64,000 nucleotides of DNA from positions 3,720,001 to 3,784,000 of the forward strand of contig NZ_CP037953.1 of NCBI RefSeq assembly GCF_009756665.1, given 5' to 3'. This document shows positions 1-64,000 of this stretch, in pieces. The stretch comes from Permianibacter aggregans. Lineage in GTDB: Bacteria; Pseudomonadota; Gammaproteobacteria; Enterobacterales; Permianibacteraceae. Position numbers and translations under genes: made by a program. Numbering within the stretch: the first letter of the stretch is position 1; each line of letters opens with the position of its first letter. The notes below the pieces were generated by a model, which did no database searches, was not told the origin of the DNA, and saw nothing but the letters and a program-made list of their open reading frames with translations.

Positions 1-273
1 AAAGATGACATCATCGTGCAGGGGCGTCGCATCATGTCGGCCGATGCAGCAGAAAAGCTCGAGGACGACGTGTTGCCCGCGCTGTTGCAGGAACTGAAGC
101 TGCAATCGAGCAACCGGTTGACGGTCGCCGCCGAGGAACGTAATCCCGCCATTGTCATGGGTGACAAAACGATTCCGTATCGTTTGCTGCGCAAGATTAT
201 GTACACCCTGAGCGAAGCGAATTACACCGATATCTCGTTAGCGGTCATGAAGAAGGAAAAGCCAGTCTCATGA
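1..273 (+). CDS. ExbD/TolR-family biopolymer transport protein, C-terminal part
   Basis: The reading frame is open from base 1, so the gene starts upstream of the window and only about 90 C-terminal residues are visible. The visible part looks like the periplasmic domain of ExbD/TolR proteins: a short strand-turn (KDDIIVQGRR), then a region ending in a typical ExbD pattern in which a residue pair is picked for the next strand (YRLLRKIMYTLSEANYTDIS). Proteins of this family are inner-membrane partners of ExbB/TolQ and pass proton-motive force to a TonB-like protein. The stop overlaps the start of the next gene (ATGA), and that gene encodes a TonB-like protein, which supports the assignment. 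A GTG at base 16 lies in frame but is unlikely to be the true start. Confidence 0.75.
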   Translation, partial: KDDIIVQGRRIMSADAAEKLEDDVLPALLQELKLQSSNRLTVAAEERNPAIVMGDKTIPYRLLRKIMYTLSEANYTDISLAVMKKEKPVS

Positions 274-1241
274 ACGCCACCTATCGCATCATGCCGCAGC
301 TGCCCTGGGACATTATCCCGGAAGAGGCCAATCGTTTTCGCAATTTGGTTCTCGGTATTCTCGGTCTGTTTTTATTGCTGAGCTTTCTGGTTTCCATTAT
401 CGACTTACCTGAGCAGCCGCGTGAACGCCCGGTCGTGCCCGAGCGTTTGGTCAAGTTGGTGATCGAGCAGAAAGAAAAACCGGTGCCACCACCGGTCAAG
501 CAACCAGAACCGGAAAAGCCGAAGGAAGAAGAGAAAAAACCAGAGCCGAAACCGGAAGAGAAAAAGCCGGAAGTCAAAGAGCCGCCAAAAGAAGTCAAGG
601 TAGACAAGAAAGAGAAAGCCAAGGAAGAAGCGCAGAAACACATTGCCGTGTTTGATGCGTTAGCGGATCTGCGTACTGCCGTTGAGCCAGCGGCTAAACC
701 CGGTCAACCGTTGAAGGTCGATGAAAAAGCCGGCGCCGGTCCAAAGCCTTCCGAGCGCGCGCTCATTGCTGACAAAGCGAAGGCGGGCAGCGGCGGTATC
801 GTCACCGCCAAAGCCAGCTCGGCTGGTGGCACCGGTTCAGGCATTTCGGCTCCCACGACGTCAGAAGTCACCTCGGCCATCGGTGGTTTGGATCCAAACC
901 AACTGCGCGCCAGCCGTGACCCGAATGATCCGAATGCCAAAGGCAATGTCGGTCGTCGTCCAGACGAAAATATTCAGCAAGGCTTCGACAATGCCAAAGG
1001 TTCCATCTTTGCGTTGTATCACCGGGCACTGCGCAGCAACCCCGGCTTACGCGGCAAAGTGATTTTCCGTTTGGAAATTCAACCAGATGGTAGCGTCACC
1101 AAAGCCGAAGTCGTTTCCAGTGAACTGAACGACCCGGATCTGGAGCGCAAACTGCTCGCGAAAGTGCGGCAAATCCAGTTTGGCCAGATGAACGTCAGCA
1201 CCTGGAACGACAGTTACCGCATGGACTTCTTCCCGTCGTGA
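270..1241 (+). CDS. TonB-like protein with AgmX/PglI C-terminal domain
   Basis: A 323-residue protein with one membrane helix near residues 26-46, a long proline/glutamate/lysine-rich stretch (about residues 55-125), a low-complexity Gly/Ser/Ala linker, and a folded C-terminal domain (about 235-323) containing GKVIFRLEIQPDGSV, the pattern of AgmX/PglI and TonB C-terminal domains. This is the layout of energy-transducing proteins that cross the periplasm. It overlaps the ExbD-like gene upstream (ATGA) and the ApbE gene downstream (GTGA), so the three are probably co-translated. Family knowledge gives the general role; the outer-membrane partner cannot be told from the sequence. Confidence 0.8.
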   Translation: MNATYRIMPQLPWDIIPEEANRFRNLVLGILGLFLLLSFLVSIIDLPEQPRERPVVPERLVKLVIEQKEKPVPPPVKQPEPEKPKEEEKKPEPKPEEKKPEVKEPPKEVKVDKKEKAKEEAQKHIAVFDALADLRTAVEPAAKPGQPLKVDEKAGAGPKPSERALIADKAKAGSGGIVTAKASSAGGTGSGISAPTTSEVTSAIGGLDPNQLRASRDPNDPNAKGNVGRRPDENIQQGFDNAKGSIFALYHRALRSNPGLRGKVIFRLEIQPDGSVTKAEVVSSELNDPDLERKLLAKVRQIQFGQMNVSTWNDSYRMDFFPS

Positions 1242-2224
1242 TCAGTAAAGCAAAAATACACAGCGCCATCCTCGTGATGGCGCTGCTGTTTTCCGAATAC
1301 GCAAGCGCCGAATGGCAATTGCGCGAATTCAACGTCATGGGTACGCGTGCCCGTGTTGAATTCTGGAGCACCGATAAAGCGCTGTCGGCAACCCTGCATG
1401 AGCAAGTCGAAGCCGACATGCGTCGTATTGATGCCTCCATGAGTCCCTACAAACCCGATAGCGAGCTGTCGGCCATCAACCAAAAAGCCGCTGAGCAAGC
1501 GGTTGTCGTGTCACGCGAACTGTTTGCGCTGATCAAACGCTCCATCGATTATTCGCAGCTCACCAGCGGCGCCTTTGACATCACGTTCTCCAGCGTCGGC
1601 TTTTTCTACGACTACCGCCAACACCAGCGGCCAAGCTCCGAGCAAATCGAAAAACATCTAGCCGGCATCAACTATCGCCATCTGGTGTTGAACGACGAGC
1701 AGGGCAGTGTCGCGTTCAAGAGCCAAGGCGTGCGCATTGATTTGGGCGGCATCGCCAAAGGCCACGCTGTGGATCGCGCCATTGATATCCTGAAACGTGG
1801 CGGCATCAAACACGCCTACGTCAGCGCCGGTGGCGACAGCTATGCACTAGGCAATCGCGGCGACCGCCCTTGGATGATCGCCATCAAACATCCGCGTGAC
1901 AAAACCCGCTCGTTGCTGACCATTCCGCTCGAAAACCTCGCCATTTCCACCTCCGGCGATTACGAGCGCTATTTTGATGAAAACGGCGTGCGCTACCACC
2001 ACATCATCAACCCGAAAACCGGCGACTCGGCCCGCAACAGCCAAAGCGTCACGATACTCGCCGACAACTCCACCGATGCCGATGCGCTATCTACCAGCGT
2101 GTTTGTGTTGGGCCCAGAAAAGGGCCTGCAACTCATCGATAAAACCCCCAACGTCTCGGCCGTCATCGTCGACAAAGACGGCAAAGTTCACTACAGCAGC
2201 GATTTAGTCAGCATCGATCAATAG
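1238..2224 (+). CDS. apbE: FAD:protein FMN transferase (ApbE family)
   Basis: A 328-residue exported protein. A signal peptide ends near residue 24 (ASA-E) without a lipobox cysteine. The family pattern is clear: REFNVMGTRARVE near the N terminus, FDITFSSVG, the glycine-rich VRIDLGGIAKGHAVDRA (about residue 165-185), SAGGDSYALG, and HHIINPKTGDSA near residue 255. ApbE enzymes attach FMN covalently to a Thr/Ser of redox proteins such as NqrB, NqrC or RnfG in the periplasm, with FAD and a divalent metal. The gene starts with GTG overlapping the stop of the TonB-like gene. Which flavoprotein it serves is not evident here. Confidence 0.92.
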   Translation: MISKAKIHSAILVMALLFSEYASAEWQLREFNVMGTRARVEFWSTDKALSATLHEQVEADMRRIDASMSPYKPDSELSAINQKAAEQAVVVSRELFALIKRSIDYSQLTSGAFDITFSSVGFFYDYRQHQRPSSEQIEKHLAGINYRHLVLNDEQGSVAFKSQGVRIDLGGIAKGHAVDRAIDILKRGGIKHAYVSAGGDSYALGNRGDRPWMIAIKHPRDKTRSLLTIPLENLAISTSGDYERYFDENGVRYHHIINPKTGDSARNSQSVTILADNSTDADALSTSVFVLGPEKGLQLIDKTPNVSAVIVDKDGKVHYSSDLVSIDQ

Positions 2225-2268
2225 CAACAAGATTGCATGCAAAAAGCGTGGATTCAAAAAACGATCTT

Positions 2269-2302
2269 CCCCCTTCAGAGGGGGGAGGTGGCGCGAAGCG
2301 CC
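2269..2302. repeat. GC-rich intergenic hairpin pair
   Basis: Two adjacent hairpins lie in the 125-bp gap: CCCCCT-TCAG-AGGGGG (2269-2284) and GGCGC-GAA-GCGCC (2290-2302). Similar C-run/G-run hairpins occur at 12154-12196, 13901-13940 and around the IS4 insertion near 48.8/50.35 kb. The element may act as a bidirectional terminator for the convergent apbE and radical SAM genes, though no clear T-run follows. Confidence 0.55.
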
Positions 2303-2349
2303 GGATGAGGGATGGTTTTACATACCTTCGCTAATCCTGCGTTCCTGAA

Positions 2350-3417
2350 TCAAAACAACGAATACTGCGGCGAACTATTCGGCACCCGAAACAAATCCGT
2401 ACGCAAATGATTCCCACGCGGCACACGATTCAATCCATTCTTCTGGCAGGCCAAACGAAACCGCTGCGCAATCATCTCCGCGTACTGCCCTTCACCCTTC
2501 ATCCGCTGCTTAAATTCCGTTTGATTCAACTTACCCCCACGCGACTGACTCACCAGGCTCAGCACATGCGCTTTCTTCTGCGGGTAATGCGCCTCCAGCC
2601 AATCACTGAATAGCGCTTTCAATTCCCACGGCAACCGCAAAAACACATAGCCTGCTTGCCGCGCGCCGGCTTCACTTGCCGCCGCTAAAATCGTTTCCAT
2701 TTCCGCGTCGTTGACAAACGGAATCACCGGCGCAAAGAGCACGCCAGTCGGAATACCTGCCTGGGTCAAACACCTCAAAGTTTCCAAGCGCGCCGCACCG
2801 GTCGAAGCACGCGGCTCCAGCTTGGTTTTCAGTTCATTGCTGAGCGTCGTCACGCTAATAATCGCCTCGGCCAAACCTTTCTCAGCCATCGCCGCCAGAA
2901 TGTCGATATCGCGCTGAATCAAACTGCCTTTGGTGACAATGCCCACCGGCTGATTGAACTCCTTCATCACCTCCAGAATCTGCCGGGTAATGCGCCGCTC
3001 CTTTTCCACCGGTTGGTACGGGTCGGTGTTGGCGCCCATGGCAATCCACTGACATTGGTAAGAGGGCTTGCTCAGCTCCTTGCGCAGCAGCTCAGCGGCG
3101 TTCTCCTTCACAAAAATCTTGCGCTCAAAATCCAGCCCCGGCGAAAGGTCCAGGTAGGCATGGCTAGGCCGGGCAAAGCAGTAAATGCAGCCATGCTCAC
3201 AGCCCCGGTAGGGGTTAATGCTCAAGGCAAAAGGGATATCCGGCGATTCATTCCGGGCAATGATGCTACGCGTGGCATCCACGTAGTACTCGGTATCAGC
3301 AGGGCGAGCTTCATCAGGTGCCAGCTCGTCATCCAGCTCCCGCACCGCAATGGTCTTGGCAAAACGGCCGGGGGTATTGCTGGTGGCACCGCGGCCTTTG
3401 ATGGGGGGAGTAGCCAT
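2350..3417 (-). CDS. PA0069-family radical SAM protein
   Basis: A 355-residue protein. The radical SAM motif is visible at about residues 74-83 (CEHGCIYCFARP; three Cys in CxxxCxxC spacing bind the 4Fe-4S cluster). It continues with SPGLDFERKIFVKENA and MGANTDPYQPVEKERRITR, typical of the SplB-like PA0069 family. The enzyme's substrate is unknown; the family is named for a Pseudomonas protein and related to spore photoproduct lyase. It is convergent with apbE. Its 5' end is about 128 bp from the tracrRNA terminator and reads away from the CRISPR locus. Confidence 0.88.
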   Translation of the reverse strand: MATPPIKGRGATSNTPGRFAKTIAVRELDDELAPDEARPADTEYYVDATRSIIARNESPDIPFALSINPYRGCEHGCIYCFARPSHAYLDLSPGLDFERKIFVKENAAELLRKELSKPSYQCQWIAMGANTDPYQPVEKERRITRQILEVMKEFNQPVGIVTKGSLIQRDIDILAAMAEKGLAEAIISVTTLSNELKTKLEPRASTGAARLETLRCLTQAGIPTGVLFAPVIPFVNDAEMETILAAASEAGARQAGYVFLRLPWELKALFSDWLEAHYPQKKAHVLSLVSQSRGGKLNQTEFKQRMKGEGQYAEMIAQRFRLACQKNGLNRVPRGNHLRTDLFRVPNSSPQYSLF

Positions 3418-3545
3418 GAGGTGGCCTTGGGAGATGATTGGCGGTTATCAAAAGGTTAACATTTGATGTGGCTTCAAGCAATTGAATGAAGATGTTTGCC
3501 GCAATACTCGCAACGCTGCGATGCATCAAAAAAATTTCAAATCCA

Positions 3546-3635
3546 CAAAAAGCAAGAGGCCGCTTGTAGCGGCCTCTTCATCTGGTGCATCTTTCAGCTT
3601 GTTAGCGTCAGAGCACAAATCCCGATCTGATATCG
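3546..3635 (-). ncRNA. tracrRNA of the type II-C CRISPR system (predicted)
   Basis: The stretch 3601-3632 matches the CRISPR repeat (as its reverse complement) at 27 of 32 positions, with 18 contiguous identities (3615-3632). Read on the minus strand it is the anti-repeat for crRNAs transcribed from the minus strand of the array. Mismatches cluster near the guide-proximal end (positions giving a bulge), and one is a G-U wobble, the usual look of a crRNA:tracrRNA duplex. After the anti-repeat come about 22 nt with the segment GCTGAAAGATGC, which resembles part of the N. meningitidis tracrRNA tail, then a strong terminator. A promoter lies directly upstream. Length is about 90 nt; both ends are inferred. 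Confidence 0.85.
3547..3578 (-). terminator. Rho-independent terminator of the tracrRNA
   Basis: On the minus strand a perfect 10-bp stem (3569-3578 with 3554-3563) with a 5-nt loop is followed, after two bases, by five T residues (3551-3547). This closes the tracrRNA gene before the radical SAM gene and forms the 3' hairpin of the mature RNA. Confidence 0.85.
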
Positions 3636-3641
3636 GGTCTG

Positions 3642-3671
3642 ATGCTAATCGTCAGGAGGCTAACTCGTCAA
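3642..3671 (-). promoter_or_regulatory. Predicted promoter of the tracrRNA
   Basis: On the minus strand there is a -35 box TTGACG (3671-3666), an 18-bp spacer and a -10 box TAGCAT (3647-3642). The predicted start, about 7 nt further on, is near 3635, just before the anti-repeat. The -35 box ends only about 22 bp from the cas9 start codon, so the promoter lies in the cas9 leader and points away from cas9. Confidence 0.65.
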
Positions 3672-3692
3672 CCCATTCGAAAAGGAAACCAA

Positions 3693-6600
3693 ATGCTGGA
3701 TTCGAAAATGCCGTACCGCCTTGCACTGGATTTGGGTAGTAGCTCGTTGGGCTGGGCGTTGATTCGCCTAAACGCGGAAAACAAACCTTCTGCGATTATT
3801 AAGGCAGGTGTTCGAATTTTCCCGGACGGTCGGAACCCGAAAGATGGAAGTTCTCTAGCCGTCACGCGCCGCGAAGCGCGCGCTATGAGGCGGCGGCGTG
3901 ATCGTCTTTTAAAACGCAAAGCTCGTATGATTACTGTGCTTACGGAGCTAGGTTTTTTTCCCTCGGACTCATTAGAACGTAAGGCATTGGAATCACTGAA
4001 TCCCTACCGCTTGAGAGCAGAAGGGCTGGATAGAGAGCTTCAACCAGATGAATTCGCTCGGGCTCTTTTTCACTTGAACCAACGACGTGGCTTCAAGAGC
4101 AACCGGAAAACCGATAAAAAAGACAACGACAGTGGAGCGATGAAGCAGGCGCTGTCGAAGCTCAGACAAAACCTGGACGAGTCCAGTTGCCGCACGGTAG
4201 GGGAATGGCTCTTCCAGCGTCAGTGCGCCGGTCAGTCGCTGAGAGCCCGTTATCGAGAAACTCGACAAATTCATGAAGATGGGCGGACGCGAGTCGAAAA
4301 ATCATACGATCTGTACATCGACCGCACAATGATCGAAGCAGAGTTTGACACGCTCTGGCGTAGCCAAGCTGCCCGAAATCCGAGCCGGTATACCGATGAA
4401 GCACGACGGCGACTGAAAGATGTTTTGCTTTTTCAACGGCCGTTGAAACCGGTTCGTCCAGGTCGCTGCACGCTGCTTCCGGATGAAGAGCGGGCGCCAT
4501 TGGCATTGCCGAGTACACAGCGCGTTCGCATCTATCAAGAGCTGAATAATTTGCGAGTGTTGGGCGATTCACTGCAGGAATATGCGTTGACTCTTCAGCA
4601 GCGCGATCAGCTGGCCGCTGCGCTCGATCATCGACCGAAGATGAGCTTCGATCAAATTCGCCGCTTGTTGCGCCTGGATGGCCAGACCAAATTTAATCTG
4701 GAAGATATCAAGCGTCAGGAAATTAGAGGTAACGCTACAGCTGCCTTGCTGAGCAAAAGCGATTTTTTTGGAGAGCAGTGGCACAGCTTCAACTCGTCTC
4801 TGCAAGACGAGATTGTTCAACATCTGATTGCCGATGAAGAGGAGCAAGCGCTGATTGATTGGTTGATTGCCAATACCGGCATCGATGAGGCGTGCGCGCA
4901 GCGTCTTGCCGATGTTTCATTGCCACAAGGTTATGGTTCTCTTGGCCGAACTGCATTGGCGCGAATATTGCCGGCGCTGCGGCAAAGCGTTTTGCCATTC
5001 AGTGCTGCCGTTCAAGCAGCAGGGTTTGAACACCACAGCGCGCTTGATCATGTTCAGAAAACGGGTGAAATCCTTTTAGAGCTGCCTTATTACGGTGAAT
5101 ATCTGACACGTCACGTCGGTTTTGGAACAGGCAACCCTGATGATGTACTGGAGAAGCGGTATGGGCGCATCGCCAACCCGACCGTACATATTGGCCTCAA
5201 TCAGACTCGAGTTGTCGTTAACGCCTTGCTGAAACGTTATGGCCCTCCTCAAGAAATCATCGTCGAAGTGGCTCGCGAGCTTAAGCAAAGTAGAGAAGAT
5301 CGCCTGGCAGAACAAAAACGACAAGCCGAAAACCAGCGGCGGAATCAGCGACTTCGCGAGGAGGTCGCCGCTATATTGGAGATTGAAGAGCATGCCGTCA
5401 AAACGGCCGACATACAAAAGATGATCCTGTGGGAGGAACTGAGTCCGGACCCGGCTGACCGTCGCTGCCCCTATTCAGGCGAACAGATCAGCAAACACAG
5501 ACTATTGTCAGAGGAAGTTGAAATTGAGCATATCCTGCCATTCTCGGAAACACTGGATGACAGTTTGAACAACAAAACGGTAGCAATGCGAATGGCCAAT
5601 CGTGTGAAGGGCAATCGCTCGCCGTGGCAGGCGTTTGGTGAACATCCAATCGCAGGATTCGATTATCAGGAGATACTGGCTCGGGCAGAACGCATGCCTA
5701 AAGGGAAACGCTACCGATTCGCACCTGATGGCTATCAGCGCTGGTTGAAGGACGATGCGGGCTTTCTTGCTCGTGCCTTGAATGACACCCGTTACTTGAG
5801 TCGAATAGCGCGTGAGTACTTGAGGTTGATCTGTCCACAAGGTACACGAGTCATTCCCGGACAAATGACGGCGTTGCTGCGCGCCAAGTTTGGTTTGAAC
5901 GATGTGCTCGGACTACATGGCGAGAAGAATCGAAACGACCATCGCCATCATGCCGTTGATGCCTGTGTCATTGGCGTCACCGATCAGGGAATGTTAAAGA
6001 AATTTTCAGAAGCGGCCCGTTCGGCTCGTGAAAAGCAACTTGATCGATTGGTCGAGCATATGCCGTTGCCATGGCCAACTTATCGCGAGCATGTCAAACG
6101 AGCGATAAATGCAATTTGGGTCAGTCACCGGCCAGACCACAATTACCAAGGTCCAATGCACAACGATACCGCTTACGGCTTACTGGGTGATGGACGGGTC
6201 GTGCATCACAAATGGCTGGATGGAAAGCGCGAGCGAGTCGAAAAAAGCCTGAAAGTTATCGAGTTCAAAAATCCGGATGTGCGTAATCGTTCAGGCCAGC
6301 CTCGTCATGGCGTGACCGAGAACGGCTCTCCTCGACCGTACAAAGGCTACGATGGCAACAGCAATTATTGCATTGAGATTGTTCGAGTGGAGAATGGTCG
6401 TTGGCAAGGAGAAGTGATATCTACGTACACTGCCTATCAGACCGTGAAGGCCCAAGGAGAAAAACGCCTTCGCGATCCAAAGTTATCGCTCTCAGGTCAG
6501 CCGCTGATCATGCGCTTGATGATTGATGATGCGGTGCGACTGGAGATTGATGATCATATTCGGACGATGCGGGTTGCCAAAATCAGCGCAAACGGTCAGA

Positions 6601-6767
6601 TATTTATGTGCGATTTACACGAAGCCAATGTGGACAAGCGCAATCGCGACAAAAATGAGCTCTTTGCTTACGTTTCAAAAACTGCCGGGTCACTACATGC
6701 TGCGCGAGGTCGTAGGGTGACAATCTCGCCGTCCGGTGAGCTGCACGATCCCGGCTTCGCGGACTGA
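3693..6767 (+). CDS. cas9: Type II-C CRISPR endonuclease Cas9
   Basis: RNA-guided DNA nuclease of 1024 residues from the chosen ATG, which has AAAGGAAA six bases upstream. An in-frame ATG at 3642 would add 17 residues but lies inside the tracrRNA promoter. Size fits compact II-C Cas9 (Campylobacter 984, Neisseria 1082). Seen in order: RuvC-I with ALDLGSSSLGWAL (Asp13), an arginine-rich bridge helix (about residues 55-90, RREARAMRRRRDRLLKRKAR), QRRGFKSNRK, RuvC-II IIVEVARELK (Glu525), an HNH domain with CPYSG and EIEHILPFS (His613) and NKTVAMRMANRVKGN, and RuvC-III HHAVDACV (His753, Asp756). All catalytic residues are present, so both strands should be cut. The C-terminal PAM-interacting region is not recognisable by eye; the PAM is unknown. 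No csn2 or cas4 follows, as expected for II-C. Confidence 0.97.
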   Translation: MLDSKMPYRLALDLGSSSLGWALIRLNAENKPSAIIKAGVRIFPDGRNPKDGSSLAVTRREARAMRRRRDRLLKRKARMITVLTELGFFPSDSLERKALESLNPYRLRAEGLDRELQPDEFARALFHLNQRRGFKSNRKTDKKDNDSGAMKQALSKLRQNLDESSCRTVGEWLFQRQCAGQSLRARYRETRQIHEDGRTRVEKSYDLYIDRTMIEAEFDTLWRSQAARNPSRYTDEARRRLKDVLLFQRPLKPVRPGRCTLLPDEERAPLALPSTQRVRIYQELNNLRVLGDSLQEYALTLQQRDQLAAALDHRPKMSFDQIRRLLRLDGQTKFNLEDIKRQEIRGNATAALLSKSDFFGEQWHSFNSSLQDEIVQHLIADEEEQALIDWLIANTGIDEACAQRLADVSLPQGYGSLGRTALARILPALRQSVLPFSAAVQAAGFEHHSALDHVQKTGEILLELPYYGEYLTRHVGFGTGNPDDVLEKRYGRIANPTVHIGLNQTRVVVNALLKRYGPPQEIIVEVARELKQSREDRLAEQKRQAENQRRNQRLREEVAAILEIEEHAVKTADIQKMILWEELSPDPADRRCPYSGEQISKHRLLSEEVEIEHILPFSETLDDSLNNKTVAMRMANRVKGNRSPWQAFGEHPIAGFDYQEILARAERMPKGKRYRFAPDGYQRWLKDDAGFLARALNDTRYLSRIAREYLRLICPQGTRVIPGQMTALLRAKFGLNDVLGLHGEKNRNDHRHHAVDACVIGVTDQGMLKKFSEAARSAREKQLDRLVEHMPLPWPTYREHVKRAINAIWVSHRPDHNYQGPMHNDTAYGLLGDGRVVHHKWLDGKRERVEKSLKVIEFKNPDVRNRSGQPRHGVTENGSPRPYKGYDGNSNYCIEIVRVENGRWQGEVISTYTAYQTVKAQGEKRLRDPKLSLSGQPLIMRLMIDDAVRLEIDDHIRTMRVAKISANGQIFMCDLHEANVDKRNRDKNELFAYVSKTAGSLHAARGRRVTISPSGELHDPGFAD

Positions 6768-6772
6768 ATCCC

Positions 6773-7696
6773 TTGCCTGGCCGCATTGTAGAAATCGCCG
6801 ACGATCATCGACACCTGTCGTTGTTGCGAGGCTTTCTGGTGGTTGAATCGACAGGAGCTGATCGGCAGGAAATGGGGCGAGTGCCGCTGGACGATATCGC
6901 TGCCGTCATCGCCAATGCTCATGGCCTCAGCTACACCAATAATATTTTGGTTGCCTGTGCTGAGCGGGGTATACCGTTTGTGCTCTGTGCGGCCAACCAT
7001 AATGCAATCGGTTTGCTATTGACCATTGAAGGGAACAGTTTGCAGGCCGGTCGTATGCAAGCTCAATTGTCCTCGTCAAAGCCATTGCAGAAGCAGCTCT
7101 GGGCTTGCTTGGTACGCGCCAAACTTGCTCAACAGGCTTGGGTACTCGCGGAAACAGGCAAGCCTACGGCTCCAGTTACCGCATTAATTTCAAAAGTACG
7201 TAGCGGCGATAGCGGCAATATTGAAGCCCAAGGCGCGCAACGTTACTGGCCATTATTGTTCGGTACCAGTTTTCGCCGCGATCGTACAGTTGAAGGCATA
7301 AATAGCCTGTTGAATTACGGCTACACCGTACTGCGTGCTGCTATGGCTCGAGCCGTGGTTGCAGCGGGGTTACACCCGACACTTGGTTTGCATCATCACA
7401 ATGCCGGCAATGCCATGTGTCTTGTAGATGATTTGATGGAGCCTTTTCGCCCCTTGATCGATTATTGTGTATGGAAGTTATGCCAAAAGAGTCAGGAGTT
7501 CATTACGCCCGAAACCAAGCAAGAATTGGTTTATGTGCTATACCAAGATGTAGCGAGCCCTCAGGGGCGCACACCATTAATGCACGCAATACAGCAACTC
7601 GCCACATCCTTGGCGCAGGTTTATGTGGGAGAGCGTTTCGAGCTGGAACTACCTGAGCCGGGTGTGCTAGACGAGTTGTTAGATGACATAAATTGA
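6773..7696 (+). CDS. cas1: CRISPR-associated integrase Cas1 (type II)
   Basis: A 307-residue Cas1, the catalytic subunit of the Cas1-Cas2 spacer integrase. The metal-binding triad is visible: Glu151 (NIEAQGAQRYW), His207 (LHHHNAGN) and Glu223 (DDLMEPFRP), at spacing close to that of the S. pyogenes enzyme. The start is TTG, five bases after the cas9 stop; no in-frame ATG near this point would keep the N-terminal strand GRIVEIADDHRHLSL. The tight spacing implies one cas9-cas1-cas2 transcript. Confidence 0.95.
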   Translation: MPGRIVEIADDHRHLSLLRGFLVVESTGADRQEMGRVPLDDIAAVIANAHGLSYTNNILVACAERGIPFVLCAANHNAIGLLLTIEGNSLQAGRMQAQLSSSKPLQKQLWACLVRAKLAQQAWVLAETGKPTAPVTALISKVRSGDSGNIEAQGAQRYWPLLFGTSFRRDRTVEGINSLLNYGYTVLRAAMARAVVAAGLHPTLGLHHHNAGNAMCLVDDLMEPFRPLIDYCVWKLCQKSQEFITPETKQELVYVLYQDVASPQGRTPLMHAIQQLATSLAQVYVGERFELELPEPGVLDELLDDIN

Positions 7697-7704
7697 TGTG
7701 AGAT

Positions 7705-8031
7705 ATGTTGTCGGGATTTCGCATGACGTGGTTGGTTGTAATGTTTGACTTGCCGGTGCTGACCAAACCGGAGCGCAAAGCCGCAACCCAATTTCGGCTT
7801 ATGCTGCTGGACTATGGTTTTGAAATGAGTCAGTTCAGCGTATACATGCGTTATTGTTACAGCTCCGCACAGGTCGAGACCCTTTGCAAACGTGTGGAAG
7901 AGGCTTTACCTGACGGTGGTCGGGTCAATATCCTTCAGTTCACGGACAAGCAATATGAGCGGATCATTTCCTTCCATGGCGCGGTTCGGCAACCGAAAAA
8001 CCGCAATCCATCACAGTTCAATCTGTTCTGA
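7705..8031 (+). CDS. cas2: CRISPR-associated protein Cas2
   Basis: A 108-residue Cas2, the structural partner of Cas1 in spacer integration. The ferredoxin-like first strand WLVVMFDLPV carries the conserved Asp15, followed by KAATQFRLMLLDYGFEMSQFSVYMR, typical of type II Cas2. The protein ends in QFNLF. It starts 8 bp after the cas1 stop; an alternative ATG at 7723 would give 102 residues. It is the last cas gene; the array begins 64 bp downstream. Confidence 0.95.
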   Translation: MLSGFRMTWLVVMFDLPVLTKPERKAATQFRLMLLDYGFEMSQFSVYMRYCYSSAQVETLCKRVEEALPDGGRVNILQFTDKQYERIISFHGAVRQPKNRNPSQFNLF

Positions 8032-8058
8032 ATCATGATTTTTCTCTTGAGATTAATG

Positions 8059-8093
8059 AAAAAGCCCTTGCATAACAATAAGTTAAGCAAGGG
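8059..8093 (-). terminator. Minus-strand terminator at the cas2 end of the CRISPR array
   Basis: A 7-bp stem CCCTTGC/GCAAGGG (8065-8071 with 8087-8093) with a 15-nt loop is followed on the minus strand by CTTTTT (8064-8059). The T-run is on the minus-strand exit side, so it should stop transcription that has come through the array toward cas2. This agrees with the tracrRNA orientation. Confidence 0.7.
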
Positions 8094-8095
8094 GT

Positions 8096-10305
8096 AGTTT
8101 ATCAGATCGGGATTTGTACTCTGGCCGGAACGGCAATATTCGACGTGTTGCAGGTGTTCAAAGTTTATCAGATCGGGATTTGTACTCTGGCCGGAACAAT
8201 GTCGAGGTGGAAGTCAACAGCCGCCGCAGTTTATCAGATCGGGATTTGTACTCTGGCCGGAACAACCGCCAGGTTTTCCCTCGATTTATTGCAAGTTTAT
8301 CAGATCGGGATTTGTACTCTGGCCGGAACGCCACGTCGCCAGTGCTTTGGGCGTCATGCAGTTTATCAGATCGGGATTTGTACTCTGGCCGGAACACGGC
8401 GTAACTGGCGCGCTATCGACAGTTAAGTTTATCAGATCGGGATTTGTACTCTGGCCGGAACAGCGAAGGCTTTACATAGGCGCTTTTTTTAGTTTATCAG
8501 ATCGGGATTTGTACTCTGGCCGGAACGCATCGATGTTTTCGACGGTGTCATTCAGGAGTTTATCAGATCGGGATTTGTACTCTGGCCGGAACAATTGCGC
8601 CGCGTATTTCAGCGCGCCAGTGAGTTTATCAGATCGGGATTTGTACTCTGGCCGGAACGTTCGGCAGCGCGGTATTAATCCTGTCTCGAGTTTATCAGAT
8701 CGGGATTTGTACTCTGGCCGGAACTCGGGATCACCGAAGAGGAACTGGTTCGGGAGTTTATCAGATCGGGATTTGTACTCTGGCCGGAACTTAGGGAATC
8801 TAGTGATTTTTGGCGAATCGAGTTTATCAGATCGGGATTTGTACTCTGGCCGGAACCATGCACTATTGACAACGACGGGCTGACGCAGTTTATCAGATCG
8901 GGATTTGTACTCTGGCCGGAACGCTTTTGAAGCGTACAGCCCACAATTAATTAGTTTATCAGATCGGGATTTGTACTCTGGCCGGAACAAGTCGTGCGAC
9001 GTGCAACCGGTCCTAAAGAGTTTATCAGATCGGGATTTGTACTCTGGCCGGAACACAGGCGGTAACATTTGGTCAAAACTTCGAAGTTTATCAGATCGGG
9101 ATTTGTACTCTGGCCGGAACAGGTAGCGGTTTGACCGACAGCGACGTTCGAGTTTATCAGATCGGGATTTGTACTCTGGCCGGAACTAACAGCATCGCGC
9201 CAGCAACAACGGCGGCAGTTTATCAGATCGGGATTTGTACTCTGGCCGGAACAGTAGCCGGCGCCAAACAGCGCGTACAGTTAGTTTATCAGATCGGGAT
9301 TTGTACTCTGGCCGGAACACTATCGTTGATGGAATGCCCTCCCCGGCTAGTTTATCAGATCGGGATTTGTACTCTGGCCGGAACTCCAACAGCGGGTTTC
9401 TTTTTGTTCGCAGAGTTTATCAGATCGGGATTTGTACTCTGGCCGGAACGACAAGGGGATTGTGATGATAAAGCGACACAGTTTATCAGATCGGGATTTG
9501 TACTCTGGCCGGAACTTTGGGCTCTTCAACAAGCGCAATGCTTCGAGTTTATCAGATCAGGATTTGTACTCTGGCCGGAACATCACCAGCGATGAGGCGC
9601 TTCGTCGCCAAAGTTTATCAGATCGGGATTTGTACTCTAGCCGGAACTTGAAACGTTGAGGCCAGCCTCGGCCAAAAAGTTTATCAGATCGGGATTTGTA
9701 CTCTGGCCGGAACTACGTGTCGGTGATACCGGCATCGGTAAATAGTTTATCAGATCGGGATTTGTACTCTGGCCGGAACATTGCAATCGACGTATCACCG
9801 CTTGGTGTGAGTTTATCAGATCGGGATTTGTACTCTGGCCGGAACATTTCGGCATCGCGCACAACAAAACGACGCAGTTTATCAGATCGGGATTTGTACT
9901 CTGGCCGGAACCGAGGAAAACCGCATGTCTTGATCGGCGTTAGTTTATCAGATCGGGATTTGTACTCTGGCCTGAACATCAAGCACTACACCAATGTTCA
10001 GAAAGGAGTTTATCAGATCGGGATTTGTACTCTGGCCGGAACTTCTACCGCGCGCAGGGTTGTGTTCGCGCTAGTTTATCAGATCGGGATTTGTACTCTG
10101 GCCGGAACCTTCGCGCTGATGGTGTTGCGCAAATCGTTAGTTTATCAGATCGGGATTTGTACTCTGGCCGGAACTACCTCCGCAAGTTGCCGGAAATCCG
10201 CAGAGTTTATCAGATCGGGATTTGTACTCTGGCCGGAACCAAACAATTAACGCGATTAATGTTGCAATAAGTTTATCAGATCGGGATTTGTACTCTGGCC
10301 GGAAC
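8096..10305 (-). CRISPR. Type II-C CRISPR array, 34 repeats and 33 spacers
   Basis: The 36-bp direct repeat begins AGTTTATCAG and ends GGCCGGAAC on the plus strand. There are 34 copies at a 65-66 bp period, with 29 spacers of 30 nt and four of 29 nt (8462-8490, 9385-9413, 9978-10006, 10175-10203). Spacers are all different. Repeats are identical except single changes in the copies starting at 9546, 9612 and 9942. The crRNA strand is minus, because the tracrRNA anti-repeat pairs only with that strand and a terminator follows on that strand. Read this way each repeat ends in TGATAAACT, an extended -10-like element, as in N. meningitidis repeats that carry their own promoters. Protospacer sources were not identified. 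Confidence 0.98.
10270..10278 (-). promoter_or_regulatory. Extended -10-like element inside the CRISPR repeat (first copy in crRNA order)
   Basis: On the minus strand the last nine bases of the repeat read TGATAAACT: a TGN motif followed by a hexamer matching TATAAT at 4 of 6 positions. Every one of the 34 repeats has it at the same place, so each could start transcription a few bases into its own spacer. The N. meningitidis II-C repeat has TGCTACAAT at the same position. The promoter role here is inferred. Confidence 0.5.
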
Positions 10306-10340
10306 ATTTAACAGATCACCGGTTATACGCTGCCAGTCCA

Positions 10341-12044
10341 TCAGGCTGAGATTGTTGAGCGGTCAGTTGAGTTCCGTCTCAGTAACGGCAACGGCAACTC
10401 CCCCTCACACAACAACTGCTCATGAAACCTTTGCAAATCAAAACCAAGCTGTTGGCTGCATTCTCTACGCAAAGCGTGCATCTCCCGCTCCCCAAGCAGG
10501 TAGCCCAACGCTTGTCCCGGCCAGGTGATATAGCGGTCTACTTCGGTTTCGCTTTCGTGTTTGGATAATGACGAATGCTGATACAGATATTGCACAGCTT
10601 GTTCACGAGTCCAGCCTTTGGCGTGCAGGCCGGTGTCGATGACGAGGCGTGCGGCACGCCATAACCGATAGCTTAGCCAGCCGAGTTTGGCGTGTGGGTC
10701 ATCGTATAGACCGATTTCATTGCCGAGTGATTCGGCGTATAGCGCCCAACCTTCCTCATAAGCCGTGTTCAATAAGCAGCGACGAAATGCCGGCAGGTTT
10801 TCTCGTTCTTGGGTTAGTGCAATTTGCAGGTGGTGGCCGGGCATGGCTTCGTGCAGCGTGAGGGCGGGCAGCACATAGAGCGGGCGCGAATTCAGTTCGT
10901 GGGTGTTGACCCAGTATTCGCCGGGTCGTGAACCGTCGGCGGGTGGCTCCAGGTAGAAGCCGCTGGGGTAGGCAGGTGCAAGCTGTGCCGGTGTGGCTTT
11001 TACGTGGAAGGGCAGGTGCGGCAAACGAGAGAATAAACGCGGCAAGGCTGCATTGATGGTCTCGCAGAGTTGTGTGGCGTATTGCAGCAACTGCTCGGGT
11101 GTTTGCGCGTATTGGCGTGGGTCGTTACGCAGGGCGTCGATGCCTTTATCGAATGGGGTGGGTAAACCCAATTCCTTCAAAATCGCTTCGGCTTTTTCGC
11201 GTGTGGCGGCGACTTCTTCGAGGCCTATCTGGTGAATTTCGGCGGCGGTAAGTGACAGCGAGGTATGTTGGCGAATCAGTGCTTGGTACCAGGCTTCGCC
11301 ATCCGGTATTGCACAGAGGCCGGGTAGGGGCCTGCTGTGTTTCAGGTAAACGGTTTCGATAAATTCCGCGAAGGTTTGCAGTGCGGGTGCGACCAGCATT
11401 TGCAGTACGTTTTGCAAGCGTTGTTGAAACGCTGTGTCGTTAACCGCTTGATCGCTTGTTGGCTCAAAGGTTTGTGCCAAGCCTTGCTCCGATGCCATAA
11501 AACGAATGGCGATGGGCACGGCGCGTAAGGCTTCGGCGTATGGGTATTGCTGACGTTCCAGGGCTTTGTGCAGGAGTTGTTGTTGCTGCGCCAGCCAAAC
11601 CGGTAAGCCGCGTAAACGCGAGAGGTAATTTTCTCTTCCTTCGGCGGTGCTCAAGTCCGCTAGATGTAATAGCCGGGTGAGTTGCACGTGGAGGCCATGA
11701 CTGCTACCGAGCGGGGCGAGGTGATCGGGCGTTTCGGCTAAGCGCAATGTGGTTTGTAGTTGATAAAGCGCGACTTGACGCGAGAGTTCGTCGAGGCCGT
11801 TTTCCAGTTTGATCGCGGATTCAATATTTCGCAGGTGTTCACGACGGCTTAAGGTTTGTTTCTTGATGGCTTGTTCGGAGCTGTCGGGGAGTTGGTCGTC
11901 GTATTGCCGAACACCGCAGTAGCTGGCATAGAGCGGTGCGAAACGCATTTCGTCTTGCCACCAGTTGTTGATCGCGGCGTCGAGGGTGAGGATGGTGGTT
12001 GTTGGTTTTGGTTTTTGTGTTTGCATGGTGTCGGTAAGTCGCAA
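10341..12044 (-). CDS. DUF885 family protein, putative metallopeptidase
   Basis: A 567-residue DUF885 protein. The motif LTLHEAMPGHHLQ (about residues 392-404) is the family's HExxxGHH-type zinc site, and YEEGWALYAESLGNEIGLY, SKHESETEVDRYITWPGQALGYLLGE and the C-terminal FHEQLLCEGELPLPLL complete the family pattern, so it is full length. Related proteins act as carboxypeptidase-like or oligopeptide-degrading enzymes, but the substrate is not known. No signal peptide is evident, so it is probably cytoplasmic. Its stop lies 35 bp from the last CRISPR repeat, on the strand from which crRNAs are read, and no terminator is visible between them, so its transcript may run into the array. The first ATG (MRLTDTM) is not certain; a second Met at residue 7 is an alternative. 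Confidence 0.8.
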   Translation of the reverse strand: MRLTDTMQTQKPKPTTTILTLDAAINNWWQDEMRFAPLYASYCGVRQYDDQLPDSSEQAIKKQTLSRREHLRNIESAIKLENGLDELSRQVALYQLQTTLRLAETPDHLAPLGSSHGLHVQLTRLLHLADLSTAEGRENYLSRLRGLPVWLAQQQQLLHKALERQQYPYAEALRAVPIAIRFMASEQGLAQTFEPTSDQAVNDTAFQQRLQNVLQMLVAPALQTFAEFIETVYLKHSRPLPGLCAIPDGEAWYQALIRQHTSLSLTAAEIHQIGLEEVAATREKAEAILKELGLPTPFDKGIDALRNDPRQYAQTPEQLLQYATQLCETINAALPRLFSRLPHLPFHVKATPAQLAPAYPSGFYLEPPADGSRPGEYWVNTHELNSRPLYVLPALTLHEAMPGHHLQIALTQERENLPAFRRCLLNTAYEEGWALYAESLGNEIGLYDDPHAKLGWLSYRLWRAARLVIDTGLHAKGWTREQAVQYLYQHSSLSKHESETEVDRYITWPGQALGYLLGEREMHALRRECSQQLGFDLQRFHEQLLCEGELPLPLLRRNSTDRSTISA

Positions 12045-12090
12045 GTTAAGTTATGTCCGTAACAGTTGTGCGCCTAATCGCTTGATGGTT

Positions 12091-12117
12091 CTGGATTCCC
12101 GCCTTCGCGGGAATGAC
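12091..12117. repeat. Single REP-like palindrome
   Basis: One half of the paired REP-like unit that occurs elsewhere in the window: a hairpin built on ATTCCCGC/GCGGGAAT. It lies in the 176-bp gap between two minus-strand genes, 5' of the DUF885 gene. Confidence 0.7.
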
Positions 12118-12153
12118 GGGTTTTTCCTTTGAATCTAGCGTCATTGCGTAATT

Positions 12154-12196
12154 CTCCCCCTCTCCCCAACCCCTCCCCCGCGAGGGGGGGAGGGGC
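12154..12196. repeat. GC-rich C-run/G-run hairpin
   Basis: CCCCTCTCCCC is followed by CCCTCCCCC-GCGA-GGGGGGAGGGG, a long hairpin found almost unchanged at 13901-13940. It lies just downstream of the semialdehyde dehydrogenase stop and may stop its transcription. Confidence 0.65.
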
Positions 12197-12220
12197 TAAA
12201 CCCTCCGCGTCGACGGGTGC

Positions 12221-13750
12221 TTATTTGTCGCGCAGTATTTCCGGCAATAAATGTGTCGGTGTGTTCTGGAAGCACACCGGACGCAGGAAGCGATCAATCG
12301 CCATCGCACCAACTGAAGTAAAGCGTGCATCGCTGGTGGCAGGAGAAGGGCCGCCGTGCACCATCGCGTGGCTGACTTCGACGCCGGTGGGCACGCCGTT
12401 GAATACGATGCGGCCGGCATTGTTTTGTATGCGCGGCAACAAGTTTGCCACGGCTTCGGCGTCGTGTTCGGTTTGCCAGACGGTGGCGGTGAGTTGGCCA
12501 TTCAATACGTTGCTGATGTCGCCGAACTGGGTTTCGTGATCGGCAACAATAACGAGTGCGGCGGGTCCGAACATTTCGGTTTGCAGTTCTGGGCGTTTCA
12601 TAAAGGCTTGTGCATCGACGGTCAGTAAGAATGGTGATGCGTAGGCCGCTTCGACTTTGCCTTCATGCGTTACGGTGTTCGCGTGCGCTTTCACGGCGGT
12701 GATGGCAGTAGCGAAATGTTTGGCTCCTTGTTGTGAAAGCATCGGGGCAGGTTGTTGGGCTGTGAGTAACGCGTTTAATTTTTCCAGGCAGCGGTCCAGT
12801 GCGACACCGCGCGGGGCGATAAGCAAACCGGGTTTGGTGCAGAACTGTCCGACGCCGTTGCAAATGGAGGCGGCGAGGGCGCCGGCAATTTCATCGGAGA
12901 GTTCGTCGAGTGCATGTGGGAATAAAAACACCGGATTCAAACTGCTCATTTCCGCGAACACCGGGATAGGGTGTTGGCGTTCGCTGGCGTAGCGCTGCAG
13001 GGCGCGGCCACCACTTTCAGAACCAGTAAAGCCAACGGCTTTAATGCGCGCATCTTGCACCAGGGCTTTGCCGGTTTCGGTGCCGGCGCCATACAGCATC
13101 GAGAATACGCCTTCTGGCCAGCCTTGTTGTTTCAAGGTAGCGCTAATTACGCCAGCGACAATCTCGGCGGTGAATGGATGCAACGAATGTGCTTTGACGA
13201 TAACGGGGCAACCAGCCGCCAGTGCGGAGGCGGTGTCGCCACCGGCGACCGAAAACGCCAACGGAAAATTGCTGGCGCCGAACACGGTGACGGGACCAAC
13301 GGCCAGTTTAACGGCGCGCAGTTCTGGCTTGGGTGGTGTGCGAGCGTTATCGGCGGCATCGATGCGCTTATCAAAGCATTTGCCTTCGCGGATCAGCGTG
13401 GCGAAATGGCGTAGCTGAAAGCAGGTGCGCGCCAGTTCGTTTTTGATGCGTACGCTTGGTAGCCCTGTTTCTTGCGTGGCGATATCAATGATCAGCGATT
13501 CTTGTGCAGCAAGATTGTTAGCGATGGCTTCCAGTAATTCTGCGCGTTGTTCGGGGCGACTGTTTTGGAACGGAATGAACGCCGCGTCGGCGAGTGCCAG
13601 AGCTTTTTCCCGCTCGGTGTCGCTGCAATGAAAGTACTGCCAAGGCAGCGCTTGACCAGTAGCCGGGTTGAACGCCTGTTGGCTTTTGCCGTGCTGGGCA
13701 CCGCGTTGATAGCCGATAAAGGATGTGCCGTGAAAGTTTGTCGCGTTCAT
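12221..13750 (-). CDS. 2-oxoglutarate semialdehyde dehydrogenase (aldehyde dehydrogenase, NADP+)
   Basis: A 509-residue aldehyde dehydrogenase. The catalytic cysteine is in CNGVGQFCTKPG and the general-base glutamate in PVFAEMSSLNP; the coenzyme-binding GFTGSESGGRALQRYA is also visible. The sequence type matches the hydroxyproline-pathway 2-oxoglutarate semialdehyde dehydrogenases, which oxidise the product of the upstream deaminase to 2-oxoglutarate for the TCA cycle. It has a ribosome site (GGAG, about 6 nt before ATG). It is on the same strand as the hydroxyproline genes but 371 bp away from them, behind two repeat elements, so it may have its own promoter. Confidence 0.88.
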   Translation of the reverse strand: MNATNFHGTSFIGYQRGAQHGKSQQAFNPATGQALPWQYFHCSDTEREKALALADAAFIPFQNSRPEQRAELLEAIANNLAAQESLIIDIATQETGLPSVRIKNELARTCFQLRHFATLIREGKCFDKRIDAADNARTPPKPELRAVKLAVGPVTVFGASNFPLAFSVAGGDTASALAAGCPVIVKAHSLHPFTAEIVAGVISATLKQQGWPEGVFSMLYGAGTETGKALVQDARIKAVGFTGSESGGRALQRYASERQHPIPVFAEMSSLNPVFLFPHALDELSDEIAGALAASICNGVGQFCTKPGLLIAPRGVALDRCLEKLNALLTAQQPAPMLSQQGAKHFATAITAVKAHANTVTHEGKVEAAYASPFLLTVDAQAFMKRPELQTEMFGPAALVIVADHETQFGDISNVLNGQLTATVWQTEHDAEAVANLLPRIQNNAGRIVFNGVPTGVEVSHAMVHGGPSPATSDARFTSVGAMAIDRFLRPVCFQNTPTHLLPEILRDK

Positions 13751-13900
13751 TGCGTTCTCCGAAAAAATAGGCGCACGTGCTGTGCGCGAAATGTTGCAAG
13801 GGTGAACTAGAAACTATCTAAAAAATACCCGGAGCTTCAGGGGACTTGTTAGATAACTTCTAAAAAACGTCGTAGTTAAGTCGGTTAGAGCGGATTTCTT

Positions 13901-13940
13901 CCCCCTCTCCCCAACTCCTCCCCCGCGAGGGGGGAGGGGC
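13901..13940. repeat. GC-rich C-run/G-run hairpin
   Basis: Nearly the same sequence as 12154-12196, differing by one C-to-T change in the left part. Stem CCTCCCCC/GGGGGAGG around GCGA. Confidence 0.65.
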
Positions 13941-14026
13941 TAATTTGCCATTGCTTCAGCTAACGGTATTAGAGCAAGTTTCGGGGTTGTGATAAGGCCT
14001 TTCCCTAGCAAATTCAGTTTTACTTT

Positions 14027-14095
14027 GTCATTCCCGCGTAGGCGGGAATCCAGTGGTTATCAACAGTTCTGGATCCCCGCCTACGCGGGGATGAC
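14027..14095. repeat. Paired REP-like palindrome (BIME-like)
   Basis: Two inverted hairpins, GTCATTCCCGCG-TAGGCGGGAATCC and its near mirror ending GGGGATGAC, are separated by a short linker; together they form an overall dyad of about 69 bp. The same unit is found at 19590, 22937, 30535 and 46823. Confidence 0.8.
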
Positions 14096-14121
14096 GGGCC
14101 GAATTTGTTAATCGCTCGTAT

Positions 14122-15021
14122 TTAAAGTGCAGGCCGATTTGCCATTGCCGTGCGCAAAATATTCAAGCACGACTCACGCTCAGCGCCGGTCAGCTCCAAG
14201 CGTGGTGCGCGTACGCGTTCATGACCCATGCCGACTTCTTGCTGCACGAGTTTGATCAGTTGTACGAACTTCACTACGGTGTCGAGACGCAGCAGCGGCA
14301 GGAACCAGCGGTAAATGGCAAACGCTTCTTCTTTTTTGCCTTGCATGGCGTAGTTATAGAGCGCGACGGATTCTTTCGGGAAGGCATTGACCAAGCCGGC
14401 AATCCAGAATTGTGCGCCGGCGTCGACGCCTTCGACCAAGCAATCGTCAACGCCAACACCGAGCGCTAAACGGTTGCCAATCAGTTCGCGAATACCGGTG
14501 ACGCGGCGCGCGTCGGTTGAGGATTCTTTCACGGCTTGAATTTGTGGCAGCTCACGCGCGAGCTCGGCGATTTGCGCAGGGCTGAAATCGGTTTTGTAGG
14601 CCACCGGGTTGTTGTAGAGCAAGCCGGGCAGGGCGGTGGCTTGCGCGACGCTGACGATATGCTGGCGCATTTCGCGCCAGTCGGAGCTGTAGACATACGG
14701 CGGCAGAATCATCAGTGCGTGACAGCCGAGATCTTCCGCTGCTTGTGCAAGATGCACGGCTTCGCGGGTGGAAAGCGCCGCAATACCGGGGATGACCGGG
14801 ACTTTATCGCCAACGGCATCGACGACGGTTTTCATCACGGCGATTTTTTCTTCGCTGGTTAAGGTGGCGCCTTCGCCGAGGCTACCGCAGGGAACAATGC
14901 CGGTGCTGCCGTTTTCAACCAGCCATTGCACATGCTGGCGAATAAAGCCGTGGTCGACTGAATAATCGGCATTGAACGGCGTGGTGATTGCCGGCATGAC
15001 GCCGGTCCATTTTATGCTCAT
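14122..15021 (-). CDS. Dihydrodipicolinate synthase-family 1-pyrroline-4-hydroxy-2-carboxylate deaminase
   Basis: A 299-residue (beta/alpha)8 protein of the DapA/NanA superfamily. The catalytic tyrosine lies in LLYNNPVAYKTDF and the Schiff-base lysine in QAVKESSTDARR; the GxxGE loop is CGSLGEGATL. In hydroxyproline clusters this family member (LhpC) deaminates and dehydrates 1-pyrroline-4-hydroxy-2-carboxylate to 2-oxoglutarate semialdehyde. The start chosen is the ATG at 15021 with AAGGAG upstream; it overlaps the stop of the preceding gene (ATGA). A longer frame upstream is an overlap shadow. The function rests on neighbours as well as on family. Confidence 0.87.
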   Translation of the reverse strand: MSIKWTGVMPAITTPFNADYSVDHGFIRQHVQWLVENGSTGIVPCGSLGEGATLTSEEKIAVMKTVVDAVGDKVPVIPGIAALSTREAVHLAQAAEDLGCHALMILPPYVYSSDWREMRQHIVSVAQATALPGLLYNNPVAYKTDFSPAQIAELARELPQIQAVKESSTDARRVTGIRELIGNRLALGVGVDDCLVEGVDAGAQFWIAGLVNAFPKESVALYNYAMQGKKEEAFAIYRWFLPLLRLDTVVKFVQLIKLVQQEVGMGHERVRAPRLELTGAERESCLNILRTAMANRPAL

Positions 15022-16253
15022 GGCATAACTCCTTGATGGTCGGATGGTGTGGAACAAGTGGAATCGGAAAGCAGCGCGCGCATCGGCGCAGGGGTGAGCG
15101 GCAATTTGGGCGACAAGGTTTGCCAACCAAAGATGGTGGTTGCAGCGACCGTGCAAATCGCGCCCTGGCAACGGCCCATGCCGAGCCGGTGATACAGCTT
15201 GGCTTCACGCATGCTGTGGCAGTGACGCACTTCGCCAAACGTCACGCTTTCGCAGCGACACAGCAGCGTGTCGTTATCGGCGAGTTTCAATAGTTCTGCG
15301 CGAAGCGGAAAATGCTTTTGCAATAACTTGGCGTAACGTGGCGTTTCATTGGCTGGCGTAGTGTTGTTAAGAAGGTGTTTTGCTAAACGTTCGGCGCTGG
15401 CAATCGCTTGATTCACGCCAGCAACTTGGGTGCAATCACCAAGGCTAAAACTCTTGACGTTGACGTTGCGGTTTTGCGCTGCAAACACGCTCGTTAGTGT
15501 TTGATTCGGTAGCAGGCCATAGCCGCAGGCGAGCCAGTCACAATCGAAACTGGTTTGCCGTGATTGATTGTTGCTGACCGTACACCGCTTAACTTCGGTT
15601 TCTCCACTGGCGTCACTGACCCAGGCGTTTCTCATCAGTGGCACTGTGCGAAGCCGCCAGAGCATGCCTGCGGCTTGCACAAGTAGCCGTGGCCAGCGCC
15701 ATAGCGAAGCAGCAAAGCGAATCAACTGCCAGCGACTGCGCTGTTCGACAATGGCCTGCACGTTTGCTCCTGCCTGAAGCAAGGTATCGGCAACGGCAAA
15801 AAGCAACGGCCCGGTGCCGGCGACGACGACGCTTTTATCGCGCACTTCCAAACCGTCTTTAACCATGACTTGCAGCGCACCAGCACCGGTGACACCCGGT
15901 AAAGTCCAACCGGGGAATGGCAGAAAACGTTCGCGGGCACCAGTGGCGAAAATGAGCGTGTTGGCGCGCAGGTGAAGTGCTTCGTCGTTGTCGTGCACGG
16001 CATGCAATGCGCCTTGTTGATCGCAAGCGACAATGCGGGTGTTATTCAGAAAGCGAATACGCGGATGCTGGAATCGTTTCAGCCAGCGCAAGGCGATTTT
16101 GGGCGCTTGTCGCTGCGCGGCGTTGCGCCAAATTTGGCCGCCGGCAACACTCATTTGCTCAACGACCGCAACGTACTTACCTTGCTCTGCCAGCAAGCTG
16201 GCGGCGACGATGCCGGCCGGCCCAGCGCCGACAACAATGACATCGAATGACAT
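15018..16253 (-). CDS. D-hydroxyproline dehydrogenase, FAD/NAD(P)-binding subunit (HcnB-like)
   Basis: About 411 residues. The Rossmann motif FDVIVVGAGPAGIVAASLL starts at residue 3, a second dinucleotide site is VVVAGTGPLLFAVADTLLQAG, and ATGARERFLPFPGWTLPGV is typical of this NoxA/HcnB-like group. A C-terminal cysteine set (CRCESVTFGEV...GAICTVAA) resembles the BFD-like [2Fe-2S] domain of such subunits. It works with the two genes upstream as a heterotrimeric membrane-linked dehydrogenase that oxidises cis-4-hydroxy-D-proline. The start at 16253 gives the usual N terminus; an ATG at 16286 (or TTG at 16289) would add 11-12 residues and overlap the ferredoxin-like gene. Confidence 0.85.
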   Translation of the reverse strand: MSFDVIVVGAGPAGIVAASLLAEQGKYVAVVEQMSVAGGQIWRNAAQRQAPKIALRWLKRFQHPRIRFLNNTRIVACDQQGALHAVHDNDEALHLRANTLIFATGARERFLPFPGWTLPGVTGAGALQVMVKDGLEVRDKSVVVAGTGPLLFAVADTLLQAGANVQAIVEQRSRWQLIRFAASLWRWPRLLVQAAGMLWRLRTVPLMRNAWVSDASGETEVKRCTVSNNQSRQTSFDCDWLACGYGLLPNQTLTSVFAAQNRNVNVKSFSLGDCTQVAGVNQAIASAERLAKHLLNNTTPANETPRYAKLLQKHFPLRAELLKLADNDTLLCRCESVTFGEVRHCHSMREAKLYHRLGMGRCQGAICTVAATTIFGWQTLSPKLPLTPAPMRALLSDSTCSTPSDHQGVMP

Positions 16254-16269
16254 GGCCGCGATTACGCGT

Positions 16270-16554
16270 TCAACCGCAGCGTTCATCAACCGGCCCCTGC
16301 ATTTCGGTAACGATTTCCATGCCGTCGCGGCAAAAGCTTAAACAAGCTAGGGCTAGCTTGCCGTTGATGCGTACCCGGCATTCCTGGCAAACACCCATGC
16401 CGCAACAGGGACCGCGTCGGCCGCGTATGCCGATACGCGTAGCGAATTGCGAGGTTTTGGATAGCGCGTTCAGCACGGTGCAGGTTTCTGTCAGCAACAC
16501 TTTTTCGTTGTTGACTCGCACGGCGATGGCTGGCGTTGGTTTGCATTCAGACAT
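16270..16554 (-). CDS. D-hydroxyproline dehydrogenase, [2Fe-2S] subunit (HcnA-like)
   Basis: A 94-residue ferredoxin-like protein. The cluster cysteines are in GPCCGMGVCQEC and the later ACLSFC, in the plant-type [2Fe-2S] spacing. It begins with a typical hydrophobic beta-hairpin (AIAVRVNNEKVLL). It overlaps the stop of the preceding oxidase gene by 8 bp, so translation is coupled. It should carry electrons between the two flavin subunits of the dehydrogenase. Confidence 0.87.
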   Translation of the reverse strand: MSECKPTPAIAVRVNNEKVLLTETCTVLNALSKTSQFATRIGIRGRRGPCCGMGVCQECRVRINGKLALACLSFCRDGMEIVTEMQGPVDERCG

Positions 16555-17674
16555 GAGCCGGCTCCGTCAGGCGATGGCGGGTGGGGTAGAACGGTGTCGG
16601 GTCTATAGCCGGTGTTTGCCCGCCAATTTGCGCGGCCAGTAGTGCGGCAGTGGCAAGGCTGGTGGTAATCCCCAAGCCTTCATGACCGGCGGCAACCCAA
16701 AGCGAATGTTCGGTTTGACCGATGTACGGCAGATTGTCGGGTGTGCAAGGGCGAAAGCCGGTCCAGGTGCGCAGCACCGGCCATTGTTCTATCGCTGGTA
16801 TAAAGCGTTTGGCGCGTTGAATCATTTGCGTCAACACCGGTAACTCCACTTCGCTATCGGCGCTATCGAATTGACGTGATGAACCGAGTATCAGTTGTGA
16901 AGTCGGGCGCGGTTGCACGTTGAAGGCGACCGAGCTGGATTGATGGCCATGCGCGCTGTGCAAATAACCGAGCTCCACCAACTGATGATGAATCGGCAAT
17001 GATGACAAATGTGGCGTGATCAGCAAATGGCCTTTGCGCGCTACGAGCTTTAATTCCGGACACCATTGTTTACTGGCAAGGCCGGCGGCGATCACAATGT
17101 GTTTGGCGTGCCAGCGATCGCCATCGGCAAACTGAATGCATGGTGCGTCGATTTGGGTGACGGCTTTGTATGGCGCCACCGTTGCACCGAGTTGTGCGGC
17201 ATTATTGGCCAGCATCAGCGCGGCAGTGGGTGGGTAAAGCACCGCGTCTTCTTGAATGCGCAGCGCGCCAAGCAAATCGCTGGAAAGCAGCGGTTCATGT
17301 TGCTGAAGTTGCTGGCGTGACCATACTTCGCAGTGCTCGCCATGCTCGCGCAGCCATGCGGTTTTCTGTTCCAGTGTCGCCCAGTCGCTTTCATTCTCTG
17401 CGAGCCATAAGGTGCCGCATGGATGCCAGGCCACTGACGCGGGCAATGCGGCGGCGCGCTGGCGCCACAGTTCGCGTGAGTACTTGCTGAGCTGCCACTG
17501 CGCATCGGAGTCATCCATCGCGACGATATGGCCCATGGCGGCCGCTGTAGTGCCCGCACCAATGGCGCCAGCATCGCAGAGCGCGACACGCATGCCGAGT
17601 TCGGCGCAGGCCTCGGCGCAGGCGGCGCCAATAATTCCGGCGCCGACAATCGCGACATCAAACGTGGAACTCAC
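16547..17674 (-). CDS. D-hydroxyproline dehydrogenase, FAD-dependent oxidase subunit (HcnC-like)
   Basis: About 375 residues from the GTG at 17674, five bases after the epimerase stop. Family: D-amino-acid-oxidase/glycine-oxidase fold, with FDVAIVGAGIIGAACAEACAELG at the N terminus and the C-terminal pattern TGFRPCTPDNLPYIGQ...LWVAAGHEGLGITTSLATA. It is the substrate-oxidising subunit of the hydroxyproline dehydrogenase complex. A TTG at 17716 would add 14 residues and overlap the epimerase gene; the GTG start matches the family N terminus better. Confidence 0.87.
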   Translation of the reverse strand: MSSTFDVAIVGAGIIGAACAEACAELGMRVALCDAGAIGAGTTAAAMGHIVAMDDSDAQWQLSKYSRELWRQRAAALPASVAWHPCGTLWLAENESDWATLEQKTAWLREHGEHCEVWSRQQLQQHEPLLSSDLLGALRIQEDAVLYPPTAALMLANNAAQLGATVAPYKAVTQIDAPCIQFADGDRWHAKHIVIAAGLASKQWCPELKLVARKGHLLITPHLSSLPIHHQLVELGYLHSAHGHQSSSVAFNVQPRPTSQLILGSSRQFDSADSEVELPVLTQMIQRAKRFIPAIEQWPVLRTWTGFRPCTPDNLPYIGQTEHSLWVAAGHEGLGITTSLATAALLAAQIGGQTPAIDPTPFYPTRHRLTEPAHV

Positions 17675-17679
17675 GATGA

Positions 17680-18633
17680 TTATCCGCGTTGAAAAGCGTT
17701 GCTGATGCCCCAGCAATACGGATCATTCGGATCAAGAATCAAGCTGGCATCGGCAACGATATGTGCTGAGCCACGCACGTAGGGCCGAACCTGATCGGCA
17801 TCAATTTCATAGCGAGCGTCGAAACAGGAGCCGACGATACTTTGTTGGCGCCAGCGTTGTTGTGGCTGCAGCTTGCCATCGGCTGCCAGGCAAGCAATTT
17901 TCGCCGAAGTGCCCGTGCCGCAAGGCGAGCGGTCGTAAGCGAGGCCAGGGCAGAGCACAAAATTGCGGCTGTCGCTGTCATCGTCACCGGCGCCAAATAA
18001 TTCGATGTGATCGATTTCTTCGTTGTTGGCGCCGGTAATGCCTTCTTGTTGCAAGATTTCGCGAATACTTTCGGCGCAACGCTGCAGCGTGGTGATGTTG
18101 TCGTAGTGCACACGCAAACCGTGATCTTCGACCAGGAAGAACCAGTTGCCACCCCAGGCAATATCACCATGCAACAAGCCAAAACCGGGTACATCGACAG
18201 CAACGCCTTGGCGATAGCGATAGCTCGGTACGTTGGCAATGGTGACGCTGCCATCGGCGTGGGCTTCGACGGTGATATCGCCGACTGGTGTATCGAATTT
18301 ATGCGTGCCGGCACTGAGGCGATTCAGCCAACGCAAGGTGGCCACCACGCCAATCGTGCCGTGGCCGCACATGCCGAGATAACCGACATTGTTGAAGAAC
18401 ACGAGTTGGCCAACGACATCGGCGCGAGCAGAAGGGTAGAGATAAGCACCGACGACGATATCGCTGCTGCGAGGCTCGTCGATAATGGCGGTGCGGTAGT
18501 GGTCCCAGTGGCGATTCAGCACGTAACGCGCTTCTTTCGCATTCTCGGCAACAACTGGTGGCTGGCCGTCGATGACCAGTCGGGTTGGCTCTCCGCCGGT
18601 ATGGGAATCGATAACGCGTATGGCTTGTGACAT
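17680..18633 (-). CDS. 4-hydroxyproline 2-epimerase
   Basis: A 317-residue proline racemase-fold enzyme that converts trans-4-hydroxy-L-proline to cis-4-hydroxy-D-proline, the first step of the pathway. Both catalytic cysteines are present: MCGHGTIGV (about residue 88) and DRSPCGTGTSAK (about 235). This distinguishes it from the Cys-to-Thr/Ser 3-hydroxyproline dehydratase branch. The N terminus (MSQAIRVIDSHTGGEPTRLV) is the family start. It is the promoter-proximal gene of the hydroxyproline operon, divergent from the regulator at 18796. Confidence 0.93.
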   Translation of the reverse strand: MSQAIRVIDSHTGGEPTRLVIDGQPPVVAENAKEARYVLNRHWDHYRTAIIDEPRSSDIVVGAYLYPSARADVVGQLVFFNNVGYLGMCGHGTIGVVATLRWLNRLSAGTHKFDTPVGDITVEAHADGSVTIANVPSYRYRQGVAVDVPGFGLLHGDIAWGGNWFFLVEDHGLRVHYDNITTLQRCAESIREILQQEGITGANNEEIDHIELFGAGDDDSDSRNFVLCPGLAYDRSPCGTGTSAKIACLAADGKLQPQQRWRQQSIVGSCFDARYEIDADQVRPYVRGSAHIVADASLILDPNDPYCWGISNAFQRG

Positions 18634-18795
18634 GGTTCCGCTCAAAAGGGCTGCAAAACAAGTAAATCCAGTGTAAATAGGGCGCCCAAATGCTTTCTTG
18701 AACAAAACCACTGCCGACGGGCGGCAATGCGACAATTCAAGACGATGGAAAAGCCCTAGAGTGACAATCGGGCCAATCTCAGTGGAGTGCGAGTA

Positions 18796-19557
18796 ATGAC
18801 CCCGGACGCGATAAAAAACTGGCGTAACCATTTCATGCAGGCGATAGCGGAACCGCTGTACATCGAAGCGATGTTCGACGCGATGCCTGACATCGTGTTT
18901 TCGATTAAAGACATGGATGGCCGATACGTGGTGATCAGCGAGGCCTGTGTTGAGCGCTGTGGTTTGAATCACAAGCAACAGGCGATTGGTAAGAATGCCT
19001 ACGATTTATTCCCGGCCCATATGGCCGACCGCTACAACGAACAAGACCAGCAAGTGTTCAGCAGCGGCCAGGCACTGATCGACAGCCTCGATCTGACGGT
19101 GTTTAACAATCGCGAACCGGGTTGGTGTTTGACCACCAAGTACCCGCTGCGTGATCGCGACGGAAAAATGCTCGGGTTGGCTTGTATCTCGAAAGATTTG
19201 ATTGAACCGAGTAAAGATGGCTTTGTCGACGAAGCGCTGTCAAAGACCGTGGATTACGTGCGTAGCCAGTATTCGGAAACGATTACGCTTGATGAGCTGG
19301 CGAGTATTGCCGGCTTGAGCGTGGCGCAGTTGGATCGACGTATCAAACGAATTTTCCAGATTACGACCGGCCAGTTCATAATCAAAACGCGCATCGATGC
19401 GGCGGCGAGAATGCTGCGCGATACCGAAAAGACGGTAGCGGACATTGCGATGGAATGCGGCTTTTGCGATCAGAGTGCATTGACCCGACAGTTTCGTCAG
19501 GTGACTGGGCTGAGTCCGCGATCTTATCGGGTGATTGTGAAGGGGTTGACGGATTGA
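18796..19557 (+). CDS. PAS-AraC transcriptional regulator of the hydroxyproline cluster
   Basis: A 253-residue regulator from the ATG at 18796 (GGAG eight bases upstream; a GTG at 18787 is an alternative). The N-terminal half (about 20-140) is a PAS-like sensor (AMFDAMPDIVFSIKDMDGRYVVISEACVERCG). The C-terminal 100 residues form a two-helix-turn-helix AraC domain (TLDELASIAGLSVAQLDRRIKRIF and TVADIAMECGFCDQSALTRQFRQVTGLSPRSYR). It is divergent from the epimerase gene across about 160 bp, so it very likely controls the hydroxyproline operon, as LhpR-type AraC regulators do. The ligand is not known from the sequence; the PAS domain is not an AraC-type cupin. Confidence 0.85.
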   Translation: MTPDAIKNWRNHFMQAIAEPLYIEAMFDAMPDIVFSIKDMDGRYVVISEACVERCGLNHKQQAIGKNAYDLFPAHMADRYNEQDQQVFSSGQALIDSLDLTVFNNREPGWCLTTKYPLRDRDGKMLGLACISKDLIEPSKDGFVDEALSKTVDYVRSQYSETITLDELASIAGLSVAQLDRRIKRIFQITTGQFIIKTRIDAAARMLRDTEKTVADIAMECGFCDQSALTRQFRQVTGLSPRSYRVIVKGLTD

Positions 19558-19589
19558 GCGCGCCAAATACCTAATCACCAATGCCGTCT

Positions 19590-19658
19590 GTCATTCCCGC
19601 GCAGGCGGGAATCCAGAACTTTTGAAAATCACTGGATACCCGCCTTCGCGGGTATGAC
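19590..19658. repeat. Paired REP-like palindrome (BIME-like)
   Basis: Same 69-bp unit as 14027-14095, with compensated base changes (ATTCCCGC in one arm, ATACCCGC/GCGGGTAT in the other). It lies in the 294-bp gap between the regulator and the TonB-dependent receptor. Confidence 0.8.
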
Positions 19659-19851
19659 ATGCTAGAAGCCATCTCAAAAATCCTTAATGTAAAGCCTGTT
19701 CCCTTCTAATTTGATTCACCTCATCGCTCATGAACAATGCATTGATGTAAGCGCAGATAATGCGCAAGAAACCCAATCCCCAAGTTGTTTACTTTGGAAT
19801 AACGCCTGCGAGAGGGCAGTGCGTTATCGCAGCACAACAGGGGAATCAGCA

Positions 19852-22800
19852 ATGCATCACCGAAGTAAAACAACTTCATCGCGATGGAAAAAAGCCTTCG
19901 TCGCGGCCGCCGTCAGCAGTTGCTTGTGGAGTCATGTACCGGCTTACGCCAGTGGCTCGCCGACCGGCGAACTGAAAGGAAGTGTCAAATCCATTTCTGG
20001 CGAAATACTCGAAAATGCCGTGGTTCGATTGCAGCACCTTGAGCAGGGTTTTACTCGTGAAGTGCAGGCAAACACCACCGGCGAATACGTGTTCAAAAAT
20101 CTGCCCGTTGGCCAGTACAGCGTCACGATAAGCAAAAGCGGTTATGACGCGCTTCAGCAGGAAAAGCTGGTGATCAATGTCGGCTCAACGGTAACGCTGG
20201 AAGCGACTTTGACGGCCGGCAATGTCGAGCGCATCACCGTCAATGGTGCGCGCTTGGCGCAAATTGACATGACCAGTGCTGCCAGTGGTTTGGTGGTGAC
20301 ATCTGCAGAACTGGAGAAATTGCCGGTCGCCGAAGACATCACTTCAGTGGTGCTGATGGCGCCTGGCAGTTCCGCCGCTGACAGCGACTTTGGCAATATC
20401 GCGTCGATCTCTGGTGCCTCAGCTGCTGAGAACGGTTACTACCTGAATGGCCTTGATATCACCGATATGCGCAAAGGCATGGGCTGGACAACATTTCCCT
20501 GGGAAGCCGTCAAAGAAACGCAGGTAATCACTGGCGGTGTGTCATCGCAGTTCGGTCGGTTTATCGGTGGCGTCACCAACCTGGTGTCGAAGTCTGGTTC
20601 AAACGAGTTTCATGCCAGCGTCAAATTCGATTATCAGCCGCGTTCTTTGGCAGAAACCGCGCCGGACTTGAATTGGTATGACAATCAGGGTCGCTATGAT
20701 TTGATCATCAACAATCACGAAGACAGCAGTGATTGGCGCGAGCTCAGCATGTCGTTCAGTGGCCCGTTGATTGAAGACCGTTTGTTCTTCTACGTGCTTT
20801 ATGCGCCGAGTCAGTTCAAGAGCACGTATGCGAATCCTGGCGCATTGCTTGACGATGATGGCGACCCAATCAACACGACCTATTGGTCAAGTGAGCGTGA
20901 TCGGGATCAGGTGTTTGCCAATATCGATTTCTATTTATTCAGTGATCACTCGATCAACGTCATGTATGCCAATAGCAAAGCCGATCACGCCAACACGCAA
21001 TACAGCTACAACGTCATCAATGGCCCGTTCAATCCGTCGCGGCCCATCAGTAGCGAGCGCGAGTCATCATTTGCCAGCATCAGCTATCGTGGCAGCTTGA
21101 CGGATACGCTGAGCTTTTCGACCACGCTCGGCAAAATCAAGGACGAATATTCCGCTGTTGATGGCACATCCAATCTGACACCGATTTATGACAGCCGCAC
21201 CAGCTCGGCAACGCCGGTGGGCAATTGGATCGGTACTTCCGATGACGTCAACGGTGATGAGCGCGATGTGTTCCGCATTGATTTCGAATGGCAACTGGAT
21301 GAACACACGCTGCGTTTTGGTTATGACAAAGAACAAATCGATAGCTGGCGTGATTTTCACTATCACGGCCCGACAGCACCGCTGAACGAGATCCTGTATT
21401 ACTTCACGACCGCGACTGGTTTCAGCGCCAATGGCGACAACGGGGCGTTCTCGGTGCCAGCGGGCGATTACGCTCGTGGCCGCATTTTCACTACGGTCGC
21501 CGATATCCGTGGCGAGTCGGAAGCCTGGTATATCGAGGACGTTTGGCAGTTGACCGACACCGTCACGCTGTCGCTCGGTGTGCGTAACGAAATTTTCAGC
21601 AATTACACTGGTCAGGGTGAGAAATACGTTGAGATCGATGATCAGTGGGCACCGCGTTTGAGCGCCATCTGGGACGTATTTGGCGATGGCGATCATAAAG
21701 CGTTCTTGAATTTTGGCCGCTACTATCAACCAATTGCGCAGAACACCGGCGTGCGGATGACGGCGCAGGAATACAACATCTACACCTACTACCCGATCAA
21801 TGATTTCAACGCCGATGGCACTGCCAATCTAGGTACGCCGTACGGCCAGATCACGTACGGTGATGGTACCTTGCGTCCGGGTTGGGCCTATGCGTCAACG
21901 AACATGGAGCCTATGTACGAGGACGAATGGTCGCTCGGTTACGAGTGGGCGGTTGACCAGGATTGGACGGTCGGTGCGCGCTTGATCTATCGCGATCTGA
22001 AGAGCTCGATTGAAGACTCAGCGATCTGGTATGCCGTTGAGGCGTGGTGTGCGGATACCGGACGCGATTGCAGTGGTTACGACACGTCTTCGCTGGTTTG
22101 GAATGGCGGCATGGCGCGTGTGTTCAATCCCGGCCAAGATCTGCGCATGCTTGAAGATCTGAATGGTGACGGCACACCGGAAGAAGTGACGATTCCTGCT
22201 GAGTATCTCGGCTACCCGGTCATGGAGCGCACGTATAAAGCGCTGGAGTTGACCTGGAAAGGCAAAGTCGGTGAAAGCTTTCGTTTGCAAGGTTCGTATA
22301 CCTACAGTAAGAGCGAAGGCAATACCGAGGGCTTGCTGCGCTCCGATAATGACCAAAGCGATCCAGGCTGGACTCGTTCCTATGACTCGCCGGAGTTAAC
22401 CGATCACGCTTACGGCTACTTGCCGAACGATCACCGCCACAAGTTCAAACTCTGGGGTACTTATCAACTGACCGAAGACACCGCGCTTGGCATGTTCTAC
22501 TCGGCGCAATCGGGCCGACCGATGAATGCGTTCGGTTATCACCCATTGGATGAGGGCGCTTGCGTCAACGTGCATACCGACCCGAACAATTGCTGGGATG
22601 CCTGGGGTGCGGAAAACTTTTATGCCGGTTTCGAGCCATCACCACGCGGTAGCCGTGGCCGTACGCCATGGGTGCAGAGCTTTGATGTCAGTCTGCAGCA
22701 TGTGCTCAGCATCGGTATCGCCGATCTGACGTTGAAACTCGATGTGATCAACGTGTTCAACTGGCAGCATGCAACGCAGTTGAATGAGTATCACGATGTC

Positions 22801-22908
22801 GATGGTGACCCGGAAGCGGAAACCTACAGTGTCAATTCCACCTACGGCAAACCGACCGCATGGCAAACACCGCGTTACGTCAATCTGTCGGCGACGGTGG
22901 ATTTTTGA
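19852..22908 (+). CDS. TonB-dependent outer-membrane receptor with carboxypeptidase-regulatory-like N domain
   Basis: A 1018-residue protein. The ATG at 19852 (AGGGGAATC upstream) gives a signal peptide ending AYA-SG near residue 33. Residues about 38-112 form a carboxypeptidase-regulatory-like beta domain (TGELKGSVKSISGEILENAVVRL). The plug follows (about 120-240; VAEDITSVVLMAPG, YYLNGLDITDMR, GGVSSQFGRFIGGVTNLVSKSG), then a long beta barrel ending in the aromatic residue of NLSATVDF. This OmpA/Oar-like receptor type imports peptides or other large substrates using a TonB complex. Standing between the hydroxyproline operon and a collagenase, it could take up collagen-derived peptides; this is inference. 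Confidence 0.9.
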   Translation: MHHRSKTTSSRWKKAFVAAAVSSCLWSHVPAYASGSPTGELKGSVKSISGEILENAVVRLQHLEQGFTREVQANTTGEYVFKNLPVGQYSVTISKSGYDALQQEKLVINVGSTVTLEATLTAGNVERITVNGARLAQIDMTSAASGLVVTSAELEKLPVAEDITSVVLMAPGSSAADSDFGNIASISGASAAENGYYLNGLDITDMRKGMGWTTFPWEAVKETQVITGGVSSQFGRFIGGVTNLVSKSGSNEFHASVKFDYQPRSLAETAPDLNWYDNQGRYDLIINNHEDSSDWRELSMSFSGPLIEDRLFFYVLYAPSQFKSTYANPGALLDDDGDPINTTYWSSERDRDQVFANIDFYLFSDHSINVMYANSKADHANTQYSYNVINGPFNPSRPISSERESSFASISYRGSLTDTLSFSTTLGKIKDEYSAVDGTSNLTPIYDSRTSSATPVGNWIGTSDDVNGDERDVFRIDFEWQLDEHTLRFGYDKEQIDSWRDFHYHGPTAPLNEILYYFTTATGFSANGDNGAFSVPAGDYARGRIFTTVADIRGESEAWYIEDVWQLTDTVTLSLGVRNEIFSNYTGQGEKYVEIDDQWAPRLSAIWDVFGDGDHKAFLNFGRYYQPIAQNTGVRMTAQEYNIYTYYPINDFNADGTANLGTPYGQITYGDGTLRPGWAYASTNMEPMYEDEWSLGYEWAVDQDWTVGARLIYRDLKSSIEDSAIWYAVEAWCADTGRDCSGYDTSSLVWNGGMARVFNPGQDLRMLEDLNGDGTPEEVTIPAEYLGYPVMERTYKALELTWKGKVGESFRLQGSYTYSKSEGNTEGLLRSDNDQSDPGWTRSYDSPELTDHAYGYLPNDHRHKFKLWGTYQLTEDTALGMFYSAQSGRPMNAFGYHPLDEGACVNVHTDPNNCWDAWGAENFYAGFEPSPRGSRGRTPWVQSFDVSLQHVLSIGIADLTLKLDVINVFNWQHATQLNEYHDVDGDPEAETYSVNSTYGKPTAWQTPRYVNLSATVDF

Positions 22909-22936
22909 TGAGTTTCAACACTCTTGATTGGACATT

Positions 22937-23005
22937 GTCATACCCGCGAAGGCGGGTATCCAGAGCTACGTATGGAAACTGGATTCCCGTCTTCGCGGGA
23001 ATGAC
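22937..23005. repeat. Paired REP-like palindrome (BIME-like)
   Basis: Same unit as at 14027 and 19590; left arm ATACCCGC/GCGGGTAT, right arm ATTCCCG/CGGGAAT. Confidence 0.8.
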
Positions 23006-23094
23006 ACACCCAACTAATTTGTGTGGTCTGGGTTCAGTTTGATGTGCTTCGTGTCATTCTCTCCGTAGCGTACACGTCCCTGTACGCGTTTTTC

Positions 23095-23120
23095 GCCGCG
23101 CTTTCAAGCGCGGCTTTTTT
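23095..23120 (+). terminator. Rho-independent terminator downstream of the TonB-dependent receptor
   Basis: Stem GCCGCGC/GCGCGGC (23095-23101 with 23108-23114), loop TTTCAA, followed by six T residues. Confidence 0.85.
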
Positions 23121-23506
23121 ATTTCGTGAAAACGATCAAGTTATAACTTTGTCGTTGCAACTGGAGCAAAAATGGCAAGACTGAATCGCCAAAAATGTTT
23201 TGCTTTTTCCACGTTTTCATTAGCTGTTCACAAAAGCGTAAAATAGCAACAAAAACCGCATTCAGACGAAGAAATCCTTCAATTCAATCATGAGTTACTG
23301 GTCGCACACTGACGATGTCGATACCGCCGTTCACAGAATAATGATGCCGTCGGTACAAAGGGAGATTGCGGGTATCGCGTCAAGGAGCATTCGCCAGATG
23401 AGTGGCAGTGCGTAAAGAGGCCGTCACGGAAACAACCTTGCTGCTCATCGGGGAGAGGGATGTTGAGTTGGCTTCGACAAATTAAGCAAAAATCGATGGA
23501 GGGGTT

Positions 23507-26086
23507 ATGAACCACTTTCGTATGGCGCTGTTTGCGTCATTGACGATGGCGGTGATCGGCCAGGCTTATGCTGGGCCGGATCATGAGCATTCAACGGTAG
23601 TAGACCAGCAGACCGAAGCGCCTATCAAGGGAGCTCCCAAGCCACATTTTCGTACGCAACGCGCTGTCGATGCCGATCGCAAGCAGTTTGATCTGCCTAG
23701 CCGCGAAGAGCAGCAACTGGTGGCGAAAAAACTGCAAAAGTCTTTTGTCACCAAGTCGGCCCTGAATTTGAATGCCGCAGAAGATTGCAATGCCATTGAG
23801 GGCTTTCGCAGTCGTAGTGGCGCAACCTTGGCAAACTATATTGCTGGCCTGCCGGATGTTCAGTGCACTTACGGTTTGTTCAGCATCAACAGCAGCGATG
23901 GCAACATCATTTACAGCGCCGGCAATATGCGTGCGGTAACCGATTTGCTCAATCAACTGTCACCGAGCTATCAAGCCAACAGCCGCAATGTCGCGAACCT
24001 GGTGCTTTATCTTCGTGCTGGTTATTACCTGGCCTATGGTGAGGTGATCCCGGAGCCGGCGAACGACGTCACGGCCAGCTCAGTCAGCGCAGTGGAAAAG
24101 CTGATCGATAATCCGGCGCTTTTCAACGAAAACGCCTACGCGAGCAGCACCGCCAACGAGACGATGACGCTGATCACCAATCTGCACAAGGAAATGCACT
24201 TCATTCCAAGAATGAAGACATTGGTGCAGCGTTTCACCAATACCAACTCGCAACCGAACGCTGCAGACAAGCTGAAGCAATATACCGCTTCGTCCGGTTT
24301 TACCGGTGTGCTGACGGTGTTTTATCGTGCGCACTTCAAGTACGGCGAGAATGCTTCGCTACAAACCGATATCAGCCTGCCTACGGCGTTATCGAATTTT
24401 GTGACCAACAATCGTACGGCATTGGAAGGAACATCATTTGCGTATCAATTGACCGATGCCGCCAACGAAGCCTATCGCTTCTTGCAGTATGCAGGTCAGA
24501 AGCCGACGGTAAAGCCGCTGGTGAAATCGATGCTGAACCAGACCAGCTTGAACGGTCCTGGCGCAGATCTCTGGTTGGCAGCGGCCTCGGCAGTCAAGTA
24601 TTACGACAACGAAAACTGTGCGGAATACGGTGTTTGTAATCTGGAGGAAACCGTTGCCAATGCGGTACTGACCATTACCCATACTTGCAGCGATACCATC
24701 CGTTTGCGCGTGCAGCAGATGTCAGCCAGTGAGTTGCAGGAAACCTGCGGAAAAATGCAGACGCAGGAAAGCTACTTTCATCAGATGTTCCCGAACAATC
24801 AACAATCGGTTGCTGATGATTACAACAGCCAGCTGGAAGTGGTCGTGTTCGATGACTACACCAATTACGATCGCTTTGCCGGCATCATCTATGGCATCGG
24901 TACTGATAATGGTGGCATGTACCTGGAAGGTGACCCGTCACAGCAAGGCAATCAGGCGCGCTTTATCGCCCACGAAGCATCGTGGTTGCGTCCGGATTTC
25001 GTGATTTGGAATCTGGAACACGAATACGTGCATTATCTTGATGGTCGCTTCAATCTTTATGGCGATTTCTCGGAGTCTGTCTCCAAGCCAACCGTGTGGT
25101 GGATAGAAGGTGCCGCCGAGTATCTGGCCAAGAAGAATGATTATCAAGATGCGATTGATGAAGCGAAAACCGTGCGCTACAGCCTGTCGGAAATTTTCGC
25201 CAATACCTACAGCATGAGCGACTATGTGGCCCGCGCGTATCGCTGGGGTTATATGGCTGTGCGCTTCATGAACGAGAAACATCGCGGTGATATCGATGCA
25301 ATGTTGCAGCTCTGGCGTCAGGGTGATTACGACGGTTATCAGAACTACATCAACAACATCGGCACGCAGTACAACAGCGAATTCGCTGCCTGGGTGCAAA
25401 CCGCTACGACCGGTGGCACACCACCATTGCCGGGTGGCGATGCCGCATTGGTCTCTGGCCAGGCCGTTACGGTCTCCGCGGCGAAAGGTGAATGGAAGCA
25501 TTTCTATATCGATGTGCCGCGCAATACTTCACGCCTGGATCTCGTCAGCAGCGGCGGCAGCGGTGACGCCGATTTGTATGTCAAATACGGCAGCAAACCG
25601 ACCTTGACCAGCTACGACAAGCGCCCATACCTCAGTGGTAATAATGAGAGTGCGTTCTACACCAATCCACCGGCCGGTCGTTACTACGTTTCGTTGCATG
25701 CTTACGCGGCTTTCCAAAACGCCTCGTTGAAAGCGACGGTAACAACCGGTGGTGGCAGTGGCGCCTGCGAACGTAACGATCGCTTGGAAAACGGTTGTAC
25801 GATCAGCGGTCTATCCAGCAGCAGCAATGCGTATATCGCCATGTGGGTGCCACGCGGTGCACGTAACCTGACGATACGCACCAGCGGCGGTACCGGCATA
25901 GCCGACTTGTATGTCAAAGCCGGCGACTGGCCAGGCCCGGGCAACTATCACTGGGCGGCTACTGGTTCCGGTAACAATAAATCGGTATCGGTCGCGACAC
26001 CGCCCGGCGGTCAGTGGTTCTATATCACCTTGAACGCCGTGCAACCGTTCTCGGGATTATCGATTACCGCGAGGTTTGATCCGTAA
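23507..26086 (+). CDS. Secreted M9 collagenase with two PPC domains
   Basis: An 859-residue secreted zinc protease. A signal peptide ends near residue 23 (AYA-G). Residues about 85-260 match the M9 N-terminal domain (AEDCNAIEGFRSRSG, LPDVQCTYGLF, ANLVLYLRAGYY). The catalytic site is HEYVH (His505, Glu506, His509) with the downstream glutamate in WWIEGAAEYL about 30 residues later, as in Vibrio-type collagenases. Two bacterial pre-peptidase C-terminal (PPC) domains follow, about 648-748 and 757-859 (both with GDADLYVK / GIADLYVK). PPC domains often help binding of insoluble substrates and may be removed after secretion. GGAGGGG precedes the ATG. The enzyme should cleave native collagen or gelatin outside the cell. 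Confidence 0.92.
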   Translation: MNHFRMALFASLTMAVIGQAYAGPDHEHSTVVDQQTEAPIKGAPKPHFRTQRAVDADRKQFDLPSREEQQLVAKKLQKSFVTKSALNLNAAEDCNAIEGFRSRSGATLANYIAGLPDVQCTYGLFSINSSDGNIIYSAGNMRAVTDLLNQLSPSYQANSRNVANLVLYLRAGYYLAYGEVIPEPANDVTASSVSAVEKLIDNPALFNENAYASSTANETMTLITNLHKEMHFIPRMKTLVQRFTNTNSQPNAADKLKQYTASSGFTGVLTVFYRAHFKYGENASLQTDISLPTALSNFVTNNRTALEGTSFAYQLTDAANEAYRFLQYAGQKPTVKPLVKSMLNQTSLNGPGADLWLAAASAVKYYDNENCAEYGVCNLEETVANAVLTITHTCSDTIRLRVQQMSASELQETCGKMQTQESYFHQMFPNNQQSVADDYNSQLEVVVFDDYTNYDRFAGIIYGIGTDNGGMYLEGDPSQQGNQARFIAHEASWLRPDFVIWNLEHEYVHYLDGRFNLYGDFSESVSKPTVWWIEGAAEYLAKKNDYQDAIDEAKTVRYSLSEIFANTYSMSDYVARAYRWGYMAVRFMNEKHRGDIDAMLQLWRQGDYDGYQNYINNIGTQYNSEFAAWVQTATTGGTPPLPGGDAALVSGQAVTVSAAKGEWKHFYIDVPRNTSRLDLVSSGGSGDADLYVKYGSKPTLTSYDKRPYLSGNNESAFYTNPPAGRYYVSLHAYAAFQNASLKATVTTGGGSGACERNDRLENGCTISGLSSSSNAYIAMWVPRGARNLTIRTSGGTGIADLYVKAGDWPGPGNYHWAATGSGNNKSVSVATPPGGQWFYITLNAVQPFSGLSITARFDP

Positions 26087-26103
26087 GTCGATTATGTAAG
26101 ATT

Positions 26104-26134
26104 AAAGAAAAGGCCCGTACGGGCCTTTTCTTTT
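26104..26134. terminator. Bidirectional-looking terminator after the collagenase
   Basis: A 22-bp perfect palindrome (26108-26129) built on AAAAGGCCCG/CGGGCCTTTT, followed by CTTTT on the plus strand; it lies 22 bp after the collagenase stop. Confidence 0.85.
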
Positions 26135-26150
26135 GCAAATTTAAAAGTAG

Positions 26151-26176
26151 GTGCGATTAGCGTAGCGTAATCGCAC
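26151..26176. repeat. Short intergenic palindrome
   Basis: A 9-bp stem GTGCGATTA/TAATCGCAC with an 8-base loop. It sits upstream of the interrupted gene in a 240-bp region that otherwise shows no gene. Confidence 0.45.
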
Positions 26177-26515
26177 GCATGGGTTGGTAGGAGGGCGGCC
26201 TGGTATCAGAGGTTGCCTGAGTTGCTGCTAATCAGTAGCTCGACCAACAATTGGCTTGCTGCAACATGAAGACATTCGTACGATTACGCGACCTGCATTA
26301 AATCAATGAGCAGCCATAAGGATATTCTATGCGTGAGCTTCAGGAGTTTCTTCTGCAAGATACGACGGTTCTTAGTTCTGCGCTGATCGCTGCCATTGTG
26401 GCAGGGTTGGTGAATTATCTTTTTAGTAGCAAAAAGAAACCCACGTGCTGTGCACGTGGTCATCGCCTAACCGGCTACGCCTGTTAGAGCGCCTGCCCAT
26501 GCAAGTACCTTCCGG

Positions 26516-26533
26516 GTGTTGTCCCCACAACAC
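26516..26533 (+). promoter_or_regulatory. 5' leader hairpin of the IS200-like transposase
   Basis: A perfect 7-bp stem GTGTTGT/ACAACAC with a CCCC loop, ending just before the AGAAGGAA ribosome site of tnpA. In IS200 elements, leader structures limit transposase translation; a similar role here is inferred. Confidence 0.5.
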
Positions 26534-26550
26534 ATCAGAAGGAAACAAGC

Positions 26551-27012
26551 ATGAGCAGGTTTATAAGAGCGTCGCATGTCATATGGCATTGTCAATACCA
26601 TATTGTCTGGACGCCGAAGTATCGGTTTCGGATATTGAAAGGGCCGATAGCAAAAGAGATTCATCAATGTGTGATGCTCTTTTGTTTGAGGCTAGGCTGT
26701 CAGGTAGTTGAATTAAATGTGCAGGTCGATCATGTGCACTTACTGGTGAAGATTCCGCCAAAGACATCGGTATCAGAGCTGATGGGAGTCCTGAAAGGCC
26801 GCACTGCGATACGGATATTCAGTGAATTTCCGTACTTAAGGAAGAAGCCGTATTGGGGCAATCATTTCTGGGCGAAAGGATATTGCGCCGATACGGTCGG
26901 CCTGAACGCAGAGATGATTCAGAAGTACGTGAAATATCAGGAAAAGCAGGAACAACATCAGCAGCAGTTGGAGTTTGCACGGAACAGCGAGCCTTCTCAG
27001 AAGGGTCGCTAG
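26551..27012 (+). CDS. tnpA: IS200/IS605-family transposase TnpA (HUH, Y1)
   Basis: A 153-residue single-strand transposase. It begins HVIWHCQYHIVWTPKYRFRIL, has the HUH metal motif in VDHVHLLVKIPP (about residues 69-73), and the catalytic tyrosine in the helix MIQKYVKYQEKQ (about 130). FWAKGYCADTVG is also typical. Length fits IS200 TnpA and it appears intact. It lacks the extra features of REP-associated transposases. AGAAGGAAAC stands before the ATG. Confidence 0.93.
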   Translation: MSRFIRASHVIWHCQYHIVWTPKYRFRILKGPIAKEIHQCVMLFCLRLGCQVVELNVQVDHVHLLVKIPPKTSVSELMGVLKGRTAIRIFSEFPYLRKKPYWGNHFWAKGYCADTVGLNAEMIQKYVKYQEKQEQHQQQLEFARNSEPSQKGR

Positions 27013-27857
27013 GTGTGCCCCCTTATAGGGGGCAGAAGGCAAGACCACGTTCTATGAGCGTGGTCGTTTACGCTGTCGGAAACTAGGTTCCGTCTAGAGG
27101 CGGAGTATCGTTATGAACAGAGAAAAAAGCTACGTGATGTCATTGCGAGATTTCACGGTCGGTTCTTGATTTACGCGAATAGCCTAAGTCAGAGATTCTG
27201 GAATTTGTACGAAAACCATCACAACCAATGGCTTCATGTAAGCGGAGGCTGGAAAAGGGGAAACTACTATTTTATGAGTTTCACCTTTCGATTTCTTAAC
27301 CTACTTTCTTTGTTAAGACAGTTTGAAAAAGAGGCGATCTTCATTGATGTGAGAATTGCAAAGAGAACGGATTTCATTATATCTAGCTATGTCGGCGCCA
27401 TTCGGTCCTGTATGACGGATGTCTCCCTGTTTAGGGGGGTGGTCTATGACACGTCAAGTGCAACAGACCATTTTTTTGCAGATGTTCTAAGATCGTTTTG
27501 TGACAGACATTTCGAGAGTGAGGGAAAAGAGTTGAGTTATGACGAGTATCTTAAGTGTGCAGAATCTGATGATTTTCCGGATGACGTATTTCGTTTTTTT
27601 GATGGGTTATCAAAAGGGGAGGGTCGATTTCGTTGGGATCGTTTGGTTGCTTTGCATGTTCTTTTAGTTTGCTTTATAAATCATATTGGGCTAGACCATC
27701 AGAAAGCGAAGATTAGAGGGTTGATGAGTATAGTGGGTAGCTTCGAAAATGTGGAAATACGAGATAATTTTCCAAATTGGTTAGAACAGCATGGTCTGCC
27801 AAAGTTTGACTTGTTCCGCATTCGGTTGGCTATTTTTCTCGCGCGTTATATGAAGCG

Positions 27858-27942
27858 CGGTAGGTTGGGCTGATAAGCCCAACATTCTGAAGTTGATACA
27901 GGTCGAAGTGTTGGGCTTCGCTTCGCTCTGCCCAACCTACCG
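27858..27942. repeat. 85-bp inverted-repeat element at the 3' end of the interrupted gene
   Basis: A 13-bp sequence CGGTAGGTTGGGC (27858-27870) recurs inverted at 27930-27942. Inside are two further hairpins, GTTGGGCT-GATA-AGCCCAAC (27864-27883) and GTTGGGC...GCCCAAC (27909-27935). The interrupted gene's last codons lie inside the element. It may be a small non-autonomous mobile repeat or a double terminator. Confidence 0.6.
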
Positions 27943-27955
27943 GAACTATCATGGA

Positions 27956-30385
27956 TCAAATCGGTGAGCCAGGAGGCAGTCGATAATCCGCTCTGGGTTT
28001 GAACTCGGCTGGCGCGGCAAAGAACGTTTCCAGTATTGATGCTGCGTATTCATGGGTTGCCGAGCGACGCCGGTCTGAGGCAATTTCTTTTTGCCAGGTT
28101 TTCAATTGCTGCCATAGTTCCGCTTTGACGGTTTCGTGCAGTTTCGGTGATTGATACGAGGCAATCAATTTGTGTATCGAGGTGAGTTTGACCGTGCGAT
28201 CGATTGCTGGCGCCAATGGCGAGTCATCTCGAACACGCTTTTCCCAAACTTCTTCATAAAGCTGATTGAACACGGTACCCAAACGCAGCGAGTCATTACC
28301 ATGTTGGTATTCCGCAATGCGATTCAAGCGCTCCGGCGCCAGCAACATATCCAGTGTGTAGGCGGCGGTGGCTTCGGCAGCACTGATCGGATCGAACATC
28401 GGCGTGGTGCGGGTATCAAAGGCTTCGCGGGTACGGTTATAACCTTCGGCGACCGGCAGCAATTGCGTGCGAAGCGAATCGGGCAAGGTAAGGGTTTGTG
28501 GTGATAGCGCTTGCAACATACGTTGCAGTGCCAAGCGTTGCTGATCGCCAGTAACCGGCTGTAAGCGCGCTTCGGTTTCGTTGGCATTCAGATAGGCGTA
28601 GGAAACGCCGCCGATCAAGCGCGCGACGGCTTCAAGCTGATAGCGATGCAATAAATAGATAGGAACCAATCGGGTTTGCAGTTCGCCAGTGCTGTGTGTA
28701 GGCGGTAGCGCATGTCGGCCGAAGTTACTTAACGCAATGCCGCGTATGCGCATCAGCTGGTCATAGGTTTGTAGTGTGTCACCGCCGAAATCCCATAAGT
28801 TGCCGTGTGGGTTCGCGGCACCGATAAAGCGCACGTCGGCATCGGCCATGTACTGCAAGCCAGCGACGCGGGCATCACGGCGCAGTGCCAGCAAATCCTG
28901 CTGGTCATTTTCGAACACACCATAAGCATGTTTGACGATGTAATCATCCCAGGCACCGACACCGACATCGTAGGCGGTATCGAGACGGATTTTGCCGGTG
29001 TCATCGAGACGAACTTGCGGATGCGGGTAATCCATGACGGAACCGTTGCCTTGCACACTGGCGGCAAAGTTATGATTGAGTCCGAGCGCATGACCCACTT
29101 CGTGCGCGGACAATTGCCGCAGACGCGCCAGGGCCATTTGCTGCGCTTCGTTTTTCAGTTCGGCTTCGTTGGCTTTGCCGTACGGCGCCAACAAGCCTTC
29201 AGCAATCAGAATATCGTGACGGACGCGCTGCGAACCGAGATTAACGACGCCGCGAATGATTTCGCCAGTGCGCGGGTCGTGCAGGTAAGCGCCGTATGAC
29301 CAGCCACGTGTGGCACGATGGGTCCAGGCGATAAAGTTGTAGCGGCTATCGGTCGGGTCTACCCCTTCCGGCAAAACTTCGGTGCGGAATGCATCGATAA
29401 AGCCGGCTTTTTCAAATGCGGTTTTCCACCAGTTGGCACCATCAAGTAACGCGGAGCGCACCGGCTCCGGTGTGCCGGGGTCGAGATAAAACACGATCGG
29501 TTTTTTGACTTTGGATGGGGCGGGCCCGGGGTTAATTTTTTCCAGCCGGAAACGCACTTGCAATGGTTGCAACAAGGCACTGTCCAGCGGTTGAGCAAAG
29601 TCCATGCGGTTGTGAACAAAACCGCCGGAGTACGGATGATAGGCACGCGGTTTGAAGCCAGCGTCGGGTGCTTTGATAAAACTCAAGTGCTGGCGCATGG
29701 TTAATGCTGAGTTGGTCATCGCCACATCGCCGACGAATTTGCCGTCGCCTTTGCCAGCGAATGTCAGCAGTGCTTCCAGCTCGATATTTTCCGGATGACT
29801 TTTCAGCTCTTCACCGAGCACGACGCTGCGCAACGCATCGATTTGATAGGCATTGCCATCGGTTTGCTGAATCTGCGTCGCGATACCGAATTGATCGCTA
29901 AGCACGAATGAGGAGAAGTCGAGCAGCCAACGCTGTTGATCGCCATTGCCGGTGGTCGCGATGATTTCGCCAGCCCACAGCACGGAATCAGCAAAGCCTT
30001 CGGCAACGGTTTGGCGTTCGGCGGCCGATTCGCTGTCGGCGATGAAGCGCTGGTTGGGTTGTATCAGCAGCACCTTGTTGCCGTAGCGACGGAATTCCAC
30101 CAAACGAAATTCACGGACGCTGGCACGGTCGAGGCCGACATCGTTGGAGCCAAGGCCCTGTGCCAACGAAGCACCGAGCAGCAACGGTCCAGTGTTGGCA
30201 CCGACGGCGATATGGAGTTGGTTTTTATCGGCGTTCCAATACAGGTCGAATAAACCGCTCTGGTGCTGTGCCTGTTGCACGCTGCTGGTCCAGGAATCGG
30301 TTTTCGGCGCTGCAGCATCGGCAGGGAGGGTGGCGAACGCTGCAGAGAATAGGCAAGACAGGGCGAGGCACTTCAACTTCTGCAT
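27956..30385 (-). CDS. Secreted zinc-dependent metalloprotease (DUF5117/DUF4953 type)
   Basis: An 809-residue protein with an N-terminal signal peptide ending about residue 25 (ADA-A). A long beta-rich N-terminal region (about 45-300) is followed by the metzincin zinc site HEVGHALGLNHNF (about residue 427-439). The block VVNLGSQRVRHDILIAEGLL before it and MDYPHPQV after it complete the family pattern. Homologues are large periplasmic or secreted zinc proteases of unclear substrate. Together with the collagenase and the DUF885 peptidase it suggests a protein-degrading lifestyle. It has no visible operon partner; its 5' side holds a REP-like unit. Confidence 0.87.
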   Translation of the reverse strand: MQKLKCLALSCLFSAAFATLPADAAAPKTDSWTSSVQQAQHQSGLFDLYWNADKNQLHIAVGANTGPLLLGASLAQGLGSNDVGLDRASVREFRLVEFRRYGNKVLLIQPNQRFIADSESAAERQTVAEGFADSVLWAGEIIATTGNGDQQRWLLDFSSFVLSDQFGIATQIQQTDGNAYQIDALRSVVLGEELKSHPENIELEALLTFAGKGDGKFVGDVAMTNSALTMRQHLSFIKAPDAGFKPRAYHPYSGGFVHNRMDFAQPLDSALLQPLQVRFRLEKINPGPAPSKVKKPIVFYLDPGTPEPVRSALLDGANWWKTAFEKAGFIDAFRTEVLPEGVDPTDSRYNFIAWTHRATRGWSYGAYLHDPRTGEIIRGVVNLGSQRVRHDILIAEGLLAPYGKANEAELKNEAQQMALARLRQLSAHEVGHALGLNHNFAASVQGNGSVMDYPHPQVRLDDTGKIRLDTAYDVGVGAWDDYIVKHAYGVFENDQQDLLALRRDARVAGLQYMADADVRFIGAANPHGNLWDFGGDTLQTYDQLMRIRGIALSNFGRHALPPTHSTGELQTRLVPIYLLHRYQLEAVARLIGGVSYAYLNANETEARLQPVTGDQQRLALQRMLQALSPQTLTLPDSLRTQLLPVAEGYNRTREAFDTRTTPMFDPISAAEATAAYTLDMLLAPERLNRIAEYQHGNDSLRLGTVFNQLYEEVWEKRVRDDSPLAPAIDRTVKLTSIHKLIASYQSPKLHETVKAELWQQLKTWQKEIASDRRRSATHEYAASILETFFAAPAEFKPRADYRLPPGSPI

Positions 30386-30534
30386 GGGGTGAGCTCTCGG
30401 GAGGAAAACACAAAGCCTACTATATTGGCCGAAGTCTGTTGACGGTTCCTAGCGCAATATTGCCGTGACGGTGTGAGGATGGTGCGAAAGTCTGGATGCT
30501 GTGAGCACTTGACTGAAGAAAGAGAAAACTGCAT

Positions 30535-30599
30535 GTCATTCCCGCGCAGGCGGGAATCTAGAAAAGCTGAGACTGGATTCCCGCCTACGCGGGAATGAC
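30535..30599. repeat. Paired REP-like palindrome (BIME-like)
   Basis: A copy of the recurring unit, here 65 bp, in the 242-bp gap between the start of the metalloprotease gene and the end of the exonuclease gene. Confidence 0.8.
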
Positions 30600-30627
30600 A
30601 AATCAATTGATGAAAGCAATGCTACTT

Positions 30628-31194
30628 TCAGGGCTGATGCGTCAACGCCAGATAACAAAGCGCCGTTGTAGCGGCATCACCAAGCGCGGTGTGGCGACCT
30701 ATTGGTTCGATATTGAACTGCGCGCAAATCTGTTCGAACGCGAGATTCGGTGGTGTGATCGGATGGCGTTTTTGCCAGTGGCGTTGATAGAGTGCGGCGA
30801 GTTCGATGGCGGGGTTGTTGAGCTCTGGTAGCGCGTTGCGTTGCAGCGCCAGATTCAATACCCGGCGATCGAAGCTGTGGTGATAGCCGAGTAATGGTCT
30901 TTCGCCAATAAACTCACGCAGCGCGTTCAGTGCCTCTTTAATCGGTAAACCTTGTTCGACATCGATACCGCGAATGCCATGAATGACCGCCGTTTCATGC
31001 ACGTCTTCTGCTCGGGTCAGGATATGATAATGCAGGGCTTCGCCTATGAGCACACGTCGCTTGGCGATGCGCACGGCGCCGATTGACAAGATGCGGGCTG
31101 CGCGCGGATCAAGCGAGCTGGTTTCGAGATCGATCGCCACTAGTTCATCGGGGATTTTGCTCGGAAAAAATCCGGCGAGCCATTTGCTGAGCAT
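30628..31194 (-). CDS. DEDDh 3'-5' exonuclease (DNA polymerase III epsilon-like)
   Basis: A 188-residue exonuclease-fold protein. The four acidic sites and histidine are visible: AIDLETSSLD (Asp/Glu), HSFDRRVLN (Asp) and RHTALGDAATTALCYL (His, Asp). It starts six bases after the stop of the CBS/DUF294 gene and is co-transcribed with it. This pairing is common in acetate-symporter neighbourhoods, but its role there is not established. Confidence 0.85.
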   Translation of the reverse strand: MLSKWLAGFFPSKIPDELVAIDLETSSLDPRAARILSIGAVRIAKRRVLIGEALHYHILTRAEDVHETAVIHGIRGIDVEQGLPIKEALNALREFIGERPLLGYHHSFDRRVLNLALQRNALPELNNPAIELAALYQRHWQKRHPITPPNLAFEQICAQFNIEPIGRHTALGDAATTALCYLALTHQP

Positions 31195-31200
31195 GACGGT

Positions 31201-32997
31201 TTACAGTTGAAAGCGGCTTTTCAGCAGCTCTTTCAGTTGTTCTACGACGCGCAGCGCGTCGCGCAGCAATTCACGATCAAGATAACGCATACGCTCCGGA
31301 TAGACGGCGTTGTCCGGCGCTTCGGCAAAGCGGTAGTCGCTGAGTTGTTGATTCAGGCGTAAGCGCATCAGCACGGACAGTGCTTGTTTCAGATTGGCGG
31401 CAGTTTTGCTGCGCAGGATGTTCAGCTCGCGCAAACGCTCGATGCGATCAAAACTGCTGCTGGTACGTATTCCCGCTTCCAGCGCCAGCACGCGGATGCC
31501 ATGCACCAACGGGAATATGCCGCCTTTTTTCAGATCAATACCGGAACGGTCGCTGCGCAGGCGGCCGAAAATCGTGAACGCGCTTTGGAAGGCCAGTGCC
31601 TCAGCGACGATGGCGCGCAAAAAGATTTTATTGCTGGCCAGTTGCTTCATGGTTTGCTCAATCGGGTTCAACAGGCTGGCGTTACCGGCGACCGCACGGG
31701 CATCGCTGAGCAATCCGAGATGCATGAATGCTTCAGCCTCTCCCTGTTCCGCCCAGCGAAAAATACTCTCTGACCATTTTTCTGTGGTGCGTCGCCAATA
31801 CGGATTATTGACCATGATCTGGCCGGGGCAGGGTGGGAAGCCGAGCTGCAACAGCGCGGCGCTGAATGCTTCGGCTGCTTGCACCAAGGCGGTATCCGGA
31901 TCGCGTGCCAGCACCAACGCATTGTCTTGATCGGTACGTAGCAATTGCTCATGTCGGCCTTCGCTGCCGAGTGCCAGTAGACAACAATCGTCTTGCCAAT
32001 CGACAGGAAAGGTCAGCGTAAAGACGCGTTCCATCAACTGGGCATTCAAGGCGCCAATCAGTTCGCCCAATGCCTGCATATGCACGCCGTGTTGATACAA
32101 CGTCGCGGTGAGTCGATGCATGTCGCTGGCAATGGCGGTCAAATCACTGAGTTGTTGGGCGCGAGCGATACGCAAGGTAATGACATGCGAGTGCGTGGAA
32201 AAGTGACTTAAGATTTCGTTCATGCCGAGCAGCGACATGACGCCATCTTCATGGGTAACGGCAACCCGATCAATGCGATGCCGGGTCATGGTCAATAGCG
32301 CTTGCATCAGAAAATCTTCTTCGCGCACGGCAATCAACGGATAGGAGGCGATAGGGCCGATAGCGGAGTCCGGTGACAAATTGTGCTGGGTAAGCGCTCG
32401 CAGCAAATCGGTGCGGGTGACAATGCCGGTGTCGCTACCGATCACCGCCAGCGCGGCATCGGCATCGGCCGCTTGCATTTTCTCGGTCACTTCGCGGATG
32501 GTCGCGTGCGCATTAACCCAAACCGGTTGATGCAGCCGGATTTCACCAACCCGTGACAGCATCATGCCGGCCAGCTCGGGTAAGTCGTCGCGCTGTTGAA
32601 TGCCCCGTGATTTATGCTCCAGCGCGCCGCTGAACCAGGCCTGGAGCGCGCTGTTTTCATCAAGCAATTGCAGAAAGACATCGCGATTCAGCAAATAGCA
32701 AATGCTGTCTTCGGCAGCTTGATATTCGTAGTGGGCGCGTTGCTCTGGCAGTCCATAAGCCGCGAACAAATCGCCTTCGTGATAGTCGCTGAATAACTGC
32801 CGGCCTTGAGCCTGATGTTGAAACGCCAGCACATGACCTTTCATGACCCGATACAAGCCCGGTGCGGCGCTTTCAACTTTGACGATGATGGTGCCGGCCG
32901 GAAAATACTCCAGACTCAGATGACGGCGCAGCAGCGACTGCTGCTCAGCAGTCAGAAAACTGAACGGTGCTTCGGAAAAGTCGAATTCGCTAATCAT
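31201..32997 (-). CDS. Cyclic-nucleotide-binding/CBS/DUF294 nucleotidyltransferase-like protein
   Basis: About 598 residues from the ATG at 32997 (a TTG at 33012 would add five). Order of domains: cyclic-nucleotide-binding-like (about 10-125; FPAGTIIVKVESAAPGLYRVMKGHV), two CBS repeats (about 150-270), a nucleotidyltransferase-like DUF294 domain with LALGSEGRHEQLLRTDQDNA (about 345-365), and the DUF294 C-terminal domain. Such proteins probably sense nucleotides and modify a partner. They are regularly found beside acetate/SSS symporters, as here. The true target is unknown. Confidence 0.85.
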   Translation of the reverse strand: MISEFDFSEAPFSFLTAEQQSLLRRHLSLEYFPAGTIIVKVESAAPGLYRVMKGHVLAFQHQAQGRQLFSDYHEGDLFAAYGLPEQRAHYEYQAAEDSICYLLNRDVFLQLLDENSALQAWFSGALEHKSRGIQQRDDLPELAGMMLSRVGEIRLHQPVWVNAHATIREVTEKMQAADADAALAVIGSDTGIVTRTDLLRALTQHNLSPDSAIGPIASYPLIAVREEDFLMQALLTMTRHRIDRVAVTHEDGVMSLLGMNEILSHFSTHSHVITLRIARAQQLSDLTAIASDMHRLTATLYQHGVHMQALGELIGALNAQLMERVFTLTFPVDWQDDCCLLALGSEGRHEQLLRTDQDNALVLARDPDTALVQAAEAFSAALLQLGFPPCPGQIMVNNPYWRRTTEKWSESIFRWAEQGEAEAFMHLGLLSDARAVAGNASLLNPIEQTMKQLASNKIFLRAIVAEALAFQSAFTIFGRLRSDRSGIDLKKGGIFPLVHGIRVLALEAGIRTSSSFDRIERLRELNILRSKTAANLKQALSVLMRLRLNQQLSDYRFAEAPDNAVYPERMRYLDRELLRDALRVVEQLKELLKSRFQL

Positions 32998-33035
32998 TGA
33001 CGTTTCAGGCAATGGAGGCTGTTTGAACCATAGCA

Positions 33036-33059
33036 GAAAAAAGGGCGCCGAAGCGCCCT
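33036..33059 (-). terminator. Rho-independent terminator after the acetate symporter gene
   Basis: On the minus strand: AGGGCGC-TTCG-GCGCCCT followed by six T residues (33042-33037). It separates the symporter transcript from the DUF294/exonuclease pair. Confidence 0.88.
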
Positions 33060-33086
33060 AACTCATCAACACAACGAGAGAGGTGA

Positions 33087-34799
33087 TCAATGATGCGTAG
33101 CGGTACCTGAACCACGCGGAATGCGGATACTCTCGACCAGGTCCTGCACATGTTGTGGCGGTTCTTTGGTGCTGTGGCTAACGACCAGCGCGACCACGGT
33201 ATTAATGATCATACCGACGACACCGATACCCTCTGGCGAAATGCCAAGGAACCAATTGGCTGGGACGTTTTGCGCCGCATCGACTATGAACTTGAAGTAG
33301 ATGATGTAGGCGGCGGTAAAGCCGATACCGGTGACCATGCCCCAAATGGCGCCCCATTTGTTCAGGCGCTTGTAGAACACGCCGAGCACGATAATCGGGA
33401 AGAACGAAGCGGCTGCTAATCCGAACGCGAAGGCAACGACCTGTGCCACGAATCCGGGCGGATAAATGCCGAGCAAGCCGGCAACGACCACCGCAAACGC
33501 GGCGGCAACGCGCGCATAGAGCAGCTCCTGTTTTTCCGAGATATTTGGCATGAACACATTCTTCAACACGTCATGCGAAATCGAACTGGAAATCACCAGC
33601 AACAAACCCGCTGCGGTTGATAGCGCGGCGGCAAGACCACCGGCGGCAACCAGCGCAATCACCCAGGCTGGCAGATTGGCGATTTCCGGGTTGGCCAGCA
33701 CCATGATGTCGCGATCGATGTTCATTTCATTCAACGCAGGGTCTTTGTGATAGAACATGCGGCCGTCATTGTTCTTGTCTTCCCACTTGATCAGCCCGGT
33801 TTTTTCCCAGTTGCTGACCCATTCCGGTGCCTCGCTGTACAGCGTGCCGGTGTTGTCTTTACCGTTGACCGTTTCGATCATATTGACGCGCGCAAACGCG
33901 GCAACAGCCGGAGCGGTGGTGTAGAGAATGGCGATGAACAGCAGCGCCCAACCGGCCGAGCTGCGGGCATCACGTACTTTCGGCACCGTGAAGAAGCGAA
34001 CGATAACGTGTGGCAGACCAGCGGTTCCGACCATCAGCGCGAGCGTAATGCAGAAGACATCCATCATGCCTTTACTGCCGTCGGTATACGCCGCGAATCC
34101 TAACTCGGTACTTAGCCCATCGAGTTTCTGTAATAGATATTGCCCGGAGCCGTCATTCAGTTCGGCACCAAAACCCAGCTGCGGAATAACATGGCCAGTC
34201 ATCATGAACGAAATGAAAATGGCAGGGACCATGTAGGCAAAAATCAGCACGCAATATTGTGCAACCTGCGTATAGGTGATGCCTTTCATGCCACCGAGTA
34301 CGGCGTACATGAACACGATGGCCATGCCGATGATGACGCCGGTGGTGATGTCCACCTCCAGAAAGCGCGAGAATACGATTCCGACACCACGCATTTGCCC
34401 GGCGACGTAAGTGAACGACACGAAAATCGCACAGAACACCGCGACGATACGAGCGGTGCGCGAGTAGTAACGATCGCCGACGAAATCCGGCACGGTGAAT
34501 TTGCCGAACTTGCGCAGATAAGGCGCGAGCAGCAAGGCCAGCAGCACGTAACCGCCGGTCCAACCGAGCAGGTAAACGGCGCCGTCATAACCCATGAAGG
34601 AAATGAGGCCGGCCATCGAGATGAATGAGGCTGCGCTCATCCAGTCCGCAGCGGTTGCCATGCCGTTGACGACTGGATGCACGCCGCCGCCAGCAACATA
34701 GAATTCTTTCGTGGAACCAACGCGGCTCCAAATCGCGATGCCGATATAGAGCGCGAAACTCAAACCGACAATCAAATAAGTCCAGGTTTGTACAGACAT
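33087..34799 (-). CDS. actP: Cation/acetate symporter (SSS family)
   Basis: A 570-residue inner-membrane protein with about 13 hydrophobic helices. It begins with TYLIVGLSFALYIGIAIWSR and has the sodium:solute symporter signature region (GLPHVIVRFFTVPKVRDARSSAGWALLFI) and GGLAAALSTAAGLLLVISSSISHD. It takes up acetate or other short carboxylates with sodium. An insert of charged residues around 320-350 is typical for the ActP-like subgroup that pairs with DUF4212 proteins. AGGAG precedes the ATG; the gene follows the DUF4212 gene by 13 bp. Confidence 0.9.
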   Translation of the reverse strand: MSVQTWTYLIVGLSFALYIGIAIWSRVGSTKEFYVAGGGVHPVVNGMATAADWMSAASFISMAGLISFMGYDGAVYLLGWTGGYVLLALLLAPYLRKFGKFTVPDFVGDRYYSRTARIVAVFCAIFVSFTYVAGQMRGVGIVFSRFLEVDITTGVIIGMAIVFMYAVLGGMKGITYTQVAQYCVLIFAYMVPAIFISFMMTGHVIPQLGFGAELNDGSGQYLLQKLDGLSTELGFAAYTDGSKGMMDVFCITLALMVGTAGLPHVIVRFFTVPKVRDARSSAGWALLFIAILYTTAPAVAAFARVNMIETVNGKDNTGTLYSEAPEWVSNWEKTGLIKWEDKNNDGRMFYHKDPALNEMNIDRDIMVLANPEIANLPAWVIALVAAGGLAAALSTAAGLLLVISSSISHDVLKNVFMPNISEKQELLYARVAAAFAVVVAGLLGIYPPGFVAQVVAFAFGLAAASFFPIIVLGVFYKRLNKWGAIWGMVTGIGFTAAYIIYFKFIVDAAQNVPANWFLGISPEGIGVVGMIINTVVALVVSHSTKEPPQHVQDLVESIRIPRGSGTATHH

Positions 34800-34812
34800 G
34801 TTGGCGCTCCTG

Positions 34813-35079
34813 TCAGTCTTCGTGCACGTCGTGGTGACGATCGAGGTAGTTCATGCGTTTGGCGTAATAGAAAATCAGCACTACGAACACGTAGATGGCG
34901 CCTTGCTGGGCAAACCAGAATCCCAGCTTGAAGCCGAAGAACTCAAATTGGTTGAGTGGTTCAGCGAAGAAAATGCTCAGGACAAAACCGAAAATGGCCC
35001 ACAGGCTCAAACAGAGCGCCAGTACGCGCTTGTTTGCGGCCCAATAGGCTTTGGCGGAACCATTGCTGGAGCTGCTCAT
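34813..35079 (-). CDS. DUF4212 small membrane partner of the acetate symporter
   Basis: An 88-residue protein with two membrane helices (VLALCLSLWAIFGFVLSIFF and WFAQQGAIYVFVVLIFYYAKRM). It has an AAGGAGGG ribosome site and is immediately upstream of actP, the fixed arrangement for this family (YjcH-like). Confidence 0.88.
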   Translation of the reverse strand: MSSSSNGSAKAYWAANKRVLALCLSLWAIFGFVLSIFFAEPLNQFEFFGFKLGFWFAQQGAIYVFVVLIFYYAKRMNYLDRHHDVHED

Positions 35080-35382
35080 TGTTTTCCCTCCTTCTATTAC
35101 GGTGAAAGTCGCGCAGCGACGTCATCCAAATTCCTCTCTACCCGTGTGGGAAAGGGTAAAGGGGGAGCGTTGATGTCGCGTGCGCGTTTGAACATTCTGA
35201 TCTATCGCACGCGGCATAAACGCCGGGACTGGTCCGCTACACAATAGCGCTTATCCATAGCGGCCGGCTTACGACTTTGGTCGACTCGGAAGGCTTTCAG
35301 CATTCGACTTTTGGCTAAGGTCGAGTAAGCTAGCTGCCTTGGCTGTTCGTGGTGGATGTTCCCGTGGCGGTAGGCGCAAGCG
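35080..35382. other. 303-bp divergent promoter region between symporter operon and sensor kinase
   Basis: No gene is seen. The region must hold the promoters of both operons; I see no convincing -35/-10 pair on either strand. Confidence 0.5.
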
Positions 35383-38300
35383 ATGAATAACTGGCTGATT
35401 CCGGCGCTCAGTGTTGCCTATGTCGGTGTGCTGTTCGCCGTTGCCTGGTGGGGTGACCGCTTTGGCCTGCCGAAATCGCTGCAACGCTTTCGGCCCGTGT
35501 TGTTCAGTTTGACGTTGGCGGTGTACTGCACATCGTGGACGGTATATGGCGCCATCGGTTCTGCCATTCACGAAGGCTGGCGCTTCTTGCCGATTTACCT
35601 GGGGCCTTTGCTGTTGTTGCTATTCGGCGCCAACATTCTTGAGCGTCTGGCGCTGATCGGCAAAACCAAGAATATCGCGTCGATTTCCGACTTCATTTCC
35701 TCTCGTTATGGCAAATCGCGCCAGCTCGGCGCGTTGGCGGCGCTGATCGCCGTCGTCGGCGTGTTGCCGTACTTGGCCTTGCAATTCAAAGCGGTGTCAC
35801 TGAGTTTCGATGTGCTGACCGGACAGCAAAATGGCGCCAGCGGGTTATTCAGTGATACGGCGTTTTTTGTTGCCATTGGCATGGCCTTGTTCGCCATTTT
35901 GTTCGGCACGCGTCGTATTGAGGCAACCGAACACCATCGCGGTTTGATGTTGGCGGTGGCGACTGAGTCGGTGATCAAGCTGTTGGCGATGGTCGCCGTC
36001 GCGCTGTTTGCGCTGTACCAGCTCGGCAAGCTCGACAGCAACTGGAACCATTTGCTGCACGACCCGCGCTTGCAAATGCTGGCGGCGCCGAACGCTGTGC
36101 CGGCCGGTTTCTTCACTCATACATTGCTGGCGTTTGCCGCGCTGTTTTGTTTGCCGCGTCAGTTTCATGTCACGGTGGTCGAGTGTGAAGACACCCGCCA
36201 TATCAAAACCGCGCGCTGGATGTTTTCGGTGTACCTGCTGCTCGTGTGTTTGGCGGTGTTGCCGGTGGCGGCACTGGCGCTACTGCATCGCGAAGCGATT
36301 GGCATGACGCCCGACATGGCGATGCTGACGTTGCCACTTTATTTCGGCGCTGACTGGCTGGCGGTGTTGGCGTTTATCGGCGGTTTCTCGGCAGCGACTG
36401 GCATGGTGCTGGTGTCCACGGTCGCGCTGTCAACGATGATCAGCAACGATCTGGTCATGCCGTTGCTCTGGCGTTGGCGTTTGTTTGATGTGCCATCGCG
36501 ACAGGATTTGTCGGGCGTGCTGAAAACCGTGCGGCGCTTGTCGATTTTGTTGATCGCGCTGCTTGGTTATGGCTTTTATCGACTGATTGAACAGTTTGCT
36601 TATCTTGCTGATATTGGCTTGCTGGCATTTGCCGCCGCCGCGCAATTTGCACCGGTGTTGCTGGGTGGTTTGTATTGGAGCGGTGGCTCGCGGCGCGGCG
36701 CGATAGCCGGCTTGTTTGGCGGCTTCGTGGTGTGGAGTTACACGCTGCTGTTACCAACGTTGATTCAAGGCGGTGTCTGGCAAACCACTTTGCTGCAAGA
36801 AGGCTTGTTCAATATTTCCTGGCTGAAGCCGCAGGCGTTATTCGCGCTCGAAGGTTGGGACACGCTGACCCATGGTGTGTTCTGGAGTCTGATGGCCAAT
36901 ATCAGTTTGTATGTGATTGTCTCGCTGCGCACCCGGCCAAGCTTGCAGGAGCGCACCGACGCGGCGTTTTATCTGAACCCGTATGTCACGCCGGAAGGCG
37001 CACGCGAAGCCGAGCAGGCCGGTCGCTTGCGGGTCGGTGAATTGCGCGCGATTACCGCGCGCATCATCGGCGATGCCCAAGCCCTGAGTGTGTTCAGCGC
37101 TTATGCCGCGCAACGCGAAGAACCGCTCCAGGAAGACAAGCTTGCCGACCGCGGCTGGATTCGTTTTGCCGAGCGGACATTGGCCGGTGTGATGGGCGCG
37201 GCGTCATCGCGAATGATGCTGACCACCGCACTGCGCGGCACCGGTATGGATATCGGTCTGGTTATCGCTTTGCTCGATCAGTCTTCGCAGGAGCAGCGAT
37301 TCAACCGTGGCTTGTTGCAAACGATGATGGAAAATATTCCGCAGGCAATTTCTGTCGTCGATGCCGATATGCGCCTCGTCGCTTGGAACCGGCGCTATAC
37401 CGAAATGTTCGAGTACCCGGATGGCATGGTTTACATCGGTTGTCCGGTCGCGGAATTGATTCGCTATAACGCCGAACGCGGCGAGTGCGGACCGGGTGAT
37501 GTCGAACAGCATGTGCGCAAACGTTTGCACCATATGCGTATCGGCAGTGCTCACGTGTTTGAGCGCGTGCGGCCAGATGGTCGCGTCATTGAAATGCGCG
37601 GGCAGCCGTTGCCCGGTGGTGGTTTTGTCACGACGTTTACCGATATCACGCATTTCAAACAAGCCGAAGAAAACCTGCGCCAGTCCGAGCACGCGATTCG
37701 CGTGTACACCGATAACGTGCCGGTATTGCTGGCCTACATGGACATCCGCTTGACCTATCGCTTCGTCAATCGGGCCTATCTGGAATTGATTGGTAAAAGT
37801 CGTGAGCAAGTGCTCGGGCAAACGGCATATCAGGTGTTGTCATCGGAAGATATCGCCCGTCGCCAACCGTATATCGATGGCGTGTTGAAAGGCGAGCGTC
37901 AGGAATTTGAAATTCAGTTACGCAAAGCCGATGGCAGCCCGGTTTACGCTCTCGGTGCGTATTTGCCGCAGTTTGACACCAATCAACAGCAGCAAGGTTT
38001 TTACGTAATTTTTCAGGATATCTCTGCACGTCGGCGAGCCGAGCTGGCGCTGGCAGAAGCCAATATCGAGTTGGAGGCGCGGGTACAGGAGCGCACCGAA
38101 GCCTTGCAACAAGCGCTCGATGCCCAGGAAAAAGCCAAACAGGAAGCAATTCAGGCGAACCAGTCAAAAACCCGGTTTATCGCAGCCGCCAGTCACGACT
38201 TGTTGCAGCCATTGCATGCGGCGCGCTTGTTTACCACGGCGCTGAGCCAACATGATTCGGATGACCCGGAGCTATTCACGCTCAGCAAACAAATCGATGG

Positions 38301-39237
38301 TGCCTTGCGCGGGGCGGAAGAATTGTTGTCCGCGCTGCTCGATATTTCCCGGCTCGATAGCGGTGCGTTGACGGTCAATCGCACGGCATTTCCACTGGTG
38401 GAATTGTTTACTGATTTGCGTTTGCAGTTTGCGCCGTTGGCGGCGACACGCGGCATTCAGTTCGAATGCATCAACACCTCCGTTTGGGTGCAGAGCGATC
38501 GTCAAATGTTGCGCCGAATTTTGCAGAACTTTATCAGCAATGCCTTGCGCTACACCCGCAGCGGTCGTGTGCTGCTTGGTGTGCGTCGGCAAGCGCATTC
38601 GCTGCGCCTCGAAGTCTGGGATACCGGCCCCGGTATTGCGCCGGTGCATCTACGCAGCATTTTCGAAGAATTTCAGCGCACCGGTGAAATCTCGCCCTGG
38701 GGCGAGAAAGGCATGGGGTTGGGCCTGGCGATTTGCGAGCGGATGGCAAGGTTGCTGGGGCATGCCATTGGTGTGCAATCCGAGCTGGGGCACGGCAGCA
38801 TGTTTTACGTAGATGTGCCACGCGCCGAAGCGGCGTTCCCGACGCTTAACGAACCGATGCCAGTCAGCAAAGGTCAGGCACTGGATGGCTTGAAAGTGCT
38901 GTGCATCGACAATGAGCCCGATATTTTAATTGGCATGAAAGCCGTGCTTGGCAAATGGGGCTGCCAAGCCTTGCTGGCGCAAAACTCGATGGATGCCGAG
39001 ACGCAGATGTCTGCCCAGCCTGATGTCATCCTGGCTGATTTCCATCTCGGCGAAGCGGTCGACGGACTGGAGTTGCTGCTGAAGCTGAGCCAGGTCCACG
39101 GCACCCGCATCAGCGGTGCGTTGATTACTGCCGATCACAGTGAAGCGCTGGCGAAGCGGGCGAAAGAGGCGGGTGTCACGGTATTGCGTAAACCGGTTAA
39201 GCCGGGTGCGCTTCGGGCGTTTCTCAGCGCCAGGTAA
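35383..39237 (+). CDS. CrbS-like hybrid sensor kinase with SLC5/SSS transporter domain
   Basis: A 1284-residue protein. Residues 1-540 form a sodium:solute symporter-like domain (about 13 helices). Two PAS domains follow (about 645-760 and 770-890; MMENIPQAISVVDADMRLVAWNRRYTEMF, YTDNVPVLLAYMDIRLTYRFVNRAYLELIG), then a coiled coil, the HisKA domain (FIAAASHDLLQPLHAARLF, His938), the ATPase domain (DTGPGIAP, GMGLGLAI) and a C-terminal receiver with Asp1219 (VILADFHLG). This is the CrbS/CbrA-type layout. In Vibrio and Pseudomonas, CrbS with CrbR controls acetyl-CoA synthetase (the acetate switch). Location beside a CrbR-like gene, acsA and actP supports that role. Confidence 0.9.
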   Translation: MNNWLIPALSVAYVGVLFAVAWWGDRFGLPKSLQRFRPVLFSLTLAVYCTSWTVYGAIGSAIHEGWRFLPIYLGPLLLLLFGANILERLALIGKTKNIASISDFISSRYGKSRQLGALAALIAVVGVLPYLALQFKAVSLSFDVLTGQQNGASGLFSDTAFFVAIGMALFAILFGTRRIEATEHHRGLMLAVATESVIKLLAMVAVALFALYQLGKLDSNWNHLLHDPRLQMLAAPNAVPAGFFTHTLLAFAALFCLPRQFHVTVVECEDTRHIKTARWMFSVYLLLVCLAVLPVAALALLHREAIGMTPDMAMLTLPLYFGADWLAVLAFIGGFSAATGMVLVSTVALSTMISNDLVMPLLWRWRLFDVPSRQDLSGVLKTVRRLSILLIALLGYGFYRLIEQFAYLADIGLLAFAAAAQFAPVLLGGLYWSGGSRRGAIAGLFGGFVVWSYTLLLPTLIQGGVWQTTLLQEGLFNISWLKPQALFALEGWDTLTHGVFWSLMANISLYVIVSLRTRPSLQERTDAAFYLNPYVTPEGAREAEQAGRLRVGELRAITARIIGDAQALSVFSAYAAQREEPLQEDKLADRGWIRFAERTLAGVMGAASSRMMLTTALRGTGMDIGLVIALLDQSSQEQRFNRGLLQTMMENIPQAISVVDADMRLVAWNRRYTEMFEYPDGMVYIGCPVAELIRYNAERGECGPGDVEQHVRKRLHHMRIGSAHVFERVRPDGRVIEMRGQPLPGGGFVTTFTDITHFKQAEENLRQSEHAIRVYTDNVPVLLAYMDIRLTYRFVNRAYLELIGKSREQVLGQTAYQVLSSEDIARRQPYIDGVLKGERQEFEIQLRKADGSPVYALGAYLPQFDTNQQQQGFYVIFQDISARRRAELALAEANIELEARVQERTEALQQALDAQEKAKQEAIQANQSKTRFIAAASHDLLQPLHAARLFTTALSQHDSDDPELFTLSKQIDGALRGAEELLSALLDISRLDSGALTVNRTAFPLVELFTDLRLQFAPLAATRGIQFECINTSVWVQSDRQMLRRILQNFISNALRYTRSGRVLLGVRRQAHSLRLEVWDTGPGIAPVHLRSIFEEFQRTGEISPWGEKGMGLGLAICERMARLLGHAIGVQSELGHGSMFYVDVPRAEAAFPTLNEPMPVSKGQALDGLKVLCIDNEPDILIGMKAVLGKWGCQALLAQNSMDAETQMSAQPDVILADFHLGEAVDGLELLLKLSQVHGTRISGALITADHSEALAKRAKEAGVTVLRKPVKPGALRAFLSAR

Positions 39238-39340
39238 TCGACGTTGCGTCCCGAATCGATAGCCCTATAATCACGACCTGTCATTGACGCCTTCAACTCC
39301 TTCATCACCAGCGATATAGCGCTGTCAGGAAAAACGTTTC

Positions 39341-41335
39341 ATGTATTCTCGCGCCAGTATGGAGCAGGCCAGAAGCCTGCTCGCCGATCAGCAGCTTTCC
39401 GCGGCCCAACAACTGTTGTACACGCAACACCCACAACGTGATGCCGATGTCATGCTACGAGAGTTGCTGATCGGCGAGCGCAGGAATGAACAAGCCGCGC
39501 AGATCGCTACGCGGCTGACAATGGGTTCGGATGCCGAGGCATTAGTCAGTCAAGCGATATTGGCGCACTTTGCCGGCAGTTTGCCCGCTGCGGTTCAATG
39601 CTGCGAAAAGGCGCTGAAGATGCAACCGCAATTGGCCACAGCTCAGAATCATCTTGGCCGTGCACTGCACAATATGGGGCGACCCGAGCAGGCGCTTGCC
39701 GCGTTCAAGAGCGCTGTCGCTGCAGACAAACACTATGCGGAAGCTTGGCACAATCAAGGTCACGTATTACGTGCGCTTGGCCAGTTGCCGGACGCGATCA
39801 GCGTCTTTCAGCGAGCTTGCGAATTGGCGCCGGGTTATCGTTCTGCGCGATTGAATCTTGGCATCAGTTTGTTTGCCATGGAGCGCGGCCGCGAAGCGCT
39901 CGATTGTTTTGAACAATTGTTATCGCATGACGGCGACGATGTTGAGGCATTGATGAATGCCGGTCTAAGTTTGCATTTGTTGGGCCGGTTCGACGAGGCA
40001 AAAAAACGCTATCAACAAGCGCTTGCACTGGTACCAAAACACGCTACGGCCTGGTACTACTATGGCGTGTTGTTGAACGAGCTCCAGGAGACTTCCGCAG
40101 CAATGCAAGCGCTGCAAAAGGCCATTGAGCTGAACCCGCAGGATGTCGAAGCGTGGATTGAGCTAGCCGGAGTGCACGAGCAGAGCAATGAGTTAGAGAA
40201 GGCTGAACAAGCAGTGCGCCGAGCACAGACCACTGGCGCACAGCACCCTGCTTTACTGCTGGAGGTTGCCAAGCTGACCCGGCGCAAAGGACAGCCTGGC
40301 GACGCGGTCAAACTATTGCAACGGCTGGATGCCAGGCAGTTGCCGTCACGTCTCGCCCAGCAATACTTTTTTGAGCTGGGTTCGGCGTTGGATCGGGACA
40401 AGCAATACGAGCCCGCTTACCGCGCGTTTTTGCAGGGCAATCAGCTGGCGGCGAACAGTCAACGGCGACAAAGCGTCGATAAAGAAGCGTTTCCGGCGCT
40501 CTGTCAGCGCATTCAGAACTGGCTTGAACATAACCAAATTACCGCATCACTCTCCGCACCGGGCGAGCTGGGTGAAGATCTTTGTTTCATGATTGGTTTC
40601 CCGCGTTCTGGCACCACGCTGCTGGATACCATGTTGGCCGTACATCCGGATGTCGTGTCGATTGAAGAGCAAGCAACCCTGGAATGGGTGATTGCTCGTT
40701 TGAATGCGATCGGTGCAGGTTATCCGGAAAACCTCGATACGTTTAGCGAGCTGCAGTTGGACGAACTGCGCCAACTGTACCGGCAACGCCTTGCCTCAAT
40801 TCTGCCTCAGCGTCCATACAAGTTGATTGTCGACAAACTGCCGATGCGAACGATACATGCGGCGCTGATTCATCGATTGTTTCCGAAAGCGAAATTACTG
40901 TTTTCGCTGCGACATCCTTGCGATGTCGTACTGAGCAACTTCATGCAGCAGTACGCCGTCAATGAAGCGTTCGTGCACTTCGATACGCTGACGGATTGTA
41001 GCCGTACCTACGACCAGGTCATGCGGATTTGGCAGACGTTCGTTGAGCGCTATTCGCCGGATATGAAATACGTGCGATATGAAGCCTTGGTCAGCGACCC
41101 GCAAGCAGCATTACAACAGGTTTGCGATTTTCTCGGCATTGAGGCTCAGCAGTCCATGCTGGACAGGGATGCACGCTTGAACACCCGTGATCGCGTGCGC
41201 ACTAACAGTTATCAGCAAGTGGCTGAGCCGATTTATCTACGAGCATCGGGTCGTTGGCAACATTATCGAGCGCACCTGTTACCACACTTGCCGTTGCTGA
41301 AGCCGCATGTGGATTATTTGGGCTACGAGATTTGA
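39341..41335 (+). CDS. TPR-containing sulfotransferase-family protein
   Basis: A 664-residue protein. The N-terminal 350 residues are about nine to ten tetratricopeptide repeats (NHLGRALHNMGRPEQALAAFKSAV, WHNQGHVLRALGQLPDAISVFQRA, WYYYGVLLNELQETSAAMQALQKAI). The C-terminal part (about 415-664) is sulfotransferase-like with the PAPS 5'-phosphosulfate loop FMIGFPRSGTTLLDTML and the later LFSLRHPCDVVLSNFMQ. It would transfer sulfate to an unknown acceptor. It stands between the kinase and the regulator genes without obvious connection; its stop is 7 bp from that of the convergent regulator gene. Confidence 0.87.
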   Translation: MYSRASMEQARSLLADQQLSAAQQLLYTQHPQRDADVMLRELLIGERRNEQAAQIATRLTMGSDAEALVSQAILAHFAGSLPAAVQCCEKALKMQPQLATAQNHLGRALHNMGRPEQALAAFKSAVAADKHYAEAWHNQGHVLRALGQLPDAISVFQRACELAPGYRSARLNLGISLFAMERGREALDCFEQLLSHDGDDVEALMNAGLSLHLLGRFDEAKKRYQQALALVPKHATAWYYYGVLLNELQETSAAMQALQKAIELNPQDVEAWIELAGVHEQSNELEKAEQAVRRAQTTGAQHPALLLEVAKLTRRKGQPGDAVKLLQRLDARQLPSRLAQQYFFELGSALDRDKQYEPAYRAFLQGNQLAANSQRRQSVDKEAFPALCQRIQNWLEHNQITASLSAPGELGEDLCFMIGFPRSGTTLLDTMLAVHPDVVSIEEQATLEWVIARLNAIGAGYPENLDTFSELQLDELRQLYRQRLASILPQRPYKLIVDKLPMRTIHAALIHRLFPKAKLLFSLRHPCDVVLSNFMQQYAVNEAFVHFDTLTDCSRTYDQVMRIWQTFVERYSPDMKYVRYEALVSDPQAALQQVCDFLGIEAQQSMLDRDARLNTRDRVRTNSYQQVAEPIYLRASGRWQHYRAHLLPHLPLLKPHVDYLGYEI

Positions 41336-41342
41336 GTTTCGC

Positions 41343-42008
41343 TTATTCGTCTTCGACCACAATTAAGTGATGATTCGGCTCGATTTGTAAACGTGAGGCA
41401 GCAACAACAGCCTGGGTGCGGTTAGTGACGCCGAGTTTTTTCATGATCGCGGTCATATGGGCTTTGACGGTCGCTTCCGATACGCCCAAATCGTAGGCGA
41501 TTTGTTTGTTCAGCGAACCATCGGCCAGCATCATCAGCACCCGGAACTGATGGGGAGTCAGTTCCTTGATGCGGCGAGCGATTTCGGCTTCTTCCTGGGC
41601 GATTGAGGTAGTTTTGTCATCGATGCCGGCTGGCAACCAGACTTCACCATCGAGCACGGCCCGTATCGCCGATGACATGGTTTCCGGCGCGGTGTTTTTC
41701 GGGATGTAGGCGCTGGCGCCGTGACCGATGGCGCGTTGCATGATGGCCGGATCTTCGTTACCAGAGATCACGATCACCGGTAATCCGGGTTGTGCGGCGC
41801 GAATATGAATGAGCGCCGAGAAGCCTTTGGCGCCCGGCATATGCAAATCGAGCAGCAGTAAATCGGCGTCGCTGTGCTGTTCGAGCAACGCATAAAGCGC
41901 CGCGACCGAATCGGCATCGAAGACTTCGGCCTGCTCGATGCTGAATTCGATCGCGCGTTTCAGCGCGTCGCGGAATAGCGGGTGGTCGTCGGCCAGCAAG
42001 ACTTTCAT
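41343..42008 (-). CDS. LuxR/NarL-type response regulator (CrbR-like)
   Basis: A 221-residue regulator: receiver domain (about 1-120; ADDHPLFRDAL, phospho-acceptor Asp in LLLLDLHMPG, Lys in YIPKNTAPE) and a C-terminal LuxR helix-turn-helix (LTPHQFRVLMMLADGSLNKQIAYDLGVSEATVKAHMTAIMKKLGV). It is probably the partner of the CrbS-like kinase and activator of acsA, which lies downstream on the same strand side. The pairing is inferred from gene neighbourhood. Confidence 0.88.
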   Translation of the reverse strand: MKVLLADDHPLFRDALKRAIEFSIEQAEVFDADSVAALYALLEQHSDADLLLLDLHMPGAKGFSALIHIRAAQPGLPVIVISGNEDPAIMQRAIGHGASAYIPKNTAPETMSSAIRAVLDGEVWLPAGIDDKTTSIAQEEAEIARRIKELTPHQFRVLMMLADGSLNKQIAYDLGVSEATVKAHMTAIMKKLGVTNRTQAVVAASRLQIEPNHHLIVVEDE

Positions 42009-42072
42009 CGTCGATCAACTCTTTCAAGTGAACATCTGAAAACCATGGCACTGAGTGCTCAATACGTTGGCT

Positions 42073-42266
42073 GTGCGAATGAATTCGCACCTACCGAGTT
42101 GGGTAGGTCCGGATTCATTCGGACAGGATGGTCCGGGTTATCGTGCGAATGAACTCGCACCTACTGATTTTGGCAGGTGCGGATTCTTCCGAACAGGGTT
42201 GTACGGGTTGTTGTGTGAATGAATTCGAACCTGCCGAGCTTGGTAGGTCCGGATTCTTCCGGACAT
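42073..42266. repeat. 70-bp tandem repeat, nearly three copies
   Basis: Units start at 42073, 42143 and 42213, exactly 70 bp apart; the third is shortened. Each has three small palindromes: GTGCGAATGAATTCGCAC, CTACC...GGTAG and TCCGGATTC.TTCCGGA-like. Copies differ at many bases but keep most pairings. The repeat fills most of the gap between the acsA stop and the regulator's start. Confidence 0.85.
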
Positions 42267-42279
42267 TTCCATCGTTCGG

Positions 42280-44235
42280 TTACTTGCCTGACTTCAGTTT
42301 ATGCGCGCCATCAAGCAATTGATCGACAACGGCCGGATCGGCCAGCGTCGAGGTGTCGCCGAGATTTTCGGTTTCATCGGCGGCGATTTTACGCAGGATG
42401 CGGCGCATGATTTTTCCCGAGCGGGTTTTCGGCAAACCACTGGCCCATTGAATGACATCGGGTGTGGCAATTGGGCCGATTTCGCGGCGTACCCAGTCGA
42501 TCAGCTCTTTACGCAGTGTGGCGTCACCTTCGACACCCACTTGCAGCGTCACGTAGGCGTAAATGCCCTGGCCTTTGATGTCATGCGGCATGCCAACGAC
42601 CGCAGCTTCGGCGACTTTCGGGTGCGCAACCAGCGCGCTTTCCACTTCGGCGGTGCCGAGACGGTGACCGGATACGTTCAGCACGTCGTCGACGCGACCA
42701 GTGATCCAGTAATAACCATCTTCATCGCGGCGAGCGCCATCGCCGGTGAAATAGCGACCGGGGAAGGTCGAGAAATAGGTTTCAATGAAGCGCTTGTGAT
42801 CGCCGTAAACGGTGCGCATTTGCCCCGGCCAGGAATCCTTGATGATCAGGTTACCTTCGCAGGCGCCGGTCAGTTCCTTGCCTTCGCCATCGACAATTGC
42901 CGGTTCAACGCCAAACAGCGGTTTCGTGGCTGAGCCTGGCTTCAGCGGCGTCGCCCCTGGCAACGGCGAAATCAGCATGCCGCCGGTTTCGGTTTGCCAC
43001 CAGGTATCGACAATCGGGCAGCGTGACTCGCCCACCACTTCGTAATACCAGCGCCATGCTTCCGGGTTGATCGGCTCACCGACAGAGCCGAGCAGACGCA
43101 GTGATTTGCGATTCGACAAACGCACCCACTGATCGCCTTCACGCATCATGGCGCGGATCGCGGTCGGCGCCGTGTAGAGAATGGTGATTTGGTGTTTATC
43201 GACGACCTGGCCGATGCGGCTCCAGTCCGGGTAGTTTGGTACGCTTTCGAAAAATACCGTGCTGGCGCCATTCGACAGCGCGCCATACAGCAGATAACTG
43301 TGGCCAGTAATCCAGCCAACATCGGCGGTACACCAGTAAATATCATCCGGTTTGATATCGAACACATGCCGGAACGTGTGCGTGACGTAAACGAGGTAGC
43401 CGCCGGTGGTGTGCAGCACGCCTTTCGGTTTGCCGGTGGAGCCGGAGGTGTACAGGATGAACAGCGGATCTTCAGCGTCCATCACTTCCGGTTCGCATTG
43501 CGTCGATTCGCCAACCAGTAAATCGTGGTACCAGACGTCGCGCTGGGTTTTCCAGGAAATCTCGCCGCCGGTACGACGCACGACGATGACGTTCTTGACG
43601 CCGGAACACTCGCTGCGCGCCAGCGCCGCATCGACGTTGGCTTTCAATGGAATTTTCTTGCCACCGCGCAGGCCTTCGTCGGCAGTGATGACGATGGATG
43701 AATCGCAATCGGCGATGCGGCCGGCCAATGAATCCGGTGAGAAGCCGCCGAATACAACTGAGTGCACGGCGCCGATGCGGGCACAAGCGAGCATCGCGAC
43801 CGCCGCTTGCGGCACCATCGGCATGTAAATCGTGACCCGATCGCCTTTCTTGACGCCGAGCCTGCGCATCGCGTTGCCTAGACGGCACACTTCCGCGAGC
43901 AATTCGCGATAGGAAATATAACGATGCTCGGCCGGGTGATCACCTTCCCAAATGATCGCGGTGCGATCCGGATGTTTGGCAACATGACGATCGAGGCAGT
44001 TGTAACTTAAGTTCAGCGTGCCGTCTTCATACCACTTGATGAACAGATCATTGGCGTCCCAGGACACGTTCTTGACTTTGCTGTAGCTGCGATACCAGTC
44101 GACGCATTTGCCGATCTCACCCCAATAAGCATCCGGGTCGGTAATCGAGTGTTGATAATCTTTTTTGTATTGCTCGGCGGAAACGGAAGCGTCGCGGGCA
44201 AAGTCTTCAGGAACGGGGTAAATGCTCTGTGTCAT
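42280..44235 (-). CDS. acsA: Acetyl-CoA synthetase (acetate-CoA ligase)
   Basis: A 651-residue AMP-forming ligase that makes acetyl-CoA from acetate, ATP and CoA. Visible motifs: the P-loop-like [71 protein letters not shown] and the C-terminal [16 protein letters not shown], whose lysine is the usual acetylation control site. Length equals that of E. coli Acs (652). GGAG precedes the ATG. Neighbouring CrbS/CrbR-like genes are its likely regulators and ActP its supplier. Confidence 0.97.
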
Positions 44236-44400
44236 GTCGGGCCAACTCCTTGTTTGATCTTTAATGTTGCAGTGCCAAGTGTCCCAGCCGGGGGAGGTCA
44301 GTTCCCATTCGACCTTGGTCTAGTCTCGACCATTGGAGAATAGTCGGTACGAGTTGGGATGGTTATACCGTTAGCGCCACGCAACGGAGGAGATAACAGC

Positions 44401-45546
44401 ATGACAAGACCACTCGGGGCACTCTCATTGGCCATTATTGCCGCCTGCGGCAGCACAGCGGTAATGGCAGAAACGAATACCACATTCACCTACGGCGGAT
44501 TCATCAAGCTGGAGGCGATGCATTCCGATTTTAGCGCAGGACGGGTCGGCACGGGGGCAGGACGTGATTTTTATGTACCGAGCAGCATTCCGGTCGGAAC
44601 GGGTGACAGTTATAGCGCGTTTGACGCACACGCCAAGCAAACGCGTTTCAACTTTGGCACGACCACGACATTCGACAATGGTGAAAAAATCCAGACCTTT
44701 CTGGAAATGGATTTCATGGTTACTGCAGACGGAAACGAGCGCTCAACCAACGGTTATGAGCCGGAGCTGCGTCATGCCTGGGTGAAATGGGGCAACTGGC
44801 TGGCCGGCCAGAGTTGGAGCAACTTCATGGACGTCGGCGTGCTGCCAGAGGCGGTCGATTTCATTGGTCCATCGGAATCGACGGTGTTCGTACGCCAAGC
44901 GCAGCTTCGTTACACCAGTGGTGCATTTACGGTTTCGCTGGAGAATCCGGAAACCACCGTCAACCCATTCCAGACTAGCAGTTCGGTTGCCACTGATGAC
45001 AATGCGCTGCCGGACGTCGTTCTGCGCTACAACATCAAAACTGACTGGGGTCATATCGGCGTCGCCGGTTTGTTGCGCCAGCTTGGTGAGGATAATGGTG
45101 CATTTGACTCTACTGAAACCGGTTTTGGTGTCGCGCTGAGTTCAAAAATCATGTTGAATGATCGCAATGATCTGCGCATGGCGGTCAACTATGGTTCCGG
45201 TATTGGCCGCTATGTCGGCATCAATACCATTCAGGACGCCGTGCGCGATGCCAGCGGAGATTTGGATGCCATTGACCTGTTCTCGGCGTTCATTGCCTGG
45301 CGGCATGTTTGGGGTGGCGATTGGCGCTCAACATTCAGTTATTCGATATTGGCGGCGGATAACGACTCGGCGTTGACGGCCGGGACTACGACTTCTGATG
45401 TCAATTCGATTCGGGTTAACTTGATTAATTCGCCAATGCCAAAACTGGATGTTGGGGTGGAATTGTCACACGCCGTGCGGGAAACCGAGAATGGGGCTGA
45501 TGGGGATTTGGATCGGATTCATTTTATGGTGGTTTATAAGTTTTGA
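44401..45546 (+). CDS. DcaP-like trimeric outer-membrane porin
   Basis: A 381-residue protein from the ATG at 44401 with GGAGGAG upstream. A signal peptide ends near residue 23 (VMA-E). The mature part begins TTFTYGGFIKLEAMHSDFSAG, with KQTRFNFGTTTTF and LEMDFM, typical of DcaP-like 16-strand porins, and ends in YKF. Such porins pass dicarboxylates or other small carboxylates. It is divergent from acsA across 165 bp, so it may be co-regulated with acetate use. Confidence 0.87.
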   Translation: MTRPLGALSLAIIAACGSTAVMAETNTTFTYGGFIKLEAMHSDFSAGRVGTGAGRDFYVPSSIPVGTGDSYSAFDAHAKQTRFNFGTTTTFDNGEKIQTFLEMDFMVTADGNERSTNGYEPELRHAWVKWGNWLAGQSWSNFMDVGVLPEAVDFIGPSESTVFVRQAQLRYTSGAFTVSLENPETTVNPFQTSSSVATDDNALPDVVLRYNIKTDWGHIGVAGLLRQLGEDNGAFDSTETGFGVALSSKIMLNDRNDLRMAVNYGSGIGRYVGINTIQDAVRDASGDLDAIDLFSAFIAWRHVWGGDWRSTFSYSILAADNDSALTAGTTTSDVNSIRVNLINSPMPKLDVGVELSHAVRETENGADGDLDRIHFMVVYKF

Positions 45547-46028
45547 TTTTCTGGTTTGCTTCAGCACTTGAGTTACTTTTGACTTTTGAGAATGCCGGGA
45601 TTCGCCCCGGCGGTCGCCCTACTTTTGTACAGCACATCCATGTGCTGTACCTTTCAGGTTTGCACGAAAAAGCGCTCCTGCGCTTTTTTCTTGCTCGTGC
45701 AAGAAAAGTAGGCAAAAGAAGCACGCCCCGAAGCGCCAGGTGAGTTGCGTTGCTTCGACCAGGCAGCTCCGGCAACAAGCACTCTCCGGCTCGGGCCGCA
45801 CTGACGCGGCATCCATGCCTTATCAGTGCTACGCCAGCACCCCGGGGCTTCGCAGAGCTCAGCCCGTTCGCGCGGCGCGAAGTACATTGGTACTTCGCTA
45901 TTTATCCGCGCGAACCCCAGCTGGCGTACCCGGCCTCCGAATGCTCGTTGCCGGCTGGCGCATACGGGGACCCCATTGTTTCTTTTCGATGTAGGTGGCT
46001 TCGTTCCTTTCAAGACACGAACATTCAA
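45547..46028. other. 482-bp intergenic region rich in hairpins
   Basis: No convincing gene. It has a perfect 11-bp-stem palindrome (45627-45650, GTACAGCACAT/ATGTGCTGTAC) and a terminator-like hairpin AAAAAGCGC-TCCT-GCGCTTTTT (45667-45688), itself nested between TTGCACGA and TCGTGCAA (45659-45701). The rest (45700-46000) has AAGAAAAGTAGGCAAAAGAAG, a sequence I know as a common intergenic repeat type in proteobacteria. Short open frames here have no codon bias or ribosome sites. Confidence 0.6.
45659..45701 (+). terminator. Nested hairpin, probable terminator of the porin gene
   Basis: Outer stem TTGCACGA/TCGTGCAA, inner stem AAAAAGCGC/GCGCTTTTT with a T-run (45684-45689). It is 110 bp downstream of the porin stop. 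Confidence 0.55.
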
Positions 46029-46727
46029 TTACTGAAGCAGGAAACTCAAATCCTTCTCGCTCAGTTTCTGCACTGGCTTCTTCGCGACAAACCTCAACAA
46101 CTCCGCTTCGCCCACGCGCTCCAGCTTGTTGCCGCGTCGCAAAAGTCCGGTTCCCTCTGGCAAGGCAATCACTTGCTGATTTGGGTTTGCAGTCAAATAT
46201 TCTTCCAAACGCTGTGCCCGCGTTTCGCCATGAAAGTTGGCAGGCATCACATCGGTGTAGTGCGGGTTGATTTGGAATGGCAGTAGATTCAATGCGGCAA
46301 AGCTTGGTGGCTGCACGATGGGCATGTCGTTGGTGGTGCAGATAGTTGGTGCGCTGATGTTGCTGCCGGCGCTCCAACCCGCATACGGTGTTCCGCTTTG
46401 CACTTTGTCGCGGATACGCTCGAGCAAATCCCAATCGTAAATCGTCTTTAACAAGTGAAAAGTATTGCCGCCACCGACGGCGATTGCGTCTGCTTCTTCA
46501 ACGGCTTTTTTCGCGTCAATCGCCTTGTGAATGCCGCTTACCCGAATGCCTACCGGGTCCAGGGCTTCGCGTACCCGTTCCAAGTAGGCGTCCCAATCAA
46601 TGGTGACACCTGCGAACGGAATGAACAGCACTTCGCGCTCGCCGAAATGCTCGGCCAATGTCGTGCGGGCATGTTCCAGATAACCGCTGTCGCCAGCGCG
46701 TGAGGAGGAGAGCAGTAATAGATTCAT
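46029..46727 (-). CDS. pepE: Dipeptidase E (alpha-aspartyl dipeptidase, S51)
   Basis: A 232-residue cytoplasmic peptidase that splits Asp-Xaa dipeptides. The nucleophile is in PYAGWSAGSNISAPTI (Ser about 120), preceded by AIAVGGGNTFHLLKTIY; INPHYTD follows. Length and motifs match E. coli PepE (229). It is a single gene, flanked by repeats. Confidence 0.92.
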   Translation of the reverse strand: MNLLLLSSSRAGDSGYLEHARTTLAEHFGEREVLFIPFAGVTIDWDAYLERVREALDPVGIRVSGIHKAIDAKKAVEEADAIAVGGGNTFHLLKTIYDWDLLERIRDKVQSGTPYAGWSAGSNISAPTICTTNDMPIVQPPSFAALNLLPFQINPHYTDVMPANFHGETRAQRLEEYLTANPNQQVIALPEGTGLLRRGNKLERVGEAELLRFVAKKPVQKLSEKDLSFLLQ

Positions 46728-46822
46728 TGCTTAGTGTGCTCCACGGTGAAATGAGCTTGGTGCTGGACCTTGGATTCGATAAACGCGAAGATCGCAGCGA
46801 GAAAGTCGCGATTAAACTTTTT

Positions 46823-46890
46823 GTCATACCCGCGAAGGCGGGTATCCAGAATGTTGAAAAACAATGGATTCCCGCCTACGCGGGAATGAC
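46823..46890. repeat. Paired REP-like palindrome (BIME-like)
   Basis: A copy of the recurring unit in the divergent gap between pepE and yjbQ. Confidence 0.8.
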
Positions 46891-46943
46891 CGATATATCA
46901 GCCTGACGCGGCCAGGCTCCCGAGACACAGAGATGAGCGGCGC

Positions 46944-47351
46944 ATGATACGACAACTTTCCCTGCAGCCGAAACGACAGGGGCTGCACGAGTTCACGGAT
47001 AAAGTGCAGACGCTGGTGCGTGACAGCGGCGTGCGGGAGGGTTTGTGCACGCTGTTTGTCCGTCACACGTCCTGCAGCCTACTGATTCAGGAAAATGCCG
47101 ACCCAACCGCGAAAAGCGACCTGGAGCGTTGGCTAAATCGCTTGGTGCCGGAACACGATGAACTCTACGAGCACACCTTGGAAGGCGCTGATGACATGCC
47201 TGCGCACATCAAGGCCGCGCTGACCGCGGTCAGTCTGTCGATACCGGTTATTGATGGCGGATTGGCGCTCGGTACCTGGCAGGGCATTTACCTGTGGGAA
47301 CACCGGCATCATCCGGGCAGTCGAACAGTATTGGTACATCTGACTACGTAA
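46944..47351 (+). CDS. yjbQ: YjbQ family protein (UPF0047)
   Basis: A 135-residue protein with the family pattern VRDSGVREGLCTLFVRHTSCSLLIQENADP and LALGTWQGIYLWEHRHHPGSRTV. Some homologues show weak thiamine-phosphate synthase activity; the cellular role is not settled. It ends in a palindrome (47341-47359) ahead of ffh. Confidence 0.88.
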   Translation: MIRQLSLQPKRQGLHEFTDKVQTLVRDSGVREGLCTLFVRHTSCSLLIQENADPTAKSDLERWLNRLVPEHDELYEHTLEGADDMPAHIKAALTAVSLSIPVIDGGLALGTWQGIYLWEHRHHPGSRTVLVHLTT

Positions 47352-47359
47352 CGTAGTCA
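47341..47359. repeat. Palindrome at the end of yjbQ
   Basis: TGACTACG-TAA-CGTAGTCA: an 8-bp perfect stem that includes the yjbQ stop codon. It has no T-run, so it is a weak terminator at best; it could also be an operator for the ffh promoter. Confidence 0.5.
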
Positions 47360-47381
47360 CCGGTAGTGAGCGGATTGTCGC

Positions 47382-47387
47382 TATAAT
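47382..47387 (+). promoter_or_regulatory. -10 box of the ffh promoter
   Basis: A perfect TATAAT 48 bp upstream of the ffh start. No good -35 box is seen at 16-18 bp. Confidence 0.5.
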
Positions 47388-47434
47388 CGCGCCCCAATCG
47401 AGTTTTACCCCCACACCATTTCTGCGAGAAATCG

Positions 47435-48805
47435 ATGTTTGGCAATTTATCCGACCGCCTGAACGCCGCGCTGAAGAAGCTGTCCGGCCAGGGCCGCATC
47501 ACTGAAGACAACGTCAAAGATACACTGCGCGAAGTGCGCATGGCCTTGCTTGAGGCTGATGTCGCGTTGCCGGTGGTCAAGGAATTCATCAATAAGGTGA
47601 AAGAGCGTGCGGTTGGCACTGAGGTGATGACCAGCCTGACGCCGGGTCAGGCGTTCATCAAAATCGTCCGTGACGAGCTGGTGCATGCAATGGGCGACCA
47701 TAACGACGCCCTGAACCTTGCCCAGCAGCCACCAGCCGTGATCATGATGGCCGGCTTACAAGGTGCGGGTAAAACCACGAGCACCGGCAAACTCGCCAAG
47801 TTATTGAAAGATAGGCAGAAAAAGTCAGTTCTCGTGGTTTCTGCCGACGTTTACCGACCGGCCGCGATCAAGCAGTTGGAAACGGTGGCGCAACAGGTTG
47901 GCGTTACGTTCTTCCCGAGTTCGGTCGGTCAGGACCCGGTGGAAATCGCCAAAGCCGCCGTCAAAGAAGCGAAGAATCGCGCCCATGATGTCGTGATTGT
48001 CGATACCGCCGGCCGTCTGCACGTCGACTCCGAAATGATGGATGAAGCCAAGCGCATTCACGCGGCGGTCAATCCAATTGAAACGCTGTTCGTTGTCGAC
48101 AGCATGACCGGCCAGGATGCCGCGAACACCGCCAAAGCCTTCCACGAAGCGCTGCCATTGACCGGCGTGGTGCTGACCAAGGCGGATGGTGATGCCCGCG
48201 GTGGTGCGGCGCTGTCGATTCGCCATATTACCGGCAAGCCGATCAAATTTATTGGAGTATCGGAAAAGCTTGACGGTCTGGAGCCATTCTTCCCGGACCG
48301 TATTGCCAGCCGCATTCTCGGCATGGGTGATGTGCTGAGCCTGATTGAACAGGTCGAGCGCGATGTCGATAAAACCAAAGCCGAAGCGTTCGCGAAAAAA
48401 TTGCAGAAAGGCAAAGGCTTTGATTTGGATGATTTCCGCGAGCAATTGCGGCAAATGAAAGCGATGGGCGGCATCAGCTCAATGCTCGACAAACTGCCCG
48501 GCATGGGCCAAATCCCGGCAGCAGCGAAAGCCCAGGTTAACGACCGCGAATTGTTCCGCCTGGAAGCCATTATCAATTCGATGACACCGCAGGAACGTGC
48601 CAAGCCAGACCTGATCAAGGGCTCGCGCAAGCGCCGTATCGCGATGGGCTCCGGCACCCAGGTGCAGGACGTCAACCGTTTGCTGAAGCAATACGATCAG
48701 ATGAACACGATGATGAAAAAAATGTCATCGAAAGGTGGCTTGATGAAGATGATGCGTGGCATGGGCGGCAAGCTGCCGCCGGGTATGATGCCGCCTCGTC
48801 GTTGA
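47435..48805 (+). CDS. ffh: Signal recognition particle protein Ffh
   Basis: A 456-residue SRP GTPase that binds 4.5S RNA and directs membrane proteins to the translocon. N domain about 1-85; GTPase G1 GLQGAGKTTSTGKLA (about 107), G3 VIVDTAGRLHVD, G4 TKADGDARGG; methionine-rich M domain (330-456) with RLEAIINSMTPQERAKPDLIKGSRKRRIAMGSG, which binds the RNA, and a KMMRGMGGKLPPGMMPPRR-like tail. It is usually followed by rpsP; here an IS and a three-gene operon stand between. Confidence 0.98.
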   Translation: MFGNLSDRLNAALKKLSGQGRITEDNVKDTLREVRMALLEADVALPVVKEFINKVKERAVGTEVMTSLTPGQAFIKIVRDELVHAMGDHNDALNLAQQPPAVIMMAGLQGAGKTTSTGKLAKLLKDRQKKSVLVVSADVYRPAAIKQLETVAQQVGVTFFPSSVGQDPVEIAKAAVKEAKNRAHDVVIVDTAGRLHVDSEMMDEAKRIHAAVNPIETLFVVDSMTGQDAANTAKAFHEALPLTGVVLTKADGDARGGAALSIRHITGKPIKFIGVSEKLDGLEPFFPDRIASRILGMGDVLSLIEQVERDVDKTKAEAFAKKLQKGKGFDLDDFREQLRQMKAMGGISSMLDKLPGMGQIPAAAKAQVNDRELFRLEAIINSMTPQERAKPDLIKGSRKRRIAMGSGTQVQDVNRLLKQYDQMNTMMKKMSSKGGLMKMMRGMGGKLPPGMMPPRR

Positions 48806-48826
48806 CATGTTCCCCCTTCTGGCAAG

Positions 48827-50344
48827 CTGTCTCTTGATCACATCTTCGGTCCAGAGACAGCTGCGATATCGAGCGAGCGGAGTAAGTTAAATCCCTGAAC
48901 ACGCTCATCGAGTCGAGTCAGGCCAAGGTGTATCGTCGCCCAACTGGCGCGACCGGTGCGTTTGCTGTCATAAAAACCGCCGAGTTTAGCGATGTACTGG
49001 TAAGCCCAATGCAGTGTGGGTGTTTGTCTCGGCAATGGTTTGGCCGGATGGCTGGTTGCCCATAACACTTTCCATTCGACTTCGCTCAATACCTGGGTGC
49101 AGGGCAACTCAGCAATGGTCGTGTTGTCCAACACCTCACGCAATTGCAACAGCCGGACGGCAACGAAGCCCAAGATGACCGCCATGCGTTGCAGGTTGTC
49201 GGCGCTTTGCTGGCGTTGCTGCTCAACGCCACAACCGCTTTTCCAGGCTTTATGGAAGTCCTCGATGCGCCAGCGTCGACGATAATGGTGCAAGATCTCC
49301 TGTATCTTTTGTTCATCCGCTATCGACTCACTGGTCAGCAGTACCCAGTTCAAAGCATCTTTTGATGCGCTTTCCTCGCAGGCCCAGACGACGTTGACAC
49401 GCAATGATTCACGGTGGTCGGTATCGGTTTTCGGTGGCGCCAATTCGACTTGAACGGCGCGTAAACTCAGCGTCGCTTGACACGCCGGTCGGCCACCGCG
49501 TTGCGACACCTCGACTCGACTTTCGCCATATTTGGGGGCGTCGCTTAACGCTTCGGACAGGCGTTCATCCGACTCCGATAGTCGCCGGTCCTGGGCGGCG
49601 CGTACGATGAAGCGCTCGCCGTGTTGCACCTTGTCGAGCAAGTATTCATAGATGTCACTTTCCCGATCGCTGACGGCAATAACATCGACCATTTTATCCG
49701 CCAACCGTTGCCGCATCAGCTCGGCATGGTGTTGCCATTTGTAGCTTTCTTTTTCGGCATAACAGCGCTGCTTGCGCTGATGTCTTTGGCCGCGTTCGGC
49801 TTCATCCCGGCACCAAAAGGTTTGCGCGATCAAGCCTTCAGTCGTGCCACGCTCGGCATCGACCAACAAGGTGCTATGCACCAGATAGCCGCGCGTGCTG
49901 ACATCGGGACGCGGGCCGATATCACCAAGCGATTCACGAACGCTATGGGTGTAGGACAGACTCGTGGTGTCATCGATGGCCAACAGGCATTGGCAACTGG
50001 CTACCCGCTGCGCGGTTACTTCAAATCCGGCTTCCATGATCGCTTCTGCATTGACGGAGGGATTGCGGATCAGACGATACGCAGCTTCCTTGGCGGCTTC
50101 AAATCCGCGTGTCGCTGCGCACAAGTTGCCACCACCGTTCTGGGCCAGCGCCGTCGCCACTTGCACCAAGCGCCGGCTGCGCCGTTTGTCACCCAGCTGA
50201 CAATGACCGAATTGCTGTTCGGCCCACTGTGCTGCATCCATTTCATTCGGCATTGTCGATCTCCATCGCCTAAGTGATGGAGATCGGATCGTCTATTTTC
50301 TCTAAAGTTCTGTTCTTCCAACAAAAAATGTGTAGAAGAGACAG
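48827..50344 (-). mobile_element. Complete IS4-family (Tn5/IS50-like) insertion sequence, 1518 bp
   Basis: The ends are inverted repeats CTGTCTCTTGATCACAT (left, 48827) and CTGTCTCTTCTACACAT (right, reverse strand to 50344), 14 of 17 identical and similar to Tn5 ends. They are flanked by a perfect 10-bp direct repeat TTCTGGCAAG (48817-48826 and 50345-50354). One intact transposase gene fills it. The exact duplication suggests a recent insertion. The target was a C-run/G-run hairpin downstream of ffh, now split. Confidence 0.95.
48838..50253 (-). CDS. IS4-family DDE transposase (Tn5-like)
   Basis: A 471-residue transposase. The N terminus (WAEQQFGHCQLGDKRRSRRLVQVATALAQ) is the Tn5-type DNA-binding domain. 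The catalytic residues are in LLAIDDTTSLSY (Asp), VIAVSDRESDIYEYL (Asp) and the YREK-type signature YRRRWRIEDFHKAWKSGCG (Glu). Length is close to Tn5 transposase (476). No frameshift is seen, so it is probably active. Confidence 0.95.
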   Translation of the reverse strand: MPNEMDAAQWAEQQFGHCQLGDKRRSRRLVQVATALAQNGGGNLCAATRGFEAAKEAAYRLIRNPSVNAEAIMEAGFEVTAQRVASCQCLLAIDDTTSLSYTHSVRESLGDIGPRPDVSTRGYLVHSTLLVDAERGTTEGLIAQTFWCRDEAERGQRHQRKQRCYAEKESYKWQHHAELMRQRLADKMVDVIAVSDRESDIYEYLLDKVQHGERFIVRAAQDRRLSESDERLSEALSDAPKYGESRVEVSQRGGRPACQATLSLRAVQVELAPPKTDTDHRESLRVNVVWACEESASKDALNWVLLTSESIADEQKIQEILHHYRRRWRIEDFHKAWKSGCGVEQQRQQSADNLQRMAVILGFVAVRLLQLREVLDNTTIAELPCTQVLSEVEWKVLWATSHPAKPLPRQTPTLHWAYQYIAKLGGFYDSKRTGRASWATIHLGLTRLDERVQGFNLLRSLDIAAVSGPKM

Positions 50345-50690
50345 TTCTGGCAAGGGGGGGCTAGGGCGGGGGGTAAACTTCCAAGGCTACGCATTTTAAA
50401 AATTCAATTCGAATTCGCGTCTGATTGACCACCGCTAACCCCTCCTTCGCAGGAGGGGGATCAAAACTCCCACATTCCATCTGTTGTGTAATCCTCGTTT
50501 CAATTCCTCCATTCTTGTTTAACCTCACTACTTGAGTCTCGTCTTTGCGTTTTAAACGCACTGCAACATCGCCTGCACAGTCCAATCCCTGCGAAAGGGA
50601 ACACTATTGACAGAAATCCGTCAGAGCTTTAAAAGCATTTGAACCCATGTTCCGCACGCCCGTCTCGGCGTGAGCCGAAGGAGGAACTGC
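50345..50690. other. 346-bp intergenic region with promoter
   Basis: No gene. It starts with the second copy of the IS target repeat and the right half of the split GC hairpin, has another small hairpin (CCCCTCCTTCGCAGGAGGGG, about 50438-50457), then the promoter of the downstream operon. Confidence 0.6.
50607..50635 (+). promoter_or_regulatory. Predicted promoter of the 2-oxoacid oxidoreductase operon
   Basis: -35 TTGACA (50607-50612), a 17-bp spacer and -10 TAAAAG (50630-50635), 56 bp before the GTG start. Confidence 0.6.
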
Positions 50691-52538
50691 GTGAAGCCAA
50701 CCGATATTGGCCATCCAGACTACTTTCATAAAGTGGTCGATTGTCAGTGGGCGTGTCCTGCCCATACTCCCGTTCCCGAATACATCCGTCTGATTGCCGC
50801 TGGTAGATATACCGACGCCTATATGATCAATTGGCGCTCGAATGTCTTTCCCGGTGTGTTGGGGCGAACCTGTGATCGTCCCTGTGAGCCGGCATGTCGT
50901 CGCGGCCGAGTCGAAGATGGCGAAAGCAAGGAGCCGGTGGCGATTTGCCGTTTGAAACGTGTCGCCGCAGATTACAAGGACGATATCGATGCGTTGTTGC
51001 CCACGCCGGCATCGTCAAATGGCAAGCGTGTCGCGTGCATTGGCGCTGGGCCGGCTTCATTAACGGTGGCGCGCGATCTGGCCGTGCTCGGTTACCAGGT
51101 CACCGTGTTCGATGGCGAGAAAAAAGCCGGTGGTTTTATCCGTACGCAAATTCCGAAATTTCGCTTGCCTGAAACGGTCATCGATGAAGAAATTGACTAC
51201 ATCATGCGACTGGGTGTCGATTTTCGCGCCGGTGAACGCATCGAAAGTCTGAAAGATTTGCTGGCACAGAATTTTGATGCGGTATTTGTCGGCTCCGGCG
51301 CGCCGCGTGGCAAGGATTTGGATGTGCCGGGCAGGGCGCTCGCCTATAAACAAGTGCGAATCGGAATTGATTGGTTGGCGTCAGTCGCCTTCGGTCATGT
51401 CAAGCAAGTCGGCAAACGAGTGATCGTACTGGGCGGCGGCAACACCGCGATGGATTGCTGTCGTACCGCGCTGCGTTTCGGTGCGGAAGACGTCAAGGTC
51501 ATCGTGCGCAGTGGCTTTGAAGAAATGAAAGCCAGTCCATGGGAAAAAGAAGATGCCTTGCACGAAGGCGTGCAAATTCTCAATTACCTGAACCCGAAAA
51601 GTTTCAATGTTGAGAATGGTGTGCTGGTCAGCATGAGTTTCGACAAAGTCATTGCTGAATATGATGAAAAAGGCAAACGCCATTTGAAACCAACCGGCGA
51701 GATTGAAACCTTTGCATGCGATGAAGTGCTGGTCGCCATTGGTCAGGAAAACGCGCTCCCGTGGATTGAGCGCGATATCGGCCTGATGTTCGATAAATGG
51801 GGCATGCCGGTTGTCGACAAAACCACAATGCAATCGACCAATGAGAAAGTGTTTTTTGGTGGCGACGCGGCGTTCGGTCCGAAAAATATCATTTGGGCTG
51901 TGGCCCATGGCCATGAAGCGGCGGTGTCGATTGATTTGTATTGTCACGGTAAGGAAACAGCGGTCAGACCGGCACCGGAGGTGTCGTTGATTAGTCAGAA
52001 AATGGGCATCCACGAATGGAGCTATGACAACAACATATCGCTTGACCAACGCTATAAAGTGCCGCTGGAAAATCTGGAAATTGCGCTGAAAGAATTGCGC
52101 AAGGAAGTTGAGCTAGGCTTTGACGAGATGCTGGCGTTCAAGGAAGCGCAGCGGTGTTTGAATTGCGATGTGCAAACCGTTTTTACCGACAATAAATGCA
52201 TTGAGTGCGATGCCTGCGTCGATATTTGTCCGATGGATTGCATCACGTTTACCGGTAATGCTGACGAGAATGAGCTGCGAAAAAAGCTAAAGGCGCCAGC
52301 ACTGAATAGCGAGCAAGATTTGTATGTTTCTGACACGCTGAAGAGTTCCAGAGTGATGGTTAAGGACGAGGACGTTTGCTTGCACTGCGGGCTTTGTGCC
52401 GAGCGCTGCCCTACGGGCGCTTGGGATATGCAGAAATTTCTGCTGCATACCGCCCAGGCAGGCAATGGTTGCGGCATCCGGCCGCTCAAGGAAAGCGTGA
52501 CGCCAATCGCGACCAGGATGAGTGCCAGCCATGACTAA
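50691..52538 (+). CDS. FAD-dependent NAD(P)-binding oxidoreductase with ferredoxin domain (GltD-like)
   Basis: About 615 residues from the GTG at 50691 (AAGGAGGA six bases upstream). N-terminal cysteines (VDCQWACPAHTPV, CDRPCEPACRRG) bind a cluster as in glutamate synthase small subunit. Two dinucleotide sites follow (ACIGAGPASLTVARDLA about 110; VIVLGGGNTAMDCC about 245). The C terminus adds two [4Fe-4S] sets, CIECDACVDICPMDC and CLHCGLCAERCPTG. It probably passes electrons between NAD(P)H and the two-subunit oxidoreductase encoded next. The stop overlaps the next start. Confidence 0.87.
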   Translation: MKPTDIGHPDYFHKVVDCQWACPAHTPVPEYIRLIAAGRYTDAYMINWRSNVFPGVLGRTCDRPCEPACRRGRVEDGESKEPVAICRLKRVAADYKDDIDALLPTPASSNGKRVACIGAGPASLTVARDLAVLGYQVTVFDGEKKAGGFIRTQIPKFRLPETVIDEEIDYIMRLGVDFRAGERIESLKDLLAQNFDAVFVGSGAPRGKDLDVPGRALAYKQVRIGIDWLASVAFGHVKQVGKRVIVLGGGNTAMDCCRTALRFGAEDVKVIVRSGFEEMKASPWEKEDALHEGVQILNYLNPKSFNVENGVLVSMSFDKVIAEYDEKGKRHLKPTGEIETFACDEVLVAIGQENALPWIERDIGLMFDKWGMPVVDKTTMQSTNEKVFFGGDAAFGPKNIIWAVAHGHEAAVSIDLYCHGKETAVRPAPEVSLISQKMGIHEWSYDNNISLDQRYKVPLENLEIALKELRKEVELGFDEMLAFKEAQRCLNCDVQTVFTDNKCIECDACVDICPMDCITFTGNADENELRKKLKAPALNSEQDLYVSDTLKSSRVMVKDEDVCLHCGLCAERCPTGAWDMQKFLLHTAQAGNGCGIRPLKESVTPIATRMSASHD

Positions 52539-54378
52539 AGCTCTGCAGTCCATCAACGATTTTGTCGTGAAATTTGCCAACGTCAATGGTTCCGGTTCAG
52601 CCTCGGCCAACGAGCTGTTTGCCCGCAGCATCTTGCGCATGGGCGTACCAGTCAGTCCGCGCAATATTTTTCCGTCGAACATTCAAGGTTTGCCGACCTG
52701 GTATGAAGTGCGGGTATCGGAAGCCGGTTACCTGGGGCGGCGCGGTGGCTGCGATTTTATGGTCGCGATGAATCCGCAAACTTGGGATGAAGACCTTCGC
52801 GAGATTGAGCCGGGCGGTTATCTTTTCTATGACAACACCCGCGTCATTCATGCCGATCAGTTGCGTGATGACATCAACCTGATTGGTATGCCGCTGACTC
52901 GCATCTGTAATGAGCGTTATGACGACGCCCGTCAGCGCCAGCTATTCAAGAACATCATGTATGTTGGTGCCTTGGCGGCGATTTTCGATATTGATATTGG
53001 CGAAGTCGAAAAGCTGATCGGTGAGATGTACAAGGGCAAAGAGAAGTTACTGGAACCGAACATCGAGGCGCTGCACAGTGGCCGCGATTACGCCAGAACC
53101 CATCTCAACTGTGCCTCGATCGGATTGAAGATTCGCCGTGCTGACGCCGTTGGTGACCGGATTTTTATCGAAGGCAATAGCGCGACGGCATTGGGCTGTG
53201 TTTACGGCGGTGCCACGGTTTGTGCCTGGTATCCGATTACGCCTTCGACATCGGTCGTCGATGCCTTTCAAAGTTATTGCAACAAGTTCCGTATCGACAA
53301 AGCCTCCGGCGAAAAGCGCTTCGCGATTGTCCAGGGTGAAGACGAGATTGCCTCGATAGGGATTGTTGTTGGTGCCGGCTGGAACGGTGCCAGAGCATTT
53401 ACCGCGACTTCCGGTCCCGGTGTATCTCTGATGACCGAGTTTTTGGGGCTGGCGTATTTTGCGGAAATACCGGCGACGATTATCAACGTCCAGCGTGGTG
53501 GCCCCTCGACCGGTATGCCGACACGGACTCAGCAGGCCGATCTGTTTTCCTGTGCGTACGCATCAAACGGCGATACCAAGCACATTCTGCTGTTCCCGGA
53601 AGACCCTAAGGAGTGCTTTGATTTTGCCGCGCAAGCTCTGGATTTGGCCGATCAACTGCAAACACCGGTGTTTGTCATGAGCGATCTCGATATCGGCATG
53701 AATACCCGACTTTGTGCGCCGTTTGAATGGGACGAAAACCGGCATATGCAACGCGGCAAAATTGTTACACGCGAGCAACTGGATGCCGGCATAAAATTCG
53801 GCCGTTATCAGGATGTCGATGGCGACGGCATTCCTTATCGCACCTATCCCGGTACCCATCCGAGCAAGGGTGCTTTTTTCACCCGTGGTACCAGCAAGGA
53901 TGCCAATGCCCGTTATTCAGAACGGGGTGAGGATTACGTCGAGAATATGCAGCGGCTGCAGCGCAAGTTTGAAACGGCGAAATCGCTGGTGCCGCAACCC
54001 ATCGAAACGACGCATGACACGCCGGCTACGGTCGGTGTTATCTATTTTGGCTCAACCAGTCCTGCAATGCAGGAAGCGATGGATAATTTGCAGCGTCGCG
54101 GTTTGGTGATCGATGCGATGCGCTTGCGCGCCTTTCCTTTCCCGGATTCGGTCATGGAGTTTATCCATCGGCACGAAAAAGTGTTTGTTGTAGAACAAAA
54201 TCGCGATGGCCAATTGCGTTCGCTTTTAATCAACGAAGGCCAGATCAATCCGGCCAAACTGATTCCGGTACTGCATTTTGATGGCACACCGATCACGGCG
54301 CGTTTTATTACCCAAACGATTTGCACCGCGCTGAATCTCGGCCACTGTGAATCCATGCCCAAGCAGGCTGCGCTATGA
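52531..54378 (+). CDS. 2-oxoacid:acceptor oxidoreductase, fused gamma-alpha subunit
   Basis: About 615 residues from the ATG at 52531, which overlaps the previous stop; a GTG at 52522 is an alternative. The N-terminal 190 residues are the gamma domain (ANVNGSGSASANELFARSI, EAGYLGRRGGCDFMVAMN). The rest is the alpha/pyrimidine-binding region (YPITPSTSVVDAF, QGEDEIASIGIVVGAGWNGARAFTATSGPG, QRGGPSTGMPTRTQQADL), KorA-like. With the beta subunit it would decarboxylate a 2-oxoacid (2-oxoglutarate or a branched or aryl one) to acyl-CoA. The substrate is not decided by sequence alone. Confidence 0.9.
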   Translation: MTKALQSINDFVVKFANVNGSGSASANELFARSILRMGVPVSPRNIFPSNIQGLPTWYEVRVSEAGYLGRRGGCDFMVAMNPQTWDEDLREIEPGGYLFYDNTRVIHADQLRDDINLIGMPLTRICNERYDDARQRQLFKNIMYVGALAAIFDIDIGEVEKLIGEMYKGKEKLLEPNIEALHSGRDYARTHLNCASIGLKIRRADAVGDRIFIEGNSATALGCVYGGATVCAWYPITPSTSVVDAFQSYCNKFRIDKASGEKRFAIVQGEDEIASIGIVVGAGWNGARAFTATSGPGVSLMTEFLGLAYFAEIPATIINVQRGGPSTGMPTRTQQADLFSCAYASNGDTKHILLFPEDPKECFDFAAQALDLADQLQTPVFVMSDLDIGMNTRLCAPFEWDENRHMQRGKIVTREQLDAGIKFGRYQDVDGDGIPYRTYPGTHPSKGAFFTRGTSKDANARYSERGEDYVENMQRLQRKFETAKSLVPQPIETTHDTPATVGVIYFGSTSPAMQEAMDNLQRRGLVIDAMRLRAFPFPDSVMEFIHRHEKVFVVEQNRDGQLRSLLINEGQINPAKLIPVLHFDGTPITARFITQTICTALNLGHCESMPKQAAL

Positions 54379-55430
54379 CCTACATCGCCAAACCCAAACT
54401 GCATCACCCCAGCCTGCCGAAAAACAAGCTTGGCTTTACCCGTCGTGATTACGAAGGCGCCGTTTCAACGTTATGTGCCGGCTGTGGTCATGACGCGATT
54501 TCCGCGGCAATTATTCAGGCCTGTTTCAACGCCAATATCGAACCGCATCGGGTAGCGAAATTGTCCGGCATTGGCTGTTCCTCAAAAGCGCCGACGTATT
54601 TTCTCGGCGGTTCGCATGGCTTTAATACGGTACATGGCCGGATGCCATCGGTGCTGACCGGCGCCAATCTCGCCAATCGCGATCTGATTTATCTCGGCGT
54701 TTCCGGTGACGGTGATTCCGCTTCGATTGGTATCGGCCAGTTTGTTCATAGTATTCGGCGCGGCGTCAACATGACGTATCTGGTCATGAACAACGGCGTT
54801 TATGGTTTGACCAAGGGCCAGTTCTCGGCGACGGCTGATCGCGGTTCGGCCAGCAAGCGCGGTGTCGTCAATTCCGACGCTCCGGTCGATTTGATCACGA
54901 TGGCGCTGCAGCTTGGTGCCACGTTTGTCGCAAGAAGTTTTTCCGGTGACAAGGAACAATTGGTGCCGATTATCGAGGCGGCGCTGCAACATCCCGGAGC
55001 GGCGTTTATCGATGTGGTCTCACCCTGTGTCGCGTTCAACAACCACTCCGGTTCGACGAAGAGCTACGACTACGCTCGTGAGCATAATGAGGCGGTCAAC
55101 CGCATCGATATCATTCCGGCTGCCGAAGCGGAAGAAGTGCGCTATGAGGCTGGCGCCGTGCAGGATGTCACCCAGTCCGACGGTACACTGCTTCGCCTGC
55201 GCAAGGTACATCTCGATTACGATGTCCATGACCGCATTGGCGCGATGAATTACCTGCATAAGCATCAGGCCAGAGGTGAGCTGGTTACCGGCTTGCTGTA
55301 TGTCAGCGAGAACCCGGAGGATTTGCATAGCCATATCGGTACCTGTAAGCGGCCGCTGGCGCAATTGCAGGATGCCGATCTTTGCCCTGGCGGCGAGACC
55401 TTGGCGAAAATCAACGCCGGTTTACGCTGA
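54375..55430 (+). CDS. 2-oxoacid:acceptor oxidoreductase, beta subunit
   Basis: A 351-residue thiamine-diphosphate subunit. CAGCGHDAISAAIIQA holds cluster cysteines, and the ThDP/Mg site is VSGDGDSASIGIGQFVHSIRRG ... MNNGVYGLTKGQ. The ATG overlaps the stop of the alpha subunit (ATGA), so the subunits are made together. KorB-like. Confidence 0.92.
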   Translation: MTYIAKPKLHHPSLPKNKLGFTRRDYEGAVSTLCAGCGHDAISAAIIQACFNANIEPHRVAKLSGIGCSSKAPTYFLGGSHGFNTVHGRMPSVLTGANLANRDLIYLGVSGDGDSASIGIGQFVHSIRRGVNMTYLVMNNGVYGLTKGQFSATADRGSASKRGVVNSDAPVDLITMALQLGATFVARSFSGDKEQLVPIIEAALQHPGAAFIDVVSPCVAFNNHSGSTKSYDYAREHNEAVNRIDIIPAAEAEEVRYEAGAVQDVTQSDGTLLRLRKVHLDYDVHDRIGAMNYLHKHQARGELVTGLLYVSENPEDLHSHIGTCKRPLAQLQDADLCPGGETLAKINAGLR

Positions 55431-55500
55431 TCAACGTACCAGTAACCACGTTTGAAGCCGGCTAAACCCGCGCCATTGCTGGTTTTGCCGTCATTTTCTG

Positions 55501-55529
55501 TTTGCTTTCCGGCCACTTTCACGTAGAAT
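55501..55529 (+). promoter_or_regulatory. Predicted promoter of the rpsP operon
   Basis: -10 TAGAAT (55524-55529) with a weak -35 TTTGCT (55501-55506), spacer 17; 73 bp upstream of rpsP. Confidence 0.45.
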
Positions 55530-55601
55530 TCGCGGCCCTCGGACGCTTGGACTAGCCCCCTTGTGTCTTCTTTCAATGGTTCAGATTAAGGATCCAGGCT
55601 C

Positions 55602-55853
55602 ATGGTAGTTATTCGTTTGCCCCGTGGTGGCTCCAAAAAACGCCCTTTCTATAACATCGTTGTTGCTGATAGCCGTCGTGCCCGTGATGGCCGCTACATC
55701 GAGCGTCTTGGTTATTTCAACCCAGTTGCCCAAGGCAATGCCGTCAAGTTCGAACTGAACAACGAGCGTTACCAGTATTGGGTTGGCGTTGGTGCCCAGC
55801 CATCTGAGCGTATCGCCTCGATCGTCAAGCAAAACGCTGCGGCGCAAGCCTAA
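55602..55853 (+). CDS. rpsP: 30S ribosomal protein S16
   Basis: An 83-residue protein with the S16 start [20 protein letters not shown] and [21 protein letters not shown]. First gene of the usual rpsP-rimM-trmD-rplS operon. Confidence 0.98.
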
Positions 55854-55859
55854 GCTGTC

Positions 55860-56396
55860 TTGCCTGAAAAAATCGCGCCCGCTGTCAAGATGAGTGCTGA
55901 GCAACGCCTGGCAGTGGGCAAGATTTCCGGCGCCTTTGGCGTCCGCGGCTGGGTCAAGGTGTATAGCTTTACCGACCCGGTCGAAAACATCCTGCGTTAT
56001 AGCCCGTGGCAGGTATTCACCCATGGTGAATGGCGGGAAATGAAAGTGAAAACCGGTCGGGTGCACGGTAAAGGTATCGTCGCCCAACTGGAAGGTATTG
56101 ATGACCGCAATGCCGCCGAGTTGTTGAACGGAGCCGCTATCGAAGTGCGCCGTGATCAAATCCCGGATGCCGCCGATGATGAGTTCTACTGGCAGGATCT
56201 GGAAGGCATGACGGTCGAGAACGAGCAGGGTGAGTGCTTCGGCACGGTCAGCCACTTGTTCGAAACACCGGCCAATCAGGTCATGGTCGTGAGCGATGGC
56301 GAAACCGAACGGATGATGCCGTTTGTCGAGGCCTACATCATTGATGTGGACATGGAAGCCGGCAAAATCATTGTCGATTGGCAGGCGGATTGGTGA
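55860..56396 (+). CDS. rimM: Ribosome maturation factor RimM
   Basis: A 178-residue factor for 30S maturation. N-terminal beta domain: [26 protein letters not shown]-like C-terminal domain: [22 protein letters not shown] and [19 protein letters not shown]. The start is TTG at 55860; an in-frame ATG at 55890 would give 168 residues and is equally possible. Confidence 0.95.
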
Positions 56397-57148
56397 TGTG
56401 GTTTGGCGTCATCACCTTGTTTCCGCCAATGCTCGATGCGGTAACGAAGTATGGCGTCAGCAGCCGGGCGGTAAAGCTGGGGAAATTAGCGGTAGAGGGC
56501 ATCAACCCTCGCGATTTCACCCACGACAAGCATCGCACCGTCGATGACCGGCCGTTTGGTGGTGGCCCAGGCATGGTGATGCTGGCCCAGCCGCTGCTGG
56601 ATGCCGTCGCCGAGGCGAAAAAGCGCGCTGGTGGCGCAGCGAAAGTGATTTACCTGTCCCCGCAAGGCAGTCCGCTGACCCAGGAGCGCGTCAAGGCGCT
56701 GGTCAGTGAGGAACGACTGGTGTTACTCGCCGGACGTTATGAAGGCATTGATGAGCGGGCCATTGAGATGGTCGTCGATGAAGAGATTTCCATCGGGGAT
56801 TATGTGCTCTCCGGTGGGGAATTGCCGGCGATGGTGTTGATTGACGCCGTTGCCCGATTGTTGCCCGGTGTGCTCAATGACGAGCAATCGGCTGAACAGG
56901 ATTCGTTTGTGGATGGTCTCTTGGACTGCCCACATTACACCCGCCCGGAAGTGTTCGAGGGCAGGGCGGTGCCGGATGTACTGATGTCCGGGCACCATGA
57001 ACAGATTCGTCGCTGGCGCCTGAAGCAGGCACTGGCGCGGACCTCGGAGCGCAGACCCGACTTGCTGAAAGATCGGGTCTTGAGCAAAGAGGAAAAAAAG
57101 CTTTTGGATGAGTATCAGCGTGAGAAAAGCGCCAGCGATGGCGAATGA
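56396..57148 (+). CDS. trmD: tRNA (guanine-N1)-methyltransferase
   Basis: A 250-residue enzyme that makes m1G37. It begins [25 protein letters not shown]; the knot region has [43 protein letters not shown], and [26 protein letters not shown] follows. The ATG overlaps the rimM stop by one base (TGATG). Confidence 0.97.
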
Positions 57149-57264
57149 CTTGCGAGTAATGCGAAGGAGTGCCCACGTACGCATCGATTGGTGCGGACCT
57201 CTGGAACAGGCCAAAACTTAAGTTTCTTTAGCCGCCGGCAGGTGGTTAAACGAAGGAGATTGCC

Positions 57265-57618
57265 ATGCGTAACAAGATCATTCAGCAAATCGAAGCTGAA
57301 CAAATGAACAAGGAAATCCCGGCGTTTTCGATCGGCGATACCGTTATCGTCAACGTCAAGGTAAAGGAAGGTGACCGTGAGCGTCTGCAGGCGTTCGAAG
57401 GCGTCGTCATTGCCAAGCGCAACCGCGGCATCAACAGCGCATTCACCGTCCGTAAAATTTCCTACGGTGAAGGCGTCGAGCGCGTATTCCAAACTTACTC
57501 GCCGCTGATCGGCAGCATCGAGCTGAAGCGCCGCGGTGACGTGCGTAAAGCCAAGCTGTACCATCTGCGTCAACTGTCGGGCAAAAAAGCCCGTATCAAA
57601 GAAAAGCTGGACGTGTAA
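57265..57618 (+). CDS. rplS: 50S ribosomal protein L19
   Basis: A 117-residue protein: [25 protein letters not shown] ... [41 protein letters not shown], clear L19. AAGGAGA ribosome site. Last gene of the operon; terminator follows. Confidence 0.98.
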
Positions 57619-57642
57619 CAGTTTCGTCTTGTGGAAACGCAG

Positions 57643-57671
57643 CGGGCACCTTCGGGTGCCCGTTGTTGTTT
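57643..57671 (+). terminator. Terminator of the rpsP operon
   Basis: CGGGCACC-TTC-GGGTGCCCG followed by TTGTTGTTTT; 25 bp downstream of the rplS stop. Confidence 0.85.
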
Positions 57672-57726
57672 TGGGACCTACAGTTCGTTACGCTGATTTC
57701 CTTGCCGATTTATCGTTTGCGTTTGC

Positions 57727-58191
57727 ATGACCGAATTTATCGATTACCACCAAGCACCGTATTCGCTGCTGAAAATTCTCTGTGATGCCGAATCGCTTTT
57801 GGGCATTGAGTTTGTCGCGCAGCCAAGCCAGACCGCCAAGCCTTCGGTTTTGACCGAACGCGTCAAACAACAACTGCGTCAGTACGAACGCGATCCGTCG
57901 TTCCGTTTCGATCTGCCGATACGAGCTCAGGGCACGATTTATCAACAAAAAGTCTGGCAGGCATTGACGACGATTCCGGCCGGGCAATTGCGTCGCTATG
58001 GCGAGCTCAGCGAGCAATTGAACAGCTCAGCACGCGCCGTTGGCAGTGCCTGCCGGCGCAATCCAACACCGGTTGTGGTGCCTTGTCATCGGGTGGTCGC
58101 CGCCACTGGCATTGGAGGTTTTGCCGGCGCTACCGATGGCGAGATGCTGGCGATCAAAAACTGGCTTTTAGCGCACGAAGGGGCGCTGTAG
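57727..58191 (+). CDS. ogt: Methylated-DNA-[protein]-cysteine S-methyltransferase
   Basis: A 154-residue DNA repair protein that takes O6-methyl groups from guanine. The acceptor cysteine is Cys120 in PVVVPCHRVVAATG; RRYGELSEQLNSSARAVGSACRRNP is the DNA-binding helix-turn-helix. N-terminal domain short, as in Ogt. Its TAG stop overlaps the GTG start of xerD. Confidence 0.93.
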   Translation: MTEFIDYHQAPYSLLKILCDAESLLGIEFVAQPSQTAKPSVLTERVKQQLRQYERDPSFRFDLPIRAQGTIYQQKVWQALTTIPAGQLRRYGELSEQLNSSARAVGSACRRNPTPVVVPCHRVVAATGIGGFAGATDGEMLAIKNWLLAHEGAL

Positions 58192-59147
58192 TGGGTAGCA
58201 AGCGCAAACCGAAGTTGCCGGCTTCGCAAGGCAGCACAGCCGTTTATGCACTAAGTGAAAAGGATGCGCCGTGGGTCGAACGTTTTCTGCAACAGCTGTG
58301 GTTACAGGAAGGAGTTTCCGAGCACACTCGCCAGGCCTACCGTCGTGATCTCTCTGCACTGAGCCAGTATCTACAGCAACGGGGCAGCCACTTGCTCGCC
58401 TGCGAGGCCGAAACACTGCATCGGTTTTTGCAACAAAGGCTGGAACAAGGTTTTCACCACCGCAGCAATGCCCGCTGTCTGTCGTCGCTGCGGCGTTTCT
58501 TCCGGATGGCCAGAGAGATGGCCTGGTGCACCCAAGATCCCACGGCACAGGTCGAAAGCCCGCGTGCTTCGCGTTCATTACCGAAAACCCTGACAGAGGC
58601 CGATGTTGAACAGTTGCTGGCCGCGGTGGATATCGAGTCGGCTTTGGGTTTGAGAGATAGGGCGATGCTGGAACTGATGTACGCCAGCGGTTTGCGGGTG
58701 ACCGAGCTGGTGACACTGCCGCTGGCGCAGGTCAGTCTGCGTCAGGGCGTGTTACGGGTTATCGGCAAAGGCAACAAGGAGCGCCTGGTGCCGATGGGTG
58801 AAGAGGCTGTGCAATGGCTGGAGCGCTATCTGCAGTATGCCCGGCCGGAGCTATTGAATGACCGTCAGCATGAAGCCCTGTTTGTGACCCAGCGGGCAGA
58901 ACCATTGACCCGGCAGGCGTTCTGGTACCGTATCAAGTACCATGGCCAACAAGCTGGGCTTTCCAGCTCGTTGTCACCGCATACATTGCGTCATGCCTTT
59001 GCCACGCATTTGTTGAATCATGGTGCCGATTTGCGCAGCCTGCAGATGTTGCTCGGTCATAGTGACTTGAGCACGACACAGATTTACACGCATGTGGCGC
59101 GCGAACGGTTAAAATCATTGCATCAACGGCACCATCCGCGTGGCTGA
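58191..59147 (+). CDS. xerD: Site-specific tyrosine recombinase XerD
   Basis: About 318 residues from the GTG at 58191, with GAAGGGG upstream. N-terminal SAM-like domain (WLQEGVSEHTRQAYRRDLSALSQYL). Catalytic residues: Arg in ASGLRVTELVTL, the HTLRHAFATHLL His/Arg pair, the second His in LGHSDLSTTQIYTHV and its tyrosine. It resolves chromosome dimers at dif with XerC. The order xerD-dsbC-recJ, as in E. coli, marks it as XerD and not XerC. Confidence 0.95.
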   Translation: MGSKRKPKLPASQGSTAVYALSEKDAPWVERFLQQLWLQEGVSEHTRQAYRRDLSALSQYLQQRGSHLLACEAETLHRFLQQRLEQGFHHRSNARCLSSLRRFFRMAREMAWCTQDPTAQVESPRASRSLPKTLTEADVEQLLAAVDIESALGLRDRAMLELMYASGLRVTELVTLPLAQVSLRQGVLRVIGKGNKERLVPMGEEAVQWLERYLQYARPELLNDRQHEALFVTQRAEPLTRQAFWYRIKYHGQQAGLSSSLSPHTLRHAFATHLLNHGADLRSLQMLLGHSDLSTTQIYTHVARERLKSLHQRHHPRG

Positions 59148-59209
59148 GTCGGTGTAACTTATGCTATTCACCGGTGTCCAAGGACTGCGCACCTGTTATG
59201 GAGAAATCA

Positions 59210-59959
59210 ATGAAAGTGTTGTTTGCCGTATTGGCATTCATGGCCATGCCGGTCATGGCCAATAATCTGGTCGAAAGCCCGGAAAATCGTATCAAGAAAC
59301 AGATTGAAACCCGCTTTCCGGATTTCAAGGTTGATATCGTGCGTCCGTCCGCGATTCGCAATGTTTACGAAGTGGCAATGGGCGACGAGATTGTTTATGT
59401 CTCGGCCGATGGCAATCACCTGATTTTCGGCGGCACGCTGCTGGATATCGCCAAGGAAAAGCCAGTCAACCTGACCCAGAACACCAAGCAGGAATTGGAC
59501 GCGCTGCGTGCACCGATGCGTAAAGCGGCACTCGACAAGGTCAACGAAAACAGCATGGTGTCGTTCAAGGCGCCGAATCAGAAATACGAGATCTCGGTTT
59601 TCACCGATATCGATTGCGGATACTGCCGCAAGTTGCATGGCGAAATGAATCAGTTGAATGCGCTTGGTATTACCGTGCATTACCTGGCGTTTCCGCGCGC
59701 CGGACTGGGCTCACCGTCTTACGACAAATTGGTCAATGTCTGGTGCGCTGATGATCCGAAGAAAGCGATGACGGCGGCCAAGGCTCAGAAAAGCATCGCC
59801 AACAAAACCTGCAAGAATCCGATTGGCGATCACTTTAACCTGGTGCGCGATTTTGGCTTGAGTGGTACCCCGGCAATTATTCTGCCCGATGGTACGCTGT
59901 TGCCGGGCTATATGCCGGCTGAACGGCTGCTGGAGCAGATTAAACAGCATATGGGTTGA
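59210..59959 (+). CDS. dsbC: Thiol:disulfide interchange protein DsbC
   Basis: A 249-residue periplasmic disulfide isomerase. The ATG at 59210 has GGAG upstream; a signal peptide ends near residue 17 (VMA-N). N-terminal dimerisation domain (IKKQIETRFPDFKVDIVRPS), then a thioredoxin fold with Cys136-Gly-Tyr-Cys139 and the cis-proline loop GLSGTPAIILPDGTLLPGY. A second cysteine pair (WCADD...NKTCKN) is also typical. Confidence 0.95.
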   Translation: MKVLFAVLAFMAMPVMANNLVESPENRIKKQIETRFPDFKVDIVRPSAIRNVYEVAMGDEIVYVSADGNHLIFGGTLLDIAKEKPVNLTQNTKQELDALRAPMRKAALDKVNENSMVSFKAPNQKYEISVFTDIDCGYCRKLHGEMNQLNALGITVHYLAFPRAGLGSPSYDKLVNVWCADDPKKAMTAAKAQKSIANKTCKNPIGDHFNLVRDFGLSGTPAIILPDGTLLPGYMPAERLLEQIKQHMG

Positions 59960-59979
59960 TGCCATCACCGATATAAGAC

Positions 59980-60005
59980 AAAAGGCACCGAAAGGTGCCT
60001 TTTTC
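59980..60005. terminator. Bidirectional terminator between dsbC and the convergent gene
   Basis: AAAGGCACC-GAAA-GGTGCCTTT (59981-60002) with A-run on the left and T-run on the right, suited to both strands. Confidence 0.85.
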
Positions 60006-60023
60006 ATTTTCTGACAGCGGAAA

Positions 60024-60392
60024 TCAGGGGTACAGCACGGCCAATACCTTGCGATTTTCGGATGCGAGCACGACAAAGGTGTGGCAGGCCGCACGGGTAT
60101 CCATGAACTCCAATACCTTGCCTTGCTCCATCGCTGCTTTCATCAATGCTACCGGCGGCGTGCGTGCCTTGGCGCCATAGCCGACGACGATGACATCGAC
60201 ATCACGCTGCACCCAATCGTGCACATGTTGCTGTTCAAGCGCCGAAAATTCGGTCGGCAAAGATTGCAGTTCCAAAGATTCCGGCGTCAGCAACAACGGT
60301 GCATGAAACGCCTCTTTATTGACTTCGATACGGCCAGGCTCATAAGCCGTGATGATATAAGCCGCGTCGCTTTTGTCTTGTGAAAGTAACAT
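60024..60392 (-). CDS. Mth938-like domain (DUF498) protein
   Basis: A 122-residue protein. YEPGRIEVNKEAFHAPLLLTPES and DVDVIVVGYGAKARTPPVALMKAAMEQGKVLEFMDTRAACHTFVVLASENRKVLAVLYP match the Mth938/NDUFAF3-like family of unknown biochemical function. It is convergent with dsbC. Confidence 0.87.
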   Translation of the reverse strand: MLLSQDKSDAAYIITAYEPGRIEVNKEAFHAPLLLTPESLELQSLPTEFSALEQQHVHDWVQRDVDVIVVGYGAKARTPPVALMKAAMEQGKVLEFMDTRAACHTFVVLASENRKVLAVLYP

Positions 60393-60478
60393 AGCGGGTA
60401 AAAATCAGTAAAATGCTTGGCTACAGTGTCGCATTTGCCGACCGCAAACAGCAACTTTTCCCCTGAATTCGGACTTCC

Positions 60479-61477
60479 ATGACCCTTCGCTGCGATCTTT
60501 TCTTGCCTGGTTTGCTGACGCCAAAGCGCACGCAAGACTCCGCTCATCCTGCGCAAACCGTGCTGACCGATTTGCGCAAATTGATGCGAGGTGCCAGCGA
60601 AGAAAAGAGCGCGAGTTGCGAAGCGACGCTGGCAGAACAACTGAAAATGCCCGTGCTGGCCGAGGCGGCCTGGTCAGCGGCACAGGCTGATTATCCGATC
60701 AATCGGCAATGGTTTCTGGTTGAGCCGGTGCAGGTCAAAACGGAGCACAATGCCATCTATCTGCTTGGCAATGCCGGATTGTCTCTTGACGAAGAAAGCG
60801 CGCAAAGACTGTGTGAAGAACTGGCGAAAATGGAACAGGAATCGCACTGGCAGTTTACGATGTTGGCACCACATCGCTGGTTGATGTTTGCCGACAAACT
60901 CGCTGACGTGCAAACGGTTTCGCTGGCCAAAGCCATCGGCCGGGATTTACGCGACACCTGGGCAACGGGTGCCGATGCACCGCGATTGCAGCGCCATATG
61001 ACGGAGTGGCAGATGTGGTTGCACAGTCATCCGGTCAATCAGGCGCGCGCGCCAACTGAACAGATTCACTCGCTCTGGGTTTCAGGTAATGCCCTTTCGG
61101 TAACGCCATCGGCGTTTCCCTGGTCGTTGGTGTACAGCAATGCCGACTGGATACAAGGGCTGGCAAAAATGCGTGGTGTCAGTCGTTATGAATTATCGCG
61201 GCTGCATGGCACAAACCTCAGTGAAAACACCCTGATTTGGATCGATGCGCTGAAAATGCCGTTTGCCCATGGCAATCGGGAGCAGTGGCAGCAGCAGTTT
61301 CAACATGTGCTGAAAACGGTATTGGAGCCGCTATTGAATAATGCAAACGACATGTTTGATGAGCTGTATCTGCATGCCGACAATGGTCGCGCTTATGTTT
61401 GGCGTCGTCGTGAACGGTGGAAGTTCTGGCGCGGTGCGCCGGCGCTGAGCATTGCGACTGAGGCGGACGAATCATGA
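60479..61477 (+). CDS. Conserved hypothetical protein upstream of recJ
   Basis: A 332-residue protein beginning CDLFLPGLL. I do not recognise a catalytic motif. Proteins of this sort near recJ in Xanthomonas relatives are sometimes labelled as phosphoglycerate-mutase-like; I cannot confirm that here. No signal peptide or membrane helix. Its stop overlaps the recJ start (ATGA), so the two are translated together, which suggests a DNA-repair or nucleotide-related role only weakly. Confidence 0.75.
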   Translation: MTLRCDLFLPGLLTPKRTQDSAHPAQTVLTDLRKLMRGASEEKSASCEATLAEQLKMPVLAEAAWSAAQADYPINRQWFLVEPVQVKTEHNAIYLLGNAGLSLDEESAQRLCEELAKMEQESHWQFTMLAPHRWLMFADKLADVQTVSLAKAIGRDLRDTWATGADAPRLQRHMTEWQMWLHSHPVNQARAPTEQIHSLWVSGNALSVTPSAFPWSLVYSNADWIQGLAKMRGVSRYELSRLHGTNLSENTLIWIDALKMPFAHGNREQWQQQFQHVLKTVLEPLLNNANDMFDELYLHADNGRAYVWRRRERWKFWRGAPALSIATEADES

Positions 61478-63183
61478 GCGGTATTGAGTGGCGTCAGCGT
61501 CAGCGCAACAACGCGCTTGAACGCAGCGATTTGCACCCGGTCTTGGCGCGTGTTTATGCCCAGCGCGGCGTGCAGCATCCGGATGAAATCGATTATGTAT
61601 TGAAAGGTTTGCTGCCACCGGAAACCTTGCTGAACGCGATCGAAGCGGGCGAGCTATTGGCGCAAGCGATCAGCACGCAGCGTCGCATCGTCATCGTTGG
61701 TGATTTCGATGCCGATGGTGCCACCAGCACGGCGCTGGCGATTCGTGGTTTGCGCGCCCTGGGCGCCGAGCATCTGCAGTTTCGCGTGCCGGATCGGTTC
61801 CGTGATGGCTATGGTCTGACACCGGCGATTGTCGATGAGGTCGCCAAAGCCGGCGCCGATTTGATCATCACCGTTGATAATGGCATCAGCTCCATCGACG
61901 GTGTCGCGCGTGCCCGCCAGCATGGTATCGAGGTGCTGGTCACCGATCACCATTTGCCCGGCGAACGACTGCCGGATGCAACGTTGATTGTGAATCCGAA
62001 CCAACCGCATTGCCCATTCGCCAGCAAACATCTGGCCGGCGTAGGCGTCATGTTTTATGTGCTACTCGCAACACGCATCGCGATGCGCCGTTATTCCGAA
62101 GCGGCCGCCGCCGTTAACATGGCACAGTTTCTCGATTTGGTTGCACTCGGCACCGTTGCCGATGTCGTGCCGTTGGACCGCAATAACCGGATTTTGATTC
62201 AGCAGGGTTTGCAGCGCATTCGCGCCGGTTATGCCTGTGCCGGCATCAATGCCTTGTTAATGGTTGCCAAACGCGATCGGGCGTATTTGACCGCGACGGA
62301 TTTGGCGTTTGCGATTGGCCCGCGCATCAACGCCGCCGGCCGTCTTGATGACATGAGTCATGGCATTCTCTGCCTGCTCAGCGACAGTGATCGTGAAGCG
62401 ATGACGCTGGCCGCCGAACTCGATGCGCTGAATCAGGAGCGTCGCCATATCGAGGCCGATATGCTTGATTCAGCTGAAAAATTATTGAATGAAGCGATGC
62501 GCAAACTCGATGACACTCCGGAAGCGCTGGCCTTGTTTGAACCGGATTGGCATCAAGGTGTCATTGGCATTCTCGCTGGTCGCATCAAGGATCGTTTTCA
62601 CCGGCCAACGTTTTGTTTTGCCCACGGCGATGATGGCGTGCTGAAAGGTTCTGGCCGCTCAATTCCTGGTCTGCACCTGCGTGATGTGTTGGCCAATATC
62701 GCCGCGCGCGAGCCTTCTTTGCTGCTGAAATTTGGTGGTCATGCAATGGCAGCTGGCGTCAGTATTCCGGCCGATGCTTTGCTGTCGTTTCAGCTGGCAT
62801 TTTTAAGCGAAGTGCAGCGACTGCAACAGCAGGATTTGTTTACCCGGGTGATCTGGCACGATGGCGCGCTGCAAGCCGAGGAGTGCGCCGTGTCGACTGC
62901 GTTGGCACTGGAGCAGGCGGGCCCATGGGGGCAGCGTTTCGAGGAACCTCGTTTTGTCGGCGTACTGACCGTCACCGAGATTGCCGCCAAGAAAGAACGT
63001 TATTGCCGGTTCTCGGCGCTGTTGGACGGCAAGGTTCCCGTCGAAGCGGTTTGTTTCGATGCTCGTCAATTTGATGCCCTGGAGCGCGGCGTGCAGGCCA
63101 ACGCCATTTACGCGCTGTCGATCAACCGCTACAACGGTCGTCAGCAACTGCAACTGCGGATTGAAGCGGTTGAGCTGGATTGA
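61474..63183 (+). CDS. recJ: Single-stranded-DNA-specific 5'-3' exonuclease RecJ
   Basis: A 569-residue nuclease. DHH motifs: VGDFDADGATSTALAIRGL, ITVDNGISS, VTDHHLPGE; LGTVADVVPL; the DHHA1 site LLKFGGHAMAAGVSI (about residue 420). It acts in RecF recombination and mismatch repair. Length matches E. coli RecJ (577). Confidence 0.97.
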   Translation: MSGIEWRQRQRNNALERSDLHPVLARVYAQRGVQHPDEIDYVLKGLLPPETLLNAIEAGELLAQAISTQRRIVIVGDFDADGATSTALAIRGLRALGAEHLQFRVPDRFRDGYGLTPAIVDEVAKAGADLIITVDNGISSIDGVARARQHGIEVLVTDHHLPGERLPDATLIVNPNQPHCPFASKHLAGVGVMFYVLLATRIAMRRYSEAAAAVNMAQFLDLVALGTVADVVPLDRNNRILIQQGLQRIRAGYACAGINALLMVAKRDRAYLTATDLAFAIGPRINAAGRLDDMSHGILCLLSDSDREAMTLAAELDALNQERRHIEADMLDSAEKLLNEAMRKLDDTPEALALFEPDWHQGVIGILAGRIKDRFHRPTFCFAHGDDGVLKGSGRSIPGLHLRDVLANIAAREPSLLLKFGGHAMAAGVSIPADALLSFQLAFLSEVQRLQQQDLFTRVIWHDGALQAEECAVSTALALEQAGPWGQRFEEPRFVGVLTVTEIAAKKERYCRFSALLDGKVPVEAVCFDARQFDALERGVQANAIYALSINRYNGRQQLQLRIEAVELD

Positions 63184-63294
63184 TTCATTGCACAACTGCC
63201 GTTCCATGCGTCAAGACTGCACAGACGATAGCGAATAAGCCGCTGTTTTGTGTAGAATTTCGCCCCTTATGGTTTTTGAGAAGTCGTGACGAGC

Positions 63295-64000
63295 ATGTTT
63301 GAGGCAACCGGTGTCAAAGAGCGATTGAAAGACCAGCGCGATCGGCTGGAATCAATGCGGAGGTATCTTTGACTACGACCGCAAGGTCGAGCGGCTGCAG
63401 GAAGTCAATTCCGAGCTGGAACAACCCGATATCTGGAACAATCCTGAGCGCGCCCAGGAACTGGGCCGTGAGCGCAGCCAGCTGGAAGCGACTTGCAGCC
63501 TGATTCAGCGCCTGGATTCTCAGCTGGACGATGCCGCTGGCCTGTTGGAAATGGCCGTTGAGGAAGGTGACGACGACACCATTGATGGCGTTGGTCAGGA
63601 GCTTGTAAAGCTTGAACAGGAACTGGCTCAGCTGGAATTCCAGCGGATGTTCTCCGGCGAAGCGGACATCAACAACGCCTTCCTTGATATTCAGGCTGGC
63701 TCCGGTGGTACCGAAGCGCAGGACTGGGCCTCGATGCTTGAGCGCATGTACCTGAAGTGGGGCGAGAGTCGTGGTTTCAAAACCGAGCTGATGGAAGAGT
63801 CGGCCGGTGAAGTCGCTGGCATCAAGAGCGCGACGATACGTTTTGAAGGCCCTTACGCCTATGGTTGGCTGCGCACGGAAACCGGCGTTCACCGCTTGGT
63901 GCGCAAATCGCCGTTCGATTCCGGCAATCGCCGCCACACCTCGTTTGCAGCCGTGTTCGTTTCGCCGGAAATCGATGACAACATCGAAATCACCATCAAC
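63295..64000 (+). CDS. prfB: Peptide chain release factor 2, programmed frameshift, 3' end cut by window
   Basis: The ATG at 63295 opens a 25-codon frame that stops at an in-frame TGA (63370-63372). The context CGGAGGTATCTTTGAC is the classical RF2 site: a ribosome-site-like GGAGG, then CTT-TGA-C. A +1 shift on CTT continues in the frame GAC TAC GAC from 63371, giving [24 protein letters not shown] and so on. The visible part ends at [21 protein letters not shown], just before the GGQ catalytic motif of domain 3, which lies beyond the window. RF2 recognises UGA, so its own level sets the shift. Confidence 0.97.

What the first reader, a model, noticed from the sequence alone, without database searches (positions are those of the whole stretch)
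3546..10305. Complete compact type II-C CRISPR-Cas9 locus with all parts identifiable
In one stretch of 6.8 kb there are a tracrRNA gene with promoter, anti-repeat and terminator, a Cas9 of about 1024 aa with intact RuvC and HNH residues, cas1, cas2 and a 34-repeat array with near-perfect repeats. All elements look functional. The combination of a short Cas9, a 36-nt repeat and a defined tracrRNA makes the PAM and guide structure predictable and worth knowing.
Basis: partly seen in the sequence, partly recalled or inferred. Interest (0 to 1): 0.85.

Follow-up and report, generated by a model that had tools for sequence, protein, structure and literature searches.

The report
Type II-C CRISPR-Cas9 with self-targeting spacers
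This is a complete but ordinary small-Cas9 bacterial immune locus of a family common in freshwater and soil betaproteobacteria; what was not noticed is that two of its 33 stored targets match the bacterium's own chromosome perfectly and that its helper RNA lacks one nucleotide present in all examined relatives, so it cannot be assumed to be fully active.

Summary
Window 3549-10305 holds a minus-strand tracrRNA, cas9 (1024 aa), cas1, cas2 and 34 36-nt repeats with 33 unique spacers. RuvC and HNH residues are intact, and 71 database loci carry 53-69% identical Cas9s, mostly Burkholderiales/Nitrosomonadales; one complete related locus is on a Limnohabitans plasmid. It is a new member of type II-C, not a new kind.

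(1) Spacers 3 and 8, counted from the cas2-side (leader) end, match the host's own chromosome 30/30: upstream of the atp operon, and inside a GGDEF/EAL gene. Neither sits in an evident prophage. (2) The tracrRNA lacks one nucleotide at the anti-repeat junction. All 50 relatives with array and tracrRNA both readable keep a base pair there (repeat nt 8 or 7); the window has neither.

Four phage protospacers of relatives share a tentative N4-R-T flank. Both self-targets lack it, so absence of a PAM is the simplest reason for survival. A weakened guide RNA or an anti-CRISPR is not excluded. The window's own PAM is unknown: no foreign target was found. "All elements look functional" and "PAM predictable" are therefore only partly supported.

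The parts
3549..3636 (-). tracrRNA: anti-repeat (about 3608-3636), conserved CGCTAACAAGC core, Rho-independent terminator (stem 3578-3554). One nucleotide shorter than relatives between CTCTG and CGCTAAC
3642..3671 (-). putative tracrRNA promoter TTGACG-18-TAGCAT
   Evidence: consensus match only; relatives have comparable TTGAC...TANNAT boxes at this place (by eye)
3693..6767 (+). cas9, 1024 aa; RuvC D13, E525, H753/D756; HNH E612-H613 and N636 (E before the catalytic H is clade-wide)
   Evidence: AlphaFold model closest to Nme1Cas9, HpaCas9, ThermoCas9, GeoCas9
6773..7696 (+). cas1 (type II/NMENI), 307 aa
7705..8031 (+). cas2, 108 aa
8059..8095 (-). leader side: palindrome GCCCTTGC..GCAAGGGG followed on the minus strand by TTTTT; likely terminator of the crRNA transcripts and the acquisition end of the array. 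It abuts repeat 1, whereas in relatives several nt lie between
   Evidence: read by eye; its 15-nt loop is outside the limits of the terminator scan
8096..10305 (-). CRISPR array, 34 repeats (crRNA sense GTTCCGGCCAGAGTACAAATCCCGATCTGATAAACT), 33 spacers; extended -10-like TGATAAACT at each repeat's 3' end
8264..8293 (-). spacer 3 from the leader: 30/30 match to own chromosome G000:C1:2172382-2172411 (intergenic, upstream of the atp operon promoter); 3' flank ATTCAATC
8593..8622 (-). spacer 8 from the leader: 30/30 match to own chromosome G000:C1:2952367-2952396 (inside a HAMP-GGDEF-EAL gene, antisense to its mRNA); 3' flank GTTGCGAA

Best explanation
A real, complete type II-C CRISPR-Cas9 adaptive immunity locus. 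Inferred mechanism: Cas1-Cas2 insert 30-nt fragments at the cas2-side end of the array; each repeat carries its own -10-like promoter for minus-strand crRNAs; the tracrRNA pairs with the crRNA repeat; Cas9 uses the dual RNA to cut DNA next to a PAM (tentatively N4RT by analogy with relatives). Two recent spacers were taken from the host chromosome and are tolerated most likely because their targets lack the PAM. Shown: anatomy, homology, the conserved minus-strand tracrRNA, the two perfect self-matches, the unique tracrRNA deletion. Inferred: activity, PAM, reason for tolerance.
For: Cas9, type II Cas1 and Cas2 by curated models and no csn2 or cas4 among the flanking genes. 71 loci encode a related Cas9, and 53 of them also yielded readable arrays with repeats of the same orientation. 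The anti-repeat is on the minus strand upstream of cas9 in nearly all, and its terminator stem shows paired changes. Cas9 has only 6 mild departures from near-invariant positions, so no decay. Leader at the cas2 side: conserved palindrome there and degenerate repeats at the far end in relatives, as known for II-C (PMC12080349; PMC6008519). Self-matches: 30/30 twice, about 2e-10 expected by chance. PAM: phage-type protospacers of L001, L019, L023, L039 have purine at 5 and T at 6; the window's self-targets have CG and AA there.
Against: N4RT rests on four protospacers of relatives whose PAM-interacting domains are only about 49-63% identical to the window's. Some shared base at one of ten positions is expected about 15% of the time by chance, and two targets lacking T at one position is unremarkable. 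No protospacer of a non-self window spacer was found. The tracrRNA deletion could mean interference is already weak, so a missing PAM need not be the reason for survival. No expression or cleavage data exist.
Confidence: 0.66

Rival explanations
1. The locus is intact in its proteins but interference is crippled by the one-nucleotide deletion in the tracrRNA. The lower stem between repeat and anti-repeat is out of register, Cas9 loads or cuts poorly, and self-targeting spacers are therefore tolerated.
For: 71 of 73 related tracrRNAs have two nucleotides between the anti-repeat and CGCTAAC, one has 3, one has 4; the window alone has 1. All 50 scorable relatives keep a pair at repeat nt 8 or 7, with matching changes on both sides; the window keeps neither and its repeat has no compensating change (one search shows the changed predicted fold; L003 was mis-parsed by the script and read by eye). 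Disrupted pairing in the first 15 repeat nt inhibits cleavage in other systems (cited in PMC12080349). Both self-spacers are among the 8 newest of 33 (p about 0.05).
Against: The long upper duplex still forms (-42.7 kcal/mol). 6 of the 8 newest and all 25 older spacers do not match the host, whereas a long-dead interference step should let many host spacers accumulate (96% with dead Cas9 in II-A, PMC6990116). A GG-to-G assembly error cannot be excluded.
Confidence: 0.2
2. The system is active and the self-targets carry a usable PAM, but an anti-CRISPR protein on a resident mobile element blocks Cas9.
For: Self-targeting is the classic sign of resident anti-CRISPRs (PMC6990116, PMC7648647), and AcrIIC proteins block the nearest solved Cas9s (Nme1Cas9, HpaCas9).
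Against: The targets are ordinary chromosomal sites, not prophage. No anti-CRISPR gene was searched for by sequence. The flanks lack the motif shared by relatives' protospacers.
Confidence: 0.08
3. The self-matching spacers are regulatory: the crRNAs bind the c-di-GMP gene mRNA or the atp promoter region and tune expression.
For: Spacer 8 is antisense to the GGDEF-EAL mRNA; II-C Cas9s can target endogenous RNA (stated for C. jejuni and N. meningitidis in PMC6990116).
Against: The spacer 3 target lies upstream of the atp -35/-10 boxes, so it is probably not in the transcript (by eye). Perfect 30-nt DNA matches would normally be cut. No conservation was tested.
Confidence: 0.04

Closest known systems
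Type II-C CRISPR-Cas9 of Undibacterium sp. Jales W-56 (L001) and the Burkholderiales/Nitrosomonadales clade L002-L071
   Same: Gene order, orientation, 36-nt repeat, minus-strand tracrRNA upstream of cas9, EHILP HNH motif, leader palindrome next to cas2
   Different: Cas9 at most 69% identical, PAM-interacting domain at most 68%; the window has a shorter tracrRNA junction, a leader palindrome abutting repeat 1, and two self-targeting spacers
Limnohabitans plasmid pTEGF4 II-C locus (NZ_AP027057.1, L143)
   Same: cas9-cas1-cas2 plus array with similar repeats and the same tracrRNA core
   Different: On a 149-kb plasmid beside a MazF toxin-antitoxin pair; two nt at the tracrRNA junction
Neisseria meningitidis Nme1Cas9 / Haemophilus HpaCas9 / Geobacillus GeoCas9, ThermoCas9
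   Same: Nearest solved structures by sequence and fold; same RuvC/HNH layout
   Different: No detectable sequence similarity in the PAM-interacting domain; overall identity low; PAMs of these enzymes cannot be transferred
Campylobacter jejuni and Riemerella anatipestifer II-C systems
   Same: Spacer acquisition at the last transcribed repeat next to cas2, promoters inside repeats (PMC12080349, PMC6008519)
   Different: Distant Cas9s, different repeats

Membership tests
Type II-C CRISPR-Cas | cas9, cas1, cas2 only; no csn2 or cas4 | tested here: met
   flanking genes are a radical-SAM protein and a DUF885 protein
Type II-C CRISPR-Cas | Cas9 with RuvC and HNH catalytic residues, about 1000 aa | tested here: met
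   the residue before the HNH histidine is E rather than D in all 67 aligned members
Type II-C CRISPR-Cas | Type II (NMENI-type) Cas1 | tested here: met
   TIGR03639 243 bits, cut-off 120
Type II-C CRISPR-Cas | 36-nt repeats with about 30-nt spacers | tested here: met
Type II-C CRISPR-Cas | tracrRNA with anti-repeat complementary to the repeat | tested here: met
   but with a unique 1-nt deletion at the lower stem
Type II-C CRISPR-Cas | Promoter inside each repeat | tested here: inconclusive
   Extended -10-like TGATAAACT at each repeat's 3' end by eye; the sigma-70 scan found no full promoter
Type II-C CRISPR-Cas | Leader and spacer acquisition at the cas2-proximal end | tested here: inconclusive
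   Clear in relatives; in the window three variant repeats lie towards the far end but the terminal repeat is intact
Type II-C CRISPR-Cas | RNA-guided cleavage next to a 3' PAM | not testable with these tools
   needs biochemistry; no foreign protospacer of a window spacer found

The most novel reading that the evidence does not exclude
A naturally occurring tracrRNA indel at the anti-repeat junction has switched off or down-tuned Cas9 interference while Cas1-Cas2 adaptation continued, so the array has begun to record the host's own chromosome: a natural snapshot of immunity failing through its RNA part rather than through cas9.
Probability: 0.16. Interest if true: 0.6.

Novelty: new member of a known kind. 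Interest (0 to 1): 0.36.

Why it matters
Compact II-C Cas9s are useful tools, and this clade has no solved PAM-interacting domain, so the sequence set, conserved tracrRNA and tentative N4RT flank are a starting point. The self-targeting spacers with an intact-looking cas operon and an altered tracrRNA offer a direct test of whether missing PAM, weakened guide RNA or an anti-CRISPR keeps such a cell alive.

Tried and rejected
No targets of the window's non-self spacers: INPHARED phages, plasmids, 395 genomes of the same order (only 21-26 nt hits of chance strength) and seven exact IMG/VR scans, each pattern merging two spacers (14 spacers). Merged exact patterns of 26-30 nt miss protospacers with any mismatch. 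An eighth viral scan, with a spacer shared by two relatives, was empty. Spacers of relatives against an order reached through G726 gave nothing (only 11 genomes). Rfam has no family for this tracrRNA at any useful score. Cas9 decay was considered and rejected. Cas1 R216C and R250Q departures were not read as inactivating; these positions were not compared outside the clade. 'Self-targets are prophage' was rejected from gene content. Empty-site comparison was not possible: sister genomes are not syntenic there.

Full report
Observation. The locus exists as described. cas9 (3693-6767, 1024 aa), cas1 (6773-7696) and cas2 (7705-8031) are consecutive on the plus strand and identified by curated models. 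The array 8096-10305 has 34 repeats, 31 of them identical, and 33 different spacers of 29-30 nt. The tracrRNA lies on the minus strand just upstream of cas9, with a promoter-like pair of boxes and a strong terminator. Flanking genes are a radical-SAM protein, ApbE, a DUF885 protein and an aldehyde dehydrogenase. No csn2 or cas4 was seen, so the operon is type II-C.

Relatives. A scan of GTDB genomes returned 71 loci with 53-69% identical Cas9, mostly Burkholderiales and Nitrosomonadales, many from freshwater. Of these, 53 gave readable arrays, all with the same repeat orientation. The anti-repeat sits on the minus strand upstream of cas9 in nearly all. A complete related locus lies on the 149-kb Limnohabitans plasmid pTEGF4 beside a MazF toxin-antitoxin pair, and the two other sampled genomes of the host's family lack cas9. 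Both facts fit horizontal spread but do not prove it. The RuvC and HNH residues are conserved; the residue before the HNH histidine is glutamate in all 67 aligned members, so it is a clade trait. Nearest solved structures are Nme1Cas9, HpaCas9, ThermoCas9 and GeoCas9. The PAM-interacting domain has no sequence relative in the PDB even with a profile. The AlphaFold model is only moderate (pLDDT 77, pTM 0.48) and was used for the overall fold alone.

Polarity. [quoted passage not shown] This agrees with the published picture of II-C: acquisition at the last transcribed repeat and promoters inside the repeats (PMC12080349; Riemerella, PMC6008519). So spacer 1 (8132-8161) is the newest and minus-strand transcription runs from 10305 towards cas2. 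In the window the palindrome (8064-8094) abuts repeat 1 instead of being separated from it.

Self-targeting. Searching all spacers against the host's complete 4.27-Mb genome gave two perfect 30/30 matches outside the array and nothing else above chance; about 2e-10 such matches are expected by chance. [quoted passage not shown] Spacer 8 matches the sensor part of a HAMP-GGDEF-EAL gene, antisense to its mRNA. Neither region looks like prophage. Both spacers are among the 8 newest of 33 (p about 0.05). In relatives, arrays of 60 and 52 spacers have no self-match. Undibacterium hunanense (L011, 70 spacers) has one perfect self-match. Diaphorobacter caeni (L039, 69 spacers) has only a 3-mismatch hit in a phage-type gene. 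Self-spacers are thus rare but not unique.

tracrRNA. Between the anti-repeat and the invariant CGCTAACAAGC, 71 of 73 related tracrRNAs have exactly two nucleotides, one has three, one has four; the window has one. Across the 50 relatives with both repeat and tracrRNA in hand, one of the two nucleotides always pairs with repeat nt 8 or nt 7 (C8-G, U8-A, U8-G, G7-C), which is covariation. The window has neither pair and its repeat has no compensating change (L003 was mis-parsed by the script and read by eye). The predicted fold of the lower stem differs accordingly. The window is also the only aligned sequence with CCAGATG for CCAAATG. Other papers report that disrupted pairing in the first 15 repeat nucleotides inhibits cleavage (quoted in PMC12080349). 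Whether this deletion does is unknown, and a GG-to-G assembly error cannot be excluded.

PAM. No window spacer has a known foreign target. Among relatives, protospacers with at most 3-4 mismatches were found in phages or a phage-type gene for four spacers: L001 (four phages, T[AG]CGGTC), L019 (GGCCATG), L023 (TGCGATA, TCCTGTA), L039 (CGTCATG). All have a purine at position 5 and T at position 6. The three self-target flanks (window GTTGCG and ATTCAA; L011 GCCTAC) lack T6. Four independent cases, chosen after the fact and from Cas9s with diverged PAM domains, make N4RT a hint, not a result.

Verdict. An ordinary, complete type II-C locus of a large betaproteobacterial clade, worth more attention than a bare annotation because of its self-targeting spacers and altered tracrRNA. 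The most likely reading is a working or recently working system whose self-spacers are harmless for lack of a PAM. A weakened guide RNA is the main rival.

Noticed in passing
window about 12144-12197 and 13890-13942: Two copies of a G+C-rich palindromic element (CCCCTCTCCCCAACCCCTCCCCCGCGAGGGGGGGAGGGGC type) that recurs at about 88-97% identity in the host genome and in both sampled genomes of its family; looks REP-like.
   Followed up: partly
L143 (NZ_AP027057.1 43856-60741): Limnohabitans plasmid pTEGF4 carries a complete related type II-C locus beside a MazF toxin-antitoxin pair, so this Cas9 family can reside on plasmids.
   Followed up: partly
L149 1501-1530: Undibacterium hunanense (L011) has one spacer that matches another contig of its own genome 30/30, flank GCCTACAG.
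   Followed up: partly
L001 and L004 arrays: Two relatives from different genera hold the same spacer with one difference (TGATGCT[A/C]GCCACGGAAGATCGTGACCTCA), pointing to a shared, conserved phage target; a viral scan with its degenerate coding pattern was empty.
   Followed up: partly
cas2-array junction of nearly all relatives L001-L069: Conserved long palindrome followed on the minus strand by a T run between cas2 and repeat 1; fits both a crRNA terminator and a leader element. In the window it directly abuts repeat 1.
   Followed up: partly
window 3621-3637, minus strand: The start of the tracrRNA can form a 6-bp hairpin (CCCGAT..ATCGGG) that would mask part of the anti-repeat; not obvious in close relatives.
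   Followed up: no
window 10306-10343: The DUF885 gene ends only about 36 bp from the array on the same transcribed strand with no room for a terminator, and the first transcribed repeat is unmutated, so read-through could make a spacerless crRNA.
   Followed up: no
L010 tracrRNA, L064 upstream of tracrRNA: L010 has a tandem duplication of CGCTAACAAGCTGAA in its tracrRNA; L064 has an extra repeat-like sequence next to its tracrRNA.
   Followed up: no
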